Shown: piece after piece, positions 1 to 41,266 of the stretch
How the letters are laid out: each line of letters begins with the position of its first letter
Position numbering within the stretch: the first letter of the stretch is position 1
Origin: a virus
Strand: one strand, 5' to 3'
Length of the DNA: 41,266 nucleotides
Virus record (IMG/VR): IMGVR_UViG_3300032435_000024
Location: 1-41,266 of that record
The notes under the pieces: generated by a model
Database searches by the model: none
Told to the model about the DNA's origin: nothing
What the model saw: the letters and a program-made list of their open reading frames with translations, nothing else
Position numbers and translations under genes: made by a program

Positions 1-26
1 ACAGGCGATTTGACCCGGAAGAACCT

Positions 27-48
27 AAAACCCCCAGGGGGGCCTGGG
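27..48 (-). terminator. Terminator-like hairpin after the fibre gene
   Basis: On the minus strand the stem CCCAGG / CCTGGG (33-38 with 43-48) closes a four-base C loop and is followed by GG and a TTTT run (30-27). It lies about 75 bases past the stop of the fibre gene at 124 and fits a rho-independent terminator ending the late transcript. The T run is short, so termination may be partial. Confidence 0.55.
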
Positions 49-51
49 CGC

Positions 52-95
52 CATATAACCAACCCATATGCGTTTTCATATGGCGCGGTTATATG
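52..95. other. Large nested inverted repeat (dyad) between last and first gene
   Basis: A perfect outer stem CATATAACC (52-60) / GGTTATATG (87-95) encloses a symmetric three-base internal loop (61-63 and 84-86), then a perfect inner stem CCATATG (64-70) / CATATGG (77-83) around a six-base loop CGTTTT. That is 16 paired positions with no mismatch. It lies in the only junction between the end of the late genes and the methyltransferase gene. Possible roles are an operator, a replication or packaging site, or part of a double terminator with the hairpin at 27-48. The sequence does not decide between them. Confidence 0.8.
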
Positions 96-123
96 CTCGT
101 CTAGGATTTGAGAACGCATTGAT

Positions 124-2211
124 TCACCTCGATTGGTCTTCATTGATGTAGCACGCGCCCAGAGCAATCGTCTTGATGCTGCCTGTCTTGGTTAACTGCA
201 CATCGAACTTGCCTTGCCATTGGCCAGGGCAACCTGTCATCGTCAGTCCTGTAGGCGCAATGATTGACACGGTGATTGATGTTGCACTGGCCACTGTGCC
301 TGCTACTGCATAGACGAGCACGTCGTTTGAATCGCGGATCGTCAGCAGCACAGCCCAGCCTGTGGTGTAGTCTGTTGCGACAACCCAGCTTGCTTTCGCA
401 TTTGCGATCCCGTCGTATGTATCGCCCTGAGTCAGCACCAGATTGCCTGACACATTTGGCGATGCAACCTGAATGACCTCGACGCCGGTCAGCGCCGCAA
501 GGATCGCGACTTGATTTGCCGCCGTCGCGTCTCCACCACCAGCACCACCCGGCCCCAACTCCAAGGCCTTTGCCGTGAATCGCCGATTCGGCGTTGTACC
601 CGAAATCATCTCAACCAACGCCCCCCACAGCGTGGCAACTGTCGCCGTTACGCGACCGAGAAGCGTCGTCACGTCGCCTGCGACCGCAGTAACGGCCGCA
701 GACGTAGCCAGCCCGCTCTGCACTGCCGTAACGCTCGCGGAGTCCAGTTCCACCGCTGCCGTCACGCTCGCCACGGCACCACCTGCGAAGGTTGATCGCG
801 ACGAGATTGACGCATCGATTCGGCCCAGTTCCGTAGCAAGTTCGGTCCGCACTTGAAGAGCAGATAGATTAGTTGGGGCGATCGTATTGGCCCCGTCAGT
901 GCCTCTCATATCCGTGTTCGTCGTGACCGTGTCGGCAAGCGTCACTCGTGGAATCGTAGTGCCAGCGGCGAACGTCGCTGTGTCAATAGCCCCGTCTGCA
1001 ATTGCCGCTGCATTGATTGCATCTGCAGCAACCGCACCCACGCTTGCATCGACTCTACCGCCTACGAGTGCGGGTAGTTTGTTGCTGATAGCCGTAAGTT
1101 GGGTGTCCAGATTTGCTGAGGCCATCCCAATCGCAGCACGCACAGCAGCGGCATCGAGACTTGCGACTAGCGTTCCCATTGTCGCATCAGTCAGCACGCC
1201 CTGTGAAACGTAGCTTGGATCAGGCACGCGAAGTGATCCAGTGAACTCGTTAGACGCCCCGAATGCAGTAGCGTGTCGCACGTTGGCTTGTGTTGGCTGA
1301 CCTAGATTCGTTCCACCTGTAAAAAGTGATCGTGCAATTCCAGCACTGCCCGAACTGTCTACTCTATACGTGTGAGTCAGTGTGCCTGCCGGATTTAGCA
1401 GGAGGCAAGGCATCGCAATACCAACCGCTCCAGTTAAGCTTGAGATTGTGTCCCCATACAACAGGACTTTGCCGTTAGTTGGATTCAGAGACGCCCCAAT
1501 TGCTGGCCACGTAGATGCGATACAATTTCCAGTTACCTTGACGGTGAGGGTTCCTGAGACCAAACGAATACCTTCCGACTGAGCACCTCCAGTGACGTTT
1601 CCGATCACGTTTACGGTACACGTACCACCTGCACTATAGATCGCAGGAGCATTGTTTCCGGCCCCGCCTACGACGTTTCCGGTTACATTAAGTGTGCCAC
1701 TATCAATACGGTACAACCATAGGGAACCGCTGGAATTTGTGTTGGTGATGTTGCCAGTCAGATTCACCACACCGCTTGTTTGATAAAAGGCATACGATAG
1801 AGTGTCACTAACAATGTTTCCCGTAATCGTTAGTGACCCGGAACTGGACATTATCAGCCCGTAATTGCTCACGCTTGTGCCGTACACCGTGCCGATCAGA
1901 GTCACATCGGCACTACCAGATATCGTCAAGAAACTGGAACTTGTGGCACAGTAAATGTCTGCAGTTATGACTACACCAGTAGAGATAGTGCCCGTTCCGT
2001 TCGTCGTGGCTCCGCCAAACGTGGTGCTACGTAACGACGCACACGTTACATTGACGTTGATCGTGATTGCTGTGCGACCATTCCACATCAGCACATCGGT
2101 AGGGTCGAGAGCGGCGAATGTCAGCCACGAACCAGAGCCGTTAGCAGCACTGTTCCATTGATTGACTGAGTCGATATTGACGCTAGAATTCTGAGCGAAC
2201 CACGTTGCCAT
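124..2211 (-). CDS. Probable tail fibre / receptor-binding protein
   Basis: A protein of 695 residues, very rich in Ala, Thr, Ser, Val and Gly. About residues 50-270 contain many short repeats with V-x-G-N-V or I-x-G-N-I turns, typical of beta-helix fibre shafts. The centre (about 340-560) has Ala/Thr/Asp-rich repeats of the kind seen in phage baseplate and fibre proteins. The last 110 residues look like a compact beta domain, possibly the tip. The start overlaps the stop of the gene at 2211-2870 as TAATG. It is the last gene before the terminator at 27-48. The role is inferred from composition and position; no catalytic motif is visible. Confidence 0.6.
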   Translation of the reverse strand: MATWFAQNSSVNIDSVNQWNSAANGSGSWLTFAALDPTDVLMWNGRTAITINVNVTCASLRSTTFGGATTNGTGTISTGVVITADIYCATSSSFLTISGSADVTLIGTVYGTSVSNYGLIMSSSGSLTITGNIVSDTLSYAFYQTSGVVNLTGNITNTNSSGSLWLYRIDSGTLNVTGNVVGGAGNNAPAIYSAGGTCTVNVIGNVTGGAQSEGIRLVSGTLTVKVTGNCIASTWPAIGASLNPTNGKVLLYGDTISSLTGAVGIAMPCLLLNPAGTLTHTYRVDSSGSAGIARSLFTGGTNLGQPTQANVRHATAFGASNEFTGSLRVPDPSYVSQGVLTDATMGTLVASLDAAAVRAAIGMASANLDTQLTAISNKLPALVGGRVDASVGAVAADAINAAAIADGAIDTATFAAGTTIPRVTLADTVTTNTDMRGTDGANTIAPTNLSALQVRTELATELGRIDASISSRSTFAGGAVASVTAAVELDSASVTAVQSGLATSAAVTAVAGDVTTLLGRVTATVATLWGALVEMISGTTPNRRFTAKALELGPGGAGGGDATAANQVAILAALTGVEVIQVASPNVSGNLVLTQGDTYDGIANAKASWVVATDYTTGWAVLLTIRDSNDVLVYAVAGTVASATSITVSIIAPTGLTMTGCPGQWQGKFDVQLTKTGSIKTIALGACYINEDQSR

Positions 2212-2870
2212 TACAGACCCCCAACATACGCACTCACCGCTGCATCAACCGCATCCATCAACGCCTGTTCAGCCTCACTCAATTGCTGCCCTGCAATGAT
2301 CGCACGGGACTCGCCTTGACTCAGCACCTGACCGGCTAGCAGGTTCACCGCAGTCACTCTGCAAACCAACTGTCTAGTGCCATCGTGCTGACGATTAAGG
2401 CTCAACAGTACCTGATGCCCGACGCTGTCAGGGATTGCGTCATCAGCCTCGATCGCAGCTTGGCATTGCGATGCTGTGACAGTCTCACCAGCCAGCGAAA
2501 CCATCCGCACTCCAAGCGACTTAACCGCAGCCGATTCCTCAGCCGACCATCCTCCAGTAGTAGCCACCAAATCAATCAGTGCCTGCCGGTCGTCTGTGCT
2601 AATATCGATCCCGCCTGCCTCGATCAGCATCACGCTGTGAGCGTCTCGGATCTCGCCAGCGAGCGGATGTGCAGACGCACCGATCGTCCGCATCGTCCCG
2701 GCCACTTTCTGGCGGATCTCCTCACCGAGTGCAACGCGAATCCTGCTGTATGTCAGCGGAGTAGTGTCGCGATGTGCGATGTTCGCAGCGTTCAAAATTG
2801 CCGCGACTGCGGACCATTGTCCTGCCTGAGCGTCGGCCAATGCGTATTCACGAATCAGTTCAATCAGCAT
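2211..2870 (-). CDS. Hypothetical late protein, upstream of fibre
   Basis: A protein of 219 residues that I do not recognise. It is mostly helical in character, with many Ala, Asp and Glu residues. No signal peptide or membrane segment is visible. GGAGAC lies just upstream of ATG 2870. The stop overlaps the fibre start (TAATG), so the two are probably translationally coupled. Position suggests a fibre assembly or tail-associated protein, but a lysis or accessory role is equally open. Confidence 0.7.
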   Translation of the reverse strand: MLIELIREYALADAQAGQWSAVAAILNAANIAHRDTTPLTYSRIRVALGEEIRQKVAGTMRTIGASAHPLAGEIRDAHSVMLIEAGGIDISTDDRQALIDLVATTGGWSAEESAAVKSLGVRMVSLAGETVTASQCQAAIEADDAIPDSVGHQVLLSLNRQHDGTRQLVCRVTAVNLLAGQVLSQGESRAIIAGQQLSEAEQALMDAVDAAVSAYVGGL

Positions 2871-2916
2871 AATTGTCTCCAGTGTTTTGTGAGCAGCGGA
2901 TCACCCAGTCCGATGC

Positions 2917-3243
2917 TTAATCTTGTTTCGCCCGTGACGCAATTTCTGACTTCGCCGCCGCGTCCTGTATTTTCTTCGCAGCCAGCCGATCAACCCAGCG
3001 GTCGTATGTCTCCAGTGTCTGCTGCCGTTCCTTCTGATGCGACACGTCGAGCGACTGATAGCCGTCCTGAATCTGCTTCAAGTGTGAGGGAATCGCAATC
3101 GTCATACTGTAATGCCCGATCCATCCGATCGACGTGAGGATTACAATTAGCAGCACATTGTTAAACGGTTGCCCTGCGGCCCATTCGATGATGTGCGTTT
3201 TGATGTCCTTCGCCCTGTCGTCTTTGACTCTCTCGCCTGTCAT
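2917..3243 (-). CDS. Small protein with one membrane span (lysis region)
   Basis: A protein of 108 residues from ATG 3243, which overlaps the upstream stop as TAATG; an earlier in-frame start at 3282 is less likely. One hydrophobic segment (about residues 27-47, VLLIVILTSIGWIG) is followed by a charged, probably coiled-coil tail rich in Lys, Gln and Ala. This layout resembles spanin or Rz-like and holin-associated proteins. It is the last gene of the lysis region before the 2211-2870 gene. Confidence 0.65.
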   Translation of the reverse strand: MTGERVKDDRAKDIKTHIIEWAAGQPFNNVLLIVILTSIGWIGHYSMTIAIPSHLKQIQDGYQSLDVSHQKERQQTLETYDRWVDRLAAKKIQDAAAKSEIASRAKQD

Positions 3244-3566
3244 TATCGTGTGGCTCCTGCTTCCAAATGTAAATAATCCCACACCCAGCCAGCGACGCGG
3301 ATCATCAATGCGTACTGCGGAAACACCATTGCAAGCATTATCGCCAACGGGCCAACGATGCGGCGAATGGCCTCCGATCGTGACTGTGGCGGCTTGGTCG
3401 ACTCCATTACATCAAGCGACTTTTCCACCGTGCGGTCGACGGTGTTGCGATTCGCTTTTCTGGCCTTCGACTCGCCCTGAACTGAGACCGCCCACGCATT
3501 GCACGAGAATACGAAGCAAGCAGAGTCCCTAATGTTTTCGCGATCGATTTTCGTGAATACGGTCAT
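3243..3566 (-). CDS. Small membrane protein, holin-like candidate
   Basis: A protein of 107 residues. The N-terminal half is charged (many Arg, Lys, Glu). Residues about 70-95 (VGPLAIMLAMVFPQYALM and following) form one long or two short membrane segments, with a short tail outside. GAGGAAA precedes ATG 3566; this site lies inside the tiny gene that ends at 3567. The stop overlaps the next start as TAATG. A role in holin or spanin function is inferred from position and topology only. Confidence 0.65.
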   Translation of the reverse strand: MTVFTKIDRENIRDSACFVFSCNAWAVSVQGESKARKANRNTVDRTVEKSLDVMESTKPPQSRSEAIRRIVGPLAIMLAMVFPQYALMIRVAGWVWDYLHLEAGATR

Positions 3567-3653
3567 CTATCGTTTCCTCGGCGGCGCAGGACTCGCGGGT
3601 AAATGCGCTGGCTTCGGATGCGGTGGTGGCGGGTTTGGTTTCTTGGCACTCAT
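3567..3653 (-). CDS. 28-residue proline-rich basic microprotein
   Basis: A tiny open frame with Pro-rich composition (PNPPPPHPKP near the start, PAPPRKR at the end), 11 prolines and a strongly basic charge. Its ATG (3651-3653) overlaps the upstream stop as ATGA, and its stop TAG (3567-3569) directly touches the ATG of the next gene. This exact fit between neighbours argues for real translation, although no family is recognisable. It may instead be only a spacer that carries the ribosome-binding site of the next gene. Confidence 0.5.
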   Translation of the reverse strand: MSAKKPNPPPPHPKPAHLPASPAPPRKR

Positions 3654-3937
3654 TCGAATTCGATCCTAACATCCGCCCACAAGCCAACCCGGAATTCGAT
3701 CCGGTCTCTGTATTGCCTGATCTCGCTCACCGACGAATCAGGCCCAGGCGTTGACACACGCACTGCCTGAGGAAAGACCCACGCGATATAGTCCCCTTGC
3801 ACCACTGGAGTCGGCAGAGCACAGCTCCCGAGTCTGATGGCCATGCCGCCGACGGTTACTTTGCCGGCGTGAAACAGATCGAAAATTGTCGCGTTTGCCG
3901 ATGACTCAACGACCCGTGTGATTTGCAAGATGCTCAT
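3650..3937 (-). CDS. Hypothetical protein
   Basis: A protein of 95 residues from ATG 3937, which overlaps the stop of the thioredoxin-fold lipoprotein gene as ATGA. The longest frame would start at 4003, inside that gene, and is unlikely. The composition suggests a small beta-rich domain with alternating Val, Ile and charged residues, without membrane segments. No family is recognised. It sits inside the lysis operon. Confidence 0.65.
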   Translation of the reverse strand: MSILQITRVVESSANATIFDLFHAGKVTVGGMAIRLGSCALPTPVVQGDYIAWVFPQAVRVSTPGPDSSVSEIRQYRDRIEFRVGLWADVRIEFE

Positions 3938-4764
3938 CGGCGGAATCCAAACAGACCGCGGCGGCCAGTGCGAGGACTCGTTGGACACACTCCACCAGGG
4001 CATGACGAGCCACGATTTGTGGACACGCCCTGCGATGCAAGATTAACGCCATGCGAGTCCCGCAGATGATTGGCGAGAGACTGCTGCGTTGAGCCTGGCC
4101 AAGTCCAGTTCCCGCCACCGTGAAGCCTGTTATGCTGCGCCACGAGGCTCTCGTGGCGCACAATTTGTTTTGTGCTTTCCGCCTTCATCACAACCGGATT
4201 TGTGGCCGCTCGCAACCGCGACACAGTCGTATTATCAAATCCGTACATCACAGCCCAACCTGTCGGACTCGATGCCGTTGGATACCGAATCGCAGGGTAT
4301 GCACGCGGCCTCCAGTCCTCAGAATACTCGACAGCGAACCCGTCGAATTCTCCCGCGTCGACAGCTTCCTTCAGTCGATCGCATGGCGGGCACGCAAAAT
4401 CGGCCAGCGATACCAAAAGACGGACAGCCCCAGGCTCAGCGACGATCGTTGTCGCGATGTGCGAATCATTCGCGTTATTGCCTGGGGCTGTTCGAGACGC
4501 TGGATCACTCTCCTTTCCCTGCGGATCGGAACTGACCAAGGACGCCTTCAATGTTTCAACTGCATCGGCGATGCGTTTCTGTTGCGTTGCAAGCTCGCTG
4601 ATCGAGCCCTCGATGTTGGCGGTCTGGACGAGTATTTCGACCGATTGCGAATCGATCTTTGCCAAGTTGACGTCAAAGGTCATTGCTGGCAGAACGGACT
4701 TGCCGGCGTCTGTGCCTCGGCAGCCAATCGTTGCAATCAGTGAAATGAAAATCAGCGATCTCAT
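3934..4764 (-). CDS. Lipoprotein with thioredoxin-like domain (CPPC centre)
   Basis: A protein of 276 residues. The N-terminus has a short hydrophobic stretch ending in ATIGC (Cys 15), a plausible though imperfect lipobox, which would place the protein on the outside of a membrane. Residues about 40-75 look like a coiled coil. Residues about 105-200 match a thioredoxin fold: a beta strand, then DFACPPCDRL (CPPC 125-128), and a candidate cis-proline at 157 (AYPAI). The C-terminal part has an H-rich segment (LANHLRDSHG) and a tail containing CPGGVC. AGGA precedes ATG 4764. It lies directly behind the cysteine peptidase gene (14-base gap), so thiol control of that enzyme or disulfide formation in virion proteins are both conceivable. 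Confidence 0.75.
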   Translation of the reverse strand: MRSLIFISLIATIGCRGTDAGKSVLPAMTFDVNLAKIDSQSVEILVQTANIEGSISELATQQKRIADAVETLKASLVSSDPQGKESDPASRTAPGNNANDSHIATTIVAEPGAVRLLVSLADFACPPCDRLKEAVDAGEFDGFAVEYSEDWRPRAYPAIRYPTASSPTGWAVMYGFDNTTVSRLRAATNPVVMKAESTKQIVRHESLVAQHNRLHGGGNWTWPGSTQQSLANHLRDSHGVNLASQGVSTNRGSSCPGGVCPTSPRTGRRGLFGFRR

Positions 4765-4778
4765 AACCGAATATCCTA

Positions 4779-5606
4779 TCAGACAGACGTCAACCGAATC
4801 GCTAATCCGCCATTGCAGACCGCTTTACTGCCGCGCAGGACAGCGAGGCCATGACGACCGTAGTTTGGCCAACTGTTCAGAATCAACTGACCCCATGAGC
4901 CTCGCTCAATCCGCACCCAGCGAATTCCACATACACTGTGACGCCACCAATTATAATCACGAGGCCCTGGGATGTTGTTAAACCCACATGTTGCCACTTG
5001 TGCCATCGTCAGATTTTGGTCGTAGACCTGGCGAGTTAAATCAGTCCAGTCTTCCTCGATCTTATACTGCGCCATGGCTGCCCGTATCGCTGGCGTGTCA
5101 TGTCGGAGATTTCGCGATTGCAGCGGCCACTGGCCAGCAGCGTTGCCCTCAACTGCCATGCCGACTTCTCTCGCAAACTTAGCGCCGAGACCACACCATC
5201 CGCCTTCATTGGCCCCGCGCTTGATGATTGCCGCTCCAGCGTGCGGGTTGTATCGCACCATCGGCAGATTTCGCTTCAGCCGATCCATCATCATTGAGTG
5301 ACCAACCGAGTAGTTCCAGCAGTAGCCGTCGCCGTTTTGGTCGAGATTTTTAAAGGCTGGGCCACCGTTCGGGCCGCTCAGATAAATGTGCTCCAAGCTC
5401 GACTGTGTCGCTTCCTGCTCGTCAAATCTGGCATCCCATTCCGACTGCGGAATCAAAACCATTTCGGCCGGCGGCGCGAACATCGTTTCAGGGTCTACGG
5501 AATAGTCACGAGGCGTCATTCCGAAAATTGCACCATCTGGATGCGTCAGACTCGTGGCCGGTCCATCCGTTTCGATGATCGGGATGTTTTTGTAAGCGCT
5601 CGGCAT
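4779..5606 (-). CDS. Papain-like (C1 family) cysteine peptidase, lysin candidate
   Basis: A protein of 275 residues. The centre carries the full papain signature: Gln 90 six residues before Cys 96 in DQNGDGYCWNYS (the same spacing as Gln19/Cys25 of papain), His 223 in NWWRHSVCG, and Asn 244 in LILNSWPNYG. There is no signal peptide, so export would need a holin. The location between membrane proteins suggests a lytic or virion-associated peptidase acting on the host envelope, instead of the usual muramidase or amidase, none of which is visible. The start overlaps the previous stop (TAATG). The family call is strong; the lysis role is inferred. Confidence 0.8.
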   Translation of the reverse strand: MPSAYKNIPIIETDGPATSLTHPDGAIFGMTPRDYSVDPETMFAPPAEMVLIPQSEWDARFDEQEATQSSLEHIYLSGPNGGPAFKNLDQNGDGYCWNYSVGHSMMMDRLKRNLPMVRYNPHAGAAIIKRGANEGGWCGLGAKFAREVGMAVEGNAAGQWPLQSRNLRHDTPAIRAAMAQYKIEEDWTDLTRQVYDQNLTMAQVATCGFNNIPGPRDYNWWRHSVCGIRWVRIERGSWGQLILNSWPNYGRHGLAVLRGSKAVCNGGLAIRLTSV

Positions 5607-6055
5607 TACTTGCCCCCGTATTTTTTGAGTGTGGCCAGAGCATCATCAGCATTGAGTGGATACGGCAGCACTGTCGCCCGACTGTTCACTTCGATGACTA
5701 TGCACGGTACCGTCTGAATTTTCGGAAGCACGGCAAGCCACAGTGCCTTCATTGTCGGCTTTTCATTCGCCACGTTTTGCTGCATGTCGTATTCACGCCA
5801 GCCGGTCGTGTTGCCGTCGCCCGTCGTGTTGGCGTTCAGATAGTCCCGGATTGCTTTTGCCCCCGGAATTGCAGTCTGTGCGGCTGTTAGTGTTGATCCC
5901 GACTCTTTCACGAAGATGGCGCGGAAAGACGTGACTGGCTGCGGGTCGACTGGCTCGACTGGCGATGGTGGCACTGGCGCGACGCCGCCGCGCATCGGAA
6001 TCACCAATAATAACCCGCCGAGTATTGCCACGATTGCGGGAGCGTATCTTTTCAT
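5606..6055 (-). CDS. Exported or membrane-anchored protein, possibly thioredoxin-fold
   Basis: A protein of 149 residues. An N-terminal hydrophobic segment (residues about 5-20, after MKRY) acts as a signal or anchor and is followed by a Pro/Val linker (PVPPSPVEPVDPQPV). The rest has beta-alpha character. Near the end, VPCIVIEV followed by a helix (DDALATLKKYGGK) resembles the strand-helix end of thioredoxin-like domains, but no CxxC pair is present. GAGG precedes ATG 6055, which overlaps the previous stop as ATGA. Confidence 0.65.
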   Translation of the reverse strand: MKRYAPAIVAILGGLLLVIPMRGGVAPVPPSPVEPVDPQPVTSFRAIFVKESGSTLTAAQTAIPGAKAIRDYLNANTTGDGNTTGWREYDMQQNVANEKPTMKALWLAVLPKIQTVPCIVIEVNSRATVLPYPLNADDALATLKKYGGK

Positions 6056-6369
6056 ACGGTCCTCGCCTCCAACTCCGCAATCCGAGCCATGCGAGCCTGA
6101 TCACGAGTAGCCCCATTGCGAAGGCACGCAAGCACAGATTCTTCGGATGCGTCGCCCATCGCCGAATGAATATCGATCACCCATTCCTGAGCCCCGGGCG
6201 GAGGCGGCTCGTCAGCAGATCGATGTGACGGATCGTCGGGCTCGACAGGGCGGCCCGGATTTGGGGCCTTCACCGGACGCGATCGCCATGCCTGCACAGC
6301 GGCCCAGATTGCTCCGCCTGCAATTAGGATCCCGCCGAGAATCGGCTGCCAGTTTATCGAGACGCTCAT
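6052..6369 (-). CDS. Small single-span membrane protein
   Basis: A protein of 105 residues. It has one membrane segment at the N-terminus (about residues 9-26, ILGGILIAGGAIWAAV), then a Pro-rich hydrophilic linker and a soluble C-terminal helix pair. GGAGAT lies seven bases before ATG 6369, and the stop overlaps the next start as ATGA. It resembles small phage holin or spanin-like proteins, but no family can be named. Confidence 0.65.
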   Translation of the reverse strand: MSVSINWQPILGGILIAGGAIWAAVQAWRSRPVKAPNPGRPVEPDDPSHRSADEPPPPGAQEWVIDIHSAMGDASEESVLACLRNGATRDQARMARIAELEARTV

Positions 6370-6373
6370 CGGA

Positions 6374-6574
6374 TCAATCTCCGATCGGCAGAACGGTGAT
6401 CAATCTCAGGCCGATATTAAGCACGCTCAAACCGGCGACGAGGGCCGCGGCAGCCTTGGGGTATTCACTGACGATCGCCTGCCCTTGGAGCACCGTCAGC
6501 GTCGCGATGGCTGCTGTGAGGCTATTCAGCCAGATCGTTTTCGACATCCACCAGGCTTTTTGTTTTTGCGGCAT
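6374..6574 (-). CDS. Holin-like protein with two membrane segments
   Basis: A protein of 66 residues from ATG 6574 (GGTGAG six bases upstream); a GTG at 6592 would add six residues. After a basic start (QKQKAWWMSKTIWLN), two hydrophobic segments follow: about 16-32 and 40-60. The pattern SKTIW followed by membrane segments is common in small phage holins. This is the first gene of the lysis operon, and the peptidase is encoded three genes downstream. Confidence 0.6.
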   Translation of the reverse strand: MPQKQKAWWMSKTIWLNSLTAAIATLTVLQGQAIVSEYPKAAAALVAGLSVLNIGLRLITVLPIGD

Positions 6575-6647
6575 GGCATTCTCACCGAACACGGGGCGAA
6601 ATCGGAGGATTTATTTCGCGTGAGGATACCACTGCAGCTGCCGGGCG

Positions 6648-6857
6648 TCAATCAGTAACGCCGGATGTCGTCGCTTTCGCCCACGCCAGAAACGCCGCAG
6701 ACGCCCGCACGCGGGCCTCAATCGCTGATCCGGGTGTTTGTCCGCCGGACGCCAGGAACGCCCAGACGCCGGCCGACAGTGCGACGCTTCGGTCGATTTT
6801 TTTACCGTGGGGACCGGGTTTTACCCCGGAATTCTTTCTTGCTCCGCCTCGTGGCAT
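6648..6857 (-). CDS. Small basic protein, ribbon-helix-helix-like
   Basis: A protein of 69 residues from ATG 6857, preceded by GAAGGAA. It begins with a GGARKNSG-type basic arm, followed by DRSVALSAGVWAFL and a helix (SAIEARVRAS), a layout like ribbon-helix-helix DNA-binding proteins. The longer frame to 6938 would read through the hairpin at 6877-6909 and is rejected. It could regulate phage genes or bind DNA during packaging. Confidence 0.6.
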   Translation of the reverse strand: MPRGGARKNSGVKPGPHGKKIDRSVALSAGVWAFLASGGQTPGSAIEARVRASAAFLAWAKATTSGVTD

Positions 6858-6876
6858 GTCGGTTCCTTCTGAATTG

Positions 6877-6909
6877 AAAAAAAGGCCCGCCCTCACGTTG
6901 AGACCGGGA
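6877..6909 (-). terminator. Hairpin of the CCCGGTCTCA family with T run
   Basis: On the minus strand CCCGGTCTCA pairs imperfectly with TGAGGGCGGG (loop ACG), followed by CC and seven T (6883-6877). It lies between the 56-residue gene and the 6648-6857 gene. It is one of four related hairpins (also 7125-7149, 18634-18658, 18919-18941) and the only one with a long T run, so it is the best terminator of the set. Confidence 0.7.
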
Positions 6910-6921
6910 TGATTGTTGCGA

Positions 6922-7092
6922 CTAGTCCTCTGTCTCAATCGCGACGTCGGAACGATCTAGGCCGTAATCTGTGCAGTAATGACTGATTGCATCTTCGTGC
7001 GTCCAGTCTGCATCGGCGAACCAGCATTTTTCGATTGAGCTCTTCGCAGGGTTAACGCATACGACCAGAAATCCTGTTTGTTCGGTGATCAC
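6922..7092 (-). CDS. Hypothetical acidic protein, 56 residues
   Basis: A GTG-start frame with AAGGAG eight bases upstream, ending in TAG at 6922-6924. The product is acidic, with three Cys, three Trp/Phe pairs and a likely alpha-beta fold (GFLVVCVNPAKSS at the start, then a segment WTHEDAISHYC). It lies between two hairpins of the CCCGGTCTCA family, one on each side, like the other small genes of this type. Function is unknown. Confidence 0.65.
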   Translation of the reverse strand: MITEQTGFLVVCVNPAKSSIEKCWFADADWTHEDAISHYCTDYGLDRSDVAIETED

Positions 7093-7124
7093 TTGTTAAT
7101 TCTCCTTATGGTTTTGTTTTGAAA

Positions 7125-7149
7125 GCCCGATCCCACTGTGAGACCGGGT
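7125..7149 (-). other. Hairpin of the CCCGGTCTCA family
   Basis: On the minus strand CCCGGTCTCA, loop CAG, then TGGGATCGGG gives a nine-pair stem with one imperfect position, followed by CTTTC. It lies 14 bases after the stop of the 7164-7451 gene and before the ribosome-binding site of the next. It could be a weak terminator, an RNA processing site or an mRNA end protector. Confidence 0.65.
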
Positions 7150-7163
7150 AGGCGTCCGGTGAC

Positions 7164-7451
7164 TTATGTGTACAGTTCGTGGTCACCGTGAATGGAGGCC
7201 TCTTCTCGCTGGTGTCGTGAAGGTTTAGGCAATCCAGTGACGACTGACGTAATAACTGGCGGGGCCGCTTCTACGGCCGGCCCAGCGGACTTGCCGAACA
7301 CGTGTGCAGCATGCGTTTCGGCTTCCGCAGCCGTGGCAAACTGAAACGATTCAGCTCGCTCGTAGGTGCTGTAGAACGATGGCTTTTGCTCGCCGTTCTT
7401 GACAATGGCTTTCGCGAACATTTTACCGTTTGTGTGAGATGCGTAGAACAT
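7164..7451 (-). CDS. Hypothetical protein
   Basis: A protein of 95 residues with AGGAGA eight bases before ATG 7451. The N-terminal half is a small alpha-beta unit with aromatic residues (FYASHTNGKMFAKAIVKNG, FQFATAAEAETHA); the C-terminal half is a flexible Pro/Val linker with a charged end. It is the first gene after the promoter at 7494-7522. No family is recognised. Confidence 0.65.
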   Translation of the reverse strand: MFYASHTNGKMFAKAIVKNGEQKPSFYSTYERAESFQFATAAEAETHAAHVFGKSAGPAVEAAPPVITSVVTGLPKPSRHQREEASIHGDHELYT

Positions 7452-7493
7452 GTTTCGTCTCCTTGTGTAGTTGTTTCGTTGTTCGACTCCCCA

Positions 7494-7522
7494 ATGATAT
7501 ACGTCATCGGTCGATTCGTCAA
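7494..7522 (-). promoter_or_regulatory. Sigma-70-type promoter
   Basis: On the minus strand TTGACG (7522-7517) and TATCAT (7499-7494) are separated by 17 bases. Transcription would start near 7487, about 36 bases before the ATG of the 7164-7451 gene, and read into the small gene cluster and the lysis operon. It lies in a 125-base gap without genes. Confidence 0.6.
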
Positions 7523-7576
7523 CTGGTCTTCAAACCATTCGTGAAAGATTTCTCGGAATGGCAGAACGCCAGCAAA

Positions 7577-7774
7577 TCACCTCCGGCGGAAAATCTCATA
7601 AACCACCGCACTGTGAATCCGCTTCCGTTCGCATCCGCAGGATCTCAGCGTCCTGTACCGCCAGCGTTTCGTGGTAACGGTCCACTCCTTTCCGCAGGCA
7701 CACCGCAGTAGGCAGCGACCGTTGGCCTCACTGATCAGTTCGAGGTGGGCGTTTTTGGCGGGTAGAGTGGTCAT
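7577..7774 (-). CDS. Small zinc-ribbon protein
   Basis: A protein of 65 residues. A CxC-G pattern (RCACGKEW) and CGC (SCGCERK) about 20 residues later form a likely four-cysteine zinc site, like the zinc modules that precede AP2 or HNH domains in phage proteins. Here the catalytic or DNA-binding domain is absent, so it is either a free-standing module or a remnant. The start overlaps the previous stop as ATGA. Confidence 0.65.
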   Translation of the reverse strand: MTTLPAKNAHLELISEANGRCLLRCACGKEWTVTTKRWRYRTLRSCGCERKRIHSAVVYEIFRRR

Positions 7775-8124
7775 TGTTCGCTCCGTGCCCGAATCATCGC
7801 GTCCGCAATCATGTAAGCATAGAACGCCGCGTTATCCACATCCAAATCATCCAGAGTCATGCCTGCCAATGCCTGCCCAGCAAACCAGTCCCGCAGGCTC
7901 ATGCCGGTGCCGAGCGTCGACGTGCCGCCCCAAACGTCCCGGCCGAACCGCGGGAACGCGGAGCCACCGTCGTTAATCGGCTCCGGATCTCGCTCAGGCT
8001 CAGGCTTCACTTTCGCTGCGTCCGCTGGCAAGTGCCAGCACTGCTGCGGTACGGACGTCAGGCAGATACCGCACCAGAATTTCGGTTGATATCGTCCGCT
8101 TGAATCGATCGTCACTCGTGGCAT
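7771..8124 (-). CDS. Phage accessory protein with SLRDWFAGQAL motif
   Basis: A protein of 117 residues. The N-terminus has Cys and His residues (WCGICLTSVPQQCWHL) that may bind zinc. The C-terminal 45 residues carry GMSLRDWFAGQALAG followed by a helix ending YMIADAMIRAR. This module is widespread in phage and prophage hypothetical proteins, and its function is not known. AGGAGG lies before the start, and the ATG directly follows the upstream stop (TAAATG). Confidence 0.7.
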   Translation of the reverse strand: MPRVTIDSSGRYQPKFWCGICLTSVPQQCWHLPADAAKVKPEPERDPEPINDGGSAFPRFGRDVWGGTSTLGTGMSLRDWFAGQALAGMTLDDLDVDNAAFYAYMIADAMIRARSEQ

Positions 8125-8358
8125 TTACTCAGCCTCCTCGTCATTAGATTTTTCCGCAGAATGTAAAGGGCAGTCGTCAGAGGTCACGTAACAGCCTGCT
8201 CGATCCTGATATCCGCGGCCGTGATGATTATCGATTACAGGGCATCGACATCCCGCCGATGCGGCGACTGCTGACCCTGGAGGAAAATCGACAAACATTG
8301 TATCGTGGGCGAAACGACTGTCGTCGCCGTGATGTGTGTTGATTGCTTGTGTGATCAC
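8125..8358 (-). CDS. Hypothetical His/Cys-rich protein
   Basis: A protein of 77 residues from GTG 8358, which overlaps the previous stop as GTGA; an ATG at 8400 lies inside the upstream gene. The centre has CRCPVIDNHHGRGY and CPLH further on, so a metal-binding fold is possible. The C-terminus is acidic. No family is recognised. Confidence 0.6.
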   Translation of the reverse strand: MITQAINTHHGDDSRFAHDTMFVDFPPGSAVAASAGCRCPVIDNHHGRGYQDRAGCYVTSDDCPLHSAEKSNDEEAE

Positions 8359-8675
8359 TGAAACCTTTCTGTCAGATCTCGTATCGATGCCGTACTGCAA
8401 ACACGAATCGCCCTTGGGCGAAACACTGGATTGCTCGGCCGCGTCCGCTCCCGCTCGGCTCGCTCCGCGTGAATGGTTGCTTTCATGGCATCCATGTATT
8501 CGATCGACGGAATAGCAATCAGACTATCGCGGCCCTCAATGATTTCATTCGCTGGCCAGCCTTTGCTGTGCCGGCTGCGGAGCGTTTCTTCCTGCACGTG
8601 CTTCAGAATCGCCCATTCTTTAATTGTGTGCGTTTCGCCTTCGTGATCAATTACTATTTCAGGTTTTCGCGGCAT
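8355..8675 (-). CDS. Small DNA-binding candidate, helix-turn-helix-like
   Basis: A protein of 106 residues from ATG 8675 (AAGGGA upstream). Residues about 15-50 (HTIKEWAILKHVQEETLR, then a short turn and GWPANEII) fit the pattern of small phage helix-turn-helix proteins in which a strand, helix-turn-helix and GW motif follow each other. The C-terminus is basic. A gene-regulation role is likely but inferred. Confidence 0.6.
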   Translation of the reverse strand: MPRKPEIVIDHEGETHTIKEWAILKHVQEETLRSRHSKGWPANEIIEGRDSLIAIPSIEYMDAMKATIHAERAERERTRPSNPVFRPRAIRVCSTASIRDLTERFQ

Positions 8676-8847
8676 CGTTTGGTCCCTTGATCTGTACCAG
8701 CCGTTCAACTCGCTCAATACACCCCACGCGGAATTCGTCATAGCAGACCTCGTGCGTTTTCCAGATCGACCCGTCAGCTCCTCGGGTCAGCACTGAGCCG
8801 AAAAAATGGCTGCCACATTTCGGACAGGTAAATCGGTTATCTTCCAT
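8659..8847 (-). CDS. Small zinc-ribbon protein
   Basis: A protein of 62 residues from ATG 8847 (AAAGGAAG upstream). It has one clear zinc knuckle (FTCPKCGSHFF), with further Cys in EVCYDEF and VGC that could complete a four-cysteine site. The stop runs 17 bases into the next gene. The function is unknown; such proteins often regulate transcription or join nucleoprotein complexes. Confidence 0.65.
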   Translation of the reverse strand: MEDNRFTCPKCGSHFFGSVLTRGADGSIWKTHEVCYDEFRVGCIERVERLVQIKGPNDAAKT

Positions 8848-9007
8848 CGTGCTTCCTTTCTGCCTTCGCATCTTTCTGCCGGTCTCGCATTTCATCCGCC
8901 CGGTCTTCTCGCAACTGGCGGAGTCGCTCCCGCCGCTCGTTCTCCTCCTGCTCGTCGTCGGAGGTACGCTGTCGCCAGCTGTCGTAGCTTCTTGGTAGTC
9001 CTGTCAT
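8837..9007 (-). CDS. Small highly charged helical protein
   Basis: A protein of 56 residues from ATG 9007. Most of it is a single charged helix rich in Arg, Glu, Asp and Gln (EENERRERLRQLREDRAD), likely a coiled coil. AAGAAAGA lies upstream. It directly follows the helicase gene (16-base gap) and could be a replisome accessory peptide, but nothing proves this. Confidence 0.55.
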   Translation of the reverse strand: MTGLPRSYDSWRQRTSDDEQEENERRERLRQLREDRADEMRDRQKDAKAERKHDGR

Positions 9008-9023
9008 GTGGTCTTTCTTAGGT

Positions 9024-10223
9024 TTAGAGTTTATCAGCCCATTCATATGATTCACTTGCATCAACGAACGTGTACTTCGCGCCGTGCAATTCCAGTGTGA
9101 CTTCCCCAGTCATCCCGCCGCGATGTTTGGCGATATCAACCGTTGTTTCGTTCGATGTGTCAGACTTGTGCAGGAGCATTACAATATCCGCGTCCTGCTC
9201 GATTGATCCGGATTCGCGAAGGTCTGCCAGCGTCGGCTTTCCTTTTTTTGCAGACTCACGATTGAGTTGACTCCCGACGATGATCGGCTTTTGTAGGTCC
9301 AAAGCCATGCGCTTGATTCGTCGGCTGATCGTCGCAATCTGCCGCTCTCTGTTTTCGTTTTTTCCAACCGTCGTTTCGGCGAGCTGGATGTAGTCAAATA
9401 CAATCACGCCGATGTTGTGCCGTCTCACAGCCACCTTGCAGAGTGCCAGGATCGTTGTTAGGTCGGACGTCGAGTCGATAAAATATAGCGGGAGCTTTCG
9501 CAGCGCGTCGGCCGCACGTGTTCTCTGTAACCGCCCAGCAATTTCCTCCTTCAGCATTTCCAGCGATACGATTAAAGCCCCTGTGCCTGCCTCCGCGATT
9601 GCCAGCGCTATTTGCATCATCAGCACGCTCTTGCCTGTGCCAGGACGGCCACCGACTACCACCACCTGCCCATCACGGATTCCGCCATTGAGTTTGGCGT
9701 CTATTTTCACAAGTCCCGTTCTGTGGATCCGCTTTGGGTTTGCGGCTGCGGCCGACTGCCCGTCGATTGCTGCCCCGATCGTCGCGATCTGGTCGACGCG
9801 CCCGCGTTTGATTTCATCCAGCTTCTGAATGTAACTGTCGATGTCCCGCTCTTCAAGAGTCTGCTCACCAGCCAGTTGCACGCCAATTGTCCGAGCGTCG
9901 TCCTCGACCGAGTACTGTCGCAGCCGGGTGCAGTAGTAATCGACGTGGCTGGCCTCCCAAACGCATTCGCTGATCTCGACCAGAACGCTCAGAGTCACCT
10001 CCTCAGAGATTGAGTGCCGACGATTCGCTTCGTCATAGACGAGCACTGGATCCAGAGGCTGATTCGTTTCCGCCAAGTGCTTCAGCGTCCGCCAGATTGT
10101 TCGGTAGTCCGGATTCGTGAAATCGGAATCCGTGATCTGGCTGGCGATTTGGTCGATTGTCTCGTGGCTGTTGAATGCCGCGGCGACGACAGCCCGCTCG
10201 ATCGTGATTCGGTTATTTTGCAT
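9024..10223 (-). CDS. dnaB: Replicative DNA helicase, DnaB family
   Basis: A protein of 399 residues. The N-terminal domain (about 1-110) resembles the DnaB primase-interacting domain. The RecA-like ATPase follows: Walker A GRPGTGKS (192-199), LIVSLEM strand, Walker B VIVFDYIQL (273-281), the SQLNRE segment, and DLRESGSIEQDADIV. It is shorter than the roughly 450-470 residues usual for bacterial DnaB. It unwinds the fork as a hexamer. The organiser gene upstream overlaps its start by 11 bases, so loader and helicase are made together. No phage polymerase or primase is visible. Confidence 0.93.
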   Translation of the reverse strand: MQNNRITIERAVVAAAFNSHETIDQIASQITDSDFTNPDYRTIWRTLKHLAETNQPLDPVLVYDEANRRHSISEEVTLSVLVEISECVWEASHVDYYCTRLRQYSVEDDARTIGVQLAGEQTLEERDIDSYIQKLDEIKRGRVDQIATIGAAIDGQSAAAANPKRIHRTGLVKIDAKLNGGIRDGQVVVVGGRPGTGKSVLMMQIALAIAEAGTGALIVSLEMLKEEIAGRLQRTRAADALRKLPLYFIDSTSDLTTILALCKVAVRRHNIGVIVFDYIQLAETTVGKNENRERQIATISRRIKRMALDLQKPIIVGSQLNRESAKKGKPTLADLRESGSIEQDADIVMLLHKSDTSNETTVDIAKHRGGMTGEVTLELHGAKYTFVDASESYEWADKL

Positions 10224-11211
10224 TTCGGATGTCTTCCAGATGACTGAAGAAAATCTGTCGAATCATGTTTTCATTGTAGCTGGTGACGGCAGCGACCTCG
10301 GCCGTTCCGGTCCGTTTAACCGCTTCGAACAGTTCAGCCCCGAGCGCAGCCTTGCGGCTCTCCCAGTCCGTAGGGTGCTGCCGTGTAGATTTCAGGGCTT
10401 TGATCCAATCGGTATTCGCGGTGGATTGTGTGCCTCGTGCGGGCGATGCAGACGCGACGTCCATCCATCGTTCGTGATTGAGCCACGTTGCAGGATGCGC
10501 GATGAATTCTGGATCTTTGCCCGCCACGGACGCCGCGAAGGCTCCAACAGCAAGCAGGATGACAGATGATTCCGTTTTCCGCAGCGCTACGGTCCATGCC
10601 TTGCGTGCATGGCCCTTGGCGGTTTTCTTCGGGAATGCTTGCCAGAACTCTTCGAACTGCTTTACCTGCGATTCTGAAAGAGATGTCTGTCTCACCGCAG
10701 GCTTGCGGGGTTTTGTTTTTTCTTCTGTTTTTACTTCTGCTTCTGCGTCTGCGTCTGCGTCTTCTTCTTCTTTGGCTGACATCGTTGACATCGTTGACAT
10801 CTGTTGACTGTCAGCAATTGTCATTGACTCACCTATTGACTCACCTGTAGTTTTTGACTTTGCCCTGCTCTCAGCCTTCTTCTTCCGGTTGTATTCACGC
10901 CGATCGTCTTCGCATCGCATTCGCAAGTAGTGCTCGTGATTAACAACTTCGTACGAAAACCCCGAGGAAGGAACCAGTCGCCGGCCATCTTGCAACACAC
11001 TGCGGCTCTTCGGGTCAGGGCTGCACAGGTAATCCATCGCGGCATCAACATCCTCTTCGGTCGTTCCGAGCAAGACGCTCAGAAGCTTTGCATTGACCTC
11101 GACCTGAGATCCACAGGTGTTGGCGATAATGTAGGACCATACCGCAAACACCGTAGGCCCAGCTCCCATCATCGATCCGGTGAACGCACACGCGAAAAAT
11201 TTACCGTACAT
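10213..11211 (-). CDS. Replisome organiser / helicase loader candidate
   Basis: A protein of 332 residues (GTG 11214 just before is an alternative start). The N-terminal half (about 1-110) looks like a winged-helix replication initiator domain (SVLLGTTEEDVDAAMDYL). The middle is a low-complexity linker with GESIGES, STMSTM and alternating Asp/Ala/Glu. The C-terminal part has FWQAFPKKTAKGHARKAW and PATWLNHERW, the signature of phage replisome organisers that act with DnaB. It overlaps the helicase gene by 11 bases. It probably binds the phage origin and recruits the helicase. Confidence 0.75.
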   Translation of the reverse strand: MYGKFFACAFTGSMMGAGPTVFAVWSYIIANTCGSQVEVNAKLLSVLLGTTEEDVDAAMDYLCSPDPKSRSVLQDGRRLVPSSGFSYEVVNHEHYLRMRCEDDRREYNRKKKAESRAKSKTTGESIGESMTIADSQQMSTMSTMSAKEEEDADADAEAEVKTEEKTKPRKPAVRQTSLSESQVKQFEEFWQAFPKKTAKGHARKAWTVALRKTESSVILLAVGAFAASVAGKDPEFIAHPATWLNHERWMDVASASPARGTQSTANTDWIKALKSTRQHPTDWESRKAALGAELFEAVKRTGTAEVAAVTSYNENMIRQIFFSHLEDIRNAK

Positions 11212-11437
11212 CACGACCCCCGCATTCGAGCACTCGCCCGCAACTTCGACACTGAATTTTAGCCGGACATGAAAACGAACCTACATCAAACACGAGCGTC
11301 TTGTTGACCTGCGCTATTGCGCTCCCCGTGACGGGAAGCATTGCATCGACACCGCATTCGCAGTGATATTCGATGTTTTGAGCAAGAACCGGGACCTTGC
11401 CCCGGTCGAGAATTTTCCACGTTTTCTTTTTTGGCAT
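11201..11437 (-). CDS. Small zinc-ribbon protein
   Basis: A protein of 78 residues from ATG 11437 (AGAGGA upstream). Two cysteine pairs (HCECG, and CRSCGRV about 38 residues later) form a probable zinc ribbon, preceded by a basic arm (PKKKTWK). It overlaps the organiser gene by 11 bases. It could be a transcription or replication cofactor. The longer frame at 11286-11618 runs through the same DNA in another frame. Confidence 0.65.
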   Translation of the reverse strand: MPKKKTWKILDRGKVPVLAQNIEYHCECGVDAMLPVTGSAIAQVNKTLVFDVGSFSCPAKIQCRSCGRVLECGGRDVR

Positions 11438-11618
11438 TGCCGTCAATCCTCTGTACATTGTTGACACGTATTGACAATGAGTGTCTTACTTGACGGGATG
11501 CCTCGGCGTCAATTGCAGTCTGGGAATTCTTTTGTCCACCTGCCCTTCGAGCCGCGTCCCACGCCATCAGTTTCGCAATTGCTTCCGCCTTGTGGGCGTT
11601 GAATTCTTCTTGCGTCAT
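11286..11618 (-). CDS. Doubtful or frameshifted small gene
   Basis: A frame of 110 codons with AAGGG before ATG 11618, only 11 bases after the upstream stop. The first ~50 residues (TQEEFNAHKAEAIAKLMAWDAARRAGG and onward) look like a genuine helical protein and occupy DNA that no other gene covers. The last ~50 residues are Arg/Ser/Cys-rich and lie inside the zinc-ribbon gene in another frame, the usual look of a shadow translation. The true gene may end near 11440 after a lost stop or indel. Alternatively, the overlap of about 150 bases is real. Confidence 0.4.
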   Translation of the reverse strand: MTQEEFNAHKAEAIAKLMAWDAARRAGGQKNSQTAIDAEASRQVRHSLSIRVNNVQRIDGNAKKENVENSRPGQGPGSCSKHRISLRMRCRCNASRHGERNSAGQQDARV

Positions 11619-11629
11619 TTCATTGGCCC

Positions 11630-12553
11630 TTATTTCTGATTTAAGAACACGACACCAATCTCAGAAAACACGCTCCTGAATGTTTCTGTCTTCGGTCCAC
11701 AGTAGAGCAAGGCTTGCCCTTGGAGCGGTTTGTTTACCGGAACGCCATTGGTGTTAAGAAACGATATCCGCGAGGCAGGGAAGCACACTGCAGACGCCAC
11801 GGCAGCGACTGACTGAAACCACGCCGTCTCCGTGGCGTTGTTGGTCAGCATGATACCAGAGGCTCCGCCCTCAATTGCACCGCGGAACTTTGCGGCAAAT
11901 TTACCGACAAGGTCTGAGGCGTACGGCGGATTCATCCAGATACGTTTTTTTTCCCAGTCGCGCGAAAGCCCATCAGACTCAATATCGTAAAACACCTTCG
12001 CTTTCACTGTTTCGTTAGCCTTGGCACTTGATGCTGGATCCAATTCAATCCCGCCGAGCACTTTTCTTGCTGCCTCGACGAACTCTGGCGGCGTATACCA
12101 TTCGTTGTTTCCGCTGTTGTTTGTGACGTGTGGCGACTTGGCTACTTTCAGCAGACCTGCCTGCGTCAGTTCTTCGCCGGACGCGGAGACACCAGCGATC
12201 CATTTGTCGAACACTGCTTCAGGTACTGCCGCTTCTGCCTGCCATCGGGATGACTGATTCTTCGTGATGCCTAGTTCATTGAGTTTCGGCGGTACCACAA
12301 TGGTACCGCCGGATTTCGCAGGATTCTTGCTCCCTGAATTCAGTTCCATTTCAGAAAGGAGCGTTCCAGCTTTCCGCTCCGCCCGCAACTTCAGTTCCGC
12401 CGCTTGGTTCTGCAACAGCAAGCTCTCTCCGGCTGATTGCAATAATGTCTTGATCGCTGCCGCCCTGTCCTTGATGTCCAATACCTCCTGGAGTGATGAC
12501 GCCTTCGTTAATGCTGTTCTCGCTGCCGAAATCTGAATCAGTGTCGTGGTCAT
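11630..12553 (-). CDS. DNA N6-adenine methyltransferase, phage Dam-like family
   Basis: A protein of 307 residues. The N-terminal ~140 residues are helical (AAELKLRAERKAGTLL), a module often found on phage methylases and ParB-like proteins. The C-terminal part carries EWYTPPEF (151-158), GIELDPASS, and the catalytic NPPY (208-211) as in RIWMNPPYA, the signature of the phage Dam superfamily. It transfers methyl from SAM to adenine in DNA, probably for self-protection against restriction. It lies between the HNH nuclease and replication genes. The upstream HNH frame overlaps its start by 203 bases. Confidence 0.88.
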   Translation of the reverse strand: MTTTLIQISAARTALTKASSLQEVLDIKDRAAAIKTLLQSAGESLLLQNQAAELKLRAERKAGTLLSEMELNSGSKNPAKSGGTIVVPPKLNELGITKNQSSRWQAEAAVPEAVFDKWIAGVSASGEELTQAGLLKVAKSPHVTNNSGNNEWYTPPEFVEAARKVLGGIELDPASSAKANETVKAKVFYDIESDGLSRDWEKKRIWMNPPYASDLVGKFAAKFRGAIEGGASGIMLTNNATETAWFQSVAAVASAVCFPASRISFLNTNGVPVNKPLQGQALLYCGPKTETFRSVFSEIGVVFLNQK

Positions 12554-13124
12554 ATCCTGCTTCTATGTTTTCAATAATTTGGAATGTCGCGAAGTCTGTA
12601 AAATGAACGCCGGAACCCTTAATTTGATCGTGAATGCGATCGTGACACGTTTCGCAGAGAGTCATTAAATCGTGGACCATGTCTTCATGAAACAGCCGAT
12701 ACTGCCAGTGATGCGTATGCAACGCTATCGTGCCCGTATCGGCTTTGCATTGCTGGCATTTCATGCCGTCGAATTCCTTGCGTTTTCGAGCGAGACTTTT
12801 CCAGTGCTTTGTCTGGTAGTATTTTTCCTGCATGCTTGCCGTCATGCGAACCTTGGTCACTGTCTCGTCAATTAGCTCATACGCCTCTTTGCCGTCGATC
12901 CAAACCGTGTTGATTATCATTCCGCTTTTGCGCATAGTGCAGACGATGGCGTGCCCTCTTGTTATTCCGGTTTCTTCGATTATCGCGATGTCGCCTTTTA
13001 GCAACGGGCCTTCTCGAAGCCTGATAAGCATCTTTTTAATTTTTGACGCTTCATTTTTTTCATAGTCAGCGATTGAAGGCGTCGCGACTTCCTCGCGGAA
13101 ATGTTCTTCGGAAAACAACTCCAT
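12351..13124 (-). CDS. HNH endonuclease-like protein
   Basis: A protein of 257 residues from ATG 13124; the frame upstream to 13250 reads through a terminator and is rejected. The first ~110 residues look like a small regulatory domain (GPLLKGDIAIIEETGITRG). The HNH centre follows: WKSLARKRKEFD, CQQCKAD (zinc pair), LHTHHWQY, DLMTLCETCHDRIHD. The two zinc CxxC pairs and the HH residues are all present. The last ~65 residues lie in another frame inside the methylase gene and are compositionally odd (Gly/Ser-rich), so the natural end may have been lost. HNH proteins of this type act in packaging or as free homing-type nucleases; it is far from the terminase genes here. Confidence 0.8.
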   Translation of the reverse strand: MELFSEEHFREEVATPSIADYEKNEASKIKKMLIRLREGPLLKGDIAIIEETGITRGHAIVCTMRKSGMIINTVWIDGKEAYELIDETVTKVRMTASMQEKYYQTKHWKSLARKRKEFDGMKCQQCKADTGTIALHTHHWQYRLFHEDMVHDLMTLCETCHDRIHDQIKGSGVHFTDFATFQIIENIEAGYDHDTDSDFGSENSINEGVITPGGIGHQGQGGSDQDIIAISRRELAVAEPSGGTEVAGGAESWNAPF

Positions 13125-13138
13125 TTTCACTACCCCAA

Positions 13139-13186
13139 TAAAAAACCCGCTCGGCGGCATGGTGGAAGGCATGCAGCCGGCGGGCT
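13139..13186 (-). terminator. Terminator or attenuator in front of the HNH gene
   Basis: On the minus strand GCCCGCCGGC (13186-13177) pairs with GCCGAGCGGG (13155-13146), allowing for a bulge, around a loop of about 21 bases. A TTTTTT run follows (13145-13140). The signal ends 15 bases before the HNH ATG. Since a good promoter lies just upstream (13257-13286), this is either an attenuator of the HNH gene or the end of a short leader RNA. Confidence 0.65.
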
Positions 13187-13256
13187 CAGGAATCGGGCGA
13201 ACCCGATGCGATTTGTTTTTGAGTGCAGTTTGCTTCCACGCAGATTGCACGGTGAG

Positions 13257-13286
13257 ACATTACCCGATTGCGTTCTGGCGTGTCAA
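13257..13286 (-). promoter_or_regulatory. Sigma-70-type promoter before the HNH leader
   Basis: On the minus strand TTGACA (13286-13281) and TAATGT (13262-13257) are separated by 18 bases. The -35 box overlaps the stop codon of the 13283-13567 gene. Predicted initiation near 13250 gives a leader of about 125 bases before the HNH ATG, containing the terminator at 13139-13186. Confidence 0.6.
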
Positions 13287-13567
13287 TCCAGATCATCAAA
13301 CAGCCCGCGAGCCGCCACCGGCACAACTACAGGCACCTCCGGCGGCGGATCAATCCACGCCTGGCATTGCAGCCAAGTCATCACGTCCGTCACGCCGTGC
13401 AGATACGCCGAGCCGTCGTTGACTCGCAGCCACATGGACCGCGGCATTTGGCCCTTGTTTCCGTCGACCCAAATGCACTTACCAAGGCTGTCAATGTTGC
13501 GGCCATCGAGACCATCGGCCAGCCAGCCGTGCTGTGCGAGCCATACGAGTCTATCTGCGTGTGTCAT
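13283..13567 (-). CDS. Hypothetical protein
   Basis: A protein of 94 residues, start overlapping the stop of the HD hydrolase gene (ATGA). It has many Trp and Asp residues (LVWLAQHGW, WIDPPPEVPV) and no membrane segment. It is the last gene before the promoter at 13257-13286. No family is recognised. Confidence 0.65.
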   Translation of the reverse strand: MTHADRLVWLAQHGWLADGLDGRNIDSLGKCIWVDGNKGQMPRSMWLRVNDGSAYLHGVTDVMTWLQCQAWIDPPPEVPVVVPVAARGLFDDLD

Positions 13568-14109
13568 GGCACGGCTCCTGCACAGGCATCGCGGAGACCC
13601 TCAAAAACCATCTCCCACTCCTCCGCGTCGTCGTGATTGGTGTGGATCGGCAGCAGGTGCAATCCTCTGTTGCGCATTCCCGGCATAGCGGCCAGCACCT
13701 CAGCATCCGGCAGCCCGAGCAACTGCATTTCCAGTTCGCACGCTGTCCGGTCCGCCTGCTCGATCATCTGCAGCGTCGCGGGGCATGGGCTCAACCCGAG
13801 CAGGCCCCATAAGATATGGTCGTATTCGCAGCCAAGTTCATCGATCGCGAAGGCAATCCGTTTTTTTACGGGCAGCAGGACGTCGCCGATCCAGCATTCG
13901 TGCGCGTCGTGAATCAGTCCCAGCAGCCGGAGTTCCGGATCGTCTGGCAGCAGGTCCATGACCAGCAGCGAGTGACGCGCCACGGAATAAAAATGCGGAC
14001 AGCTTCCCGCGTATCGTTCGAGTCGACTGAGCTGATCGGCGATTTTCCCCGCAGGAAATTCCGTCAGTTGGTCGATTGGTGGCAAGAGCCATGTTGGTCG
14101 CGTAGTCAT
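13564..14109 (-). CDS. HD-domain phosphohydrolase
   Basis: A protein of 181 residues from ATG 14109, which overlaps the previous stop (ATGA) and has GGAG upstream. The HD metal site is complete: His 46 (ARHSLLV), His-Asp 67-68 (LIHDAHE), and Asp 76 (IGDVLLP). This arrangement matches the YfbR-like nucleotidase group found in many phages, which dephosphorylates deoxynucleoside monophosphates. It probably adjusts the nucleotide pool during replication, though the substrate cannot be read from sequence. Confidence 0.8.
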   Translation of the reverse strand: MTTRPTWLLPPIDQLTEFPAGKIADQLSRLERYAGSCPHFYSVARHSLLVMDLLPDDPELRLLGLIHDAHECWIGDVLLPVKKRIAFAIDELGCEYDHILWGLLGLSPCPATLQMIEQADRTACELEMQLLGLPDAEVLAAMPGMRNRGLHLLPIHTNHDDAEEWEMVFEGLRDACAGAVP

Positions 14110-14594
14110 TCCAGTTTTTCTCCTGCGGCTCGAAAGCATTCCATTGTCGTTGCGCCAAATGTCTGCACATCTCCGATTTGTATTCGCTTGAAGAACGGAT
14201 TGTCGGGATAGACGTTTCCCGCAGTAAGGCTGCCTTCATGATCCCCGTCCGCGGCCTCAATCACGCTCAGCACCTGCACCGCCATCGTAATGGCCGCGAC
14301 GTCGTTCGGCGACAGATCCCACGTCTGCTGTCCAGGCTTAATCATTGCTCGCAGCCTGTCGAGGCTGTCTTCGTTGCTTGGTTTTGGCATTTGTTTTTCT
14401 CCCGCCTCTTCCATGTCGTGGTCATACATCGCTTTCGCATACAATATAAGTTTCGTCATCACGTCGATCAGTGCTTGTGATCGCTTCCTACTCACGGCAA
14501 CAACCAACTGATCGGCAGCGTAATTATGGATGTCAGTCAGTGCCGCGATGCACCGCTGCCTTGCGTAATCCGCTGCGTTTTTATCTGGCACCAC
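14106..14594 (-). CDS. Hypothetical protein
   Basis: A protein of 162 residues with a GTG start; AAGGAG lies upstream at a good distance. It is mainly helical and acidic, with a central region DLSPNDVAAITMAVQVLSVI that looks like a short helical bundle. No catalytic motif is visible. It sits between the 14596-14838 gene (one-base gap) and the HD hydrolase (four-base overlap), so it belongs to the DNA metabolism operon. Confidence 0.65.
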   Translation of the reverse strand: MVPDKNAADYARQRCIAALTDIHNYAADQLVVAVSRKRSQALIDVMTKLILYAKAMYDHDMEEAGEKQMPKPSNEDSLDRLRAMIKPGQQTWDLSPNDVAAITMAVQVLSVIEAADGDHEGSLTAGNVYPDNPFFKRIQIGDVQTFGATTMECFRAAGEKLE

Positions 14595-14595
14595 C

Positions 14596-14838
14596 TCAAT
14601 CTCCTTCCTGTAATTCCGGAAACATACTCAGCACCTCATCCCGCTCCTCATCGCACGCCACAACGCCCCGGACCACTGTAACGCAGCCATCTGCCATGGC
14701 CGCCCGCTCGACTCGCAGCACGAGCCGCCCGTGTCCTGTCATGATTAGATAGCCGCCAACAACTGGCACGGTATCCGCCTGCATGTGATGTCGTTTGTGC
14801 TCGCCGGCCTGCGTCCACGCCACATAAAATTCAACCAT
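14596..14838 (-). CDS. Hypothetical small beta-rich protein
   Basis: A protein of 80 residues, beta-rich (VEFYVAWTQAGEHKRHHM, VPVVGGYLIMTGHGRLVLRVE) with an acidic helical end. It overlaps the RecT-like gene by eight bases. No family is recognised; it could be a small partner of the recombination protein. Confidence 0.65.
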   Translation of the reverse strand: MVEFYVAWTQAGEHKRHHMQADTVPVVGGYLIMTGHGRLVLRVERAAMADGCVTVVRGVVACDEERDEVLSMFPELQEGD

Positions 14839-15853
14839 TTGCTTCAGCCCCTTCCGGTACGGACTCTTGAATGCAAACGATATATCGGCACAGTTCGTCG
14901 ACGTTATTTTTGCCGAGTTCAGCGACCTCGGATTTCTGCAGCGTGCTGTGCAGGAGTCGCAGTTCGTTTTTGTTTTTCGCGTTTGTGATCTCTGCCCAAT
15001 ACTCGTTGTAACGGCTTAACTGGTGCGGGTCTTTGATGCGTTTTTGTGACGCGGTGTGGCCCATTCGAAACACTCGCATGTTGCGTTCGTACTCTGTGAT
15101 TTCTTCGGCCTTCGCGGCAACGCCCGCCGTGGCCTCAATCGTCGACACCGGCGGCAGATAGCCAGTCGGATGATCGATTACCAGAACGCCTGATGTGATC
15201 TCATCACTTGCATCGTCGTCGGCCTCCAGCGAAATCGAAGTAGCTTTCTTCCAGAGCTTTTTGAGCAGCGACCGCTCAGCATGCGATTCAATTTTTGCGA
15301 TTCCATCCGTAGCATTTGCGTTGACGCCGATCGTGGTATCAATGACGACCTTTTTACCTTTGAACAAAACACTGCCCCGCACTCGAACGCACCACATCTG
15401 CCGATCGGCCAACTTGCGCCACTCCGGCGGATCCAGATTCGTGTCAAGATCGCTGCAATGCTCGTGGAGAAAAAACAATCGGCGGTAGCCATCTTCCTTA
15501 ATGTACAGCGTGCCGTTGGCCCAAATACTGTATTGCTTTGAGCACAACTCAAACTGCTTTGCTTCGGCTTCAGCAACAACTGTATGACACACCTCATTCG
15601 TGGGTCTCTTCCCATCCCTACCGCCTTCGCAAAGAATTTTGCCTCGATCGTAGCACTTTACGAGCCATGTTTTTTCCGCGTCACTCATCGCGTCCTCGAT
15701 GGCAAATGAGCCAGCCACGATCAAGGCGGATGCGATATCCGGATTGTTGCTAATCGCCTTTCGTATCGCCGTTTTGACCTCACCTGACTTGATCAGGAAT
15801 CCGGTCGCCAGTGCTGTGATGTCACTAGTCTTAAATTTCGCTATTTCTGACAT
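14831..15853 (-). CDS. Candidate single-strand annealing / recombination protein (RecT-like)
   Basis: A protein of 340 residues. The central part (about 110-205) has YIKEDGYRRLFFLHEHC, DPPEWRKLADRQMWCVRVRG and HAERSLLKKLWKKAT. This order of an 'input plus modified step plus A-x-R-helix' recalls phage RecT/ERF-like annealing proteins, but the match is loose. The C-terminal ~90 residues are helical and charged. Neighbours are a VRR-NUC nuclease and replication genes, which fits a recombination role. Equally it could be an unrelated DNA-metabolism protein. Confidence 0.55.
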   Translation of the reverse strand: MSEIAKFKTSDITALATGFLIKSGEVKTAIRKAISNNPDIASALIVAGSFAIEDAMSDAEKTWLVKCYDRGKILCEGGRDGKRPTNEVCHTVVAEAEAKQFELCSKQYSIWANGTLYIKEDGYRRLFFLHEHCSDLDTNLDPPEWRKLADRQMWCVRVRGSVLFKGKKVVIDTTIGVNANATDGIAKIESHAERSLLKKLWKKATSISLEADDDASDEITSGVLVIDHPTGYLPPVSTIEATAGVAAKAEEITEYERNMRVFRMGHTASQKRIKDPHQLSRYNEYWAEITNAKNKNELRLLHSTLQKSEVAELGKNNVDELCRYIVCIQESVPEGAEANG

Positions 15854-16157
15854 TTTGAAACTTTCTAATTTCTGAAATGAAAAGTTCTAAATCTTCGTCC
15901 GTTATCGCTTCAGCGGCCCGCGTGATTGCGATGTCGCGATTCCAGTCCTCAATATCTCGCTTTGCCTTTGCGACCCGCCGCCGCCAGTGCTCACAATCGC
16001 CTGGCTTTCGGGTATCGAGCGGCATTCCATTTGGGCACGGGTAAGGTTCGTTAAAATCCCGCAGGCCGAGGTACAGGCTATCGCCCGCCGTCATACCGAA
16101 TGCGCCACGATCTCGGCAGCGACGATCCCATGTGAGGTAGCGGCTGTAGTCGCTCAT
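15831..16157 (-). CDS. Hypothetical protein
   Basis: A protein of 108 residues from ATG 16157. AAAGGAGG lies about 14 bases upstream, rather far. The N-terminus has aromatic and Arg residues with Cys (YLTWDRRCRDRG), then a Pro/Cys segment (YPCPNGMPLD) and a charged helix. It overlaps the RecT-like gene by 23 bases. No family is recognised. Confidence 0.6.
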   Translation of the reverse strand: MSDYSRYLTWDRRCRDRGAFGMTAGDSLYLGLRDFNEPYPCPNGMPLDTRKPGDCEHWRRRVAKAKRDIEDWNRDIAITRAAEAITDEDLELFISEIRKFQNVRNSEI

Positions 16158-16159
16158 GG

Positions 16160-16582
16160 CTAAATCACTGCCTCCTTTCGAATTTTCCGGGCGACCCACC
16201 TTCGCATGCGACGCCATCGCGATTCCGGCGACTCGTCTCTGCTGCCTCCTTCGTCGTTTTGATATTCGATTTCGGCGGCCATCTCGCGGGGGATTGCAGC
16301 GAGTAGACCGACCACATCGGGATCTTCAAAATCCATCCCCGCGACGTCGACGCCCCTGGCTTTACAAACCACGCCGATCGTGCAGCAATCGCCGTCCATA
16401 TCGATCAGCTCGCCGTGGATCAGTATCTTGTCTGGCATCGCATCCATTGCGCCAGCAAGCTCGACCAAAAACGCCTGCATGTGCTCACTGCGAATCGTTG
16501 TGTTTATTTCCGCTCGCCAGCTATCATATGCCTGTTCTGATGCGTCCTCGTCGTCAGCGTCAACGTATCCGCTCCGGCTCAT
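16160..16582 (-). CDS. Hypothetical acidic protein
   Basis: A protein of 140 residues from ATG 16582 with CAGGAG upstream; a longer frame to 16615 is possible. The first part is acidic (DADDEDASEQAYDSW), the middle is beta-rich with GELIDMDGDCCTIGVVC, and the end is very basic (SRWRRMRRWVARKIRKEA). No family is recognised. It sits between the nuclease gene and the 15831-16157 gene. Confidence 0.65.
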   Translation of the reverse strand: MSRSGYVDADDEDASEQAYDSWRAEINTTIRSEHMQAFLVELAGAMDAMPDKILIHGELIDMDGDCCTIGVVCKARGVDVAGMDFEDPDVVGLLAAIPREMAAEIEYQNDEGGSRDESPESRWRRMRRWVARKIRKEAVI

Positions 16583-16611
16583 AAATTGCTCCTGTTTTTT
16601 AAATCCAAACA

Positions 16612-16944
16612 TCACATCAATAATCGCAAAATCTCATTCCAGTTTTTCGGTCGCCACACAAAGCCACGGGTCTCTCTCAGCCAGTCCTGCTGCTCTGCGC
16701 TGACCGTCCCCGCATCCGTTTTCAGCTCCGCAAAAATCACGACGCCATTGCGAGCCAGTACTAAATCCGGAAAGCCGGCACCATCGCCTTCAACCGGTGT
16801 CCGCCATGTTTCTTTGCCGTTTCGAATCACCCGAGCGGGACGGAAATGTGCGACCTTCCATCCTTTGAGTTGCGCCAGCTCGATCACCTGTTTTTGAAAT
16901 TCTCGCTCGGTCTCTTTCGGAAGTCCGCTCTGTTTTTTTGCCAC
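16612..16944 (-). CDS. VRR-NUC domain nuclease
   Basis: A protein of 110 residues with a GTG start. It carries the whole VRR-NUC core of the PD-(D/E)XK superfamily: Glu 14 in the first helix, GAGFPDLVLAR (Asp 60), VVIFAELKTDAG (Glu 73, Lys 75) and SAEQQDWL (Gln 85-86). Stand-alone copies of this size are common in phages and resolve or process branched DNA. Its place next to the recombination and replication genes fits. The frame at 16790-16990 is a shadow of this gene. Confidence 0.88.
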   Translation of the reverse strand: MAKKQSGLPKETEREFQKQVIELAQLKGWKVAHFRPARVIRNGKETWRTPVEGDGAGFPDLVLARNGVVIFAELKTDAGTVSAEQQDWLRETRGFVWRPKNWNEILRLLM

Positions 16945-17032
16945 TGATCAGTCCATCGTAAAAAAGGGAGCCTGCCGATGTGCGGTTCATACGAAGACCG
17001 CGGATTCAGGTGTGCACCGGCGCGCAGTGCGT

Positions 17033-17224
17033 TTAGTCGCAATCCGAATCCGCCGATGCCCGATCCTGCAGAATCTGTTCGTGGATCTCCTCACGGTTGA
17101 CGGCGATATGCTTCGGGGCATCGATTCCTACGGACACTGTGTCGCCGCGAATCCCTATAATCGTGACGATAATGCCGTCCCCGATCATGATTTTCTGAAA
17201 CGCTTTTCGTCGTAGAACCAGCAT
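17033..17224 (-). CDS. csrA: Carbon storage regulator CsrA homologue
   Basis: A protein of 63 residues, full length. It starts MLVLRRKAFQKIMIGDGI, then GIRGDTVSVGIDAP and VNREEI, matching the CsrA pattern closely: the basic N-terminal RNA-binding strand, the GxxVxxGIxAP core and the VxRxEI helix start are all there. CsrA is a dimer that binds GGA-containing mRNA leaders and controls translation and stability. AAGGAGG lies directly upstream of the ATG. It could retune host metabolism or phage mRNAs; no promoter of its own is clear. Confidence 0.93.
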   Translation of the reverse strand: MLVLRRKAFQKIMIGDGIIVTIIGIRGDTVSVGIDAPKHIAVNREEIHEQILQDRASADSDCD

Positions 17225-17250
17225 ACAAACCTCCTTGTTTATGGATTGTG

Positions 17251-17286
17251 AAAAACCTGACCGGCCTCATGCCTCACGGGGATCAG
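17251..17286 (-). terminator. Weak terminator candidate upstream of csrA
   Basis: On the minus strand CTGATCC... pairs with GGTCAG with one bulge (17286-17257) and is followed by GG plus a TTTTT run (17255-17251). It ends about 25 bases before the csrA start. It may end transcription from the genes upstream or attenuate csrA expression. The stem is short. Confidence 0.4.
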
Positions 17287-17296
17287 CCGCCGCGAA

Positions 17297-17377
17297 TCAT
17301 TCGCAGTTAATCAGGTATCGCCCTGCTCGGTTACGATCCGAGTTTGCTCGCCGATCGTCATCAGTGAGCAGCACCAT
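17297..17377 (-). CDS. Possible 26-residue microprotein
   Basis: A short frame in the 172-base gap between csrA and the 17397-17768 gene. It starts at ATG 17375-17377 and ends in TGA at 17297. The product is hydrophilic with Asp/Arg clusters (LLTDDDRRANSDRNRAG), unlike a random shadow, but there is no convincing ribosome-binding site. It is reported mainly so that the gap is described. Confidence 0.25.
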   Translation of the reverse strand: MVLLTDDDRRANSDRNRAGRYLINCE

Positions 17378-17396
17378 GCTAGACAGGACGAGCGAC

Positions 17397-17768
17397 CTAC
17401 TGGTTTATTTCGTATTCACTAAGTGCAGTTTTCGCGAACTGCACAGCATCGTAGGCGGCTCCGTTGATTGCGGCGTGGCTGTAGTCGAGCTGCGAGATAT
17501 TGCGCAACGTAGCCACGAGGTGCTGAACGGCAGACGTCGCCTTAATAGACTCAACGAACTGCATGTGGTCCGGATCGATACTTTCAACCCTGCCGTCTGG
17601 CCACTCGATGATCGCCGTCGTGTAACTTGCGCAGCTAGTGTCTGTTTCGGCTAGACCCAATCCGAATTGATGAAATGACGCTTCACCAATCGGCTCTCTC
17701 AGCCATCGCGGAAATTCCCCCGGTGGCTGACGAACGCTTTTACTCACGATCACTTTCCGTAACTTCAT
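17397..17768 (-). CDS. Hypothetical protein
   Basis: A protein of 123 residues; ATG 17768 has GGAG at good distance, while upstream starts lie too close. It starts MKLRKVIVSKS, has several Trp and Pro (PPGEFPRWLREP), then an acidic strand and a helical C-terminal half. No family is recognised. A cluster of four stem-loops (17847-17926) lies in its leader. Confidence 0.65.
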   Translation of the reverse strand: MKLRKVIVSKSVRQPPGEFPRWLREPIGEASFHQFGLGLAETDTSCASYTTAIIEWPDGRVESIDPDHMQFVESIKATSAVQHLVATLRNISQLDYSHAAINGAAYDAVQFAKTALSEYEINQ

Positions 17769-17846
17769 TTTCATTTCTCCGTTAGTAAAACTCAAACAAA
17801 TATGTCCGCGGATCTCCGCCAGATGACTCGCCACGGTTTTGTTAAG

Positions 17847-17926
17847 GAGCGTGGCAACGGAACGCTCTCACGGCGTACGTCGTGAGCGGCTGCGTGTACT
17901 CAGCCGCTGAAGGTGTCACGACACCT
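17847..17926 (-). ncRNA. Cluster of four adjacent stem-loops (candidate structured RNA)
   Basis: In 80 bases there are four perfect inverted repeats end to end: GAGCGT/ACGCTC (17847-17867), CTCACG/CGTGAG (17867-17886), AGCGGCTG/CAGCCGCT (17885-17908) and AGGTGTC/GACACCT (17911-17926). On the minus-strand transcript they fold just after the stop of the 17930-18082 gene and about 80 bases before the start of the 17397-17768 gene. No T run follows, so they do not look like terminators. They could be a small structured RNA, a leader regulating the next gene, or a block against exonucleases. No known RNA family is recognised. Confidence 0.55.
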
Positions 17927-17929
17927 GGT

Positions 17930-18082
17930 TTATGGATGCAATTGCTTGCACCGCTGGTCGATTGCTCGTTCTGTTTGCCTGCGTTTTCTTGCGTCGGCCG
18001 CGTCAACCATTGGCCAGCAGAGGACCGCGCAGAAGATGCCTGAGAGGCAGGCGATTGCGAAACAGATCAGGTCGTTGAGCAT
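17930..18082 (-). CDS. 50-residue membrane microprotein
   Basis: A short frame with CGGAGG seven bases before the ATG at 18080-18082, a near-ideal site. It has one Cys-rich membrane segment (LICFAIACLSGIFCAVLCW, residues 5-23), then a short basic tail (ARKRRQTERA). It overlaps the end of the 18067-18426 gene by 16 bases. It could be a superinfection-exclusion or lysis-type peptide; the function is unknown. Confidence 0.7.
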   Translation of the reverse strand: MLNDLICFAIACLSGIFCAVLCWPMVDAADARKRRQTERAIDQRCKQLHP

Positions 18083-18426
18083 TGTGTGGCCTCCGCTTTT
18101 GCGATTAGCGTGCGTATCCGCCTTGACAGACTAGCAGGGTCTCGGCGCTGATCAGGCCGTTCCCAGAATTCAACGGCACTCAGGCATTGCTGCAAGACGG
18201 ACAGCATGTCCGGCACGGCCTCGGGATTGATTCCCTCGCAGGCGTTGACGCAGGCGACTATTCGGGCTGCGTTAGCGTCCATTTGGTTGTTCGTGCTTGA
18301 AATAAACGCGATGCTGTTAGCGACGCACTTACCGTCTTTGTCGGGGATGTTGTCGACGATCGACGGGCGACTGCGGTCCGATCCGTAGCCGTCGTAGATT
18401 TTCCATGGTCCGGGTGTGTGGCTCAT
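18067..18426 (-). CDS. Phage hypothetical protein of the SHTPGPWK family
   Basis: A protein of 119 residues. It starts SHTPGPWKIYDGYG and has AFISSTNNQMDANAARIVACVNAC further on, then a helical part with AVPDMLSVLQ. Small proteins with this N-terminus and an 'ANA-x-x-x-A' centre are common in phages of many hosts; their function is unknown. GAGGG precedes the ATG. The start overlaps the stop of the upstream gene (TAATG). Confidence 0.75.
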   Translation of the reverse strand: MSHTPGPWKIYDGYGSDRSRPSIVDNIPDKDGKCVANSIAFISSTNNQMDANAARIVACVNACEGINPEAVPDMLSVLQQCLSAVEFWERPDQRRDPASLSRRIRTLIAKAEATQCSTT

Positions 18427-18611
18427 TATTGTTCCCTCATGAGGTCATTCACAACATCGCTCAGGCTTTCGCCGGTGCGCGTTTTTCTCGCGACAATTCG
18501 ATCATCGATAGCGCGGTCGAAATTGACCGTCCGCTGAACGCGATCCCCTTTGGATTTGCGACCTCCGCCAGGGGCTCGTTTGCGGGGCGGTGGTTTGGAT
18601 TTGCGTTTCAT
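18426..18611 (-). CDS. Small basic CopG-like (ribbon-helix-helix) protein
   Basis: A protein of 61 residues. A basic arm (KRKSKPPPRKRAPGGGRKSK) is followed by RVQRTVNFDRAIDDRIVARK and SLSDVVNDLM, a strand-helix-helix layout typical of ribbon-helix-helix DNA-binding proteins. It probably binds DNA as a dimer and may regulate neighbouring genes. Its stop overlaps the next start as TAATG. Confidence 0.7.
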   Translation of the reverse strand: MKRKSKPPPRKRAPGGGRKSKGDRVQRTVNFDRAIDDRIVARKTRTGESLSDVVNDLMREQ

Positions 18612-18633
18612 GCTGATTTCGTTCGGAGGAAAG

Positions 18634-18658
18634 TCCCGGCTTCATGTCGAGACCGGGT
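18634..18658 (-). other. Hairpin of the CCCGGTCTCA family
   Basis: On the minus strand CCCGGTCTC, a short loop ACATG, then AAGCCGGGA gives an imperfect stem, followed by CTTTC. It lies between the 18673-18885 gene and the CopG-like gene. The sequence is clearly related to the hairpin at 18919-18941, with changes in one arm. Confidence 0.6.
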
Positions 18659-18672
18659 ATTGTGCGAAGGTT

Positions 18673-18885
18673 TTACCGCTCCAAATACCACGAACCGAAA
18701 TCGACTCGCTTTTCGGTGATGGAAGCGAGCTCATTCGTCGCATGCAGCGTTGCGTTTACTCGTGTTGTTCCGTCTGCGTAGTGCTCGATTTCGCAGCGGT
18801 TTTTTTCGATATATCCTTGTGCATTGAACAGCGTCCATCCGCTTGTGATTCCAATCGCAGGCCCGATTGTGTTGGTCGTCGTCAT
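18673..18885 (-). CDS. Hypothetical protein with MTTTNT start, paralogous leader
   Basis: A protein of 70 residues from ATG 18885 (GGGAGA upstream). It starts MTTTNT like the next gene upstream (18956-19159). The two leaders are also nearly alike (GAAACCAACCACAC then GGGAGAATT or AGGAGAATT), which suggests a duplicated expression cassette. The rest is not clearly similar: here a beta-rich domain with TLFNAQGYIEKNRCEIEHY. A longer frame to 19098 reads through the hairpin and is rejected. Confidence 0.65.
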   Translation of the reverse strand: MTTTNTIGPAIGITSGWTLFNAQGYIEKNRCEIEHYADGTTRVNATLHATNELASITEKRVDFGSWYLER

Positions 18886-18918
18886 CTGAATTCTCCCGTG
18901 TGGTTGGTTTCTGAAAGT

Positions 18919-18941
18919 CCCGGTCTCACGATGAGACCGGG
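18919..18941 (-). other. Perfect hairpin of the CCCGGTCTCA family
   Basis: A perfect ten-pair stem CCCGGTCTCA / TGAGACCGGG with a three-base loop, followed on the minus strand by ACTTTC. It lies between the two MTTTNT genes. It is the best preserved member of four hairpins of this type in the window. The strict symmetry also fits an operator, and the lack of a T run argues against a strong terminator. Confidence 0.75.
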
Positions 18942-18955
18942 TGTGTGCGAGGCTA

Positions 18956-19159
18956 CTACCAGCGGTAGTGAACTGCGTTTGTCGCGACAAACCCACTGCA
19001 CTTAGTGATTTTCCCATCGACGATCTCGCCAGCAATCTCCTCCTGTATGTCGGCAGGGCAGTCAATCTCCGTTGCTGCAACCCAGCAGTGGCCGACACTG
19101 CTTTTGTCGTACTGGATTGCGATTTGGCAAACGGTGATCTGTGTGTTTGTTGTTGTCAT
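18956..19159 (-). CDS. Hypothetical protein with MTTTNT start
   Basis: A protein of 67 residues from ATG 19159 (AGGAGA upstream), beta-rich with WVAATEIDCPADIQ and KCSGFVATNAVHY. It shares the first six residues and the leader with the 18673-18885 gene. It is the first gene behind the promoter at 19206-19233. No family is recognised. Confidence 0.65.
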   Translation of the reverse strand: MTTTNTQITVCQIAIQYDKSSVGHCWVAATEIDCPADIQEEIAGEIVDGKITKCSGFVATNAVHYRW

Positions 19160-19205
19160 CGTCAATTCTCCTGTGTGGTTGGTTTCGTTTTCGTCTGACT
19201 GGTGA

Positions 19206-19233
19206 AGTATATCCATCATCGTCTTATTGTCTA
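19206..19233 (-). promoter_or_regulatory. Sigma-70-type promoter of the small-gene cluster
   Basis: On the minus strand TAGACA (19233-19228) and TATACT (19211-19206) are 16 bases apart. Initiation near 19199 would give a leader of about 40 bases before the ATG at 19159. It lies in a 210-base stretch without genes, downstream of a dyad hairpin at 19285-19310. Confidence 0.55.
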
Positions 19234-19284
19234 GTCGGAAATAAGCGAATCCAGAAAGATTTTTCGGAAGGCGTGAAACGAAGC

Positions 19285-19310
19285 GAGCCCGGGCCGATCG
19301 GCCAGGGCTC
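19285..19310 (-). other. 26-base dyad hairpin in a gene-free stretch
   Basis: GAGCCC, one mismatch, then the perfect palindrome GGCCGATCGGCC, then GGGCTC: 12 of 13 positions pair. No T run follows on either strand. It lies between the 19370-19594 gene and the promoter at 19206-19233. It may bind a regulator or end transcription with help from Rho. Confidence 0.6.
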
Positions 19311-19369
19311 TCCCAGTGCTCCGTTTTGCTGGCCCCGTCTTATTGGGGGCGAGCGGCAACTATGACGGA

Positions 19370-19594
19370 CTAAGTGATTTGCAGCGATTTGACTTCGTTA
19401 TAAAGTTGCACCGACCATTCACCCGGGCGAATTTCGCAGGCACGAACGAACACGTTAAAATTCAGGCTTTTGTCGCTCGTCGTCAGGCTATGGGCGTCGC
19501 ATTCCCAGATCGGCGATCCGGGCTTTGTCTGGTGCCAGTGATGGCAGCGTATGCCTGCTTTTTCGATTTCTTCGATTACGTGTTTTGGGACCAT
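19370..19594 (-). CDS. Hypothetical protein
   Basis: A protein of 74 residues. A charged helix (HVIEEIEKAGIR) is followed by a Cys/His/Trp segment (CHHWHQTKPGSPIWEC) that may bind a metal, and a beta-rich end. A ribbon of GAAAGA precedes the ATG. It follows the SAM methyltransferase gene after 14 bases and is the last gene before the 210-base gap. No family is recognised. Confidence 0.6.
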   Translation of the reverse strand: MVPKHVIEEIEKAGIRCHHWHQTKPGSPIWECDAHSLTTSDKSLNFNVFVRACEIRPGEWSVQLYNEVKSLQIT

Positions 19595-19608
19595 TGGTTA
19601 TTCGTCTT

Positions 19609-20145
19609 TCACTGGTATGCAATTGCCTGAATATCTTCCCCGACTTGCTCGCATTCGATCCGCCCCAAGCCAGCAGACAGCATCGCTTTCGCGACCTCGT
19701 CGGCTGACAGATTGCGATAATATTCATCCTGCCTTAACTCATCGCCATCAATCGCGGAGTGCTCCGCTCGCCCTGGACCGGCACAAGTTACGATCATTCG
19801 ACCGCCTGCCCGGATCCATGTCGCGGCGGCTTCAATAATCTTTCGCCAATTCGCAGCATGCTCCAACACCTCACAGCAGATGACGAGGTCACAGAGTCCT
19901 GATGGCCGATAGCGTTCAGCATCGCAAATGATATCGACAGCAGGGCCGGCGTGAAGATCCAGCCCAATCCATGTGGCATTCGGCCAATATGCACGAGCGC
20001 TGCCGTTGATGTCGCGGCTGCCGATTTCAATCACTGATATAAAATCACTCGAACCCTGCGATCGCAGAAATTGTGAGCATTCAGGATGCACTGGTCTGAC
20101 CCCTCGAAAAATCAGCGCATGCTTTCGCGTCCGCACATTCACCAT
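19609..20145 (-). CDS. Class I SAM-dependent methyltransferase
   Basis: A protein of 178 residues from ATG 20145. The Rossmann motifs are clear: VIEIGSRDINGSA (motif I), WIGLDLHAG, VDIICDAERY, LCDLVICCEVLEHAANW and IRAGGRMIVTCAG. This is the small-molecule or glycan type (Methyltransf_11-like), not a DNA methylase: no DPPY or NPPY is present. Together with the oxygenase and glycosyltransferase it forms a modification cassette. It overlaps the oxygenase gene by about 65 bases. Confidence 0.82.
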   Translation of the reverse strand: MVNVRTRKHALIFRGVRPVHPECSQFLRSQGSSDFISVIEIGSRDINGSARAYWPNATWIGLDLHAGPAVDIICDAERYRPSGLCDLVICCEVLEHAANWRKIIEAAATWIRAGGRMIVTCAGPGRAEHSAIDGDELRQDEYYRNLSADEVAKAMLSAGLGRIECEQVGEDIQAIAYQ

Positions 20146-20665
20146 GCTCCCAGGCAAACAGGGCCAGCGTTTTGCGGTACGGTGATTGGTTACTTGTTCG
20201 CAGTACCTCGTGCCATTCTTGCTTGGTTTCAAAAATCACTGTCACATTTGAGATCGGACTGAGACAACAGCCTTGCCTCTCCAGTACAAGTTGCCCGCCA
20301 TTTGACTCGCCAATCGTGGCGACAAACAACACGATTGAATGAGTTCTTCGCCACGGTCGAATAGGATGGCGCTCTGCATCCAGATGCCTTGCGAGGAATC
20401 CGCCAGGTGGCATCATGTGCATGCCAGCCGCGTGCAGGTCGTAGTCAATAAACGAGTCCCCGATATGTGGAATCACCGCAATCGCCAAGGCATCCAGTGC
20501 CGCAATGCAAGCCGGTGGAATTCGTGACCTATCCATCGATCCGAATTTATTTCCAGTCGCCCCATTGTATCGGTGCCAATACGGCCAGCCGGGATCAGGC
20601 CATGCAGCCTCTGCTGTACGACACAATGCGGCAGGGATCATGTTTTCAATAATCTGAACTGACAC
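20081..20665 (-). CDS. 2-oxoglutarate/Fe(II)-dependent oxygenase, prolyl hydroxylase-like
   Basis: A protein of 194 residues from GTG 20665, which has a perfect AGGAGG six bases upstream; the longer frame to 20746 is rejected. The catalytic triad is complete: His 94 and Asp 96 (ARHLDAE), His 152 (EWHEVLR), and Arg 164 (SPYRKTLALF) for 2-oxoglutarate. GGQLVLE and VTVIFETKQEWHEVL give the double-stranded beta-helix core. It probably hydroxylates a protein or sugar. The neighbours suggest the target is the phage tail or its glycans. It overlaps the glycosyltransferase gene by 20 bases. Confidence 0.82.
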   Translation of the reverse strand: MSVQIIENMIPAALCRTAEAAWPDPGWPYWHRYNGATGNKFGSMDRSRIPPACIAALDALAIAVIPHIGDSFIDYDLHAAGMHMMPPGGFLARHLDAERHPIRPWRRTHSIVLFVATIGESNGGQLVLERQGCCLSPISNVTVIFETKQEWHEVLRTSNQSPYRKTLALFAWEHGECADAKACADFSRGQTSAS

Positions 20666-22100
20666 GTAACGCCTCCTGATATTCCGCCCACCGTGGCCAC
20701 ACCGTCGACTCCCAATATGGCCGATCATACATTCGCTTTGAATCATTCAGAAACAGACACGCGGTTTCTCGCGGATCGCAGAGACGGCCGGGCCATTTTT
20801 CCGTCCCGCAAAACGCCTGCTCTACTGACCGCCAATTTCGTTTTCCGATTTCCGCCAATCGCCACCAAAAAAAAGTTCCTGAATATGCCCAATTGTGATC
20901 TGTGCCAAATAAACCGTATTCGCGAAACGATCCCGCCATTAGAGACGATCTCAAAGCGTCGTAGACAGTCGGCCAATCGTCCAAACAACTCTCGTACATC
21001 AACCGCGCCCAATCGTGCGTTTGCGATTGATTAGGCCTGTACTGCCCTTTCGCGTGAGCGGAAAACACGACCTCGTTTTCTGCGGCAGATCCCGGTGACA
21101 GTAACTCCAACATCGGAATCCACGTCACGACCTCTCGCAGTTTCGACTTATTGCCACGAATCACATGATGGTCGAATGTCAAGCCGAGCGACTGCGCAAA
21201 CTCAATCACCTCATCTGCCGGTGCTGATGTTTTATCTTCCGCAATGGCAATAATTCGCTTGCCATTAAATAGCGACCATCTTTTTGCTACTTGCTGTAAA
21301 TTCCATTGCCACGAATCCCCATGACTGGCCGCCCACACATGGTAGGTCAGGTGCCGGACGGATGAAACAAACGGCCCGTGCTCGATTCGCGGGCCGTCAG
21401 CTTCTGATCGCCAGCCGGTGTAGGGTTTCCCACTTCGATTTTTGCCTCCGCCTCTGCTGACGATCCTGCTTCGGTCGACCGATGTCTTGCGAGTCGGCTG
21501 CTGGTGCCGCGACGTTCCTGTTCTTATCCGCGATTGCCTGGGCGGCTGGATCCGCACGTCCTCAATCGCCTGAGTCAGTAGCCAGTTCGCTCCGATCCCC
21601 AGGGCTGCGTCTGGCACGATTGCGTCCATCACCGCCAACATCACCGGGAGCACGACACTGATCTCCGCTGCTCGTGTCCTCAGAGCTGCAATGAGCATGT
21701 CGCGATTGCCGACCAGTTTGCCGACGATCTCCTCACGTCGCGACTCACAGCCAGCGATGCCCCAGCGGTCCATTTCAGTCGCGAGCGTCTGGCATCCGCA
21801 GGTTGGTTGCTCGGCCTTGATGGCGAGTAGTCCTTCGATGCGGGATTTGAGTGCGGTGCCAACGGCTTCGCGTGATGCGTGTTGCGTGGTGGCGTGTCGT
21901 GATGCCCTTTGAGGATGCCGAATTTCGGTATCGGTTTTTCTCTCTAGCTTATAGAAGGAATCCAGAGACTCCACCGCTCCGGATTGGCATCTGTGAAAAT
22001 GCACCGCCGCGACGTCTCGCTGTCGCCTTTCACAGAAGCCAGCCATTAAGCATGTGCATTTCTTTTGAATGTCAGTCACATCTTGCATTTGTGTGATCAT
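20646..22100 (-). CDS. Glycosyltransferase-like protein with Cys-rich N-terminal modules
   Basis: A protein of 484 residues from ATG 22100, overlapping the previous stop as ATGA. Residues about 1-45 hold a Cys/His module (KCTCLMAGFCERRQ, then FHRC) that may bind zinc. About 85-150 is a second module (CGCQTLATEMDRWGIAGCE) often seen on its own in phage and planctomycete proteins. The C-terminal ~260 residues resemble glycosyltransferases: LTYHVWAASHGDSWQWNLQQ, RIIAIAED, VVFSAHAKGQ (compare YLHTKG) and GTFFWWRLAEIG. No DxD can be assigned with certainty. It likely decorates a virion or host surface sugar. Confidence 0.65.
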   Translation of the reverse strand: MITQMQDVTDIQKKCTCLMAGFCERRQRDVAAVHFHRCQSGAVESLDSFYKLERKTDTEIRHPQRASRHATTQHASREAVGTALKSRIEGLLAIKAEQPTCGCQTLATEMDRWGIAGCESRREEIVGKLVGNRDMLIAALRTRAAEISVVLPVMLAVMDAIVPDAALGIGANWLLTQAIEDVRIQPPRQSRIRTGTSRHQQPTRKTSVDRSRIVSRGGGKNRSGKPYTGWRSEADGPRIEHGPFVSSVRHLTYHVWAASHGDSWQWNLQQVAKRWSLFNGKRIIAIAEDKTSAPADEVIEFAQSLGLTFDHHVIRGNKSKLREVVTWIPMLELLSPGSAAENEVVFSAHAKGQYRPNQSQTHDWARLMYESCLDDWPTVYDALRSSLMAGSFREYGLFGTDHNWAYSGTFFWWRLAEIGKRNWRSVEQAFCGTEKWPGRLCDPRETACLFLNDSKRMYDRPYWESTVWPRWAEYQEALRVSSDY

Positions 22101-23428
22101 ATACTGAGGGTCAAATTTTCGCAGACTATGGTGCAACTAGTCGGCTGGCCTATACACGGGCCTGTCGTGTAGTCGACATGGACCAATTGAATTGAAATAC
22201 TGAATTCTGCGATGATCCCCGTTTCCGCGTCGCAGGTACATGATGATGGCGATACGAGTTTCCAGCTCCCGCAACCGCCAATTGAGAACGATGGCCCGTC
22301 CGCTGTACCGCCTTCCAGAGTGCCCGTTGAGCCGATCCATAGCCGAATTCCACTGCAGCAATCTGCACTGCTCGGCTCTACGCATTCCAGCACGAGACAA
22401 ATGCCTACACTGCACGGTGTGTCCATGCACGTCATGCCAGATTCAATTTTCAAAGTTCCGTTCACGAGCCCCGCGAAGTCGCCAGTGTATGTCCCGCACG
22501 GTCCGCACGATCCCATTGACAATGTTCCGGGCTCTACCGGTCGGAAGGTGCCAGAAAGTGTAGTCCCGCATCCTGTCAAATCAAACGGAAGCGGCTTTAA
22601 GGACCCACCTGGATAAAGCGGGTTATCGTATTCGATTGGAAGGCAACATCCAATTTCGCAGTCCCCTAGATCGCAACTGCAAAGCTTGCATGTGACACTT
22701 AATACATCTCCGTTACTCAAACTGATCGTCGCGGAAATTGCCTTACATACCTCGACTGAGGTGACTGCCTCTTCAACTCCATCAATAATGGAAACAAGAA
22801 CACACTCGCCGTAAATGTCATGCGAAAGTGCCAAGGAGATTTCGCGTCCACCGACCGTTCCTGCCCAACTTGCATCTGCGCATGGATACAACGTGCCGCA
22901 TAATTCTCCACGCGAACTAATGCCGTACACGTTTGTCAGAGTCACACAAAGGCACTCGCAGGTACATTCGCAGTCCCCGCAGAAATACACCGTACACCCC
23001 GTCACTTCGTCGATGCGGTAGGGAAGCGGCTTGAACTCCTGCTTGATCCACCGCAGTATTCCGGACTCATATTCAATCGTCACGCCAGCTTCGTCGCTGG
23101 AGTCCCGACACGTCTGACCGTGGTAGCACGATATCCGATAGATTTCCACTTCGTTTAGTGTGACGACAAATTCACATGTGCCAGATTTATATCCGCGTTC
23201 CCAAAACCCAAAGAACGCGGCCCCTGCGATTCTGCCCGCCCAGCCGGACGCGGAGAACGTCGCGGTGCCGTATTGAATGCCATCGTAGGTTTCGAACTCC
23301 AGACAGTAGTCGCATGGAATGACTGCGCAACATCCGTCTGTTTCGAGTGGATCGCAGGAATCAGACCGACGCTCAGAGCATTTTCGAAGCTGTCCAGAAG
23401 TTCCGATTTGAAAGAATTTCGCACCCAT
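22097..23428 (-). CDS. Very cysteine-rich tail-tip protein
   Basis: A protein of 443 residues from ATG 23428, overlapping the previous stop (TAATG). I count about 41 cysteines, roughly one in eleven residues, many in pairs or clusters (CGDCECTCECLC, CCAVIPCDYC). At least two stretches look like repeated beta-sandwich units with a W-AG-x-x-GG centre. Position after the tape measure and tail-tip genes suggests an exposed adhesin or fibre stabilised by disulfides or metal. The neighbouring gene (23428-24225) also ends with a Cys-rich tail. Confidence 0.65.
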   Translation of the reverse strand: MGAKFFQIGTSGQLRKCSERRSDSCDPLETDGCCAVIPCDYCLEFETYDGIQYGTATFSASGWAGRIAGAAFFGFWERGYKSGTCEFVVTLNEVEIYRISCYHGQTCRDSSDEAGVTIEYESGILRWIKQEFKPLPYRIDEVTGCTVYFCGDCECTCECLCVTLTNVYGISSRGELCGTLYPCADASWAGTVGGREISLALSHDIYGECVLVSIIDGVEEAVTSVEVCKAISATISLSNGDVLSVTCKLCSCDLGDCEIGCCLPIEYDNPLYPGGSLKPLPFDLTGCGTTLSGTFRPVEPGTLSMGSCGPCGTYTGDFAGLVNGTLKIESGMTCMDTPCSVGICLVLECVEPSSADCCSGIRLWIGSTGTLEGGTADGPSFSIGGCGSWKLVSPSSCTCDAETGIIAEFSISIQLVHVDYTTGPCIGQPTSCTIVCENLTLSI

Positions 23429-24225
23429 TACGCGCACTCCGGAACGACGCAGATATCGTCGACAAGCCATCGCGGGATGCAATAGCCGTCCCCACGTGGC
23501 CAGAAATATGTCGCACTGCCTGTACCGTCGAGCAGTTGCTCAGCCGTGAAAAAACTTAATGTCGAGCAGAAGTCTTCTACAGTCACCAATCCCGTGTAAG
23601 GATCTTCACCGGGAACCAAAGACGTACAGTTTCCGCCTGTGTACTCTTTGACTTCGACGAATAGAATCTTGGCTCCCGTGTAGATGTCGCACTCGACCTC
23701 ACGAATCACAAACCAGATTCGTTGAGAGCCGCCGCCAGTGCCACCGGCAAACCGACCGATCAGCCCGAAGTAGGCGTCCGCATTATGTGAGCCGTACACT
23801 TCAGCGAGACTGCCACCCTCCTCAATTTTCCAATCGCCAACGATCGGCCCATACAACGCGCCGGCCTCGCTGGGAGCAATGCCGAGCATGATCACGACGC
23901 CGAAACGAAACGCCCAGCCATTGGCTCCGATCGCGATCAAATACTGACAGTTGAAAAGATAGGTTCCGTCGGTCGTCGTCGGTTTCGTGACGGTCACGAC
24001 GGTGACGCTGCCAACCTCCGCGGTTCCTGTGACCTGCATGCAAGCATAAGCTGGAATCTGTTCGCCGGAATCGTTGCGAACGAACACGCGGTGCGGCGAC
24101 GGTTCGTCAAGCGCCCGGCGTTGCGGATAGTGCTTCGTGACCTGCGCGGGCAGCTGCTTTCGTGTCTGATAGTCCTGCCAGAGAAGCCTCGCTTGCTCCG
24201 GCGAAAACACGCCGATGGCATCCAT
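23428..24225 (-). CDS. Tail-tip or minor tail protein
   Basis: A protein of 265 residues from ATG 24225, one base after the previous stop. The N-terminus (DAIGVFSPEQARLLWQDYQTRKQL) is a charged helix that may dock to the tail. The rest is beta-rich with Gly/Ser loops and five Cys near the end. No enzyme motif is visible. It lies in a row of late tail genes with overlapping starts and stops. Confidence 0.6.
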   Translation of the reverse strand: MDAIGVFSPEQARLLWQDYQTRKQLPAQVTKHYPQRRALDEPSPHRVFVRNDSGEQIPAYACMQVTGTAEVGSVTVVTVTKPTTTDGTYLFNCQYLIAIGANGWAFRFGVVIMLGIAPSEAGALYGPIVGDWKIEEGGSLAEVYGSHNADAYFGLIGRFAGGTGGGSQRIWFVIREVECDIYTGAKILFVEVKEYTGGNCTSLVPGEDPYTGLVTVEDFCSTLSFFTAEQLLDGTGSATYFWPRGDGYCIPRWLVDDICVVPECA

Positions 24226-24226
24226 G

Positions 24227-24610
24227 TTACGCTGCAATCTTGATCAGAGTCACTCGAATCGGAGTCGCTGCCACGCTTGAAATCAGGTATGTCGATGCGA
24301 GCGCAGCGGCCTTCGGCAGCACAGCCGGCCCAGCCCCAGGCGGAATAATGACCCACGGGACAAATACCCCAGCCGCGTCTCCGCCGATTCTCACCACAGC
24401 CGTCGCGTGCAGATTTTCGACAATCATCATCGCGTCGTCAGTCACGTCGCCGACTGCAATAGCCTCGTGGACCGTGCCGACGATCTGTGTGTTGTCGCTG
24501 TAGATTTCTGACGTGGTTGTCGTCGTGGTTTCTTTTTGCGGAGTCGATCTGACCATGACAGACGCCCGCCAGAATTGCCACCGGAACGCGGTGCGGATTT
24601 CATTGGCCAT
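24227..24610 (-). CDS. Small structural protein, tail region
   Basis: A protein of 127 residues, beta-rich, with a Thr run (TTTTTTSE) and a Pro/Gly loop (WVIIPPGAGPAVLP). The ATG directly follows the previous stop (TAA ATG). It is likely a minor tail or tail-tip subunit by position only. Confidence 0.6.
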   Translation of the reverse strand: MANEIRTAFRWQFWRASVMVRSTPQKETTTTTTSEIYSDNTQIVGTVHEAIAVGDVTDDAMMIVENLHATAVVRIGGDAAGVFVPWVIIPPGAGPAVLPKAAALASTYLISSVAATPIRVTLIKIAA

Positions 24611-25456
24611 TTATGTGAGTCCCAGTGCGGAGTAAGGTAGCGAGTCGAAAACTCGAGTATAATTGAAAATTGCGTTGTCGGGATTAGTTTCTTGAAACCC
24701 AAGAATATCCAGCAATACTGGCTTCGTAACTTCTTGCCCTAAGGCATCTCTGGCACGAGCAACTCCCCCATCAAGCGTATTGACATAAATGCCTTCGTGC
24801 CGCCAACGCTTATGCCATGCCTGCGCTGCCGTCGCGCCCATGTATGGCACTCGGAATTGGATTCGAGCAGTCACGTCCCACTGCTCCAGCGGCATGTTGA
24901 ATTTAAATTTATTTTTTGCACTCAGCCCCATCAATCTTGCAGTGCCCGGCGGCCAGCCGATGAACGTGTCTGAGTTCGTCGCGTGTCGATACGGTGCGAA
25001 ATCGTAAGGATTGAATGCGATGAATTTTCGGCGAACTATTACCACCTGATCTGATATATCAACGCTCAGTCCTTCGACCTGCTCAAAGTTTGCAGTGACG
25101 ATTGCTCGGCCGTTTATGTCTCTGTCGATCGGCTCCGAACTCGTCGCGTCGGTCCACTCGACGTCAACATTTCCGTCAAATCGCGAGCCCTCAAAGTTTA
25201 CGGATACCATCCAAAAAATTGGGCCGAGCGGAGTCGCGTCTTTGGAAATGACAAAGGAGTCAGCACCGGACCTGTGCCGCTCGCCGTAGGCAGGGATTCC
25301 AGCAGCCGCCAGCACGTCTTCCGCACTGTCGCCGATCTCCGCTTCAACCTGATAGCCTTCAGTATGTGCAAATTTTGTGGCGAAAGAATCGTACTTTTCG
25401 GACGTGCCTGACCCGCCCTCTTTCGACCACATTTGCGAGACGTTTTGAGCGGTCAT
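24611..25456 (-). CDS. Distal tail or minor tail protein
   Basis: A protein of 281 residues, beta-rich, with no membrane segment. It follows the tape measure gene with an ATGA overlap, the usual place for the distal tail protein in siphoviruses. FEGSRFDGNVDVEW and PYRHATNSDTFIGWPPG are noticeable stretches, but no family can be named with confidence. Confidence 0.6.
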   Translation of the reverse strand: MTAQNVSQMWSKEGGSGTSEKYDSFATKFAHTEGYQVEAEIGDSAEDVLAAAGIPAYGERHRSGADSFVISKDATPLGPIFWMVSVNFEGSRFDGNVDVEWTDATSSEPIDRDINGRAIVTANFEQVEGLSVDISDQVVIVRRKFIAFNPYDFAPYRHATNSDTFIGWPPGTARLMGLSAKNKFKFNMPLEQWDVTARIQFRVPYMGATAAQAWHKRWRHEGIYVNTLDGGVARARDALGQEVTKPVLLDILGFQETNPDNAIFNYTRVFDSLPYSALGLT

Positions 25457-27162
25457 GCGATGGCCTCCATCTGGAAAACTTTCGTCGTGTTCTGTTGAAT
25501 TTTTTCCAGTACTTCCATTTGCGTCGGATCGATTCGAACGCCGAACTCCACTCCACCTTTTCGCTTATTCGCGGCTGGCGGATCTTTAAGCAGGCGGATG
25601 ATCTCGTCCATCTTGTTCGGAATTGTAGTCCCAGGGCCTCGCGTCAAAAGCCGGCCCTCTGTGGCCTGAACGCCTTGCGTAATCACTGCCATGCGGCCCT
25701 TGAGATCGATTTGCGAAGCAGCTTGCAGTTCGCCGCTCAATCCATCTCCAACGCCGATCATTCGTTCCTTCATTTTGTCGGCGAACGTCGCGCCGAGGCG
25801 TCCACCAATCGCTCCGATTTTGTCGGCAAGGTCTTTTTCACGCTCCGTCAGTTGTCGCCCGGCGATGTCGGGAAGGGACGTCAAAGACGACTTGAATCCA
25901 TCGAGATAACCACGCCCTGCGATTTCGCCAAGCTGGCCCAGCACGTCTGTTTGGCCGCCAGATGCAATGAAATCCCACAGGGCCGAGAACGCATCGACGA
26001 TATTTTCCACGCCGTTCGAAACCGCTATCAATGCGGCAGAAAGAGCGTCTCGCATGAGGTTGACGAAGTTCTCGCCGAACCATGCCGCGTAAGCCGGGAT
26101 TTCCACCGTCAAAGTGTGCATCACTGATTCAGCGATCTGAACCGAAAACAGCTCGACCGTCGCCGAGACCATTTCCCAGACGCTGCCGAGATTTCGCACG
26201 ATCACTTCGAAAAATGTAAACGCGCCTATGATAATGTTGATGCCGTCGACCACCTTCTGCTTCACGTCGTCCATAATCGGGCCGATGTTGGCAAGGATTG
26301 ACGTCGCATAGGCCACGGCAGGCACCAGCAGTGAATCCAGTGACGTCGCCAACTGCTGGAGTCCAGCAGAAATCAGCACGCGGATCGGGGCCATGATTGC
26401 CCCGATCGATTCCATGAGAGACGACATAGCGGAATCGGCTCGTCGGCCAGATCCTGCAACGGTCGTCATGTCTTTCGCCTGGTCGCTCAGTCCCTGATTC
26501 GCGATCGCCATGACGGCGGCGAGCTTCTCCTGATTCGTCCGCATGTACAGTATCTGCGGATTGATCTGAGTGAAGGCGTCAAAGTTTCCTTCAAGGGCCG
26601 CTTTAAGATCGCCCATCGAGGCGGCTGCGTCTTTGCCGGTCGCGTGCGACAGCCCGATTGCTGCCTTCGCCGCGTCATCCATTTTACCAGCGGCAAAACC
26701 CATCCCAGACGCCTGCTGCATCAATCCCATCGTGACATTGTCACTGACACCGGTGAGCTTCTCCAAATTCTTTGCCAGAGTCTGCATTTGAGCGGAGGCA
26801 CCCGCTGCGCCGCGGATCCGCAGAGCGCTGTCAAGTCGACGCACGGCTTCTGTCTGTGCGTCGAACATCGGAGCCGATTTTTGATGCAATTTCACCAGAG
26901 CAAACAAGGCGACGCCAGCGCCTACTGCGACCGCACCGATCGCAGCCCCTGCCATCAACGCGGCGGACGATATACCAGCGAGGCCAACGGATGCTGCTCG
27001 CATTGCTCCGGCAGATGCTGAGTTTGCTCCGGCCAAACCCTTCGTTGATTTTGCGACGGAACCGATTTTGCCTTCGAGTCGCGAAAGAGATTTTTCAACG
27101 GAAGACATCGCAGGCTTAGCCTCGTCTTTTCCGCCGATCACAAAATCAATTCCGTTGCTCAT
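25453..27162 (-). CDS. Tape measure protein
   Basis: A protein of 569 residues, mostly helical. A coiled-coil start (SSVEKSLSRLEGKIGSVAKS) leads to a hydrophobic Ala/Gly segment (about 64-90, SAALMAGAAIGAVAVGAGVALF). A tape-measure-like section follows (LEKLTGVSDNVTMGLMQQA, GLSHATGKDAAASMGDLKAAL). At about 0.15 nm per residue the tail would be near 85 nm long. It lies just behind the frameshifted tail chaperone, as in lambda (gene H). Start and stop overlap the neighbours as ATGA. Confidence 0.85.
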   Translation of the reverse strand: MSNGIDFVIGGKDEAKPAMSSVEKSLSRLEGKIGSVAKSTKGLAGANSASAGAMRAASVGLAGISSAALMAGAAIGAVAVGAGVALFALVKLHQKSAPMFDAQTEAVRRLDSALRIRGAAGASAQMQTLAKNLEKLTGVSDNVTMGLMQQASGMGFAAGKMDDAAKAAIGLSHATGKDAAASMGDLKAALEGNFDAFTQINPQILYMRTNQEKLAAVMAIANQGLSDQAKDMTTVAGSGRRADSAMSSLMESIGAIMAPIRVLISAGLQQLATSLDSLLVPAVAYATSILANIGPIMDDVKQKVVDGINIIIGAFTFFEVIVRNLGSVWEMVSATVELFSVQIAESVMHTLTVEIPAYAAWFGENFVNLMRDALSAALIAVSNGVENIVDAFSALWDFIASGGQTDVLGQLGEIAGRGYLDGFKSSLTSLPDIAGRQLTEREKDLADKIGAIGGRLGATFADKMKERMIGVGDGLSGELQAASQIDLKGRMAVITQGVQATEGRLLTRGPGTTIPNKMDEIIRLLKDPPAANKRKGGVEFGVRIDPTQMEVLEKIQQNTTKVFQMEAIA

Positions 27163-27506
27163 GGGCGCCGCCGTTTATTCTGTTCGTCCTGAATGTTTGC
27201 TTCTTCGCTTCGCAGAGTCTGTCGAAGCTCGAACCACCACGCTGACTGATCCAGCAGTCCACCGGCCACCGGCAGATGCTGCTCAGTTGCGCTGATAATC
27301 CTGATGTCTGCAATCAGCTCCTGCCCAATGTATGTCCTTGGGCATTCGCTGACTGTATAGTAACCGCTCGTGCAATGTTCGCACGATTCCCCGCCGCACA
27401 TCGGGCATTCAATTTCAGCGGTCTGTTTTTCATTCACAAGGTTTTGACATTTGGTCACGCACGATTTGCACAGCTCGCCACACCTCACGAGGGCGGCGAG
27501 CCTGAT
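27159..27506 (-). CDS. Tail assembly chaperone, frameshift extension (gpT-like)
   Basis: This frame is reached from the 27485-27844 gene by a -1 slip on nine A (27506-27514), giving a fusion of about 228 residues, as in lambda gpGT. A GTG at 27488 is also present, but the reading frame stays open back through the A run. The product is Cys-rich, with two zinc-like motifs (CGELCKSC, CPMCGGESCEHC), then a helical end. gpT-like extensions recruit the tape measure and tail tube. The stop overlaps the tape measure start as ATGA. Confidence 0.75.
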   Translation of the reverse strand: MRLAALVRCGELCKSCVTKCQNLVNEKQTAEIECPMCGGESCEHCTSGYYTVSECPRTYIGQELIADIRIISATEQHLPVAGGLLDQSAWWFELRQTLRSEEANIQDEQNKRRRP

Positions 27507-27844
27507 TTTTTTTTATCGTCTGCCGATGCTGTAGAATTCAGGGCAAGAAACGAAATGATTTCGATCATCTCTTCCATGCTCAAAACTTCTTCGATTGATT
27601 CTCGACTGAGCGCGACCGGGATGTTTTCCCAGCCCGTGACCATGAGCATTACAGCATCTGTAATGCCGTCCATTTGCTCCACGACCGCGCCACGCCGTAA
27701 TGACTCCAGCAACTCCACGAGCTTGCGCTGATGAATCATCGTAGGCTGTCGGGCGAAGATTCGCGGTTGCGTTTCTTTTGGCTTGTCGGCATCGCACGCC
27801 AGGACCATCGTCAGACGTGAATTTGGATCGAGACTTCGGGGCAT
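27485..27844 (-). CDS. Tail assembly chaperone (gpG-like)
   Basis: A protein of 119 residues from ATG 27844 (a longer frame to 27907 is less likely). It is helical and acidic, with QRKLVELLESLRRG and SMEEMIEIISFLALN, and ends in DDKKKSGSPPS just past the A run. It lies between the tail tube and tape measure genes, the standard position of tail chaperones. A fraction of ribosomes slips at the nine A (27506-27514) and makes the longer form. Confidence 0.75.
   Translation of the reverse strand: MPRSLDPNSRLTMVLACDADKPKETQPRIFARQPTMIHQRKLVELLESLRRGAVVEQMDGITDAVMLMVTGWENIPVALSRESIEEVLSMEEMIEIISFLALNSTASADDKKKSGSPPS
27506..27514 (-). promoter_or_regulatory. Slippery site for -1 ribosomal frameshift
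   Basis: Nine A on the minus strand, read GAT AAA AAA AAA TCA. Slipping back one base after a lysine codon gives AAA ATC AGG CTC, which continues in the frame of 27159-27506 without a stop. The A-AAA-AAA pattern is a classical tail chaperone slippery site. No clear stimulating hairpin directly downstream was worked out. Confidence 0.75.
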
Positions 27845-27845
27845 T

Positions 27846-28796
27846 TTAGACCGCTGCGTTGAAGGTGATTGTGAGTTCAGAGTCTGGCGTACTGCCTGCA
27901 GTAGCAAGCCAAGTCAGATCGTCAGTAGCCAAGCCAGACCGCTCGGCTTGCTGCTTGTTTTCCAATTGTGCGGCGGGTGCATTGATGACAACGGTCGACG
28001 TTGTCGGGCCAGCGATTGTGATTGCAAGAACGCCCGCGTCACTCGTGAGCCAAAGCAGATCGCGGTTCTGTGTCGCAACCAAAACAGACTCTGGATCAGC
28101 CGTGAAGACCGGAGCCCGATCCGTGACGATTGCTGACTCGAATCCGGTACGATTTGCAGCCTCTACGCACTCCCGCATAATGACTGTGTTGCCAACGTCG
28201 AGAGTCATGTTTGCGACACACATTGCGACGGTGTCGAAGAGCACTGAACCGCTCGCGAATCGCAACGGAAGGGCTGTCGGATATGTCGGGGCGATGATTG
28301 CCGTGTCGGTTTCGTTTGTCCTGTAAAGGCCCGTGAACGTGAACGTAATGAAGGCAGTTTTCCCAGTTGGAAACGTCATTGTAAACGTGCCCATTGCGCC
28401 CGACAGCAACTTCAGCTTACCGTCGACATAATGGCCGATCGTGAGTGTCTTGACGCCGCCTGCACCGCCAGGGCCTTGCGTGACCGGCGAAAACACGCCC
28501 GCGGTGTCGACCATTCCGCAAGCAGGCAGCAGAACGCTTGCCCAGCTCGGCACGGCTGACCCGTCATAGGCCAGATCCATCACGACTGTACAGGTGCCAG
28601 TCATGCCCTCCGGAACGGATAGCAGATAATTAAATCCGCCTTGCCCTTCACGGCGAGTCATTGCCACGTTTGGCTGGATGCTGAAATCACGAGCGTTGAA
28701 CGCGCCGTCAGCGCCTGCCAGTGTAATCGCGGTACCAACGGTCGTTTCGATTTTGGCCGCGAAGACTGATTTCCGGCGGAGTAGAGGAACTGTCAT
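27846..28796 (-). CDS. Major tail tube protein
   Basis: A protein of 316 residues from ATG 28796 (AGGAAA upstream); the longer frame to 28847 is rejected. It is beta-rich with many Gly/Thr turns, of the phage tail tube type (SVFAAKIETTVGTAITLAGADGAF at the start and a C-terminal GSTPDSELTITFNAAV). It lies between the protein Z-like gene and the tail chaperone, exactly where lambda V sits, and is likely the most abundant tail protein. Confidence 0.8.
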   Translation of the reverse strand: MTVPLLRRKSVFAAKIETTVGTAITLAGADGAFNARDFSIQPNVAMTRREGQGGFNYLLSVPEGMTGTCTVVMDLAYDGSAVPSWASVLLPACGMVDTAGVFSPVTQGPGGAGGVKTLTIGHYVDGKLKLLSGAMGTFTMTFPTGKTAFITFTFTGLYRTNETDTAIIAPTYPTALPLRFASGSVLFDTVAMCVANMTLDVGNTVIMRECVEAANRTGFESAIVTDRAPVFTADPESVLVATQNRDLLWLTSDAGVLAITIAGPTTSTVVINAPAAQLENKQQAERSGLATDDLTWLATAGSTPDSELTITFNAAV

Positions 28797-28806
28797 TTTT
28801 ATTTTC

Positions 28807-29397
28807 CTATTTGGATTTAGGCACGAGCCCGGAAGCCCGCAAAACATTCAGTTTGATTCGACGATCCATTTGCTTCGCGAGCTGCGTTCTAATGTCTTTG
28901 ATCTGCAGCTTTTCAAAGTCGTTTTTCGCGTAGGCGCCAAACGCTGAAACGCCTCTCAAGTGAACGATTGGCAGCCGCTCTTTCCCCAGCCGCTTGAACA
29001 CGTTGCCCTTCCAACTGACTTTCATCACGCCTGGTTTCGGGCCTTGAAACCCTCCCTCAATCCGCTGCCGGCCGCCTTCTTTTGAGATTTTGTAAGACAC
29101 TCCGCGTTTGTCCTGTCGTGCTCCAAAATGCCTCAATCCCAGTCGTGGGGTTTTTGCGATGCCTACGGTCGTTCGCGGACTTTCAGCAGTCGCCTTCGTG
29201 CTGATTTTCAACGGCCTTTCTGATTCGGCTTTTTTAATTGCAATCGTCTTCCGAACGTCTCGCCCGATGTCCAATTTTGTCTTCTTCGCGACTGCGTTTA
29301 TTGTTGCCGCCAACTCCCTGCCAAACTTGCTTTTTGCTTTGCCGACAGACGCTCGAAGAGCGGTCAATTGTTTCGCTTTAATTTCGATTGCGATCAT
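28807..29397 (-). CDS. Minor tail protein Z-like (tail completion)
   Basis: A protein of 196 residues from ATG 29397, overlapping the previous stop as TGATG. It is basic and Lys-rich, with KAESERPLKISTKA, GFQGPKPGVMKVSWKG and a helical start. This matches the pattern of phage minor tail protein Z (GPZ), which completes the tail before head joining. It lies next to the tail tube gene. Confidence 0.75.
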   Translation of the reverse strand: MIAIEIKAKQLTALRASVGKAKSKFGRELAATINAVAKKTKLDIGRDVRKTIAIKKAESERPLKISTKATAESPRTTVGIAKTPRLGLRHFGARQDKRGVSYKISKEGGRQRIEGGFQGPKPGVMKVSWKGNVFKRLGKERLPIVHLRGVSAFGAYAKNDFEKLQIKDIRTQLAKQMDRRIKLNVLRASGLVPKSK

Positions 29398-29858
29398 CAC
29401 GCCCTCACGGTGTAAGGATCGTTTTCATTTACGCGAAACGTGATTAGAAACCGAACCATGACGCCCGCAAGCCCGCCTGTTTCCTCTGCGTATTCTTCAA
29501 CTGTTCCGATGGTTGTATTGATCGCCAGCCCGCCCCATTGATGCCATAAAACCGCATCCGTGGCCGCAACGATGATGTCAGACCCGAGCCGATTTTTGAA
29601 CGTGTCGACCGCGATCGTTTCCGTATCGGAAGGCTTCACGAGTCCTGCCACAATAGCTTCCAGATCCCACGCCTGCGATGGTGGATTTCCCGGGCATGAC
29701 AGTTCCGAATTTGGCGTCAGTGTTCCCTGATGAACATGAATGACCAAATCTTTTGGTTGCCAAGTTCCTATTCGTGTTGAACGGTACACGGCTGTAAATG
29801 CAACAGCCATTCGGCTGCGCACAGTCGCCATGATTCGTTCCACAACTGGTTCGGTCAT
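29397..29858 (-). CDS. Tail terminator-like protein (gpU-like)
   Basis: A protein of 153 residues. A helix (VVERIMATVRSRMAVAF) is followed by beta strands, and the end MVRFLITFRVNENDPYTV resembles the last strands of tail terminator proteins. Its position between the adaptor and protein Z-like genes fits. The start overlaps the previous stop (TAATG). The name rests mostly on gene order. Confidence 0.65.
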   Translation of the reverse strand: MTEPVVERIMATVRSRMAVAFTAVYRSTRIGTWQPKDLVIHVHQGTLTPNSELSCPGNPPSQAWDLEAIVAGLVKPSDTETIAVDTFKNRLGSDIIVAATDAVLWHQWGGLAINTTIGTVEEYAEETGGLAGVMVRFLITFRVNENDPYTVRA

Positions 29859-30208
29859 TAGATCAAGGCCAACTGAGTGACGCCGGAATCCTGAGAGACC
29901 AGAGTCATCAGTGAAAAGGTTCGTGGAATCGTTTCGCCGTTCTTCAGCACCATCTCAATTTGATCCGACCCGATGTCGACCTCTCGCGAAGAAACACCGG
30001 ACCGACACGAATTGAAAACCCGGATCGTGGCAGTTGGTAAAACCGCGTTTCCGGAAGCATCGAAAATAGCCGGAGGACTGCGTTCGACAATGGCGGTAAT
30101 CGTTCGCCGCCCTCCAGCTCGTGGCAAATACACGATCGACTCCCCAAACTGTTCTAGCAGCATTGGGAACCCTGCGGACGCAAAGTATGAATCGAACGTG
30201 GTTGCCAT
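29858..30208 (-). CDS. Head-tail adaptor / connector candidate (gpFII-like)
   Basis: A protein of 116 residues from ATG 30208, seven bases after the major capsid stop. It is beta-rich with GGRRTITAIVERSPPAIFD and a C-terminal RTFSLMTLVSQDSG. Its place between capsid and tail terminator genes, as lambda FII, suggests the head-tail joining protein. Confidence 0.65.
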   Translation of the reverse strand: MATTFDSYFASAGFPMLLEQFGESIVYLPRAGGRRTITAIVERSPPAIFDASGNAVLPTATIRVFNSCRSGVSSREVDIGSDQIEMVLKNGETIPRTFSLMTLVSQDSGVTQLALI

Positions 30209-30215
30209 CGAATGT

Positions 30216-31187
30216 TTAACCAATAACCAGCAGGTGGCCTGCCTCAGGGTACAGAACAATCTCGTCGGTATCGTGACGAACGCGAATCACGTCGCCGCGA
30301 ACTCGTTCATCTCGGTAACTCTCGACCGTGCCGCCTATAGATGATCCATCGTCGCCCCAATGGAACGTTCGGCCGATGCAAGGATCTCGCATGTCTGCGC
30401 TGGTCGAAATGCGGCAAACCATCGCGTACTGGCTGCCCCAAATCTGAACTGGCGTCGCACTCTGGCCTTCGCGGGCACTGTTGCGGCTCGTGCCCGCCAC
30501 AATCACATGCTCCAGATCGAATGCGGCCTTCAGCATCTCAATCGTAACGTCGCTGGCTTTCGCTGCTGAACCGGAGCCGTTTGCCTCGATTCGATCGATC
30601 ACCTGAAGTGTGTTCCGCAGATTGCGGAACGTCTTCTTGTTGATCACCAGAGCGTTCGCCCAGAGTCCACTGTTGTCGTAGATTTTCTGGACTGCTGCCT
30701 CGACGTTTGTCAACGGCACGGCCGTCGCAATTGTGGCCCACGCGGTTGCAGGAGTCGTTGTCAGGCTTGCACCTGTCCAGGTCGCTGTGTTGAAGACCGC
30801 ATCGGCAACTCGCTGCTCTGCATTCCGCAAAACGGACGAAAAGGCACGCATGGTGCTAACCTGCTCGGCCTGAAAATACTCGGCAAACATCTTGGCTTCA
30901 CGGTCGTCAACAGGTTCTTCAGCACCGTGTTCTTCCGTCGCATAGGTGGCCGTGGTGAACGTCCAATTTCCGCGAGCGTATCCGCTGCCTGGGGCACGCT
31001 TTGTCTCGCGCTGCTGCAATAGTTGTTCGAGCGGAATTTTACCAAATGATCCGGCCTGGCTCTGAACGTCGATCACAGGAAACACCTGCGTCGCGACGTA
31101 GCCGGCCTTTTCCGACTCAACATCAAATTCCAAAAACGTCGCCAAGTCCGGGCGCTGTGTGGCCAGACTGGTTGTAGGGCTGGGCAT
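30216..31187 (-). CDS. Major capsid protein
   Basis: A protein of 323 residues from ATG 31187. The pattern fits the lambda E-type HK97 fold: an N-terminal arm, FVDVESEKAGY-like start of the E-loop region (FLEFDVESEKAGYVATQVFP), REAKMFAEYFQAEQVSTMRAF (spine helix) and a C-terminal part with AFDLEHVIVAG and YAMVC (P and A domain strands). It is between the decoration and adaptor genes. A hairpin (31238-31270) lies between it and the decoration gene. Confidence 0.85.
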   Translation of the reverse strand: MPSPTTSLATQRPDLATFLEFDVESEKAGYVATQVFPVIDVQSQAGSFGKIPLEQLLQQRETKRAPGSGYARGNWTFTTATYATEEHGAEEPVDDREAKMFAEYFQAEQVSTMRAFSSVLRNAEQRVADAVFNTATWTGASLTTTPATAWATIATAVPLTNVEAAVQKIYDNSGLWANALVINKKTFRNLRNTLQVIDRIEANGSGSAAKASDVTIEMLKAAFDLEHVIVAGTSRNSAREGQSATPVQIWGSQYAMVCRISTSADMRDPCIGRTFHWGDDGSSIGGTVESYRDERVRGDVIRVRHDTDEIVLYPEAGHLLVIG

Positions 31188-31237
31188 TGCATTTCTTTCT
31201 TCCCGATGCAACGCGATTTATGAAACAGATAGAAAAG

Positions 31238-31270
31238 TCCCCCGGCTTTGGTGGCCACCTCCACCGGGGA
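31238..31270 (-). terminator. Stem-loop between decoration and capsid genes
   Basis: On the minus strand TCCCCGG (31270-31264) pairs with CCGGGGGA (31245-31238), with an inner GGTGG/CCACC pairing, and is followed by CTTTTC. The T run is short, so it may act as a partial terminator or an RNA-processing site that shapes the ratio of capsid to decoration protein. It ends about 50 bases before the capsid start. Confidence 0.55.
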
Positions 31271-31285
31271 ACGCATCGGGCTTCG

Positions 31286-31954
31286 TTATGAGACCGTCAC
31301 GACTACGCTGGCGATGACCGCCCATTTCAGATTGCTGGCCATCAAGGTGATTGACGCACCAGGGAACGCGGCAAATGTCGCCAGGTTTTTGCTGCCACCC
31401 GTGACACCATTGTCGATCAGTCCGGTTGCCGTCACCGTGTGAGCGTTTGCGGTTTGCGAAACGATCGTTATGACGAGACCTTCCTGAGCTGCCGTCGGCG
31501 CAGCAAGGGTCATTGCGTTAACGCCTGCCTTTGTCAGCATGATCGTGCTTTGCGCAACTGCGATGGCTCCGTTCAACGGGGTCGCAACCACTGGGCTTGC
31601 GATTCCAATTCCACCGAACCGAAGCACCTCAATAACGTCACCGTCTGCAGTCGATGCCTCTCGTGCCGTCCCCAGTCGCACTGCGCCGACAGGACCGACC
31701 TTTCCAGCCGCGGCGGCGAACACATTGCCACCCAGAGCGATCGCTGCGGATGCGATCATCTTGCATGTTCCGCCAGCGACTCGTGTTCGGATTGTTGCCG
31801 GCCCTGCAGCGAGTGCAGGAAATTCCATTGTTCCCAGTTCAGTTTCGCCAGCACCAGCAAGTGCTAAGGCGCCTGTCGTACTGACCCGCAGATGCTGGCC
31901 GAGGGCTCCCGCTGCCGTGTCCGGAATTGTCGGGCCTTCAAAGTATTGTGACAT
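31286..31954 (-). CDS. Head decoration (cement) protein
   Basis: A protein of 222 residues, rich in Ala, Gly, Thr and Val, beta-rich with few aromatic residues. The N-terminus (SQYFEGPTIPDTAAGALG, then RVSTTGAL) and the AGGTC/AAIALGG segments resemble capsid decoration proteins of the DUF2190 type. It follows the protease-scaffold gene, in the place of lambda D. The ribosome-binding site lies inside a palindrome (31964-31975). Confidence 0.7.
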   Translation of the reverse strand: MSQYFEGPTIPDTAAGALGQHLRVSTTGALALAGAGETELGTMEFPALAAGPATIRTRVAGGTCKMIASAAIALGGNVFAAAAGKVGPVGAVRLGTAREASTADGDVIEVLRFGGIGIASPVVATPLNGAIAVAQSTIMLTKAGVNAMTLAAPTAAQEGLVITIVSQTANAHTVTATGLIDNGVTGGSKNLATFAAFPGASITLMASNLKWAVIASVVVTVS

Positions 31955-31963
31955 TCAATTCAT

Positions 31964-31975
31964 CCTCAATTGAGG
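31964..31975 (-). promoter_or_regulatory. Palindrome over the ribosome-binding site of the decoration gene
   Basis: CCTCAATTGAGG (31975-31964) is a perfect 12-base palindrome. Its second half contains GAGG, the ribosome-binding site for ATG 31954. In RNA it can form a four-pair stem with a four-base AATT loop, which would partly hide the site. It may dampen translation of the decoration protein. Confidence 0.45.
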
Positions 31976-32012
31976 GTTGTGTGTTTTATGCTCACTGCCA
32001 CGCGGCAATGAA

Positions 32013-32504
32013 TTATCGGGCGTTGACTTCTGCGAGCATGGCTTCGCGGAGACCGGGGTTTTGACGGCTGGCAAGTGCCACAGCTTTCATTTTGTTTCCG
32101 TTGCATCTCGTCAGTGACGAGTCAACAGCGTTGTCCCAGCGGACTCGTGCCGATGGTCCAGAGGCTTTGGCTTTTGCGATTGGCTTTACGCCTTTCGCGC
32201 GAGCCTTGGCTTCGACCTTTTCTTCGTCCTCCTCAGCCTTGGCTTCGACCTTCTCCTCGTCTTCCTTTGGCTCCTCGTCGCCTTCCATCGCCTTCGCCTT
32301 GAATGCCGTGATCTCCTCTATCATGGCTGCATTTGCAGTTTTCAGCTCTTCGTTTTCCTTCATCATTTCCTCCGCAGCGGCCGAGGCAACGGACGCCATT
32401 GGCATCGCCTTTTCGAGGCATGACAGAACAAACTCGGCTTTGGCTTTTGGGTATGCCAAACGGATCTCGCGAACCGTGGCGGCAACAGGGGTTGACTCTG
32501 ACAT
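32013..32504 (-). CDS. Scaffold protein from an internal start (Nu3-like)
   Basis: The C-terminal 163 codons of the protease gene can be translated separately from ATG 32504, which has AAAGGA six bases upstream. It starts MSESTPVAATVREIR and contains only the helical, highly charged part, with no protease residues. This nested-gene layout is the hallmark of lambda-type scaffolds. It would be made in excess over the protease. Confidence 0.65.
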   Translation of the reverse strand: MSESTPVAATVREIRLAYPKAKAEFVLSCLEKAMPMASVASAAAEEMMKENEELKTANAAMIEEITAFKAKAMEGDEEPKEDEEKVEAKAEEDEEKVEAKARAKGVKPIAKAKASGPSARVRWDNAVDSSLTRCNGNKMKAVALASRQNPGLREAMLAEVNAR

Positions 32505-33107
32505 TGGTTGTCCTTTTTTCGAGTCGATGTCACCGCCAGAGCCTGCCCCGGACAGGGCGACGAAAACTCTTTGCGGCATGTTCTTCAGCCGGGCAATTGC
32601 TCGGCCTTTGATCGGTGTTTGCGTGACGCGATCGGCCAGCCCGAAGGCCACAGCATCCGTCGCGTTAAAATAAGTCTCAGCCTTTAAAATACTTTCGACT
32701 TCTGCCGTGCTCTTGCCGGTCCTCTGAGCGTAGGCGCTGACCATATTCGTCTTTAGGTCCGCGATCATTGCAGCGTTTTTGGTCAGCTCTTGATCGTCGC
32801 CTTCGATGCTGATTCGAGGATTGTGCAACATGAAATATGCGTTGGGCGACATTTCGATTTCATCGCCCGCCATTGCGATGAACGAGGCAATAGAAAACGC
32901 TGTCGATTCGACGGCAATTGTCTTTGGTCCGGCATACTTCGAGAGCACGTCATAAATTGCGAACCCCTCGAAAACTGATCCGCCCTCGGAGTGCATCGAA
33001 ACTCGAATTGCATCGGTTCCGTTCGCCGGTAGCTCCGCGCGGATCGCAGCGGCTGATACTTCGCCGTCCCCCTGGCCGATCACTCCGTCGATTCTGATTT
33101 CTTTCAT
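32013..33107 (-). CDS. ClpP-like head maturation protease fused to scaffold
   Basis: A protein of 364 residues. About 1-195 is a ClpP-type serine protease (S14/S49-like): HSEGGSVFEGFAI, ESTAFSIASFIAMAGD with candidate Ser 72, and MLHNPRI with His 95. From about 200 on it becomes an acidic, Lys/Glu/Ala-rich scaffold with a duplicated EEDEEKVEAKA stretch and a basic C-terminus. An in-frame ATG at residue 202 gives the scaffold alone. As in lambda C/Nu3, the protease probably cleaves the scaffold and itself inside the prohead. ATGA overlap with the portal gene. Confidence 0.85.
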   Translation of the reverse strand: MKEIRIDGVIGQGDGEVSAAAIRAELPANGTDAIRVSMHSEGGSVFEGFAIYDVLSKYAGPKTIAVESTAFSIASFIAMAGDEIEMSPNAYFMLHNPRISIEGDDQELTKNAAMIADLKTNMVSAYAQRTGKSTAEVESILKAETYFNATDAVAFGLADRVTQTPIKGRAIARLKNMPQRVFVALSGAGSGGDIDSKKGQPMSESTPVAATVREIRLAYPKAKAEFVLSCLEKAMPMASVASAAAEEMMKENEELKTANAAMIEEITAFKAKAMEGDEEPKEDEEKVEAKAEEDEEKVEAKARAKGVKPIAKAKASGPSARVRWDNAVDSSLTRCNGNKMKAVALASRQNPGLREAMLAEVNAR

Positions 33108-34714
33108 GGCTTCACCGCCTTCGGTTTTCTCGTCGCTTTGGCCACTGGTTTCTCTGGCGGCTTTTCAGCGCCTGCCTGCTGGGCCTCAATCGCTGCCGGA
33201 TCCTGCATTGCAATTGTCATCCCGGCCGGCATTGGCAGCGGAATCAGATCCCTCCATGTAAGCGGCGGGCTGTTCGGGAATTTGGCGTTGGTTTCGATTG
33301 CCTGCTGAGTTGCTCTTTCGATTGCATAGGCGTTGTCTGCAATTGATTCTTCGGCAATCTCCTCCCAGTCTTTGCCCCGCGCGGCGTGTAGTCTGCGTGG
33401 AGACGTCAGAGCATATTTCAGTTGTGTTGCGTCGCCCTCGGCATCTGCAACCGGCTCGATGTAGCTCCACGTCGGCAGGTTCCAGTTGTGAGCAAAGAAC
33501 TTATTGCCGAGCTTTCTGGAAGCGTTTTTCAGAGACGAGTCGCTGGTGTGCTCCAGGTGCTGGTTGAGCTTCCAAATGTACGCCGGTCGATTGAATCGCC
33601 TGACCAGATTTTGCTGATCGGCGACAAAACCTTTCCGAGCTTCGTCGACCGCCCCGCGCCATCCGCTGAAGTTGGTTTCGCTGCCGTCCATTAGCACAAG
33701 ACAGAGCGGCAGTCCGAAGTTGACACCGATGATTTGCAGGATCAGTTTGACCTGTTGGAAATATTCCGAGTTGGGTACGTTGGGCGAGAACCCGCTGATC
33801 GTCTGGCCTGGCTGGCCAGTGACCTCCATTCCCGGAGCGACGCCTTCCAGTTGCCGGACGCCGGCTTCTGTTCGCTCAGTCGACCCGTCGCCATAGATTG
33901 CACCGGCTGTCGGTAGTCCGGGCGATCCAGCGGCCTGCTGGCGAAGAATTGCAAAACAACTCACGACCTGCTGCTGAACGAGCTTTGCGAAGTTGATGTC
34001 TTCCAGCATTCCAGAGATAGAAAACACCGGAGCCAACTGTGTGACGCCGCGGGTCATCTGCACCCGCTTTGGGTTGTAGATGTGGAAAACTTGTCGCAAT
34101 CCATCCTCATTGCGGACGTCGATCGGCGTGCAATCACCGAACGAGCCAAACTCATTCAGTTCTTCGGCGACGTGGTACTGTGTTCTGCGGCCAACACGAT
34201 CAGTCGTAACGCCGAGGAACGTGTCTTGGACTCGCGATTTAGTGCGAATCAGGTGAGACTCAATTAACTGAAACGAGCCCTCCTCTGTGCCAGTCGCGAC
34301 GATGTCGCCGTCAATAGATTCAGAACGGCAGCATTGCCGCTCCATTTCCTTCCAGGTCAATTCGCCCGCGATATCGCATTGATCCGGATCGTTCGAATAA
34401 TCTTCCCACCACGCATAGAGGGCTTGATCGAGACCTTTGTCACCGGTCTTTGGATCCAGAGTAAAGCCGCTCTGAACGATGTTGTCGACGCGACGATCCG
34501 CAAGGATCCCGACCAGCGAGTCGTTGCGGTCCATGTCCCTCGCCTGCTCGATCAGCTGGAAATATTGAGTCTCGCTGCGGAAATGATAGTCCGGCCCGGA
34601 GCCCATCGCAGCCACGCCAGTGCGGCGTCGCACGAAACGACTTTGGCGGGTTGCGTCGTAGTCCGCTCGAATGTCGGCAAATGTGTCCTGGATCCCCTTT
34701 GGCTTCGCGGTCAT
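33104..34714 (-). CDS. Portal protein, lambda family
   Basis: A protein of 536 residues. It has the build of lambda-type portals: an N-terminal basic stretch, RNDSLVGILADRRVDNIVQSGFTL, then WWEDYSNDPDQCDIAGELTWKEM, GDIVATGTEEGSFQLIESHLIRT, and a C-terminal helical tail ending KATRKPKAVKP. It forms the dodecameric DNA gate at the capsid vertex and contacts the terminase. Start and stop overlap the neighbours as ATGA. Confidence 0.85.
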   Translation of the reverse strand: MTAKPKGIQDTFADIRADYDATRQSRFVRRRTGVAAMGSGPDYHFRSETQYFQLIEQARDMDRNDSLVGILADRRVDNIVQSGFTLDPKTGDKGLDQALYAWWEDYSNDPDQCDIAGELTWKEMERQCCRSESIDGDIVATGTEEGSFQLIESHLIRTKSRVQDTFLGVTTDRVGRRTQYHVAEELNEFGSFGDCTPIDVRNEDGLRQVFHIYNPKRVQMTRGVTQLAPVFSISGMLEDINFAKLVQQQVVSCFAILRQQAAGSPGLPTAGAIYGDGSTERTEAGVRQLEGVAPGMEVTGQPGQTISGFSPNVPNSEYFQQVKLILQIIGVNFGLPLCLVLMDGSETNFSGWRGAVDEARKGFVADQQNLVRRFNRPAYIWKLNQHLEHTSDSSLKNASRKLGNKFFAHNWNLPTWSYIEPVADAEGDATQLKYALTSPRRLHAARGKDWEEIAEESIADNAYAIERATQQAIETNAKFPNSPPLTWRDLIPLPMPAGMTIAMQDPAAIEAQQAGAEKPPEKPVAKATRKPKAVKP

Positions 34715-34989
34715 CGGAAGTTACTCCCGACGCCAAGGAATCGCACACCGCCGACTCCGCCGCTTGTGGTCGCTGCGTTGGCCGCGACGAAATCCTGCCC
34801 ACGCTTTAGCATGTCCTGGACGTACGATTTGCCGATCGACAGCGAGCTGCTTTGATTACTGGCCGACTCAGCGCGAAGGATCAACCATCGCTTTGCAGCA
34901 GTGATGAACAGACGCGCACGAGCGACGCTGGCGACTTCTTCAAAGTCGGCGTACTCGATCAAATCTGTTTCGATGTCGGCAATGACCAT
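34711..34989 (-). CDS. Small head-tail connector candidate (gpW position)
   Basis: A protein of 92 residues, helical, with ADFEEVASVARARLFITAAKRWLILR and a Gly-rich end (GGVGGVRFLGVG). It lies between the terminase-side genes and the portal, the place of lambda W, and overlaps the portal start as ATGA. The gpW assignment rests on size and position. A strong terminator (35053-35087) lies upstream, so it must have its own promoter or rely on read-through. Confidence 0.55.
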   Translation of the reverse strand: MVIADIETDLIEYADFEEVASVARARLFITAAKRWLILRAESASNQSSSLSIGKSYVQDMLKRGQDFVAANAATTSGGVGGVRFLGVGSNFR

Positions 34990-35052
34990 GCCGCAGAAAG
35001 TAGCGGAACATGGTGTCTAGATGGTGAGAATCCGGAAATCGGATAGGGCACA

Positions 35053-35087
35053 AGAAAAAAGGCAGGACGGAAAACCGCCCTGCCTTC
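35053..35087 (-). terminator. Strong rho-independent terminator
   Basis: On the minus strand GGCAGGGCGG (35085-35076) pairs with CCGTCCTGCC (35070-35061), loop TTTT, with one G-T pair, followed by TTTTTT (35060-35055). It lies after the pentamer array and about 65 bases before the connector gene. It is the cleanest terminator in the window and would separate packaging genes from head genes. No promoter was found with confidence between it and ATG 34989. Confidence 0.85.
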
Positions 35088-35141
35088 ACCTTGCCTCGCC
35101 AAGCCACGCCGTGCCCCGCCTTGCCTTGCCAAGCCCCGCCT

Positions 35142-35180
35142 TTATTCGCGGAACCACCACCATGAGCCATTGGCTCCCTT
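35142..35180. repeat. Hairpin box 1 (GAGCCA type)
   Basis: TTATTCGCGGAACCACCACCA then ATGAGCCATTGGCTCCC; GAGCCA / TGGCTC (35164-35176) is a six-pair hairpin with a single T between the arms. The same box recurs at 35869 and 35957 with one or two changes. Confidence 0.85.
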
Positions 35181-35243
35181 GCCCTGCCATGCCGCGCCAT
35201 GCCCGGCCTTGCCAAGCCCCGCCATGCCACGCCATGCCACGCC

Positions 35244-35280
35244 ACTATTCGCGGAACCACCACCAACTCTAAAAGAGTCC
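35244..35280. repeat. Hairpin box 2 (ACTCT type)
   Basis: TATTCGCGGAACCACCACCA, then ACTCT AAA AGAGT (35266-35278), a five-pair hairpin, then CC. The left part matches box 1, but the hairpin sequence is different. It is repeated at 36045-36081. Confidence 0.85.
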
Positions 35281-35339
35281 TTGCCCTGCCGAGCCTTGCC
35301 ACGCCCGGCCTTGCCGCGCCCAGCCCGGCCCCGCCTTAA

Positions 35340-35795
35340 CTATTTTTTTCGCTCCACAAACGTCATCACCGGCGTCGTGCGTTCCGTGGGTGTCGCTTCG
35401 ATCGTCTCCCGCTTGCGAAGCAATGCAATCTTAAATGATTGATTGCTGACGTTCTTCGCGTACAGGTCTCGCTGCTCTGCACTGAGCTTGCCGACGTTGA
35501 CTGCCATCAGTCTGCGATGTGCCCGACGCGCCATGCGTAGCCCGACGTCGAACCGCTTCGGATTGTACTCTGCGGCCTCGGCATCCGTCAGGATGTGCAG
35601 TTCGCTTTTCACGATCCGCACCGTGATGTCACGCCCGTGTTGCTGCTTCAGTTGCTTCTGGACAAGGCCGAGCAGTTGCAGCAAAGCGAACGCGAATCCT
35701 TTCGGATCGCTGGTCTCCGGGAATCCGATTATGTCTTCGCAGAACGCCTGCGGAATTCCGTCACCCAGTTTCAATTTGTCTGTTTTGATTTGCAC
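35340..35795 (-). CDS. Hypothetical protein flanked by pentamer arrays
   Basis: A protein of 151 residues with a GTG start at 35795 and AGGAGAT upstream. It is helical in the N-terminal half (FAFALLQLLGLVQKQLKQQHG) and basic in the C-terminal half (GLRMARRAHRRLMAVNVG). No family is recognised. It is bracketed by two arrays of CCNNG pentamers, whose ends near its stop and beyond its start look alike. It may have moved with the arrays as a cassette. It sits between packaging and head genes. Confidence 0.7.
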   Translation of the reverse strand: MQIKTDKLKLGDGIPQAFCEDIIGFPETSDPKGFAFALLQLLGLVQKQLKQQHGRDITVRIVKSELHILTDAEAAEYNPKRFDVGLRMARRAHRRLMAVNVGKLSAEQRDLYAKNVSNQSFKIALLRKRETIEATPTERTTPVMTFVERKK

Positions 35796-35868
35796 TTCTA
35801 TCTCCTGAAAAGAATCCCTGCCTCGCCGTGCCTAGCCGAGCCATGCCTGGCCAAGCCCTGCCTAGCCC

Positions 35869-35905
35869 TTATTCGCGGATACGCCACCATGAGCCACTGG
35901 CTCCC
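35869..35905. repeat. Hairpin box 3 (GAGCCA type)
   Basis: TTATTCGCGGATACGCCACC then ATGAGCCACTGGCTCCC. GAGCCA / TGGCTC (35891-35903) pairs perfectly, with loop base C instead of T. TTCGCGGATAC replaces TTCGCGGAACC of boxes 1, 2 and 5. Confidence 0.85.
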
Positions 35906-35956
35906 TTGCCCTGCTGCGCCTTGCCGGGCCCCGCCTAGCCGCGCCCTGCCCGGCCC

Positions 35957-35993
35957 TTATTCGCGGATACGCCACCATGAGCCATTGGCTCCC
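35957..35993. repeat. Hairpin box 4 (GAGCCA type)
   Basis: Same as box 3 with one base different in the loop (T). Hairpin arms at 35979-35991. Confidence 0.85.
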
Positions 35994-36044
35994 TTGCCTT
36001 GCCGCGCCTGGCCTTACCGCGCCACGCCTTGCCACGCCATGCCG

Positions 36045-36081
36045 TTATTCGCGGAACCACCACCAACTCTAAAAGAGTCCC
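36045..36081. repeat. Hairpin box 5 (ACTCT type)
   Basis: TTATTCGCGGAACCACCACC then AACTCTAAAAGAGTCC. Hairpin arms at 36066-36078. It is nearly identical to box 2 in array 1. Confidence 0.85.
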
Positions 36082-36144
36082 TGCCTTGCCCAGCCCTGCC
36101 ATGCCCATGCCGCGCCTAGCCGTGCCTTGCCGTGCCTTAACTTT

Positions 36145-36711
36145 TCACACAATCTGAAACCGACCGAACTTCGGGCGATAGTCACACAAGCCAACCTGCG
36201 AACCAGCGTCTGCAACTGCAAGCTGGATCTGTTCCGGGTTCACTAACTCAGGGTTGTACTGTACGTCAAACGCCAGACGCCAATTGCGAAAAATCGGACG
36301 TGTCCGCATGATTCGCGACGTACCGACTTTGACGCCTCGGACGTCCGCGAATTCTTCCGCTCGCTTCCAAAGCTGATCGACGGTGAGCGATTCGCCGTAG
36401 TCCAAAAGTGATTCGTCCATGATCGCGATTGATGACTTGAACTGCTTGCCGAGCTTGCTCTTTTTTGCTCCTTCAATGAGGCAGCTTTCGAGAACTTCCG
36501 AGGGAATGCAGACCTGTTTTGTTGCAGACAGATACAAGCCCGCCCGGAATTCCAATTCGCTCAAAGCCAGATGTGTTTCGTCTGTCTTCTTTCGCTGTCC
36601 TGTCAGTTCCTTCATCTGCTTCGTGAAAGGATTGAGCGGGTTTGCGAGCTGCCCGTTGTGCATCAACAGCGGGGAAATGCCTTCGATTTTGAACTGAATG
36701 ATGTGAGCCAT
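36145..36711 (-). CDS. Conserved phage protein with SPLLMHNG motif
   Basis: A protein of 188 residues. It starts MAHIIQFKIEGISPLLMHNG and ends GLCDYRPKFGRFQIV, with helix-rich middle. This N- and C-terminal signature recurs in phage proteins of unknown function. The first strand recalls RAMP-type RNA-binding folds, but this is only a hint. It lies between a terminator (36728-36770) and pentamer array 2. The ATG has no strong ribosome-binding site. Confidence 0.65.
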   Translation of the reverse strand: MAHIIQFKIEGISPLLMHNGQLANPLNPFTKQMKELTGQRKKTDETHLALSELEFRAGLYLSATKQVCIPSEVLESCLIEGAKKSKLGKQFKSSIAIMDESLLDYGESLTVDQLWKRAEEFADVRGVKVGTSRIMRTRPIFRNWRLAFDVQYNPELVNPEQIQLAVADAGSQVGLCDYRPKFGRFQIV

Positions 36712-36727
36712 GTTTTACCATTCCATG

Positions 36728-36770
36728 AAAAAACCCACATCACAGAAGGCAAGTCCTGTGTGTGGGTTTC
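36728..36770 (-). terminator. Rho-independent terminator after the terminase operon
   Basis: On the minus strand AACCCACACACAGGA (36770 downward) pairs with the downstream arm TGTGATGTGGGTT, with a loop CTTGCCTT, and is followed by TTTTTT (36733-36728). It lies just before the 36145-36711 gene. The terminator is strong. Confidence 0.8.
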
Positions 36771-36803
36771 TCAGTGCGAGCCGAGGCCCGCGAAAGCTGG
36801 TTG

Positions 36804-36825
36804 AATCACTTCTTGCCAAGTGATT
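36804..36825 (-). other. Perfect eight-pair hairpin downstream of the 36843-37130 gene
   Basis: AATCACTT / AAGTGATT with a six-base loop CTTGCC, extended by GTT / AAC across one mismatch. It has no T run and comes before the terminator at 36728-36770. It may be an RNA end structure or a binding site. The 131-base gap between genes holds this hairpin and the terminator. Confidence 0.65.
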
Positions 36826-36842
36826 GAACTGGCACGATAACG

Positions 36843-37130
36843 TTAGTCTGCCGACAAATCAACCTCGTTTTCCAAAATCCACAGCACCGTTTTTGTCTTG
36901 TCGGTGACCTCGGTCCCGTCCTGCAACCTTGCGCCCGCGTCTTGCAAGATCCGCATTTTGTCCCGCAGAATGCGGCGATGCATCAACGGCAGTTTCACGT
37001 CCACACGACGTGCCATGTACGACTCAGCGATCGGCGTTTCTGCCTGCGATGGCACTGGTGGTTCTTGCCTTGCTGGCTGCGTCACTGGTGCCGTTCCGTC
37101 GATCGTCGGAAGCGTGTTCTGTCTCGCCAT
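36843..37130 (-). CDS. Hypothetical basic protein, terminase operon
   Basis: A protein of 95 residues with GGAAAG upstream. The N-terminal 35 residues are Pro/Gln/Thr-rich and disordered. The C-terminal part (RRVDVKLPLMHRRILRDKMRILQ and TKTVLWILENEV) is a small helical domain, ribbon-helix-helix-like in outline. It follows the large terminase gene with a one-base gap. Confidence 0.65.
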   Translation of the reverse strand: MARQNTLPTIDGTAPVTQPARQEPPVPSQAETPIAESYMARRVDVKLPLMHRRILRDKMRILQDAGARLQDGTEVTDKTKTVLWILENEVDLSAD

Positions 37131-37131
37131 T

Positions 37132-39354
37132 TCAATTTCTTTCCGTTGCTAAAAACGCCTGACCATACTGATTCGTCACTCGTGTTTTTGGTTCTTGCTT
37201 TACTGGTGTGGGCACGATCTCCGCCACGATTGGATTAACCAGCCGGAGACCCGCACATCCAGCGGCTGCACACGCCAGGGCGTAGGCGTCCAGCCAGTGA
37301 TTGTTTGCCTTATCGTGTACCACCCAGACACGTTTGTTGAGCTTGCCGTCAACCGGAACCAACTGCTCTGATTCGCTCACCATGTGACGGGCGAACTGTG
37401 AATGGAATTTGCGGTCGCCATGCGGTGGATCAAACAACGCGACACTGCCAGGCAGTCGCGTGTCATCCATGAACGCATCGACGAGGAATCGTTCCTGTCC
37501 CCATTTTTTCCAGAACTCTGTCTCGATATTGTAAAGCCACATGTCCCGCCGCTTACTGTCGATGGTCTTGTGTGCGTAGGCTTGCAGGAATGGCTGATAC
37601 TCCTCCGTGATTTTCTTCTGATGAAATCGCTCCTTGCTCCATCCTTTTGCGGGAAAGAACGGACTGCCGGCCTGCTTGCAAAATTCGTAGATCGATTCCG
37701 TGAAGTCCCCAGAGTCGACCAGTGTCAGCGTCGGCGTTGCGTCCTTAAAAACGTCGGTGTCGGAGAACTCCAGTAATGACTGAATGATCGCAAGTTCAAT
37801 GGCTTGCTCTGAGGAAAACTTCGTCAGCCCGTGCGTTTCAACAAATCCATAATTAATAATCCACAAAATTGCCTCGCGCGTCATCCGGATTTTGACCCAG
37901 TGCGATTTGTACTTTCCGATATCGATACCAACGAACGAGAACGCCATGTCGTCTGGGATGATGCCTTGATCGATTCGCGACAACTGCCCAGCGACTCGCC
38001 CCGGAGTCAGCGCAGAGACCTCAGCTTGCTCTTCTGGATCCGGATCGTTTTGATACTCAGCCTTGAATGCGGAAAGGTTCGTGTCAGAGATTTTGTTGTA
38101 CGCCTCTTGAATGGCTGAGTGAACTGCCTGCCGTCCGTCTTTGAGCGTAATCGATTTGAAGTTCTCCGCCAGCATGGAGACGCCTTCGTGCATCGCTTCA
38201 CGATTCGCCAAATAGAACTCCACCGCCTCCATTCCGTGACGGTCCTTCGCCTGCTGTGCCGCTCGCCTGCGAGCAATGTATTCCTCCCACAGGTCCAGAC
38301 GATCGGGCCATGATTGAATCCAGCCGTAACGCTCGCCTTCCCAGGCTGCTTTCGTTTCCGGATCTGTGAACTGAGCGGAGACGCAGTAGGTGTTTTGCAG
38401 CGTGGTGACCATGACAATCGCCATCGGCTTCTCTGCGCCTTCGAGCCCTTCGATGTCCTTTTCAATGATGTCGATGCGGTCCTCGATTTGATCGTGTGAC
38501 TTTGCAGACTCTCTGGTTTCCGGATCGTCGATAATCAGAAAGTCAGGCCGATCGTCGTCAATGTTCATTCCGCGAAACGCTGCATCGAGTCCCGCGAATG
38601 TCATCTTGACGCCGCCGAATGGTGACCACTCTTTGCCGAGCGACTTGAGGTAATCGTTCGCCGTGCCAGGGACTCGTGGCAGTCGCAGGAAGTCCGTGGC
38701 GCTCCAATTGATCAGCGTCAGGTGACCGTCGATGTGTTGGCGAGCAGCACGCTGTGGGGCCCCTTCCAGATTGCGAACAGGGCCGCAGATTTCCGGGAAG
38801 TCCTCATTGAGCAAATCATTGTTCCGCCACTCGTTCCGGTAGTCGCTGTAGATTCGGCCGGCCAGTTTTGTTGTCGCGCAGATAGGCACAATGAATCGTA
38901 CCAGCTCCCGAGCTGTCAGATAGATATTCATTCCCTTGACGATCGTCGACTTGCCTCGTGACCGCGGAGCAGCAACGGCTTTCTTTCCGCCGGTCAGGGC
39001 TCTGTCGTGAATCGCTTGAATCATGCGACTGTGGACCTGGCCGAACGGCTGACGGAATTTGCGGGGCATGTACGTCCGAAGGAATCGTTCTGGATCGTCA
39101 AGGCATTCGACACGGCGTGCAGGGTTAAGGCATTGCGTGATTGTGATTCTGGCGGACTCGGCTCGCTTGTCGCGTTTGCGGAGTGCGTCTGTGTCGCGTT
39201 CATTGGGCGCGTCCTGAATCGTCAGTGCTCGCTGCTGGAGAATCTGCAGCACCGCCGCCGCTCGATCTTTCGGCATTTTCGATAACACCGATTTCAACTC
39301 CAAGATCGGCAGCGATTCCAAGTAATTGATCGTGTCTGGTTGTAACGCGAACAT
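37132..39354 (-). CDS. Large terminase subunit (GpA-like)
   Basis: A protein of 740 residues. ATPase: Walker A AAPRSRGKST (128-137), Walker B DFLIIDDPE (271-279). Nuclease: GIDIGKYK (Asp 478), LTLVDSGDF (Asp 546) and NNHWLDAYALACAA (Asp 689) give the three acidic residues. It cuts and translocates DNA into the head together with the portal. The length is large for TerL but normal for GpA-type terminases. AAGG precedes ATG 39354. It overlaps the candidate small terminase gene by about 155 bases. Confidence 0.92.
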   Translation of the reverse strand: MFALQPDTINYLESLPILELKSVLSKMPKDRAAAVLQILQQRALTIQDAPNERDTDALRKRDKRAESARITITQCLNPARRVECLDDPERFLRTYMPRKFRQPFGQVHSRMIQAIHDRALTGGKKAVAAPRSRGKSTIVKGMNIYLTARELVRFIVPICATTKLAGRIYSDYRNEWRNNDLLNEDFPEICGPVRNLEGAPQRAARQHIDGHLTLINWSATDFLRLPRVPGTANDYLKSLGKEWSPFGGVKMTFAGLDAAFRGMNIDDDRPDFLIIDDPETRESAKSHDQIEDRIDIIEKDIEGLEGAEKPMAIVMVTTLQNTYCVSAQFTDPETKAAWEGERYGWIQSWPDRLDLWEEYIARRRAAQQAKDRHGMEAVEFYLANREAMHEGVSMLAENFKSITLKDGRQAVHSAIQEAYNKISDTNLSAFKAEYQNDPDPEEQAEVSALTPGRVAGQLSRIDQGIIPDDMAFSFVGIDIGKYKSHWVKIRMTREAILWIINYGFVETHGLTKFSSEQAIELAIIQSLLEFSDTDVFKDATPTLTLVDSGDFTESIYEFCKQAGSPFFPAKGWSKERFHQKKITEEYQPFLQAYAHKTIDSKRRDMWLYNIETEFWKKWGQERFLVDAFMDDTRLPGSVALFDPPHGDRKFHSQFARHMVSESEQLVPVDGKLNKRVWVVHDKANNHWLDAYALACAAAGCAGLRLVNPIVAEIVPTPVKQEPKTRVTNQYGQAFLATERN

Positions 39355-39595
39355 CGATTACCTTGTGTTCATCGGACTGGTTTTGTTGTTCTGCACACAA
39401 TAGGGATTTGAAAGCATCGGTTTCCTCACGTGCCGTGGTGCCTGGAATCAGGCCAGCAGCGATCTTTACCTGTCGGTTGACGATTGCAGTTTTGTACTGG
39501 TCTGAGATTGGCCATCGTTGTTTCATCGCACGCCGCAGAAGTCGAGTGTCTCGGAGTCCGTCTTGTGTGATACTGGCTGGCAGGTTATCTGCCAT
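39200..39595 (-). CDS. Candidate small terminase subunit
   Basis: A protein of 131 residues with GAGGGG upstream. A helical start (DGLRDTRLLRRAMKQRWPI) is followed by a basic helix and a Ser/Ala/Asp-rich end. Its position directly in front of the large terminase is the main evidence. The last ~50 codons overlap the large terminase start in another frame, unusually long for this genome. Confidence 0.55.
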   Translation of the reverse strand: MADNLPASITQDGLRDTRLLRRAMKQRWPISDQYKTAIVNRQVKIAAGLIPGTTAREETDAFKSLLCAEQQNQSDEHKVIDVRVTTRHDQLLGIAADLGVEIGVIENAERSSGGGAADSPAASTDDSGRAQ

Positions 39596-39598
39596 TGA

Positions 39599-39655
39599 TT
39601 ACCCCTCGAGCATTGCCGTCTTGCCGGTGAGCGTTTCCCATCGTTTGACGATCAC
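39599..39655 (-). pseudogene. Possible remnant of a second methyltransferase C-terminus
   Basis: Between the methyltransferase stop and the small terminase lies an open stretch reading IVKRWETLTGKTAMLEG. RW-E/x-x-x-TGK is the usual end of phage DNA methyltransferases and also ends the gene upstream (IQRWVDATGK). Stops occur just before it. It may be the leftover tail of a duplicated or replaced methyltransferase. A short leader peptide from GTG 39655 is the alternative. Confidence 0.35.
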
Positions 39656-39673
39656 GTCCGCTCGTTTTAATTA

Positions 39674-40993
39674 TCAGTCTGAACACGCTGTCGCCAGTCG
39701 ATGTGGATCCTTTCCAGTCGCGTCTACCCATCTTTGAATTGCGACGGCGACATAGGCTGGATTTAGTTCCATCGCCCTGCATTTTCTGTGCAGGTTTTCG
39801 GCAGCGATGATTGTTGTCCCGCTTCCAGAAAACGGCTCATAAACGATATCGCCTTGATTCCCGTGGTTTCTCATTGGCTTTGCCATACACTCAGTCGGCT
39901 TCTGTGTCCCGTGAATTGTGGTCACCTCGTGTTTAAATCCAATTTCCCAGACTGTCGTCTGTTTTCTTCCTCCAGCCCAACTGGCTGTAGTTCCTTTCCT
40001 GACCCCATACCACGCCTCATCAGCCTCGTCGATATCCGTGTCTTCATCTATTCGCTGCGCTGCGAATGCTGGCTCATGCTTCCAATGGTATGCTCCCCGG
40101 GACATTACAAGCCGAGGCTTGACCCAAAGCACCTGTGCTCTAACGAAAAATCCTGCAGCCTCCAGGCTTTTCTGTACTGTGGCTGAATGCAGGCCCCCAT
40201 GCCAAACATAGGCGATGTTTCCGCTGAACAGCCGCCACGCGGGTGTCCAGTCTGCAATGTCGTCGTTCAACACGACGCCAGTTCGCTTTGACTTACTTAC
40301 GCCGGCGACGTTTCGCCATGATGGATCATAATTCACTCCGTATGGCGGATCCGTGACCATGATGAACGGAGTCTCGCCTTGCATTAGATTTGCAACATGC
40401 TCAGGATTTCGCGCATCGCCACAAAACAAACGATGCTCTCCGAGCTGCCACAGTTGCCCCTCCTCGATGCCATACTGCAGTCTCAAACCTTCGGCCTCAT
40501 TTACCTTTGGCTCCGCGTCTAACTGCGTTTCCTCGCTTCCGTCACCTTGATACAGTCCAGCCGCTTCACCCAGTTCACTCACCAACGCCTGCAACGCCGC
40601 GTCTGAAAACTCTACCTCCCGCAGCAACGCATCCAGATTCACCGCGTTCGCCGTCGCCATGGCGCTGATCGGGTCAAACGTCAGTAGGATCTTCGTCGCC
40701 TCCTCTGGCGTCACATCCAGCACGAGGACGGGCACCATTTCGCCCGGCATCATTCCGGCCCGCATGTGCCCGTCAATGATTTCATATGTGCCGTCGCCAG
40801 TCTCGCGAACGAGCAACGCGTCGACCATGCCGACTTCCGCCAGGATGCCAGACATTGCCGCCTTCTGCCCTTCGGAGTGTTGCCGCCAGTTCCGCGGATT
40901 GGCGAGCAGGTCTGCGCATCGAACGCGGTCAAAACGCTTAATGCGGTCTCGGATCGCTGGAGTCGATTCTGGTTGCTCTTTCTTTTTTGCCAT
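39674..40993 (-). CDS. ParB-domain DNA methyltransferase (N4/N6, beta class)
   Basis: A protein of 439 residues from ATG 40993 (GGGG seven bases upstream). A start at 41086 would add 31 residues that look like a helix-turn-helix (GKSGAEIARVVGLN). The first ~130 residues form a ParB/Sulfiredoxin-type domain (LLANPRNWRQHSEGQ, YEIIDGHMRAG). The methyltransferase follows: catalytic DPPYG, then HGTQKP and SAM-binding FSGSGTT near the end (motif IV before motif I). The fusion is common in phages. It modifies phage DNA, probably for protection. It is the first gene after the terminator/dyad junction. Confidence 0.88.
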   Translation of the reverse strand: MAKKKEQPESTPAIRDRIKRFDRVRCADLLANPRNWRQHSEGQKAAMSGILAEVGMVDALLVRETGDGTYEIIDGHMRAGMMPGEMVPVLVLDVTPEEATKILLTFDPISAMATANAVNLDALLREVEFSDAALQALVSELGEAAGLYQGDGSEETQLDAEPKVNEAEGLRLQYGIEEGQLWQLGEHRLFCGDARNPEHVANLMQGETPFIMVTDPPYGVNYDPSWRNVAGVSKSKRTGVVLNDDIADWTPAWRLFSGNIAYVWHGGLHSATVQKSLEAAGFFVRAQVLWVKPRLVMSRGAYHWKHEPAFAAQRIDEDTDIDEADEAWYGVRKGTTASWAGGRKQTTVWEIGFKHEVTTIHGTQKPTECMAKPMRNHGNQGDIVYEPFSGSGTTIIAAENLHRKCRAMELNPAYVAVAIQRWVDATGKDPHRLATACSD

Positions 40994-41139
40994 ACGTGAA
41001 CCCCAAGCCCCTTTCGAATTGAGACCAACCACGCGGGCGATTTCGGCACCCGATTTTCCGACCATCCGATTTTCCGGTTTCACCACGCGGCAAGCGCCGG
41101 ACTATGTCCATTGAAAAACGGGACCTTCTTCACCGCATT

Positions 41140-41266
41140 ACAGGCGATTTGACCCGGAAGAACCTAAAACCCCCAGGGGGGCCTGGGCGCCATATAACCA
41201 ACCCATATGCGTTTTCATATGGCGCGGTTATATGCTCGTCTAGGATTTGAGAACGCATTGATTCAC
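41140..41266. repeat. Terminal direct repeat, right copy
   Basis: Exact copy of positions 1-127. Together with 41087-41139 it forms an intergenic region of about 176 bases on the closed circle. That region holds a terminator-like hairpin and a nested dyad, copied here at 41166-41187 and 41191-41234. Confidence 0.95.

Follow-up and report, generated by a model that had tools for sequence, protein, structure and literature searches.

A papain-type peptidase and its co-varying exported partner in a candidate lysis cassette of a tailed phage

How might a tailed phage burst its host from a lysis region in which a papain-type peptidase lies between membrane proteins and no muramidase, amidase or transglycosylase is visible? 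The question is raised by the window, by which we mean the whole stretch of DNA analysed, a virus record of 41,266 bases whose recognisable genes are those for a major head protein, a portal, a terminase, a tape-measure protein and a DnaB-type helicase. A sequence-only reading of the window had proposed a redox switch, with the peptidase held inactive until its cysteine is freed outside the membrane by thiol partners. We conclude, at a probability of a little under 0.6, that the locus is a tailed-phage lysis cassette, probably of a planctomycete host, in which a xylellain-like papain-family peptidase would replace the endolysin. The genes concerned are as follows.

6374-6592, minus strand: holin-like small membrane protein, 72 residues, at least one transmembrane segment; named from the neighbours of its family in other phages
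6052-6369, minus strand: small single-transmembrane protein, 105 residues, between the holin-like gene and the partner
5606-6055, minus strand: exported partner, 149 residues, with an N-terminal hydrophobic anchor, a proline-rich linker and an outer domain; assigned by its type-specific domain
4779-5606, minus strand: papain-type (C1-like) cysteine peptidase, 275 residues; assigned by catalytic residues, fold and profile match
3934-4764, minus strand: exported lipobox-like protein, 276 residues, with a CPPC thioredoxin-like domain and the C-terminal tail SSCPGGVCP...LFGFRR
3650-4003, minus strand: small soluble protein with a conserved C-terminal part, RQYRDRIEF; start codon uncertain
3243-3566, minus strand: small membrane protein with REEAIR..IVG...FPQY... 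conserved in relatives; possible lysis accessory
2917-3282, minus strand: small membrane protein whose C-terminal tail is charged

The partner, peptidase and CPPC genes form the minus-strand trio that the sequence-only reading had singled out, and the stop codon of the partner gene overlaps the start of the peptidase gene. Relatives of the 3650-4003 protein adjoin the exported protein, directly downstream, in other loci. Elsewhere in the window, a small ORF at 17033-17224 resembles the CsrA-family match among the window's proteins (E 9.5e-20), a phage-encoded CsrA regulator; 20081-20746 encodes a probable 2OG-Fe(II) oxygenase (Pfam match, ORF assigned by eye) and adjoins a methyltransferase-like gene; and 34940-36035, between the terminase and portal genes, consists of GC-rich repeats with Ala/Arg/Pro-rich low-complexity ORFs and is likely non-coding.

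The peptidase and its fold

The complete papain-type triad noticed from the sequence was borne out by comparison. Cys96 lies within DQNGDGYCWNYS, His223 within WWRHSV and Asn244 within LILNSW, and Gln90 stands 6 residues ahead of the catalytic cysteine, in papain-like spacing. IMG/VR holds relatives of this type-1 enzyme at 81 to 35% identity, and in all 20 that were aligned, down to about 35%, Gln90 and the triad are unchanged; none has lost it. Cys96 is also the sole strictly conserved cysteine in this alignment. A profile of 6 relatives matched cathepsin K in PDB at E 0.0026, the two catalytic blocks lining up, and an AlphaFold2 model made with 20 homologues (pLDDT 86.4, pTM 0.88) adopts a papain fold. 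The invariant residues, the profile match and the modelled fold together argue that the triad is not due to chance, and we conclude that 4779-5606 encodes a papain-fold cysteine peptidase, for which catalytic activity is predicted. Direct searches were less informative: the type-1 sequence gave no Pfam match above the cut-off, Peptidase_C1 included, the trio alone yielded nothing usable from Pfam or PHROGs, and relatives looked for in phage and plasmid collections were not found. The peptidase sequence has neither an export signal nor a transmembrane segment.

Among solved structures, xylellain matches the model best (Z 19.5, 2.5 A over 210 residues). Procathepsins follow at Z about 17-18, and the N-terminal segment of the model is aligned with their propeptides; many of these alignments begin at model residue 1, implying that the segment sits where propeptides sit. 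Latency through the enzyme's own propeptide-like segment is therefore another possible form of control, as far as the model goes. Viral C1A proteins are present in BFVD, and the closest viral folds found by Foldseek are two uncultured Caudovirales proteins annotated 'Peptidase C1A, papain C-terminal', A0A6J7XQB9 and A0A6J5QDM8 (E 4e-8 and 6e-8), which have a similar fold at an identity of just 13-18%. Xylellain-type genes have already been reported in Caudoviricetes (PMC10380794).

One slot, several peptidase types and a matched partner

The sequence-only reading had suggested looking for the same trio in other phages, and related loci were indeed found, both in phages and in planctomycete prophages. 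Among phages located by means of the helicase or holin-like gene, papain-type proteins of other types occupy the peptidase slot: type 2 in L136 (Pfam Peptidase_C1, E 7e-7) and L135 (E 7e-9), type 3 in L138 and L145, and type 4 in L056 (the locus numbers are our own). By hhalign, type 1 aligns with type 2 at E 7e-7 and type 2 with type 3 at E 7e-15; type 3 was matched neither by Pfam nor, with a two-sequence profile, in PDB, and it is placed in the papain group because of its hhalign match with type 2. Type 4, a single sequence, aligns weakly (E 0.046). This comparison indicates that at least four divergent papain-type peptidases exchange at one position in sister phages. The exchange appears to be recent, since a downstream gene for 139 residues is 94.5-97.1% identical in DNA when type-1, type-2 and type-3 carriers are compared.

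Other elements were observed at the same place. Inteins of 337 residues are inserted exactly before the catalytic cysteine in L008 (3915-5753) and L026 (4795-6858), the active-site cysteine being the +1 extein residue, while L009, a near-identical relative of an intein-bearing locus, has none. The two inteins are 64% identical and their exteins 38-52%, a pattern as for a homing element; the idea of two independent insertions was rejected because the inteins resemble each other more than the exteins do. HNH-type endonuclease genes, one of them confirmed by Pfam and the rest alike by eye, stand between partner and peptidase at L008:3367-3912, L023:7115-7582 and L135:6736-7377 and in L218.

The exported partner changes with the peptidase. 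Its outer domain matched the domain model E1 in 22/22 type-1 loci, E2 in 7 of the 8 type-2 loci and E3 in 21 of the 27 type-3 loci scored; in the remaining six type-3 loci E3 is visible by eye. At no scored locus did a partner carry the outer domain of another type, and it is this absence of cross-matches that is informative, the three models having been built from these same loci. The remainder of the partner is less particular: types 1 to 3 have the N-terminal anchor module in common, and types 1 and 3 also share an export module of Ig-like appearance. In a comparison of one type-2 with one type-3 phage, the partner gene is 93.6% identical over its first 68 codons and unrelated beyond them, which places a swap junction inside the gene. 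The type pairing holds even where an HNH-type gene splits the partner from the peptidase (L008, L023 and L218-L220). These data suggest that the outer domain and the peptidase work together, the co-variation being the strongest evidence for it; the partner may activate, position or inhibit the enzyme. The peptidase's strongest conserved link is with this co-varying exported partner, which the sequence-only reading missed.

That reading had taken the upstream protein for a possible thioredoxin fold, a suggestion that found no confirmation. CxxC occurs in 0/17 homologues of the partner, and the 5606-6055 protein gave no PDB profile match and no hhalign match to the thioredoxins of related loci; its candidacy as a thioredoxin was set aside as unproven. 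The comparison thus supports one putative thioredoxin-like neighbour of the peptidase, not two.

The downstream thioredoxin-like protein

The other proposed thiol protein fared better. The CPPC lipoprotein described directly after the peptidase does have a lipobox-like signal and the CPPC motif, and its CPPC domain can be aligned to WCGPC-bearing thioredoxin domains encoded at related loci (hhalign E 2e-8); a relative of the gene in L014 matches Pfam Thioredoxin at E 3e-8. Searching with the CPPC gene alone returned no relatives. Counted by eye, an exported CxxC thioredoxin directly follows the papain-type gene in 24/56 loci and in all four types (7/22 of type 1, 1/8 of type 2, 15/25 of type 3 and 1/1 of type 4), or in 25 loci if L020, where it lies further downstream, is included. 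All five loci on planctomycete chromosomes (L020, L031, L259, L260 and L261) have one. In many other loci a similar exported downstream protein lacks CxxC and has a C-terminal SCPxGxCP tail. This tail, with a basic stretch rich in LF and FR, recurs in the window's 3934-4764 protein, in L013, L015, L025, L136 and L138 and in others, and could serve in anchoring or sorting. L031:345-1478, which lies in a prophage region of a planctomycete, encodes a fusion of a trypsin-like domain with a WCGPC thioredoxin-like domain; a papain-type gene stands immediately upstream of it.

By gene content, the link between papain-type peptidase and thioredoxin is recurrent yet apparently dispensable. The proposed redox switch, in which lysis is controlled by outer thioredoxin-like proteins that reduce the catalytic cysteine of an otherwise inactive peptidase, therefore stands only in part. 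The exported thioredoxin recurs across four types and in every chromosomal locus, once fused to a trypsin-like domain; however, it is absent from over half of the loci, the upstream partner has no CxxC, and Cys96, the sole strictly conserved cysteine of the peptidase, lacks a conserved counterpart with which to form an internal disulfide. We consider the switch quite unlikely. That the thioredoxin can be dispensed with argues against a universal switch; more in keeping with it is a helper role, in which the thioredoxin reduces either the enzyme or the enzyme's substrate.

The same two neighbours could be read as a diverged two-component spanin pair whose thiols form inter-protein disulfides. 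Upstream, an anchored protein bears an exported domain; downstream, the protein has a lipobox-like signal, a terminal cysteine pair and an N-terminal segment that looks coiled-coil by eye. Cysteines, found in 507/528 two-component spanins (PMC6139136), would offer another reason for the thiols. On the other side, the outer domain of the partner co-varies with the peptidase, the downstream exported protein is common to phages with different peptidase types, and the passages of PMC6139136 covered here do not describe CxxC thioredoxin domains as a spanin feature. We regard a spanin pair as somewhat unlikely.

Lysis, other roles and comparison with known systems

The case for a lysis region, as first proposed from the sequence, is strengthened by comparison. 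The 6374-6592 gene encodes a small membrane protein within the putative cassette, as expected of a holin, and lesion formation is predicted for it. Its family spans about 100 phage loci, and the 86 neighbours of its distant members include Amidase_2 (4), Peptidase_M15_4 (3) and one each of Amidase_3, GH108, VanY and Peptidase_C1, the last at L207:2924-3736 (by motif). The peptidase slot itself lies between the holin-like gene and the exported, often lipobox-bearing, gene. Pfam scans covering almost the full protein sets of the window and two other carriers found no known cell-wall hydrolase family, in agreement with what had been seen by eye in the window. Amidase_2, Phage_lysozyme, M15_4, SLT, CHAP and M23 are likewise absent from all 32 carrier records, and at least one is present in 11/25 unrelated control phage records (Fisher p 2.4e-5), a p-value that serves only as a guide, since the controls were drawn by shared helicase and not host-matched and the carriers, some incomplete, are related to each other and do not amount to 32 independent cases. 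Together with the exchange of papain types, the position and the missing hydrolase families make it probable that the peptidase occupies the endolysin's place and acts with its cognate exported partner. It may work in an endolysin-like way, though it has no known murein-hydrolase domain and is hence not classed as an endolysin. Papain-family enzymes are not known to act as murein hydrolases, and planctomycetes do possess peptidoglycan; both points count against the lysis-cassette reading.

An alternative is that the peptidase serves in the virion or in entry, or trims envelope proteins, and that the true endolysin is encoded elsewhere. Large parts of each proteome carry no annotation and could hide such an endolysin, a possibility that weighs against the lysis-cassette reading as well. 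Yet the slot lies between holin-like and exported genes rather than among virion genes, papain types exchange there, and the holin-like family stands beside true cell-wall hydrolases in other phages. This alternative seems to us unlikely.

The chromosomal loci bear on both the host and the function. An initial genome scan using the peptidase found none, and one using the partner domain found a planctomycete MAG. Among 392 Planctomycetota genomes, 2 matched the type-1 profile and 3 clearly matched the type-3 profile. In one type-1 genome the locus lies within a phage-like gene region on a 3-Mb contig, and a second phage-like region of the same genome has a type-2-like enzyme with a thioredoxin. 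Judged from these genomes, a planctomycete is the likely host of the window's phage. Two further loci, L260 and L261 (in genomes G322 and G284), share one gene order: a lipoprotein-like gene, a papain-type peptidase and an exported CVPC thioredoxin. Housekeeping genes surround the G322 cluster, and reading 34 kb by eye revealed no recognisable phage gene, implying that the module need not serve lysis; this, too, counts against the lysis-cassette reading. A cellular use of the papain-thioredoxin cluster seems to exist or to have existed in G322, possibly after domestication.

Taken further, these loci could mean that papain, partner and thioredoxin form a mobile system of periplasmic proteolysis for envelope maintenance, superinfection exclusion or defence. 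The housekeeping setting in G322, the same order in G284 and a trypsin-thioredoxin fusion in G195 are in its favour; against it, the module is rare in Planctomycetota and yet keeps one fixed position in many phages. We think such a system improbable.

We therefore return to the lysis cassette, for which the following course of events can be proposed. The peptidase would build up in the cytoplasm, possibly latent beneath its own N-terminal segment, until the holin-like protein opens the inner membrane and lets it cross. Outside, it would meet its matched partner, be positioned or activated by it, and burst the cell by cleaving peptide bonds of the wall or of envelope proteins. Planctomycetes have peptidoglycan (PMC4432640), and murein peptides and envelope proteins are thus both possible targets. 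The CPPC protein, with its thioredoxin domain, would most likely keep the catalytic cysteine reduced or open disulfide-linked envelope proteins; at other loci, the role of the downstream exported protein may be closer to that of an outer-membrane spanin. A more specific form of this proposal, which we put forward tentatively as a possibility, is proteinase-based lysis by tailed phages of planctomycetes, in which a papain-family endopeptidase takes the place of a classical murein hydrolase and is switched on by docking to its cognate exported partner, aided by thioredoxin, the pair being exchanged as a unit.

Papain-type genes of phages are already known; their placement in a lysis cassette, the co-varying partner and the thioredoxin appear to be undescribed. 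The literature searched, mostly outside subscription papers, contained no C1A enzyme in a lysis cassette, with a co-varying partner or with a thioredoxin, and no account of host lysis by planctomycete phages. If the peptidase is a true lysis enzyme, the papain type would add a peptidase family to the endolysin repertoire and would indicate that, within an unusual envelope, the target is a protein or peptide. The several types of enzyme-partner pair would then be a test set for how such an enzyme is restrained until lysis and how it is turned on, a question that the strict co-variation makes testable by mixing and matching pairs.

Several known systems resemble parts of this locus. With phage endolysin cassettes it shares a holin-like neighbour, an enzyme without an export signal and the exchange of enzyme types at one locus; unlike the usual cassette, its enzyme is of the papain family with no known murein-hydrolase domain, and the co-varying exported partner is an addition. 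Rz/Rz1 two-component spanins likewise combine, within a lysis cassette, an anchored protein with an exported domain, a lipoprotein-like gene and thiols, whereas here the partner co-varies with the peptidase and a thioredoxin domain is present. Xylellain-type short bacterial C1A peptidases have the same fold, Gln-Cys-His-Asn spacing and N-terminal segment, but the window's type-1 sequences fall below Pfam Peptidase_C1 detection, and the phage enzyme stands at a fixed site next to a holin-like gene, together with an exported partner specific to its type and an exported thioredoxin. Finally, in the staphopain-staphostatin pair the partner is also specific to its own papain-type protease; here the arrangement is reversed, with the partner exported and anchored and the protease without an export signal.

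Follow-up and report, generated by a model that had tools for sequence, protein, structure and literature searches.

A probable VIPR locus with seven candidate guide RNAs in a tailed-phage genome

Introduction

VIPR (Viral Interference Programmable Repeat), a class of RNA-guided DNA recognition that came to light very recently, uses a non-contiguous code and has been proposed to precede CRISPR. It was described in a 2026 preprint (PMC13142463), and its support as a system consists of that preprint and one PDB entry (36pp). As the preprint outlines it, VIPR is built from a RAMP protein, Vipr, and from vrRNAs of ~100 nt that co-purify with it. Each vrRNA consists of 9-16 YNNGG repeats and an invariable 3' tail, in which GGY anchors the Vipr subunits and the NN dinucleotides read double-stranded DNA with one base skipped. 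The system acts on rival phages through transcriptional repression, its accessory genes are termed vap, and it falls into seven types; arrays interspersed with hammerheads are also mentioned (PMC13142463).

The DNA analysed here, referred to as the window, is the whole 41,266-nt stretch of IMG/VR record IMGVR_UViG_3300032435_000024 (positions 1 to 41,266). It carries a locus whose closest known counterparts are the type II VIPR systems of Escherichia phage SUSP1 and a Pseudomonas fulva prophage (PMC13142463; PDB 36pp). Common to both are a Vipr RAMP protein, GGY-NN tracts of 9-16 units, a 3' hairpin tail, a small accessory gene (here a candidate), residence in a phage genome and arrays both upstream and downstream of genes. 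The tail of the window locus is nevertheless different, alternating between two hairpins, and the last candidate vrRNA ends in a terminator; the repeat is GGC, whereas that of phage wV8 is mostly GGU. Since protein, tracts and tails match the anatomy of VIPR, the locus is filed as such, at the level of VIPR as a whole and without one of the preprint's seven types. We assign a probability of roughly 0.9 to the reading that the locus is a VIPR system carried by a tailed phage, in which the arrays give rise to Vipr-coated vrRNAs whose NN dinucleotides guide the blocking of a rival element. The preprint (PMC13142463) already outlines the mechanism; the window adds a further locus.

Organisation of the locus

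Two intergenic arrays, at 35093-35337 and 35820-36136, occupy the gaps before and after the gene at 35340-35795 and consist of in-phase GCC-NN pentamers in seven blocks of about 10-13 copies each. Uninterrupted runs number 10, 13 and 11 copies in the first array and 10, 8, 4+5 and 5+6 in the second, where the breaks are one GCC>GCT change, one GCC>ACC change and one 3-base spacer. The longest in-phase GGY-NN run in the rest of the window is 3, and 500 shuffles of the array sequence gave no in-phase run longer than 4. The genes flanking the arrays, like the larger genes of the window, are encoded on the minus strand, so that the unit in RNA is GGC-NN, and both arrays begin 4-8 nt past the stop codon that ends the minus-strand gene upstream. 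The features of the locus, in order of transcription, are as follows.

36731..36769, minus strand: second terminator-like hairpin, just upstream of vipr, AAACCCACA...TGTGGGTTT TTTTC, recognised by eye
36145..36711, minus strand: vipr gene, 188 aa, ~21 kDa, RAMP/Cas7-fold, putative guide-RNA-binding protein, phrog_4652
36046..36143, minus strand: candidate vrRNA 1, ~11 GGC-NN repeats with one 3-base spacer, 3' tail with GACTCT/AGAGTT hairpin
35958..36045, minus strand: candidate vrRNA 2, 10 GGY-NN repeats, one of them GGU, tail with GAGCC/GGCTC hairpin
35870..35957, minus strand: candidate vrRNA 3, 10 repeats with one GGC changed to AGC, tail
35796..35869, minus strand: candidate vrRNA 4, 10 repeats, no box tail
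35340..35795, minus strand: candidate vap (accessory) gene, 151 aa, of a family that adjoins vipr in other phages
35246..35344, minus strand: candidate vrRNA 5, 11 repeats, tail with GACTCT/AGAGTT hairpin
35143..35245, minus strand: candidate vrRNA 6, 13 repeats, tail with GAGCC/GGCTC hairpin
35048..35142, minus strand: candidate vrRNA 7, 10 repeats, intrinsic-terminator-like hairpin in place of the box tail
35058..35087, minus strand: terminator-like hairpin closing the locus, 13 pairs and a T-run, conserved in the sister loci L006 and L009

The 3' end of candidate vrRNA 4 extends into the ribosome-binding region of the candidate accessory gene. A first-pass annotation of the same DNA had recognised the fixed-position pentamers and their placement on either side of this gene, and both observations stand at the positions given above. 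It had described the arrays as surrounding one unknown gene; the gene is indeed flanked, but the locus has three parts, namely vipr, the vrRNA arrays and the accessory gene. The TTAACT that it noted at both array ends is present and now reads as the complement of a short leader following the stop codon. What it overlooked is the minus-strand orientation, the closing terminator-like hairpin and the decisive neighbour gene at 36145-36711.

The Vipr protein and its relatives

Searched alone with phmmer, the product of 36145-36711 matches the SUSP1 Vipr (36pp_D) with an E value of 1.2e-33 over 184 residues, and a profile built from an alignment of 79 homologues (A1) matches the PDB entry 36pp, 'SUSP1 Vipr protein', at 2.8e-41. 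The 79 aligned sequences have a C-terminal G-x-G-D-x-R-P...GRF motif, and the window protein combines homology to SUSP1 Vipr with the RAMP/RRM fold and G-rich loop that are hallmarks of VIPR. The only previous label of its family was phrog_4652, function unknown, and a Pfam search with the array-linked protein returned no match. It is ~35% identical to the Viprs of SUSP1-like Felixounavirus phages and lies outside their branch of the tree. A search of genome_contigs with it matched one Bacteroides MAG and one Omnitrophota MAG only. Ten proteins of the window, when scanned, were phage structural and replication proteins or unknown.

The AlphaFold model of the window Vipr (pLDDT 97.2) gave a Foldseek list filled by Csm3/Cas7 chains, with best structural Z values of 10-11 (Z 11.1 over 154 residues for Csm3). 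The fold is therefore the same as that of the Csm3/Cas7 proteins of class 1 CRISPR-Cas systems, in which repeated RAMP subunits coat the guide RNA and unpaired positions recur periodically. Class 1 systems differ in having a continuous spacer, where the window has a five-base unit and a single small RAMP gene. No CRISPR repeat-spacer array with direct repeats of ~30 nt was found in the window arrays, whose period is 5 nt with three bases fixed and whose 88-103-nt units are tract plus tail, not repeat plus spacer. Three fixed and two free bases are also repeated, about 11 times, in the TRAP (mtrB) sites of mRNA, (G/U)AG-N2 x11, and ring binding of the TRAP kind was the first idea drawn from the 3+2 architecture. 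It was dropped because the linked protein, which has no Pfam match, is a RAMP; moreover, the TRAP core is NAG, whereas that of the window is GGY.

The gene between the arrays, 35340-35795, is probably an accessory gene of the VIPR locus, judging by the company its family keeps: iterative hmmsearch places members beside vipr in about nine other contigs. The family is weakly linked to a broader group, some of whose members show a marginal match of the methyltransferase-type DNA-binding kind, and the model of the window protein (pLDDT 89.6) is helix-rich, with a wing-like hairpin of two strands and one long helix; Foldseek with this model found no significant match, none being below E 0.27. The product may be a DNA-binding accessory protein. 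Elsewhere, ParB-like genes adjoin arrays and vipr at two loci (L088 and L118), and phrog_15946 is another accessory family, recurring in about ten contigs.

Arrays and vipr in other genomes

When scanned for (GCCNN)x8, eight units in phase, IMG/VR yielded at least 120 viral contigs chosen for the array alone. Iterative profile searches identified a vipr homologue in 84 of 120 such contigs among the matches listed, in addition to the window and the sister L009, and the genes upstream of arrays form one large homology group that includes 36145-36711. The association also holds in reverse. Arrays on the vipr strand are present at each of eight further loci picked only by their protein (in phages Medea1, LESphi2, MakoManhole, Trine, LittleE and wV8, a Bacteroides MAG and an Omnitrophota MAG), with 7-8 of 10 units in phase compared with 3-5 in shuffles of one such locus. 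At two of them, L247 (Pseudomonas phage Medea1) and L249 (the Bacteroides MAG), the arrays near the vipr homologue are short or degenerate (best 7 of 10 units).

Relative to the GGC strand, simple gene calls among the matches listed placed both neighbouring genes in sense for 93 arrays and both in antisense for 4, and in many loci the array starts 4-15 nt past a stop codon, the strand counts and the distances both including some near-duplicate contigs. Across about 120 related contigs among the matches listed, the first NN base is near uniform (23-27% each), the second leans towards pyrimidine on the GCC strand, and adjacent NN dinucleotides are nearly independent. Where GCC is replaced within otherwise perfect runs, ACC is more than four times as frequent as any other triplet; GCC>ACC on DNA corresponds to GGC>GGU in RNA, so the motif that is kept is GGY. 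The NN positions thus behave as information, and the hypervariable NN of VIPR tracts, 9-16 GGY/NN repeats long and beside vipr, has its counterpart here in an NN that is near random in related loci.

These properties bear directly on how such a repeat might arise. A degenerate microsatellite produced by replication slippage would account for a five-base unit arranged head to tail, yet slippage should leave neighbouring units alike, and the near independence of adjacent NN, the absence of strong autocorrelation and the near-uniform first position are the grounds on which it was dropped. With GCC strictly kept while NN varies, and with the arrays linked to one protein family, slippage has almost no chance of being the explanation. 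The early annotation was right to place conservation at fixed positions only, with GCC strictly kept and NN freely varying, and to call the arrays neither CRISPR nor satellite, as the 5-nt unit with three fixed bases, the independence of NN and the linkage to one protein family now bear out. Its further suggestion of a nucleoprotein array or RNA structure agrees with the expectation of an RNA coated by a RAMP protein. The thought that five bases, as half a helical turn, would matter for DNA has no support, because the arrays are oriented with transcription and their partner is a RAMP of the kind that binds guide RNA. Assembly error, raised as a possible refutation, does not hold, since the identical layout recurs in many independent contigs and in the genomes of cultured phages.

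Tails and terminators

On the RNA strand, five of the seven blocks are followed by a tail box of ~36 nt, a hairpin and then GGTGG..(..)TCCGCGAATA. The tail of VIPR RNAs, structured and 3' of the tract, is thus matched in five of seven window blocks by a predicted hairpin. The boxes lie at 35142, 35245, 35869, 35957 and 36045, and the hairpin is predicted in every one, as the first annotation had it; the hairpins are, however, of two kinds and not one. Two unrelated stems, GAGCC/GGCTC and GACTCT/AGAGTT, occur within otherwise near-identical tails, which argues that the hairpin structure matters. Of the two blocks without a box tail, one closes in the terminator-like hairpin and one is tailless. 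At gathering threshold Rfam gave no match to the locus, and a lax search gave a sub-threshold CsrC over the terminator as its sole match. When viral contigs were searched with the box only, seven of nine matches lay outside any array, in unrelated sequence.

The terminator-like hairpins at 35058-35087 and 36731-36769 bracket the locus. The latter was not listed by the automated hairpin scan, its loop being longer than the scan rule permits, and lies in a 121-bp stretch (36715-36835) with 79% identity to L009. Bracketing by two terminators would mean either that the promoter is very close to vipr or that transcripts read through. Tails of other kinds are seen at other loci. In L107 the vrRNA tail after each GGY-NN tract ends in a tRNA-like 3' half (GGTTCGACCCCGGGGCGCCGCCA), which suggests processing by tRNA enzymes or mimicry of tRNA, and in L069 the second tract is followed by GGATAGTCCGAACGCGAGGAGCAAACG, possibly a ribozyme-like tail.

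Probable exchange of modules between related phages

Two sister loci allow the parts of the system to be followed separately. Long DNA stretches of the L006 phage, reaching up to the array, are 71-74% identical to the window; the L009 phage shares pieces of 89-97% identity with it beyond the terminase. Tail box and terminator are identical in kind in all three. However, the L009 Vipr is 26% identical to that of the window and falls in a separate branch of the tree (100/100 support), and the gene between the L009 arrays is unrelated to 35340-35795. When L009:8150-10060 is set against window 35055-36835, the intergenic pieces are conserved and the genes are swapped. In other phages, the tails that accompany Viprs of either branch are quite different.

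The same tail and terminator beside a distant Vipr and an unrelated accessory gene suggest that RNA and protein modules exchange. That guide arrays and effectors are separately exchangeable, the tail being read through a feature that every Vipr has or by something other than Vipr, is a possibility we hold at somewhat less than even odds. A chimeric assembly of L009 is a less likely source of the pattern, because similar and dissimilar pieces alternate at several junctions. The main text of the preprint (PMC13142463) does not include such exchange of tail and protein, which is counted here as a new element.

The window and L009 have similar arrays with the same tails, between which protein modules swap, and single genes are often flanked by arrays; both observations could also be expected of integron-like sites for recombination or insertion, with the GCC cores as recombinase sites and the flanked genes as cargo. 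This idea was abandoned in view of the flanked genes, which belong mostly to one family, vipr, and to a few accessory families and do not form a varied cargo. No recombinase was found linked to the arrays and array orientation follows transcription, and we consider it very unlikely. Two of the earlier proposals, a selfish repeat, which would be transposed, and a set of recombination sites, gain no support from the arrays.

Candidate targets of the guides

Targets were sought in IMG/VR under the one-skip rule, as exact matches to eight consecutive dinucleotides, with window guides 2, 4, 5 and 6, one guide common to L006 and L009, and one shuffled control. The IMG/VR matches of window guides 2, 5 and 6 (13, 5 and 22, respectively) were scattered and random-looking, with no family and with ends unmatched. 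Guide 4 gave 53, of which 29 (in 29 contigs) fall in one protein family of ~490 aa and some in a second; both families are marine, and the end dinucleotides of the guide are unmatched there. Compared with the window itself and the two sister loci, the window guides had no match.

The shared sister guide, GT AT GA GG GA CA CA GA, sits at L006:6138-6194 and L009:8299-8350, the other guides of these phages being different. It gave 32 IMG/VR matches, 17 of them in one diverse family, GP88 (PF17338, E 3.8e-34), with pairwise identity from 28% and a median of 44%. All 17 fall at the invariant VIDGDQHD motif, in frame and in sense, and place the skipped base on the wobble position; the extra dinucleotide GG of the L006 guide falls on a glycine kept in 16 of the 17 proteins. 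The shuffled control (n=1) gave 45 matches, some in frame, its largest families having five members at >=84% identity. The matches of the sister guide are suggestive of the GP88 VIDGDQHD motif as what the sister system targets. The skip rule was also put to a pooled test with about 300 guides within 1.15 Mb of loci, which was underpowered and gave no excess at any skip length; its exact skip-3 matches were guides matching their own locus.

Vipr and its arrays could instead form a ribonucleoprotein for regulating the phage's own RNA or the stability of its mRNA, the arrays being 3'-UTR sites and not guides for DNA targeting. The start of many arrays just past a stop codon, on the mRNA strand, would suit this, as would the lack of a secure target for the window guides searched (2, 4, 5 and 6). 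However, NN is hypervariable and nearly independent, as expected of guides, and most blocks carry a tail each, which would befit separate RNAs; moreover, the sister guide spells out a motif conserved in a phage protein, and homologous systems have been shown to target (PMC13142463). Regulation of the phage's own RNA is therefore improbable, and guide-directed interference by VIPR remains the preferred reading.

Proposed function and significance

As a VIPR locus, the window would be expressed and active in the following way. Both arrays would be transcribed on the minus strand together with vipr and the accessory gene, and the transcript would be processed, as described for VIPR (PMC13142463), into up to seven vrRNAs of ~75-100 nt, each a GGY-NN tract followed in most cases by a 3' hairpin tail. 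Vipr molecules of ~21 kDa would line up along the tract, holding GGY and leaving the NN dinucleotides free to pair with DNA, with one target base skipped between dinucleotides (the code of PMC13142463). The bound complex would then block transcription of the rival element, in line with the repression reported in the preprint (PMC13142463).

New elements here are a seven-guide locus, tails with two hairpins, a tail that stays constant while the proteins around it are exchanged, and a candidate target motif. That the locus was found independently from raw sequence supports the linkage of repeat and protein at large scale (84 of 120 among the matches listed, and eight of eight in reverse). The mixing of tails with Vipr and accessory proteins bears on how guides are loaded, and the GP88 motif is a candidate natural target that can be tested directly. 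Phages probably use VIPR to switch off the genes of rival phages.
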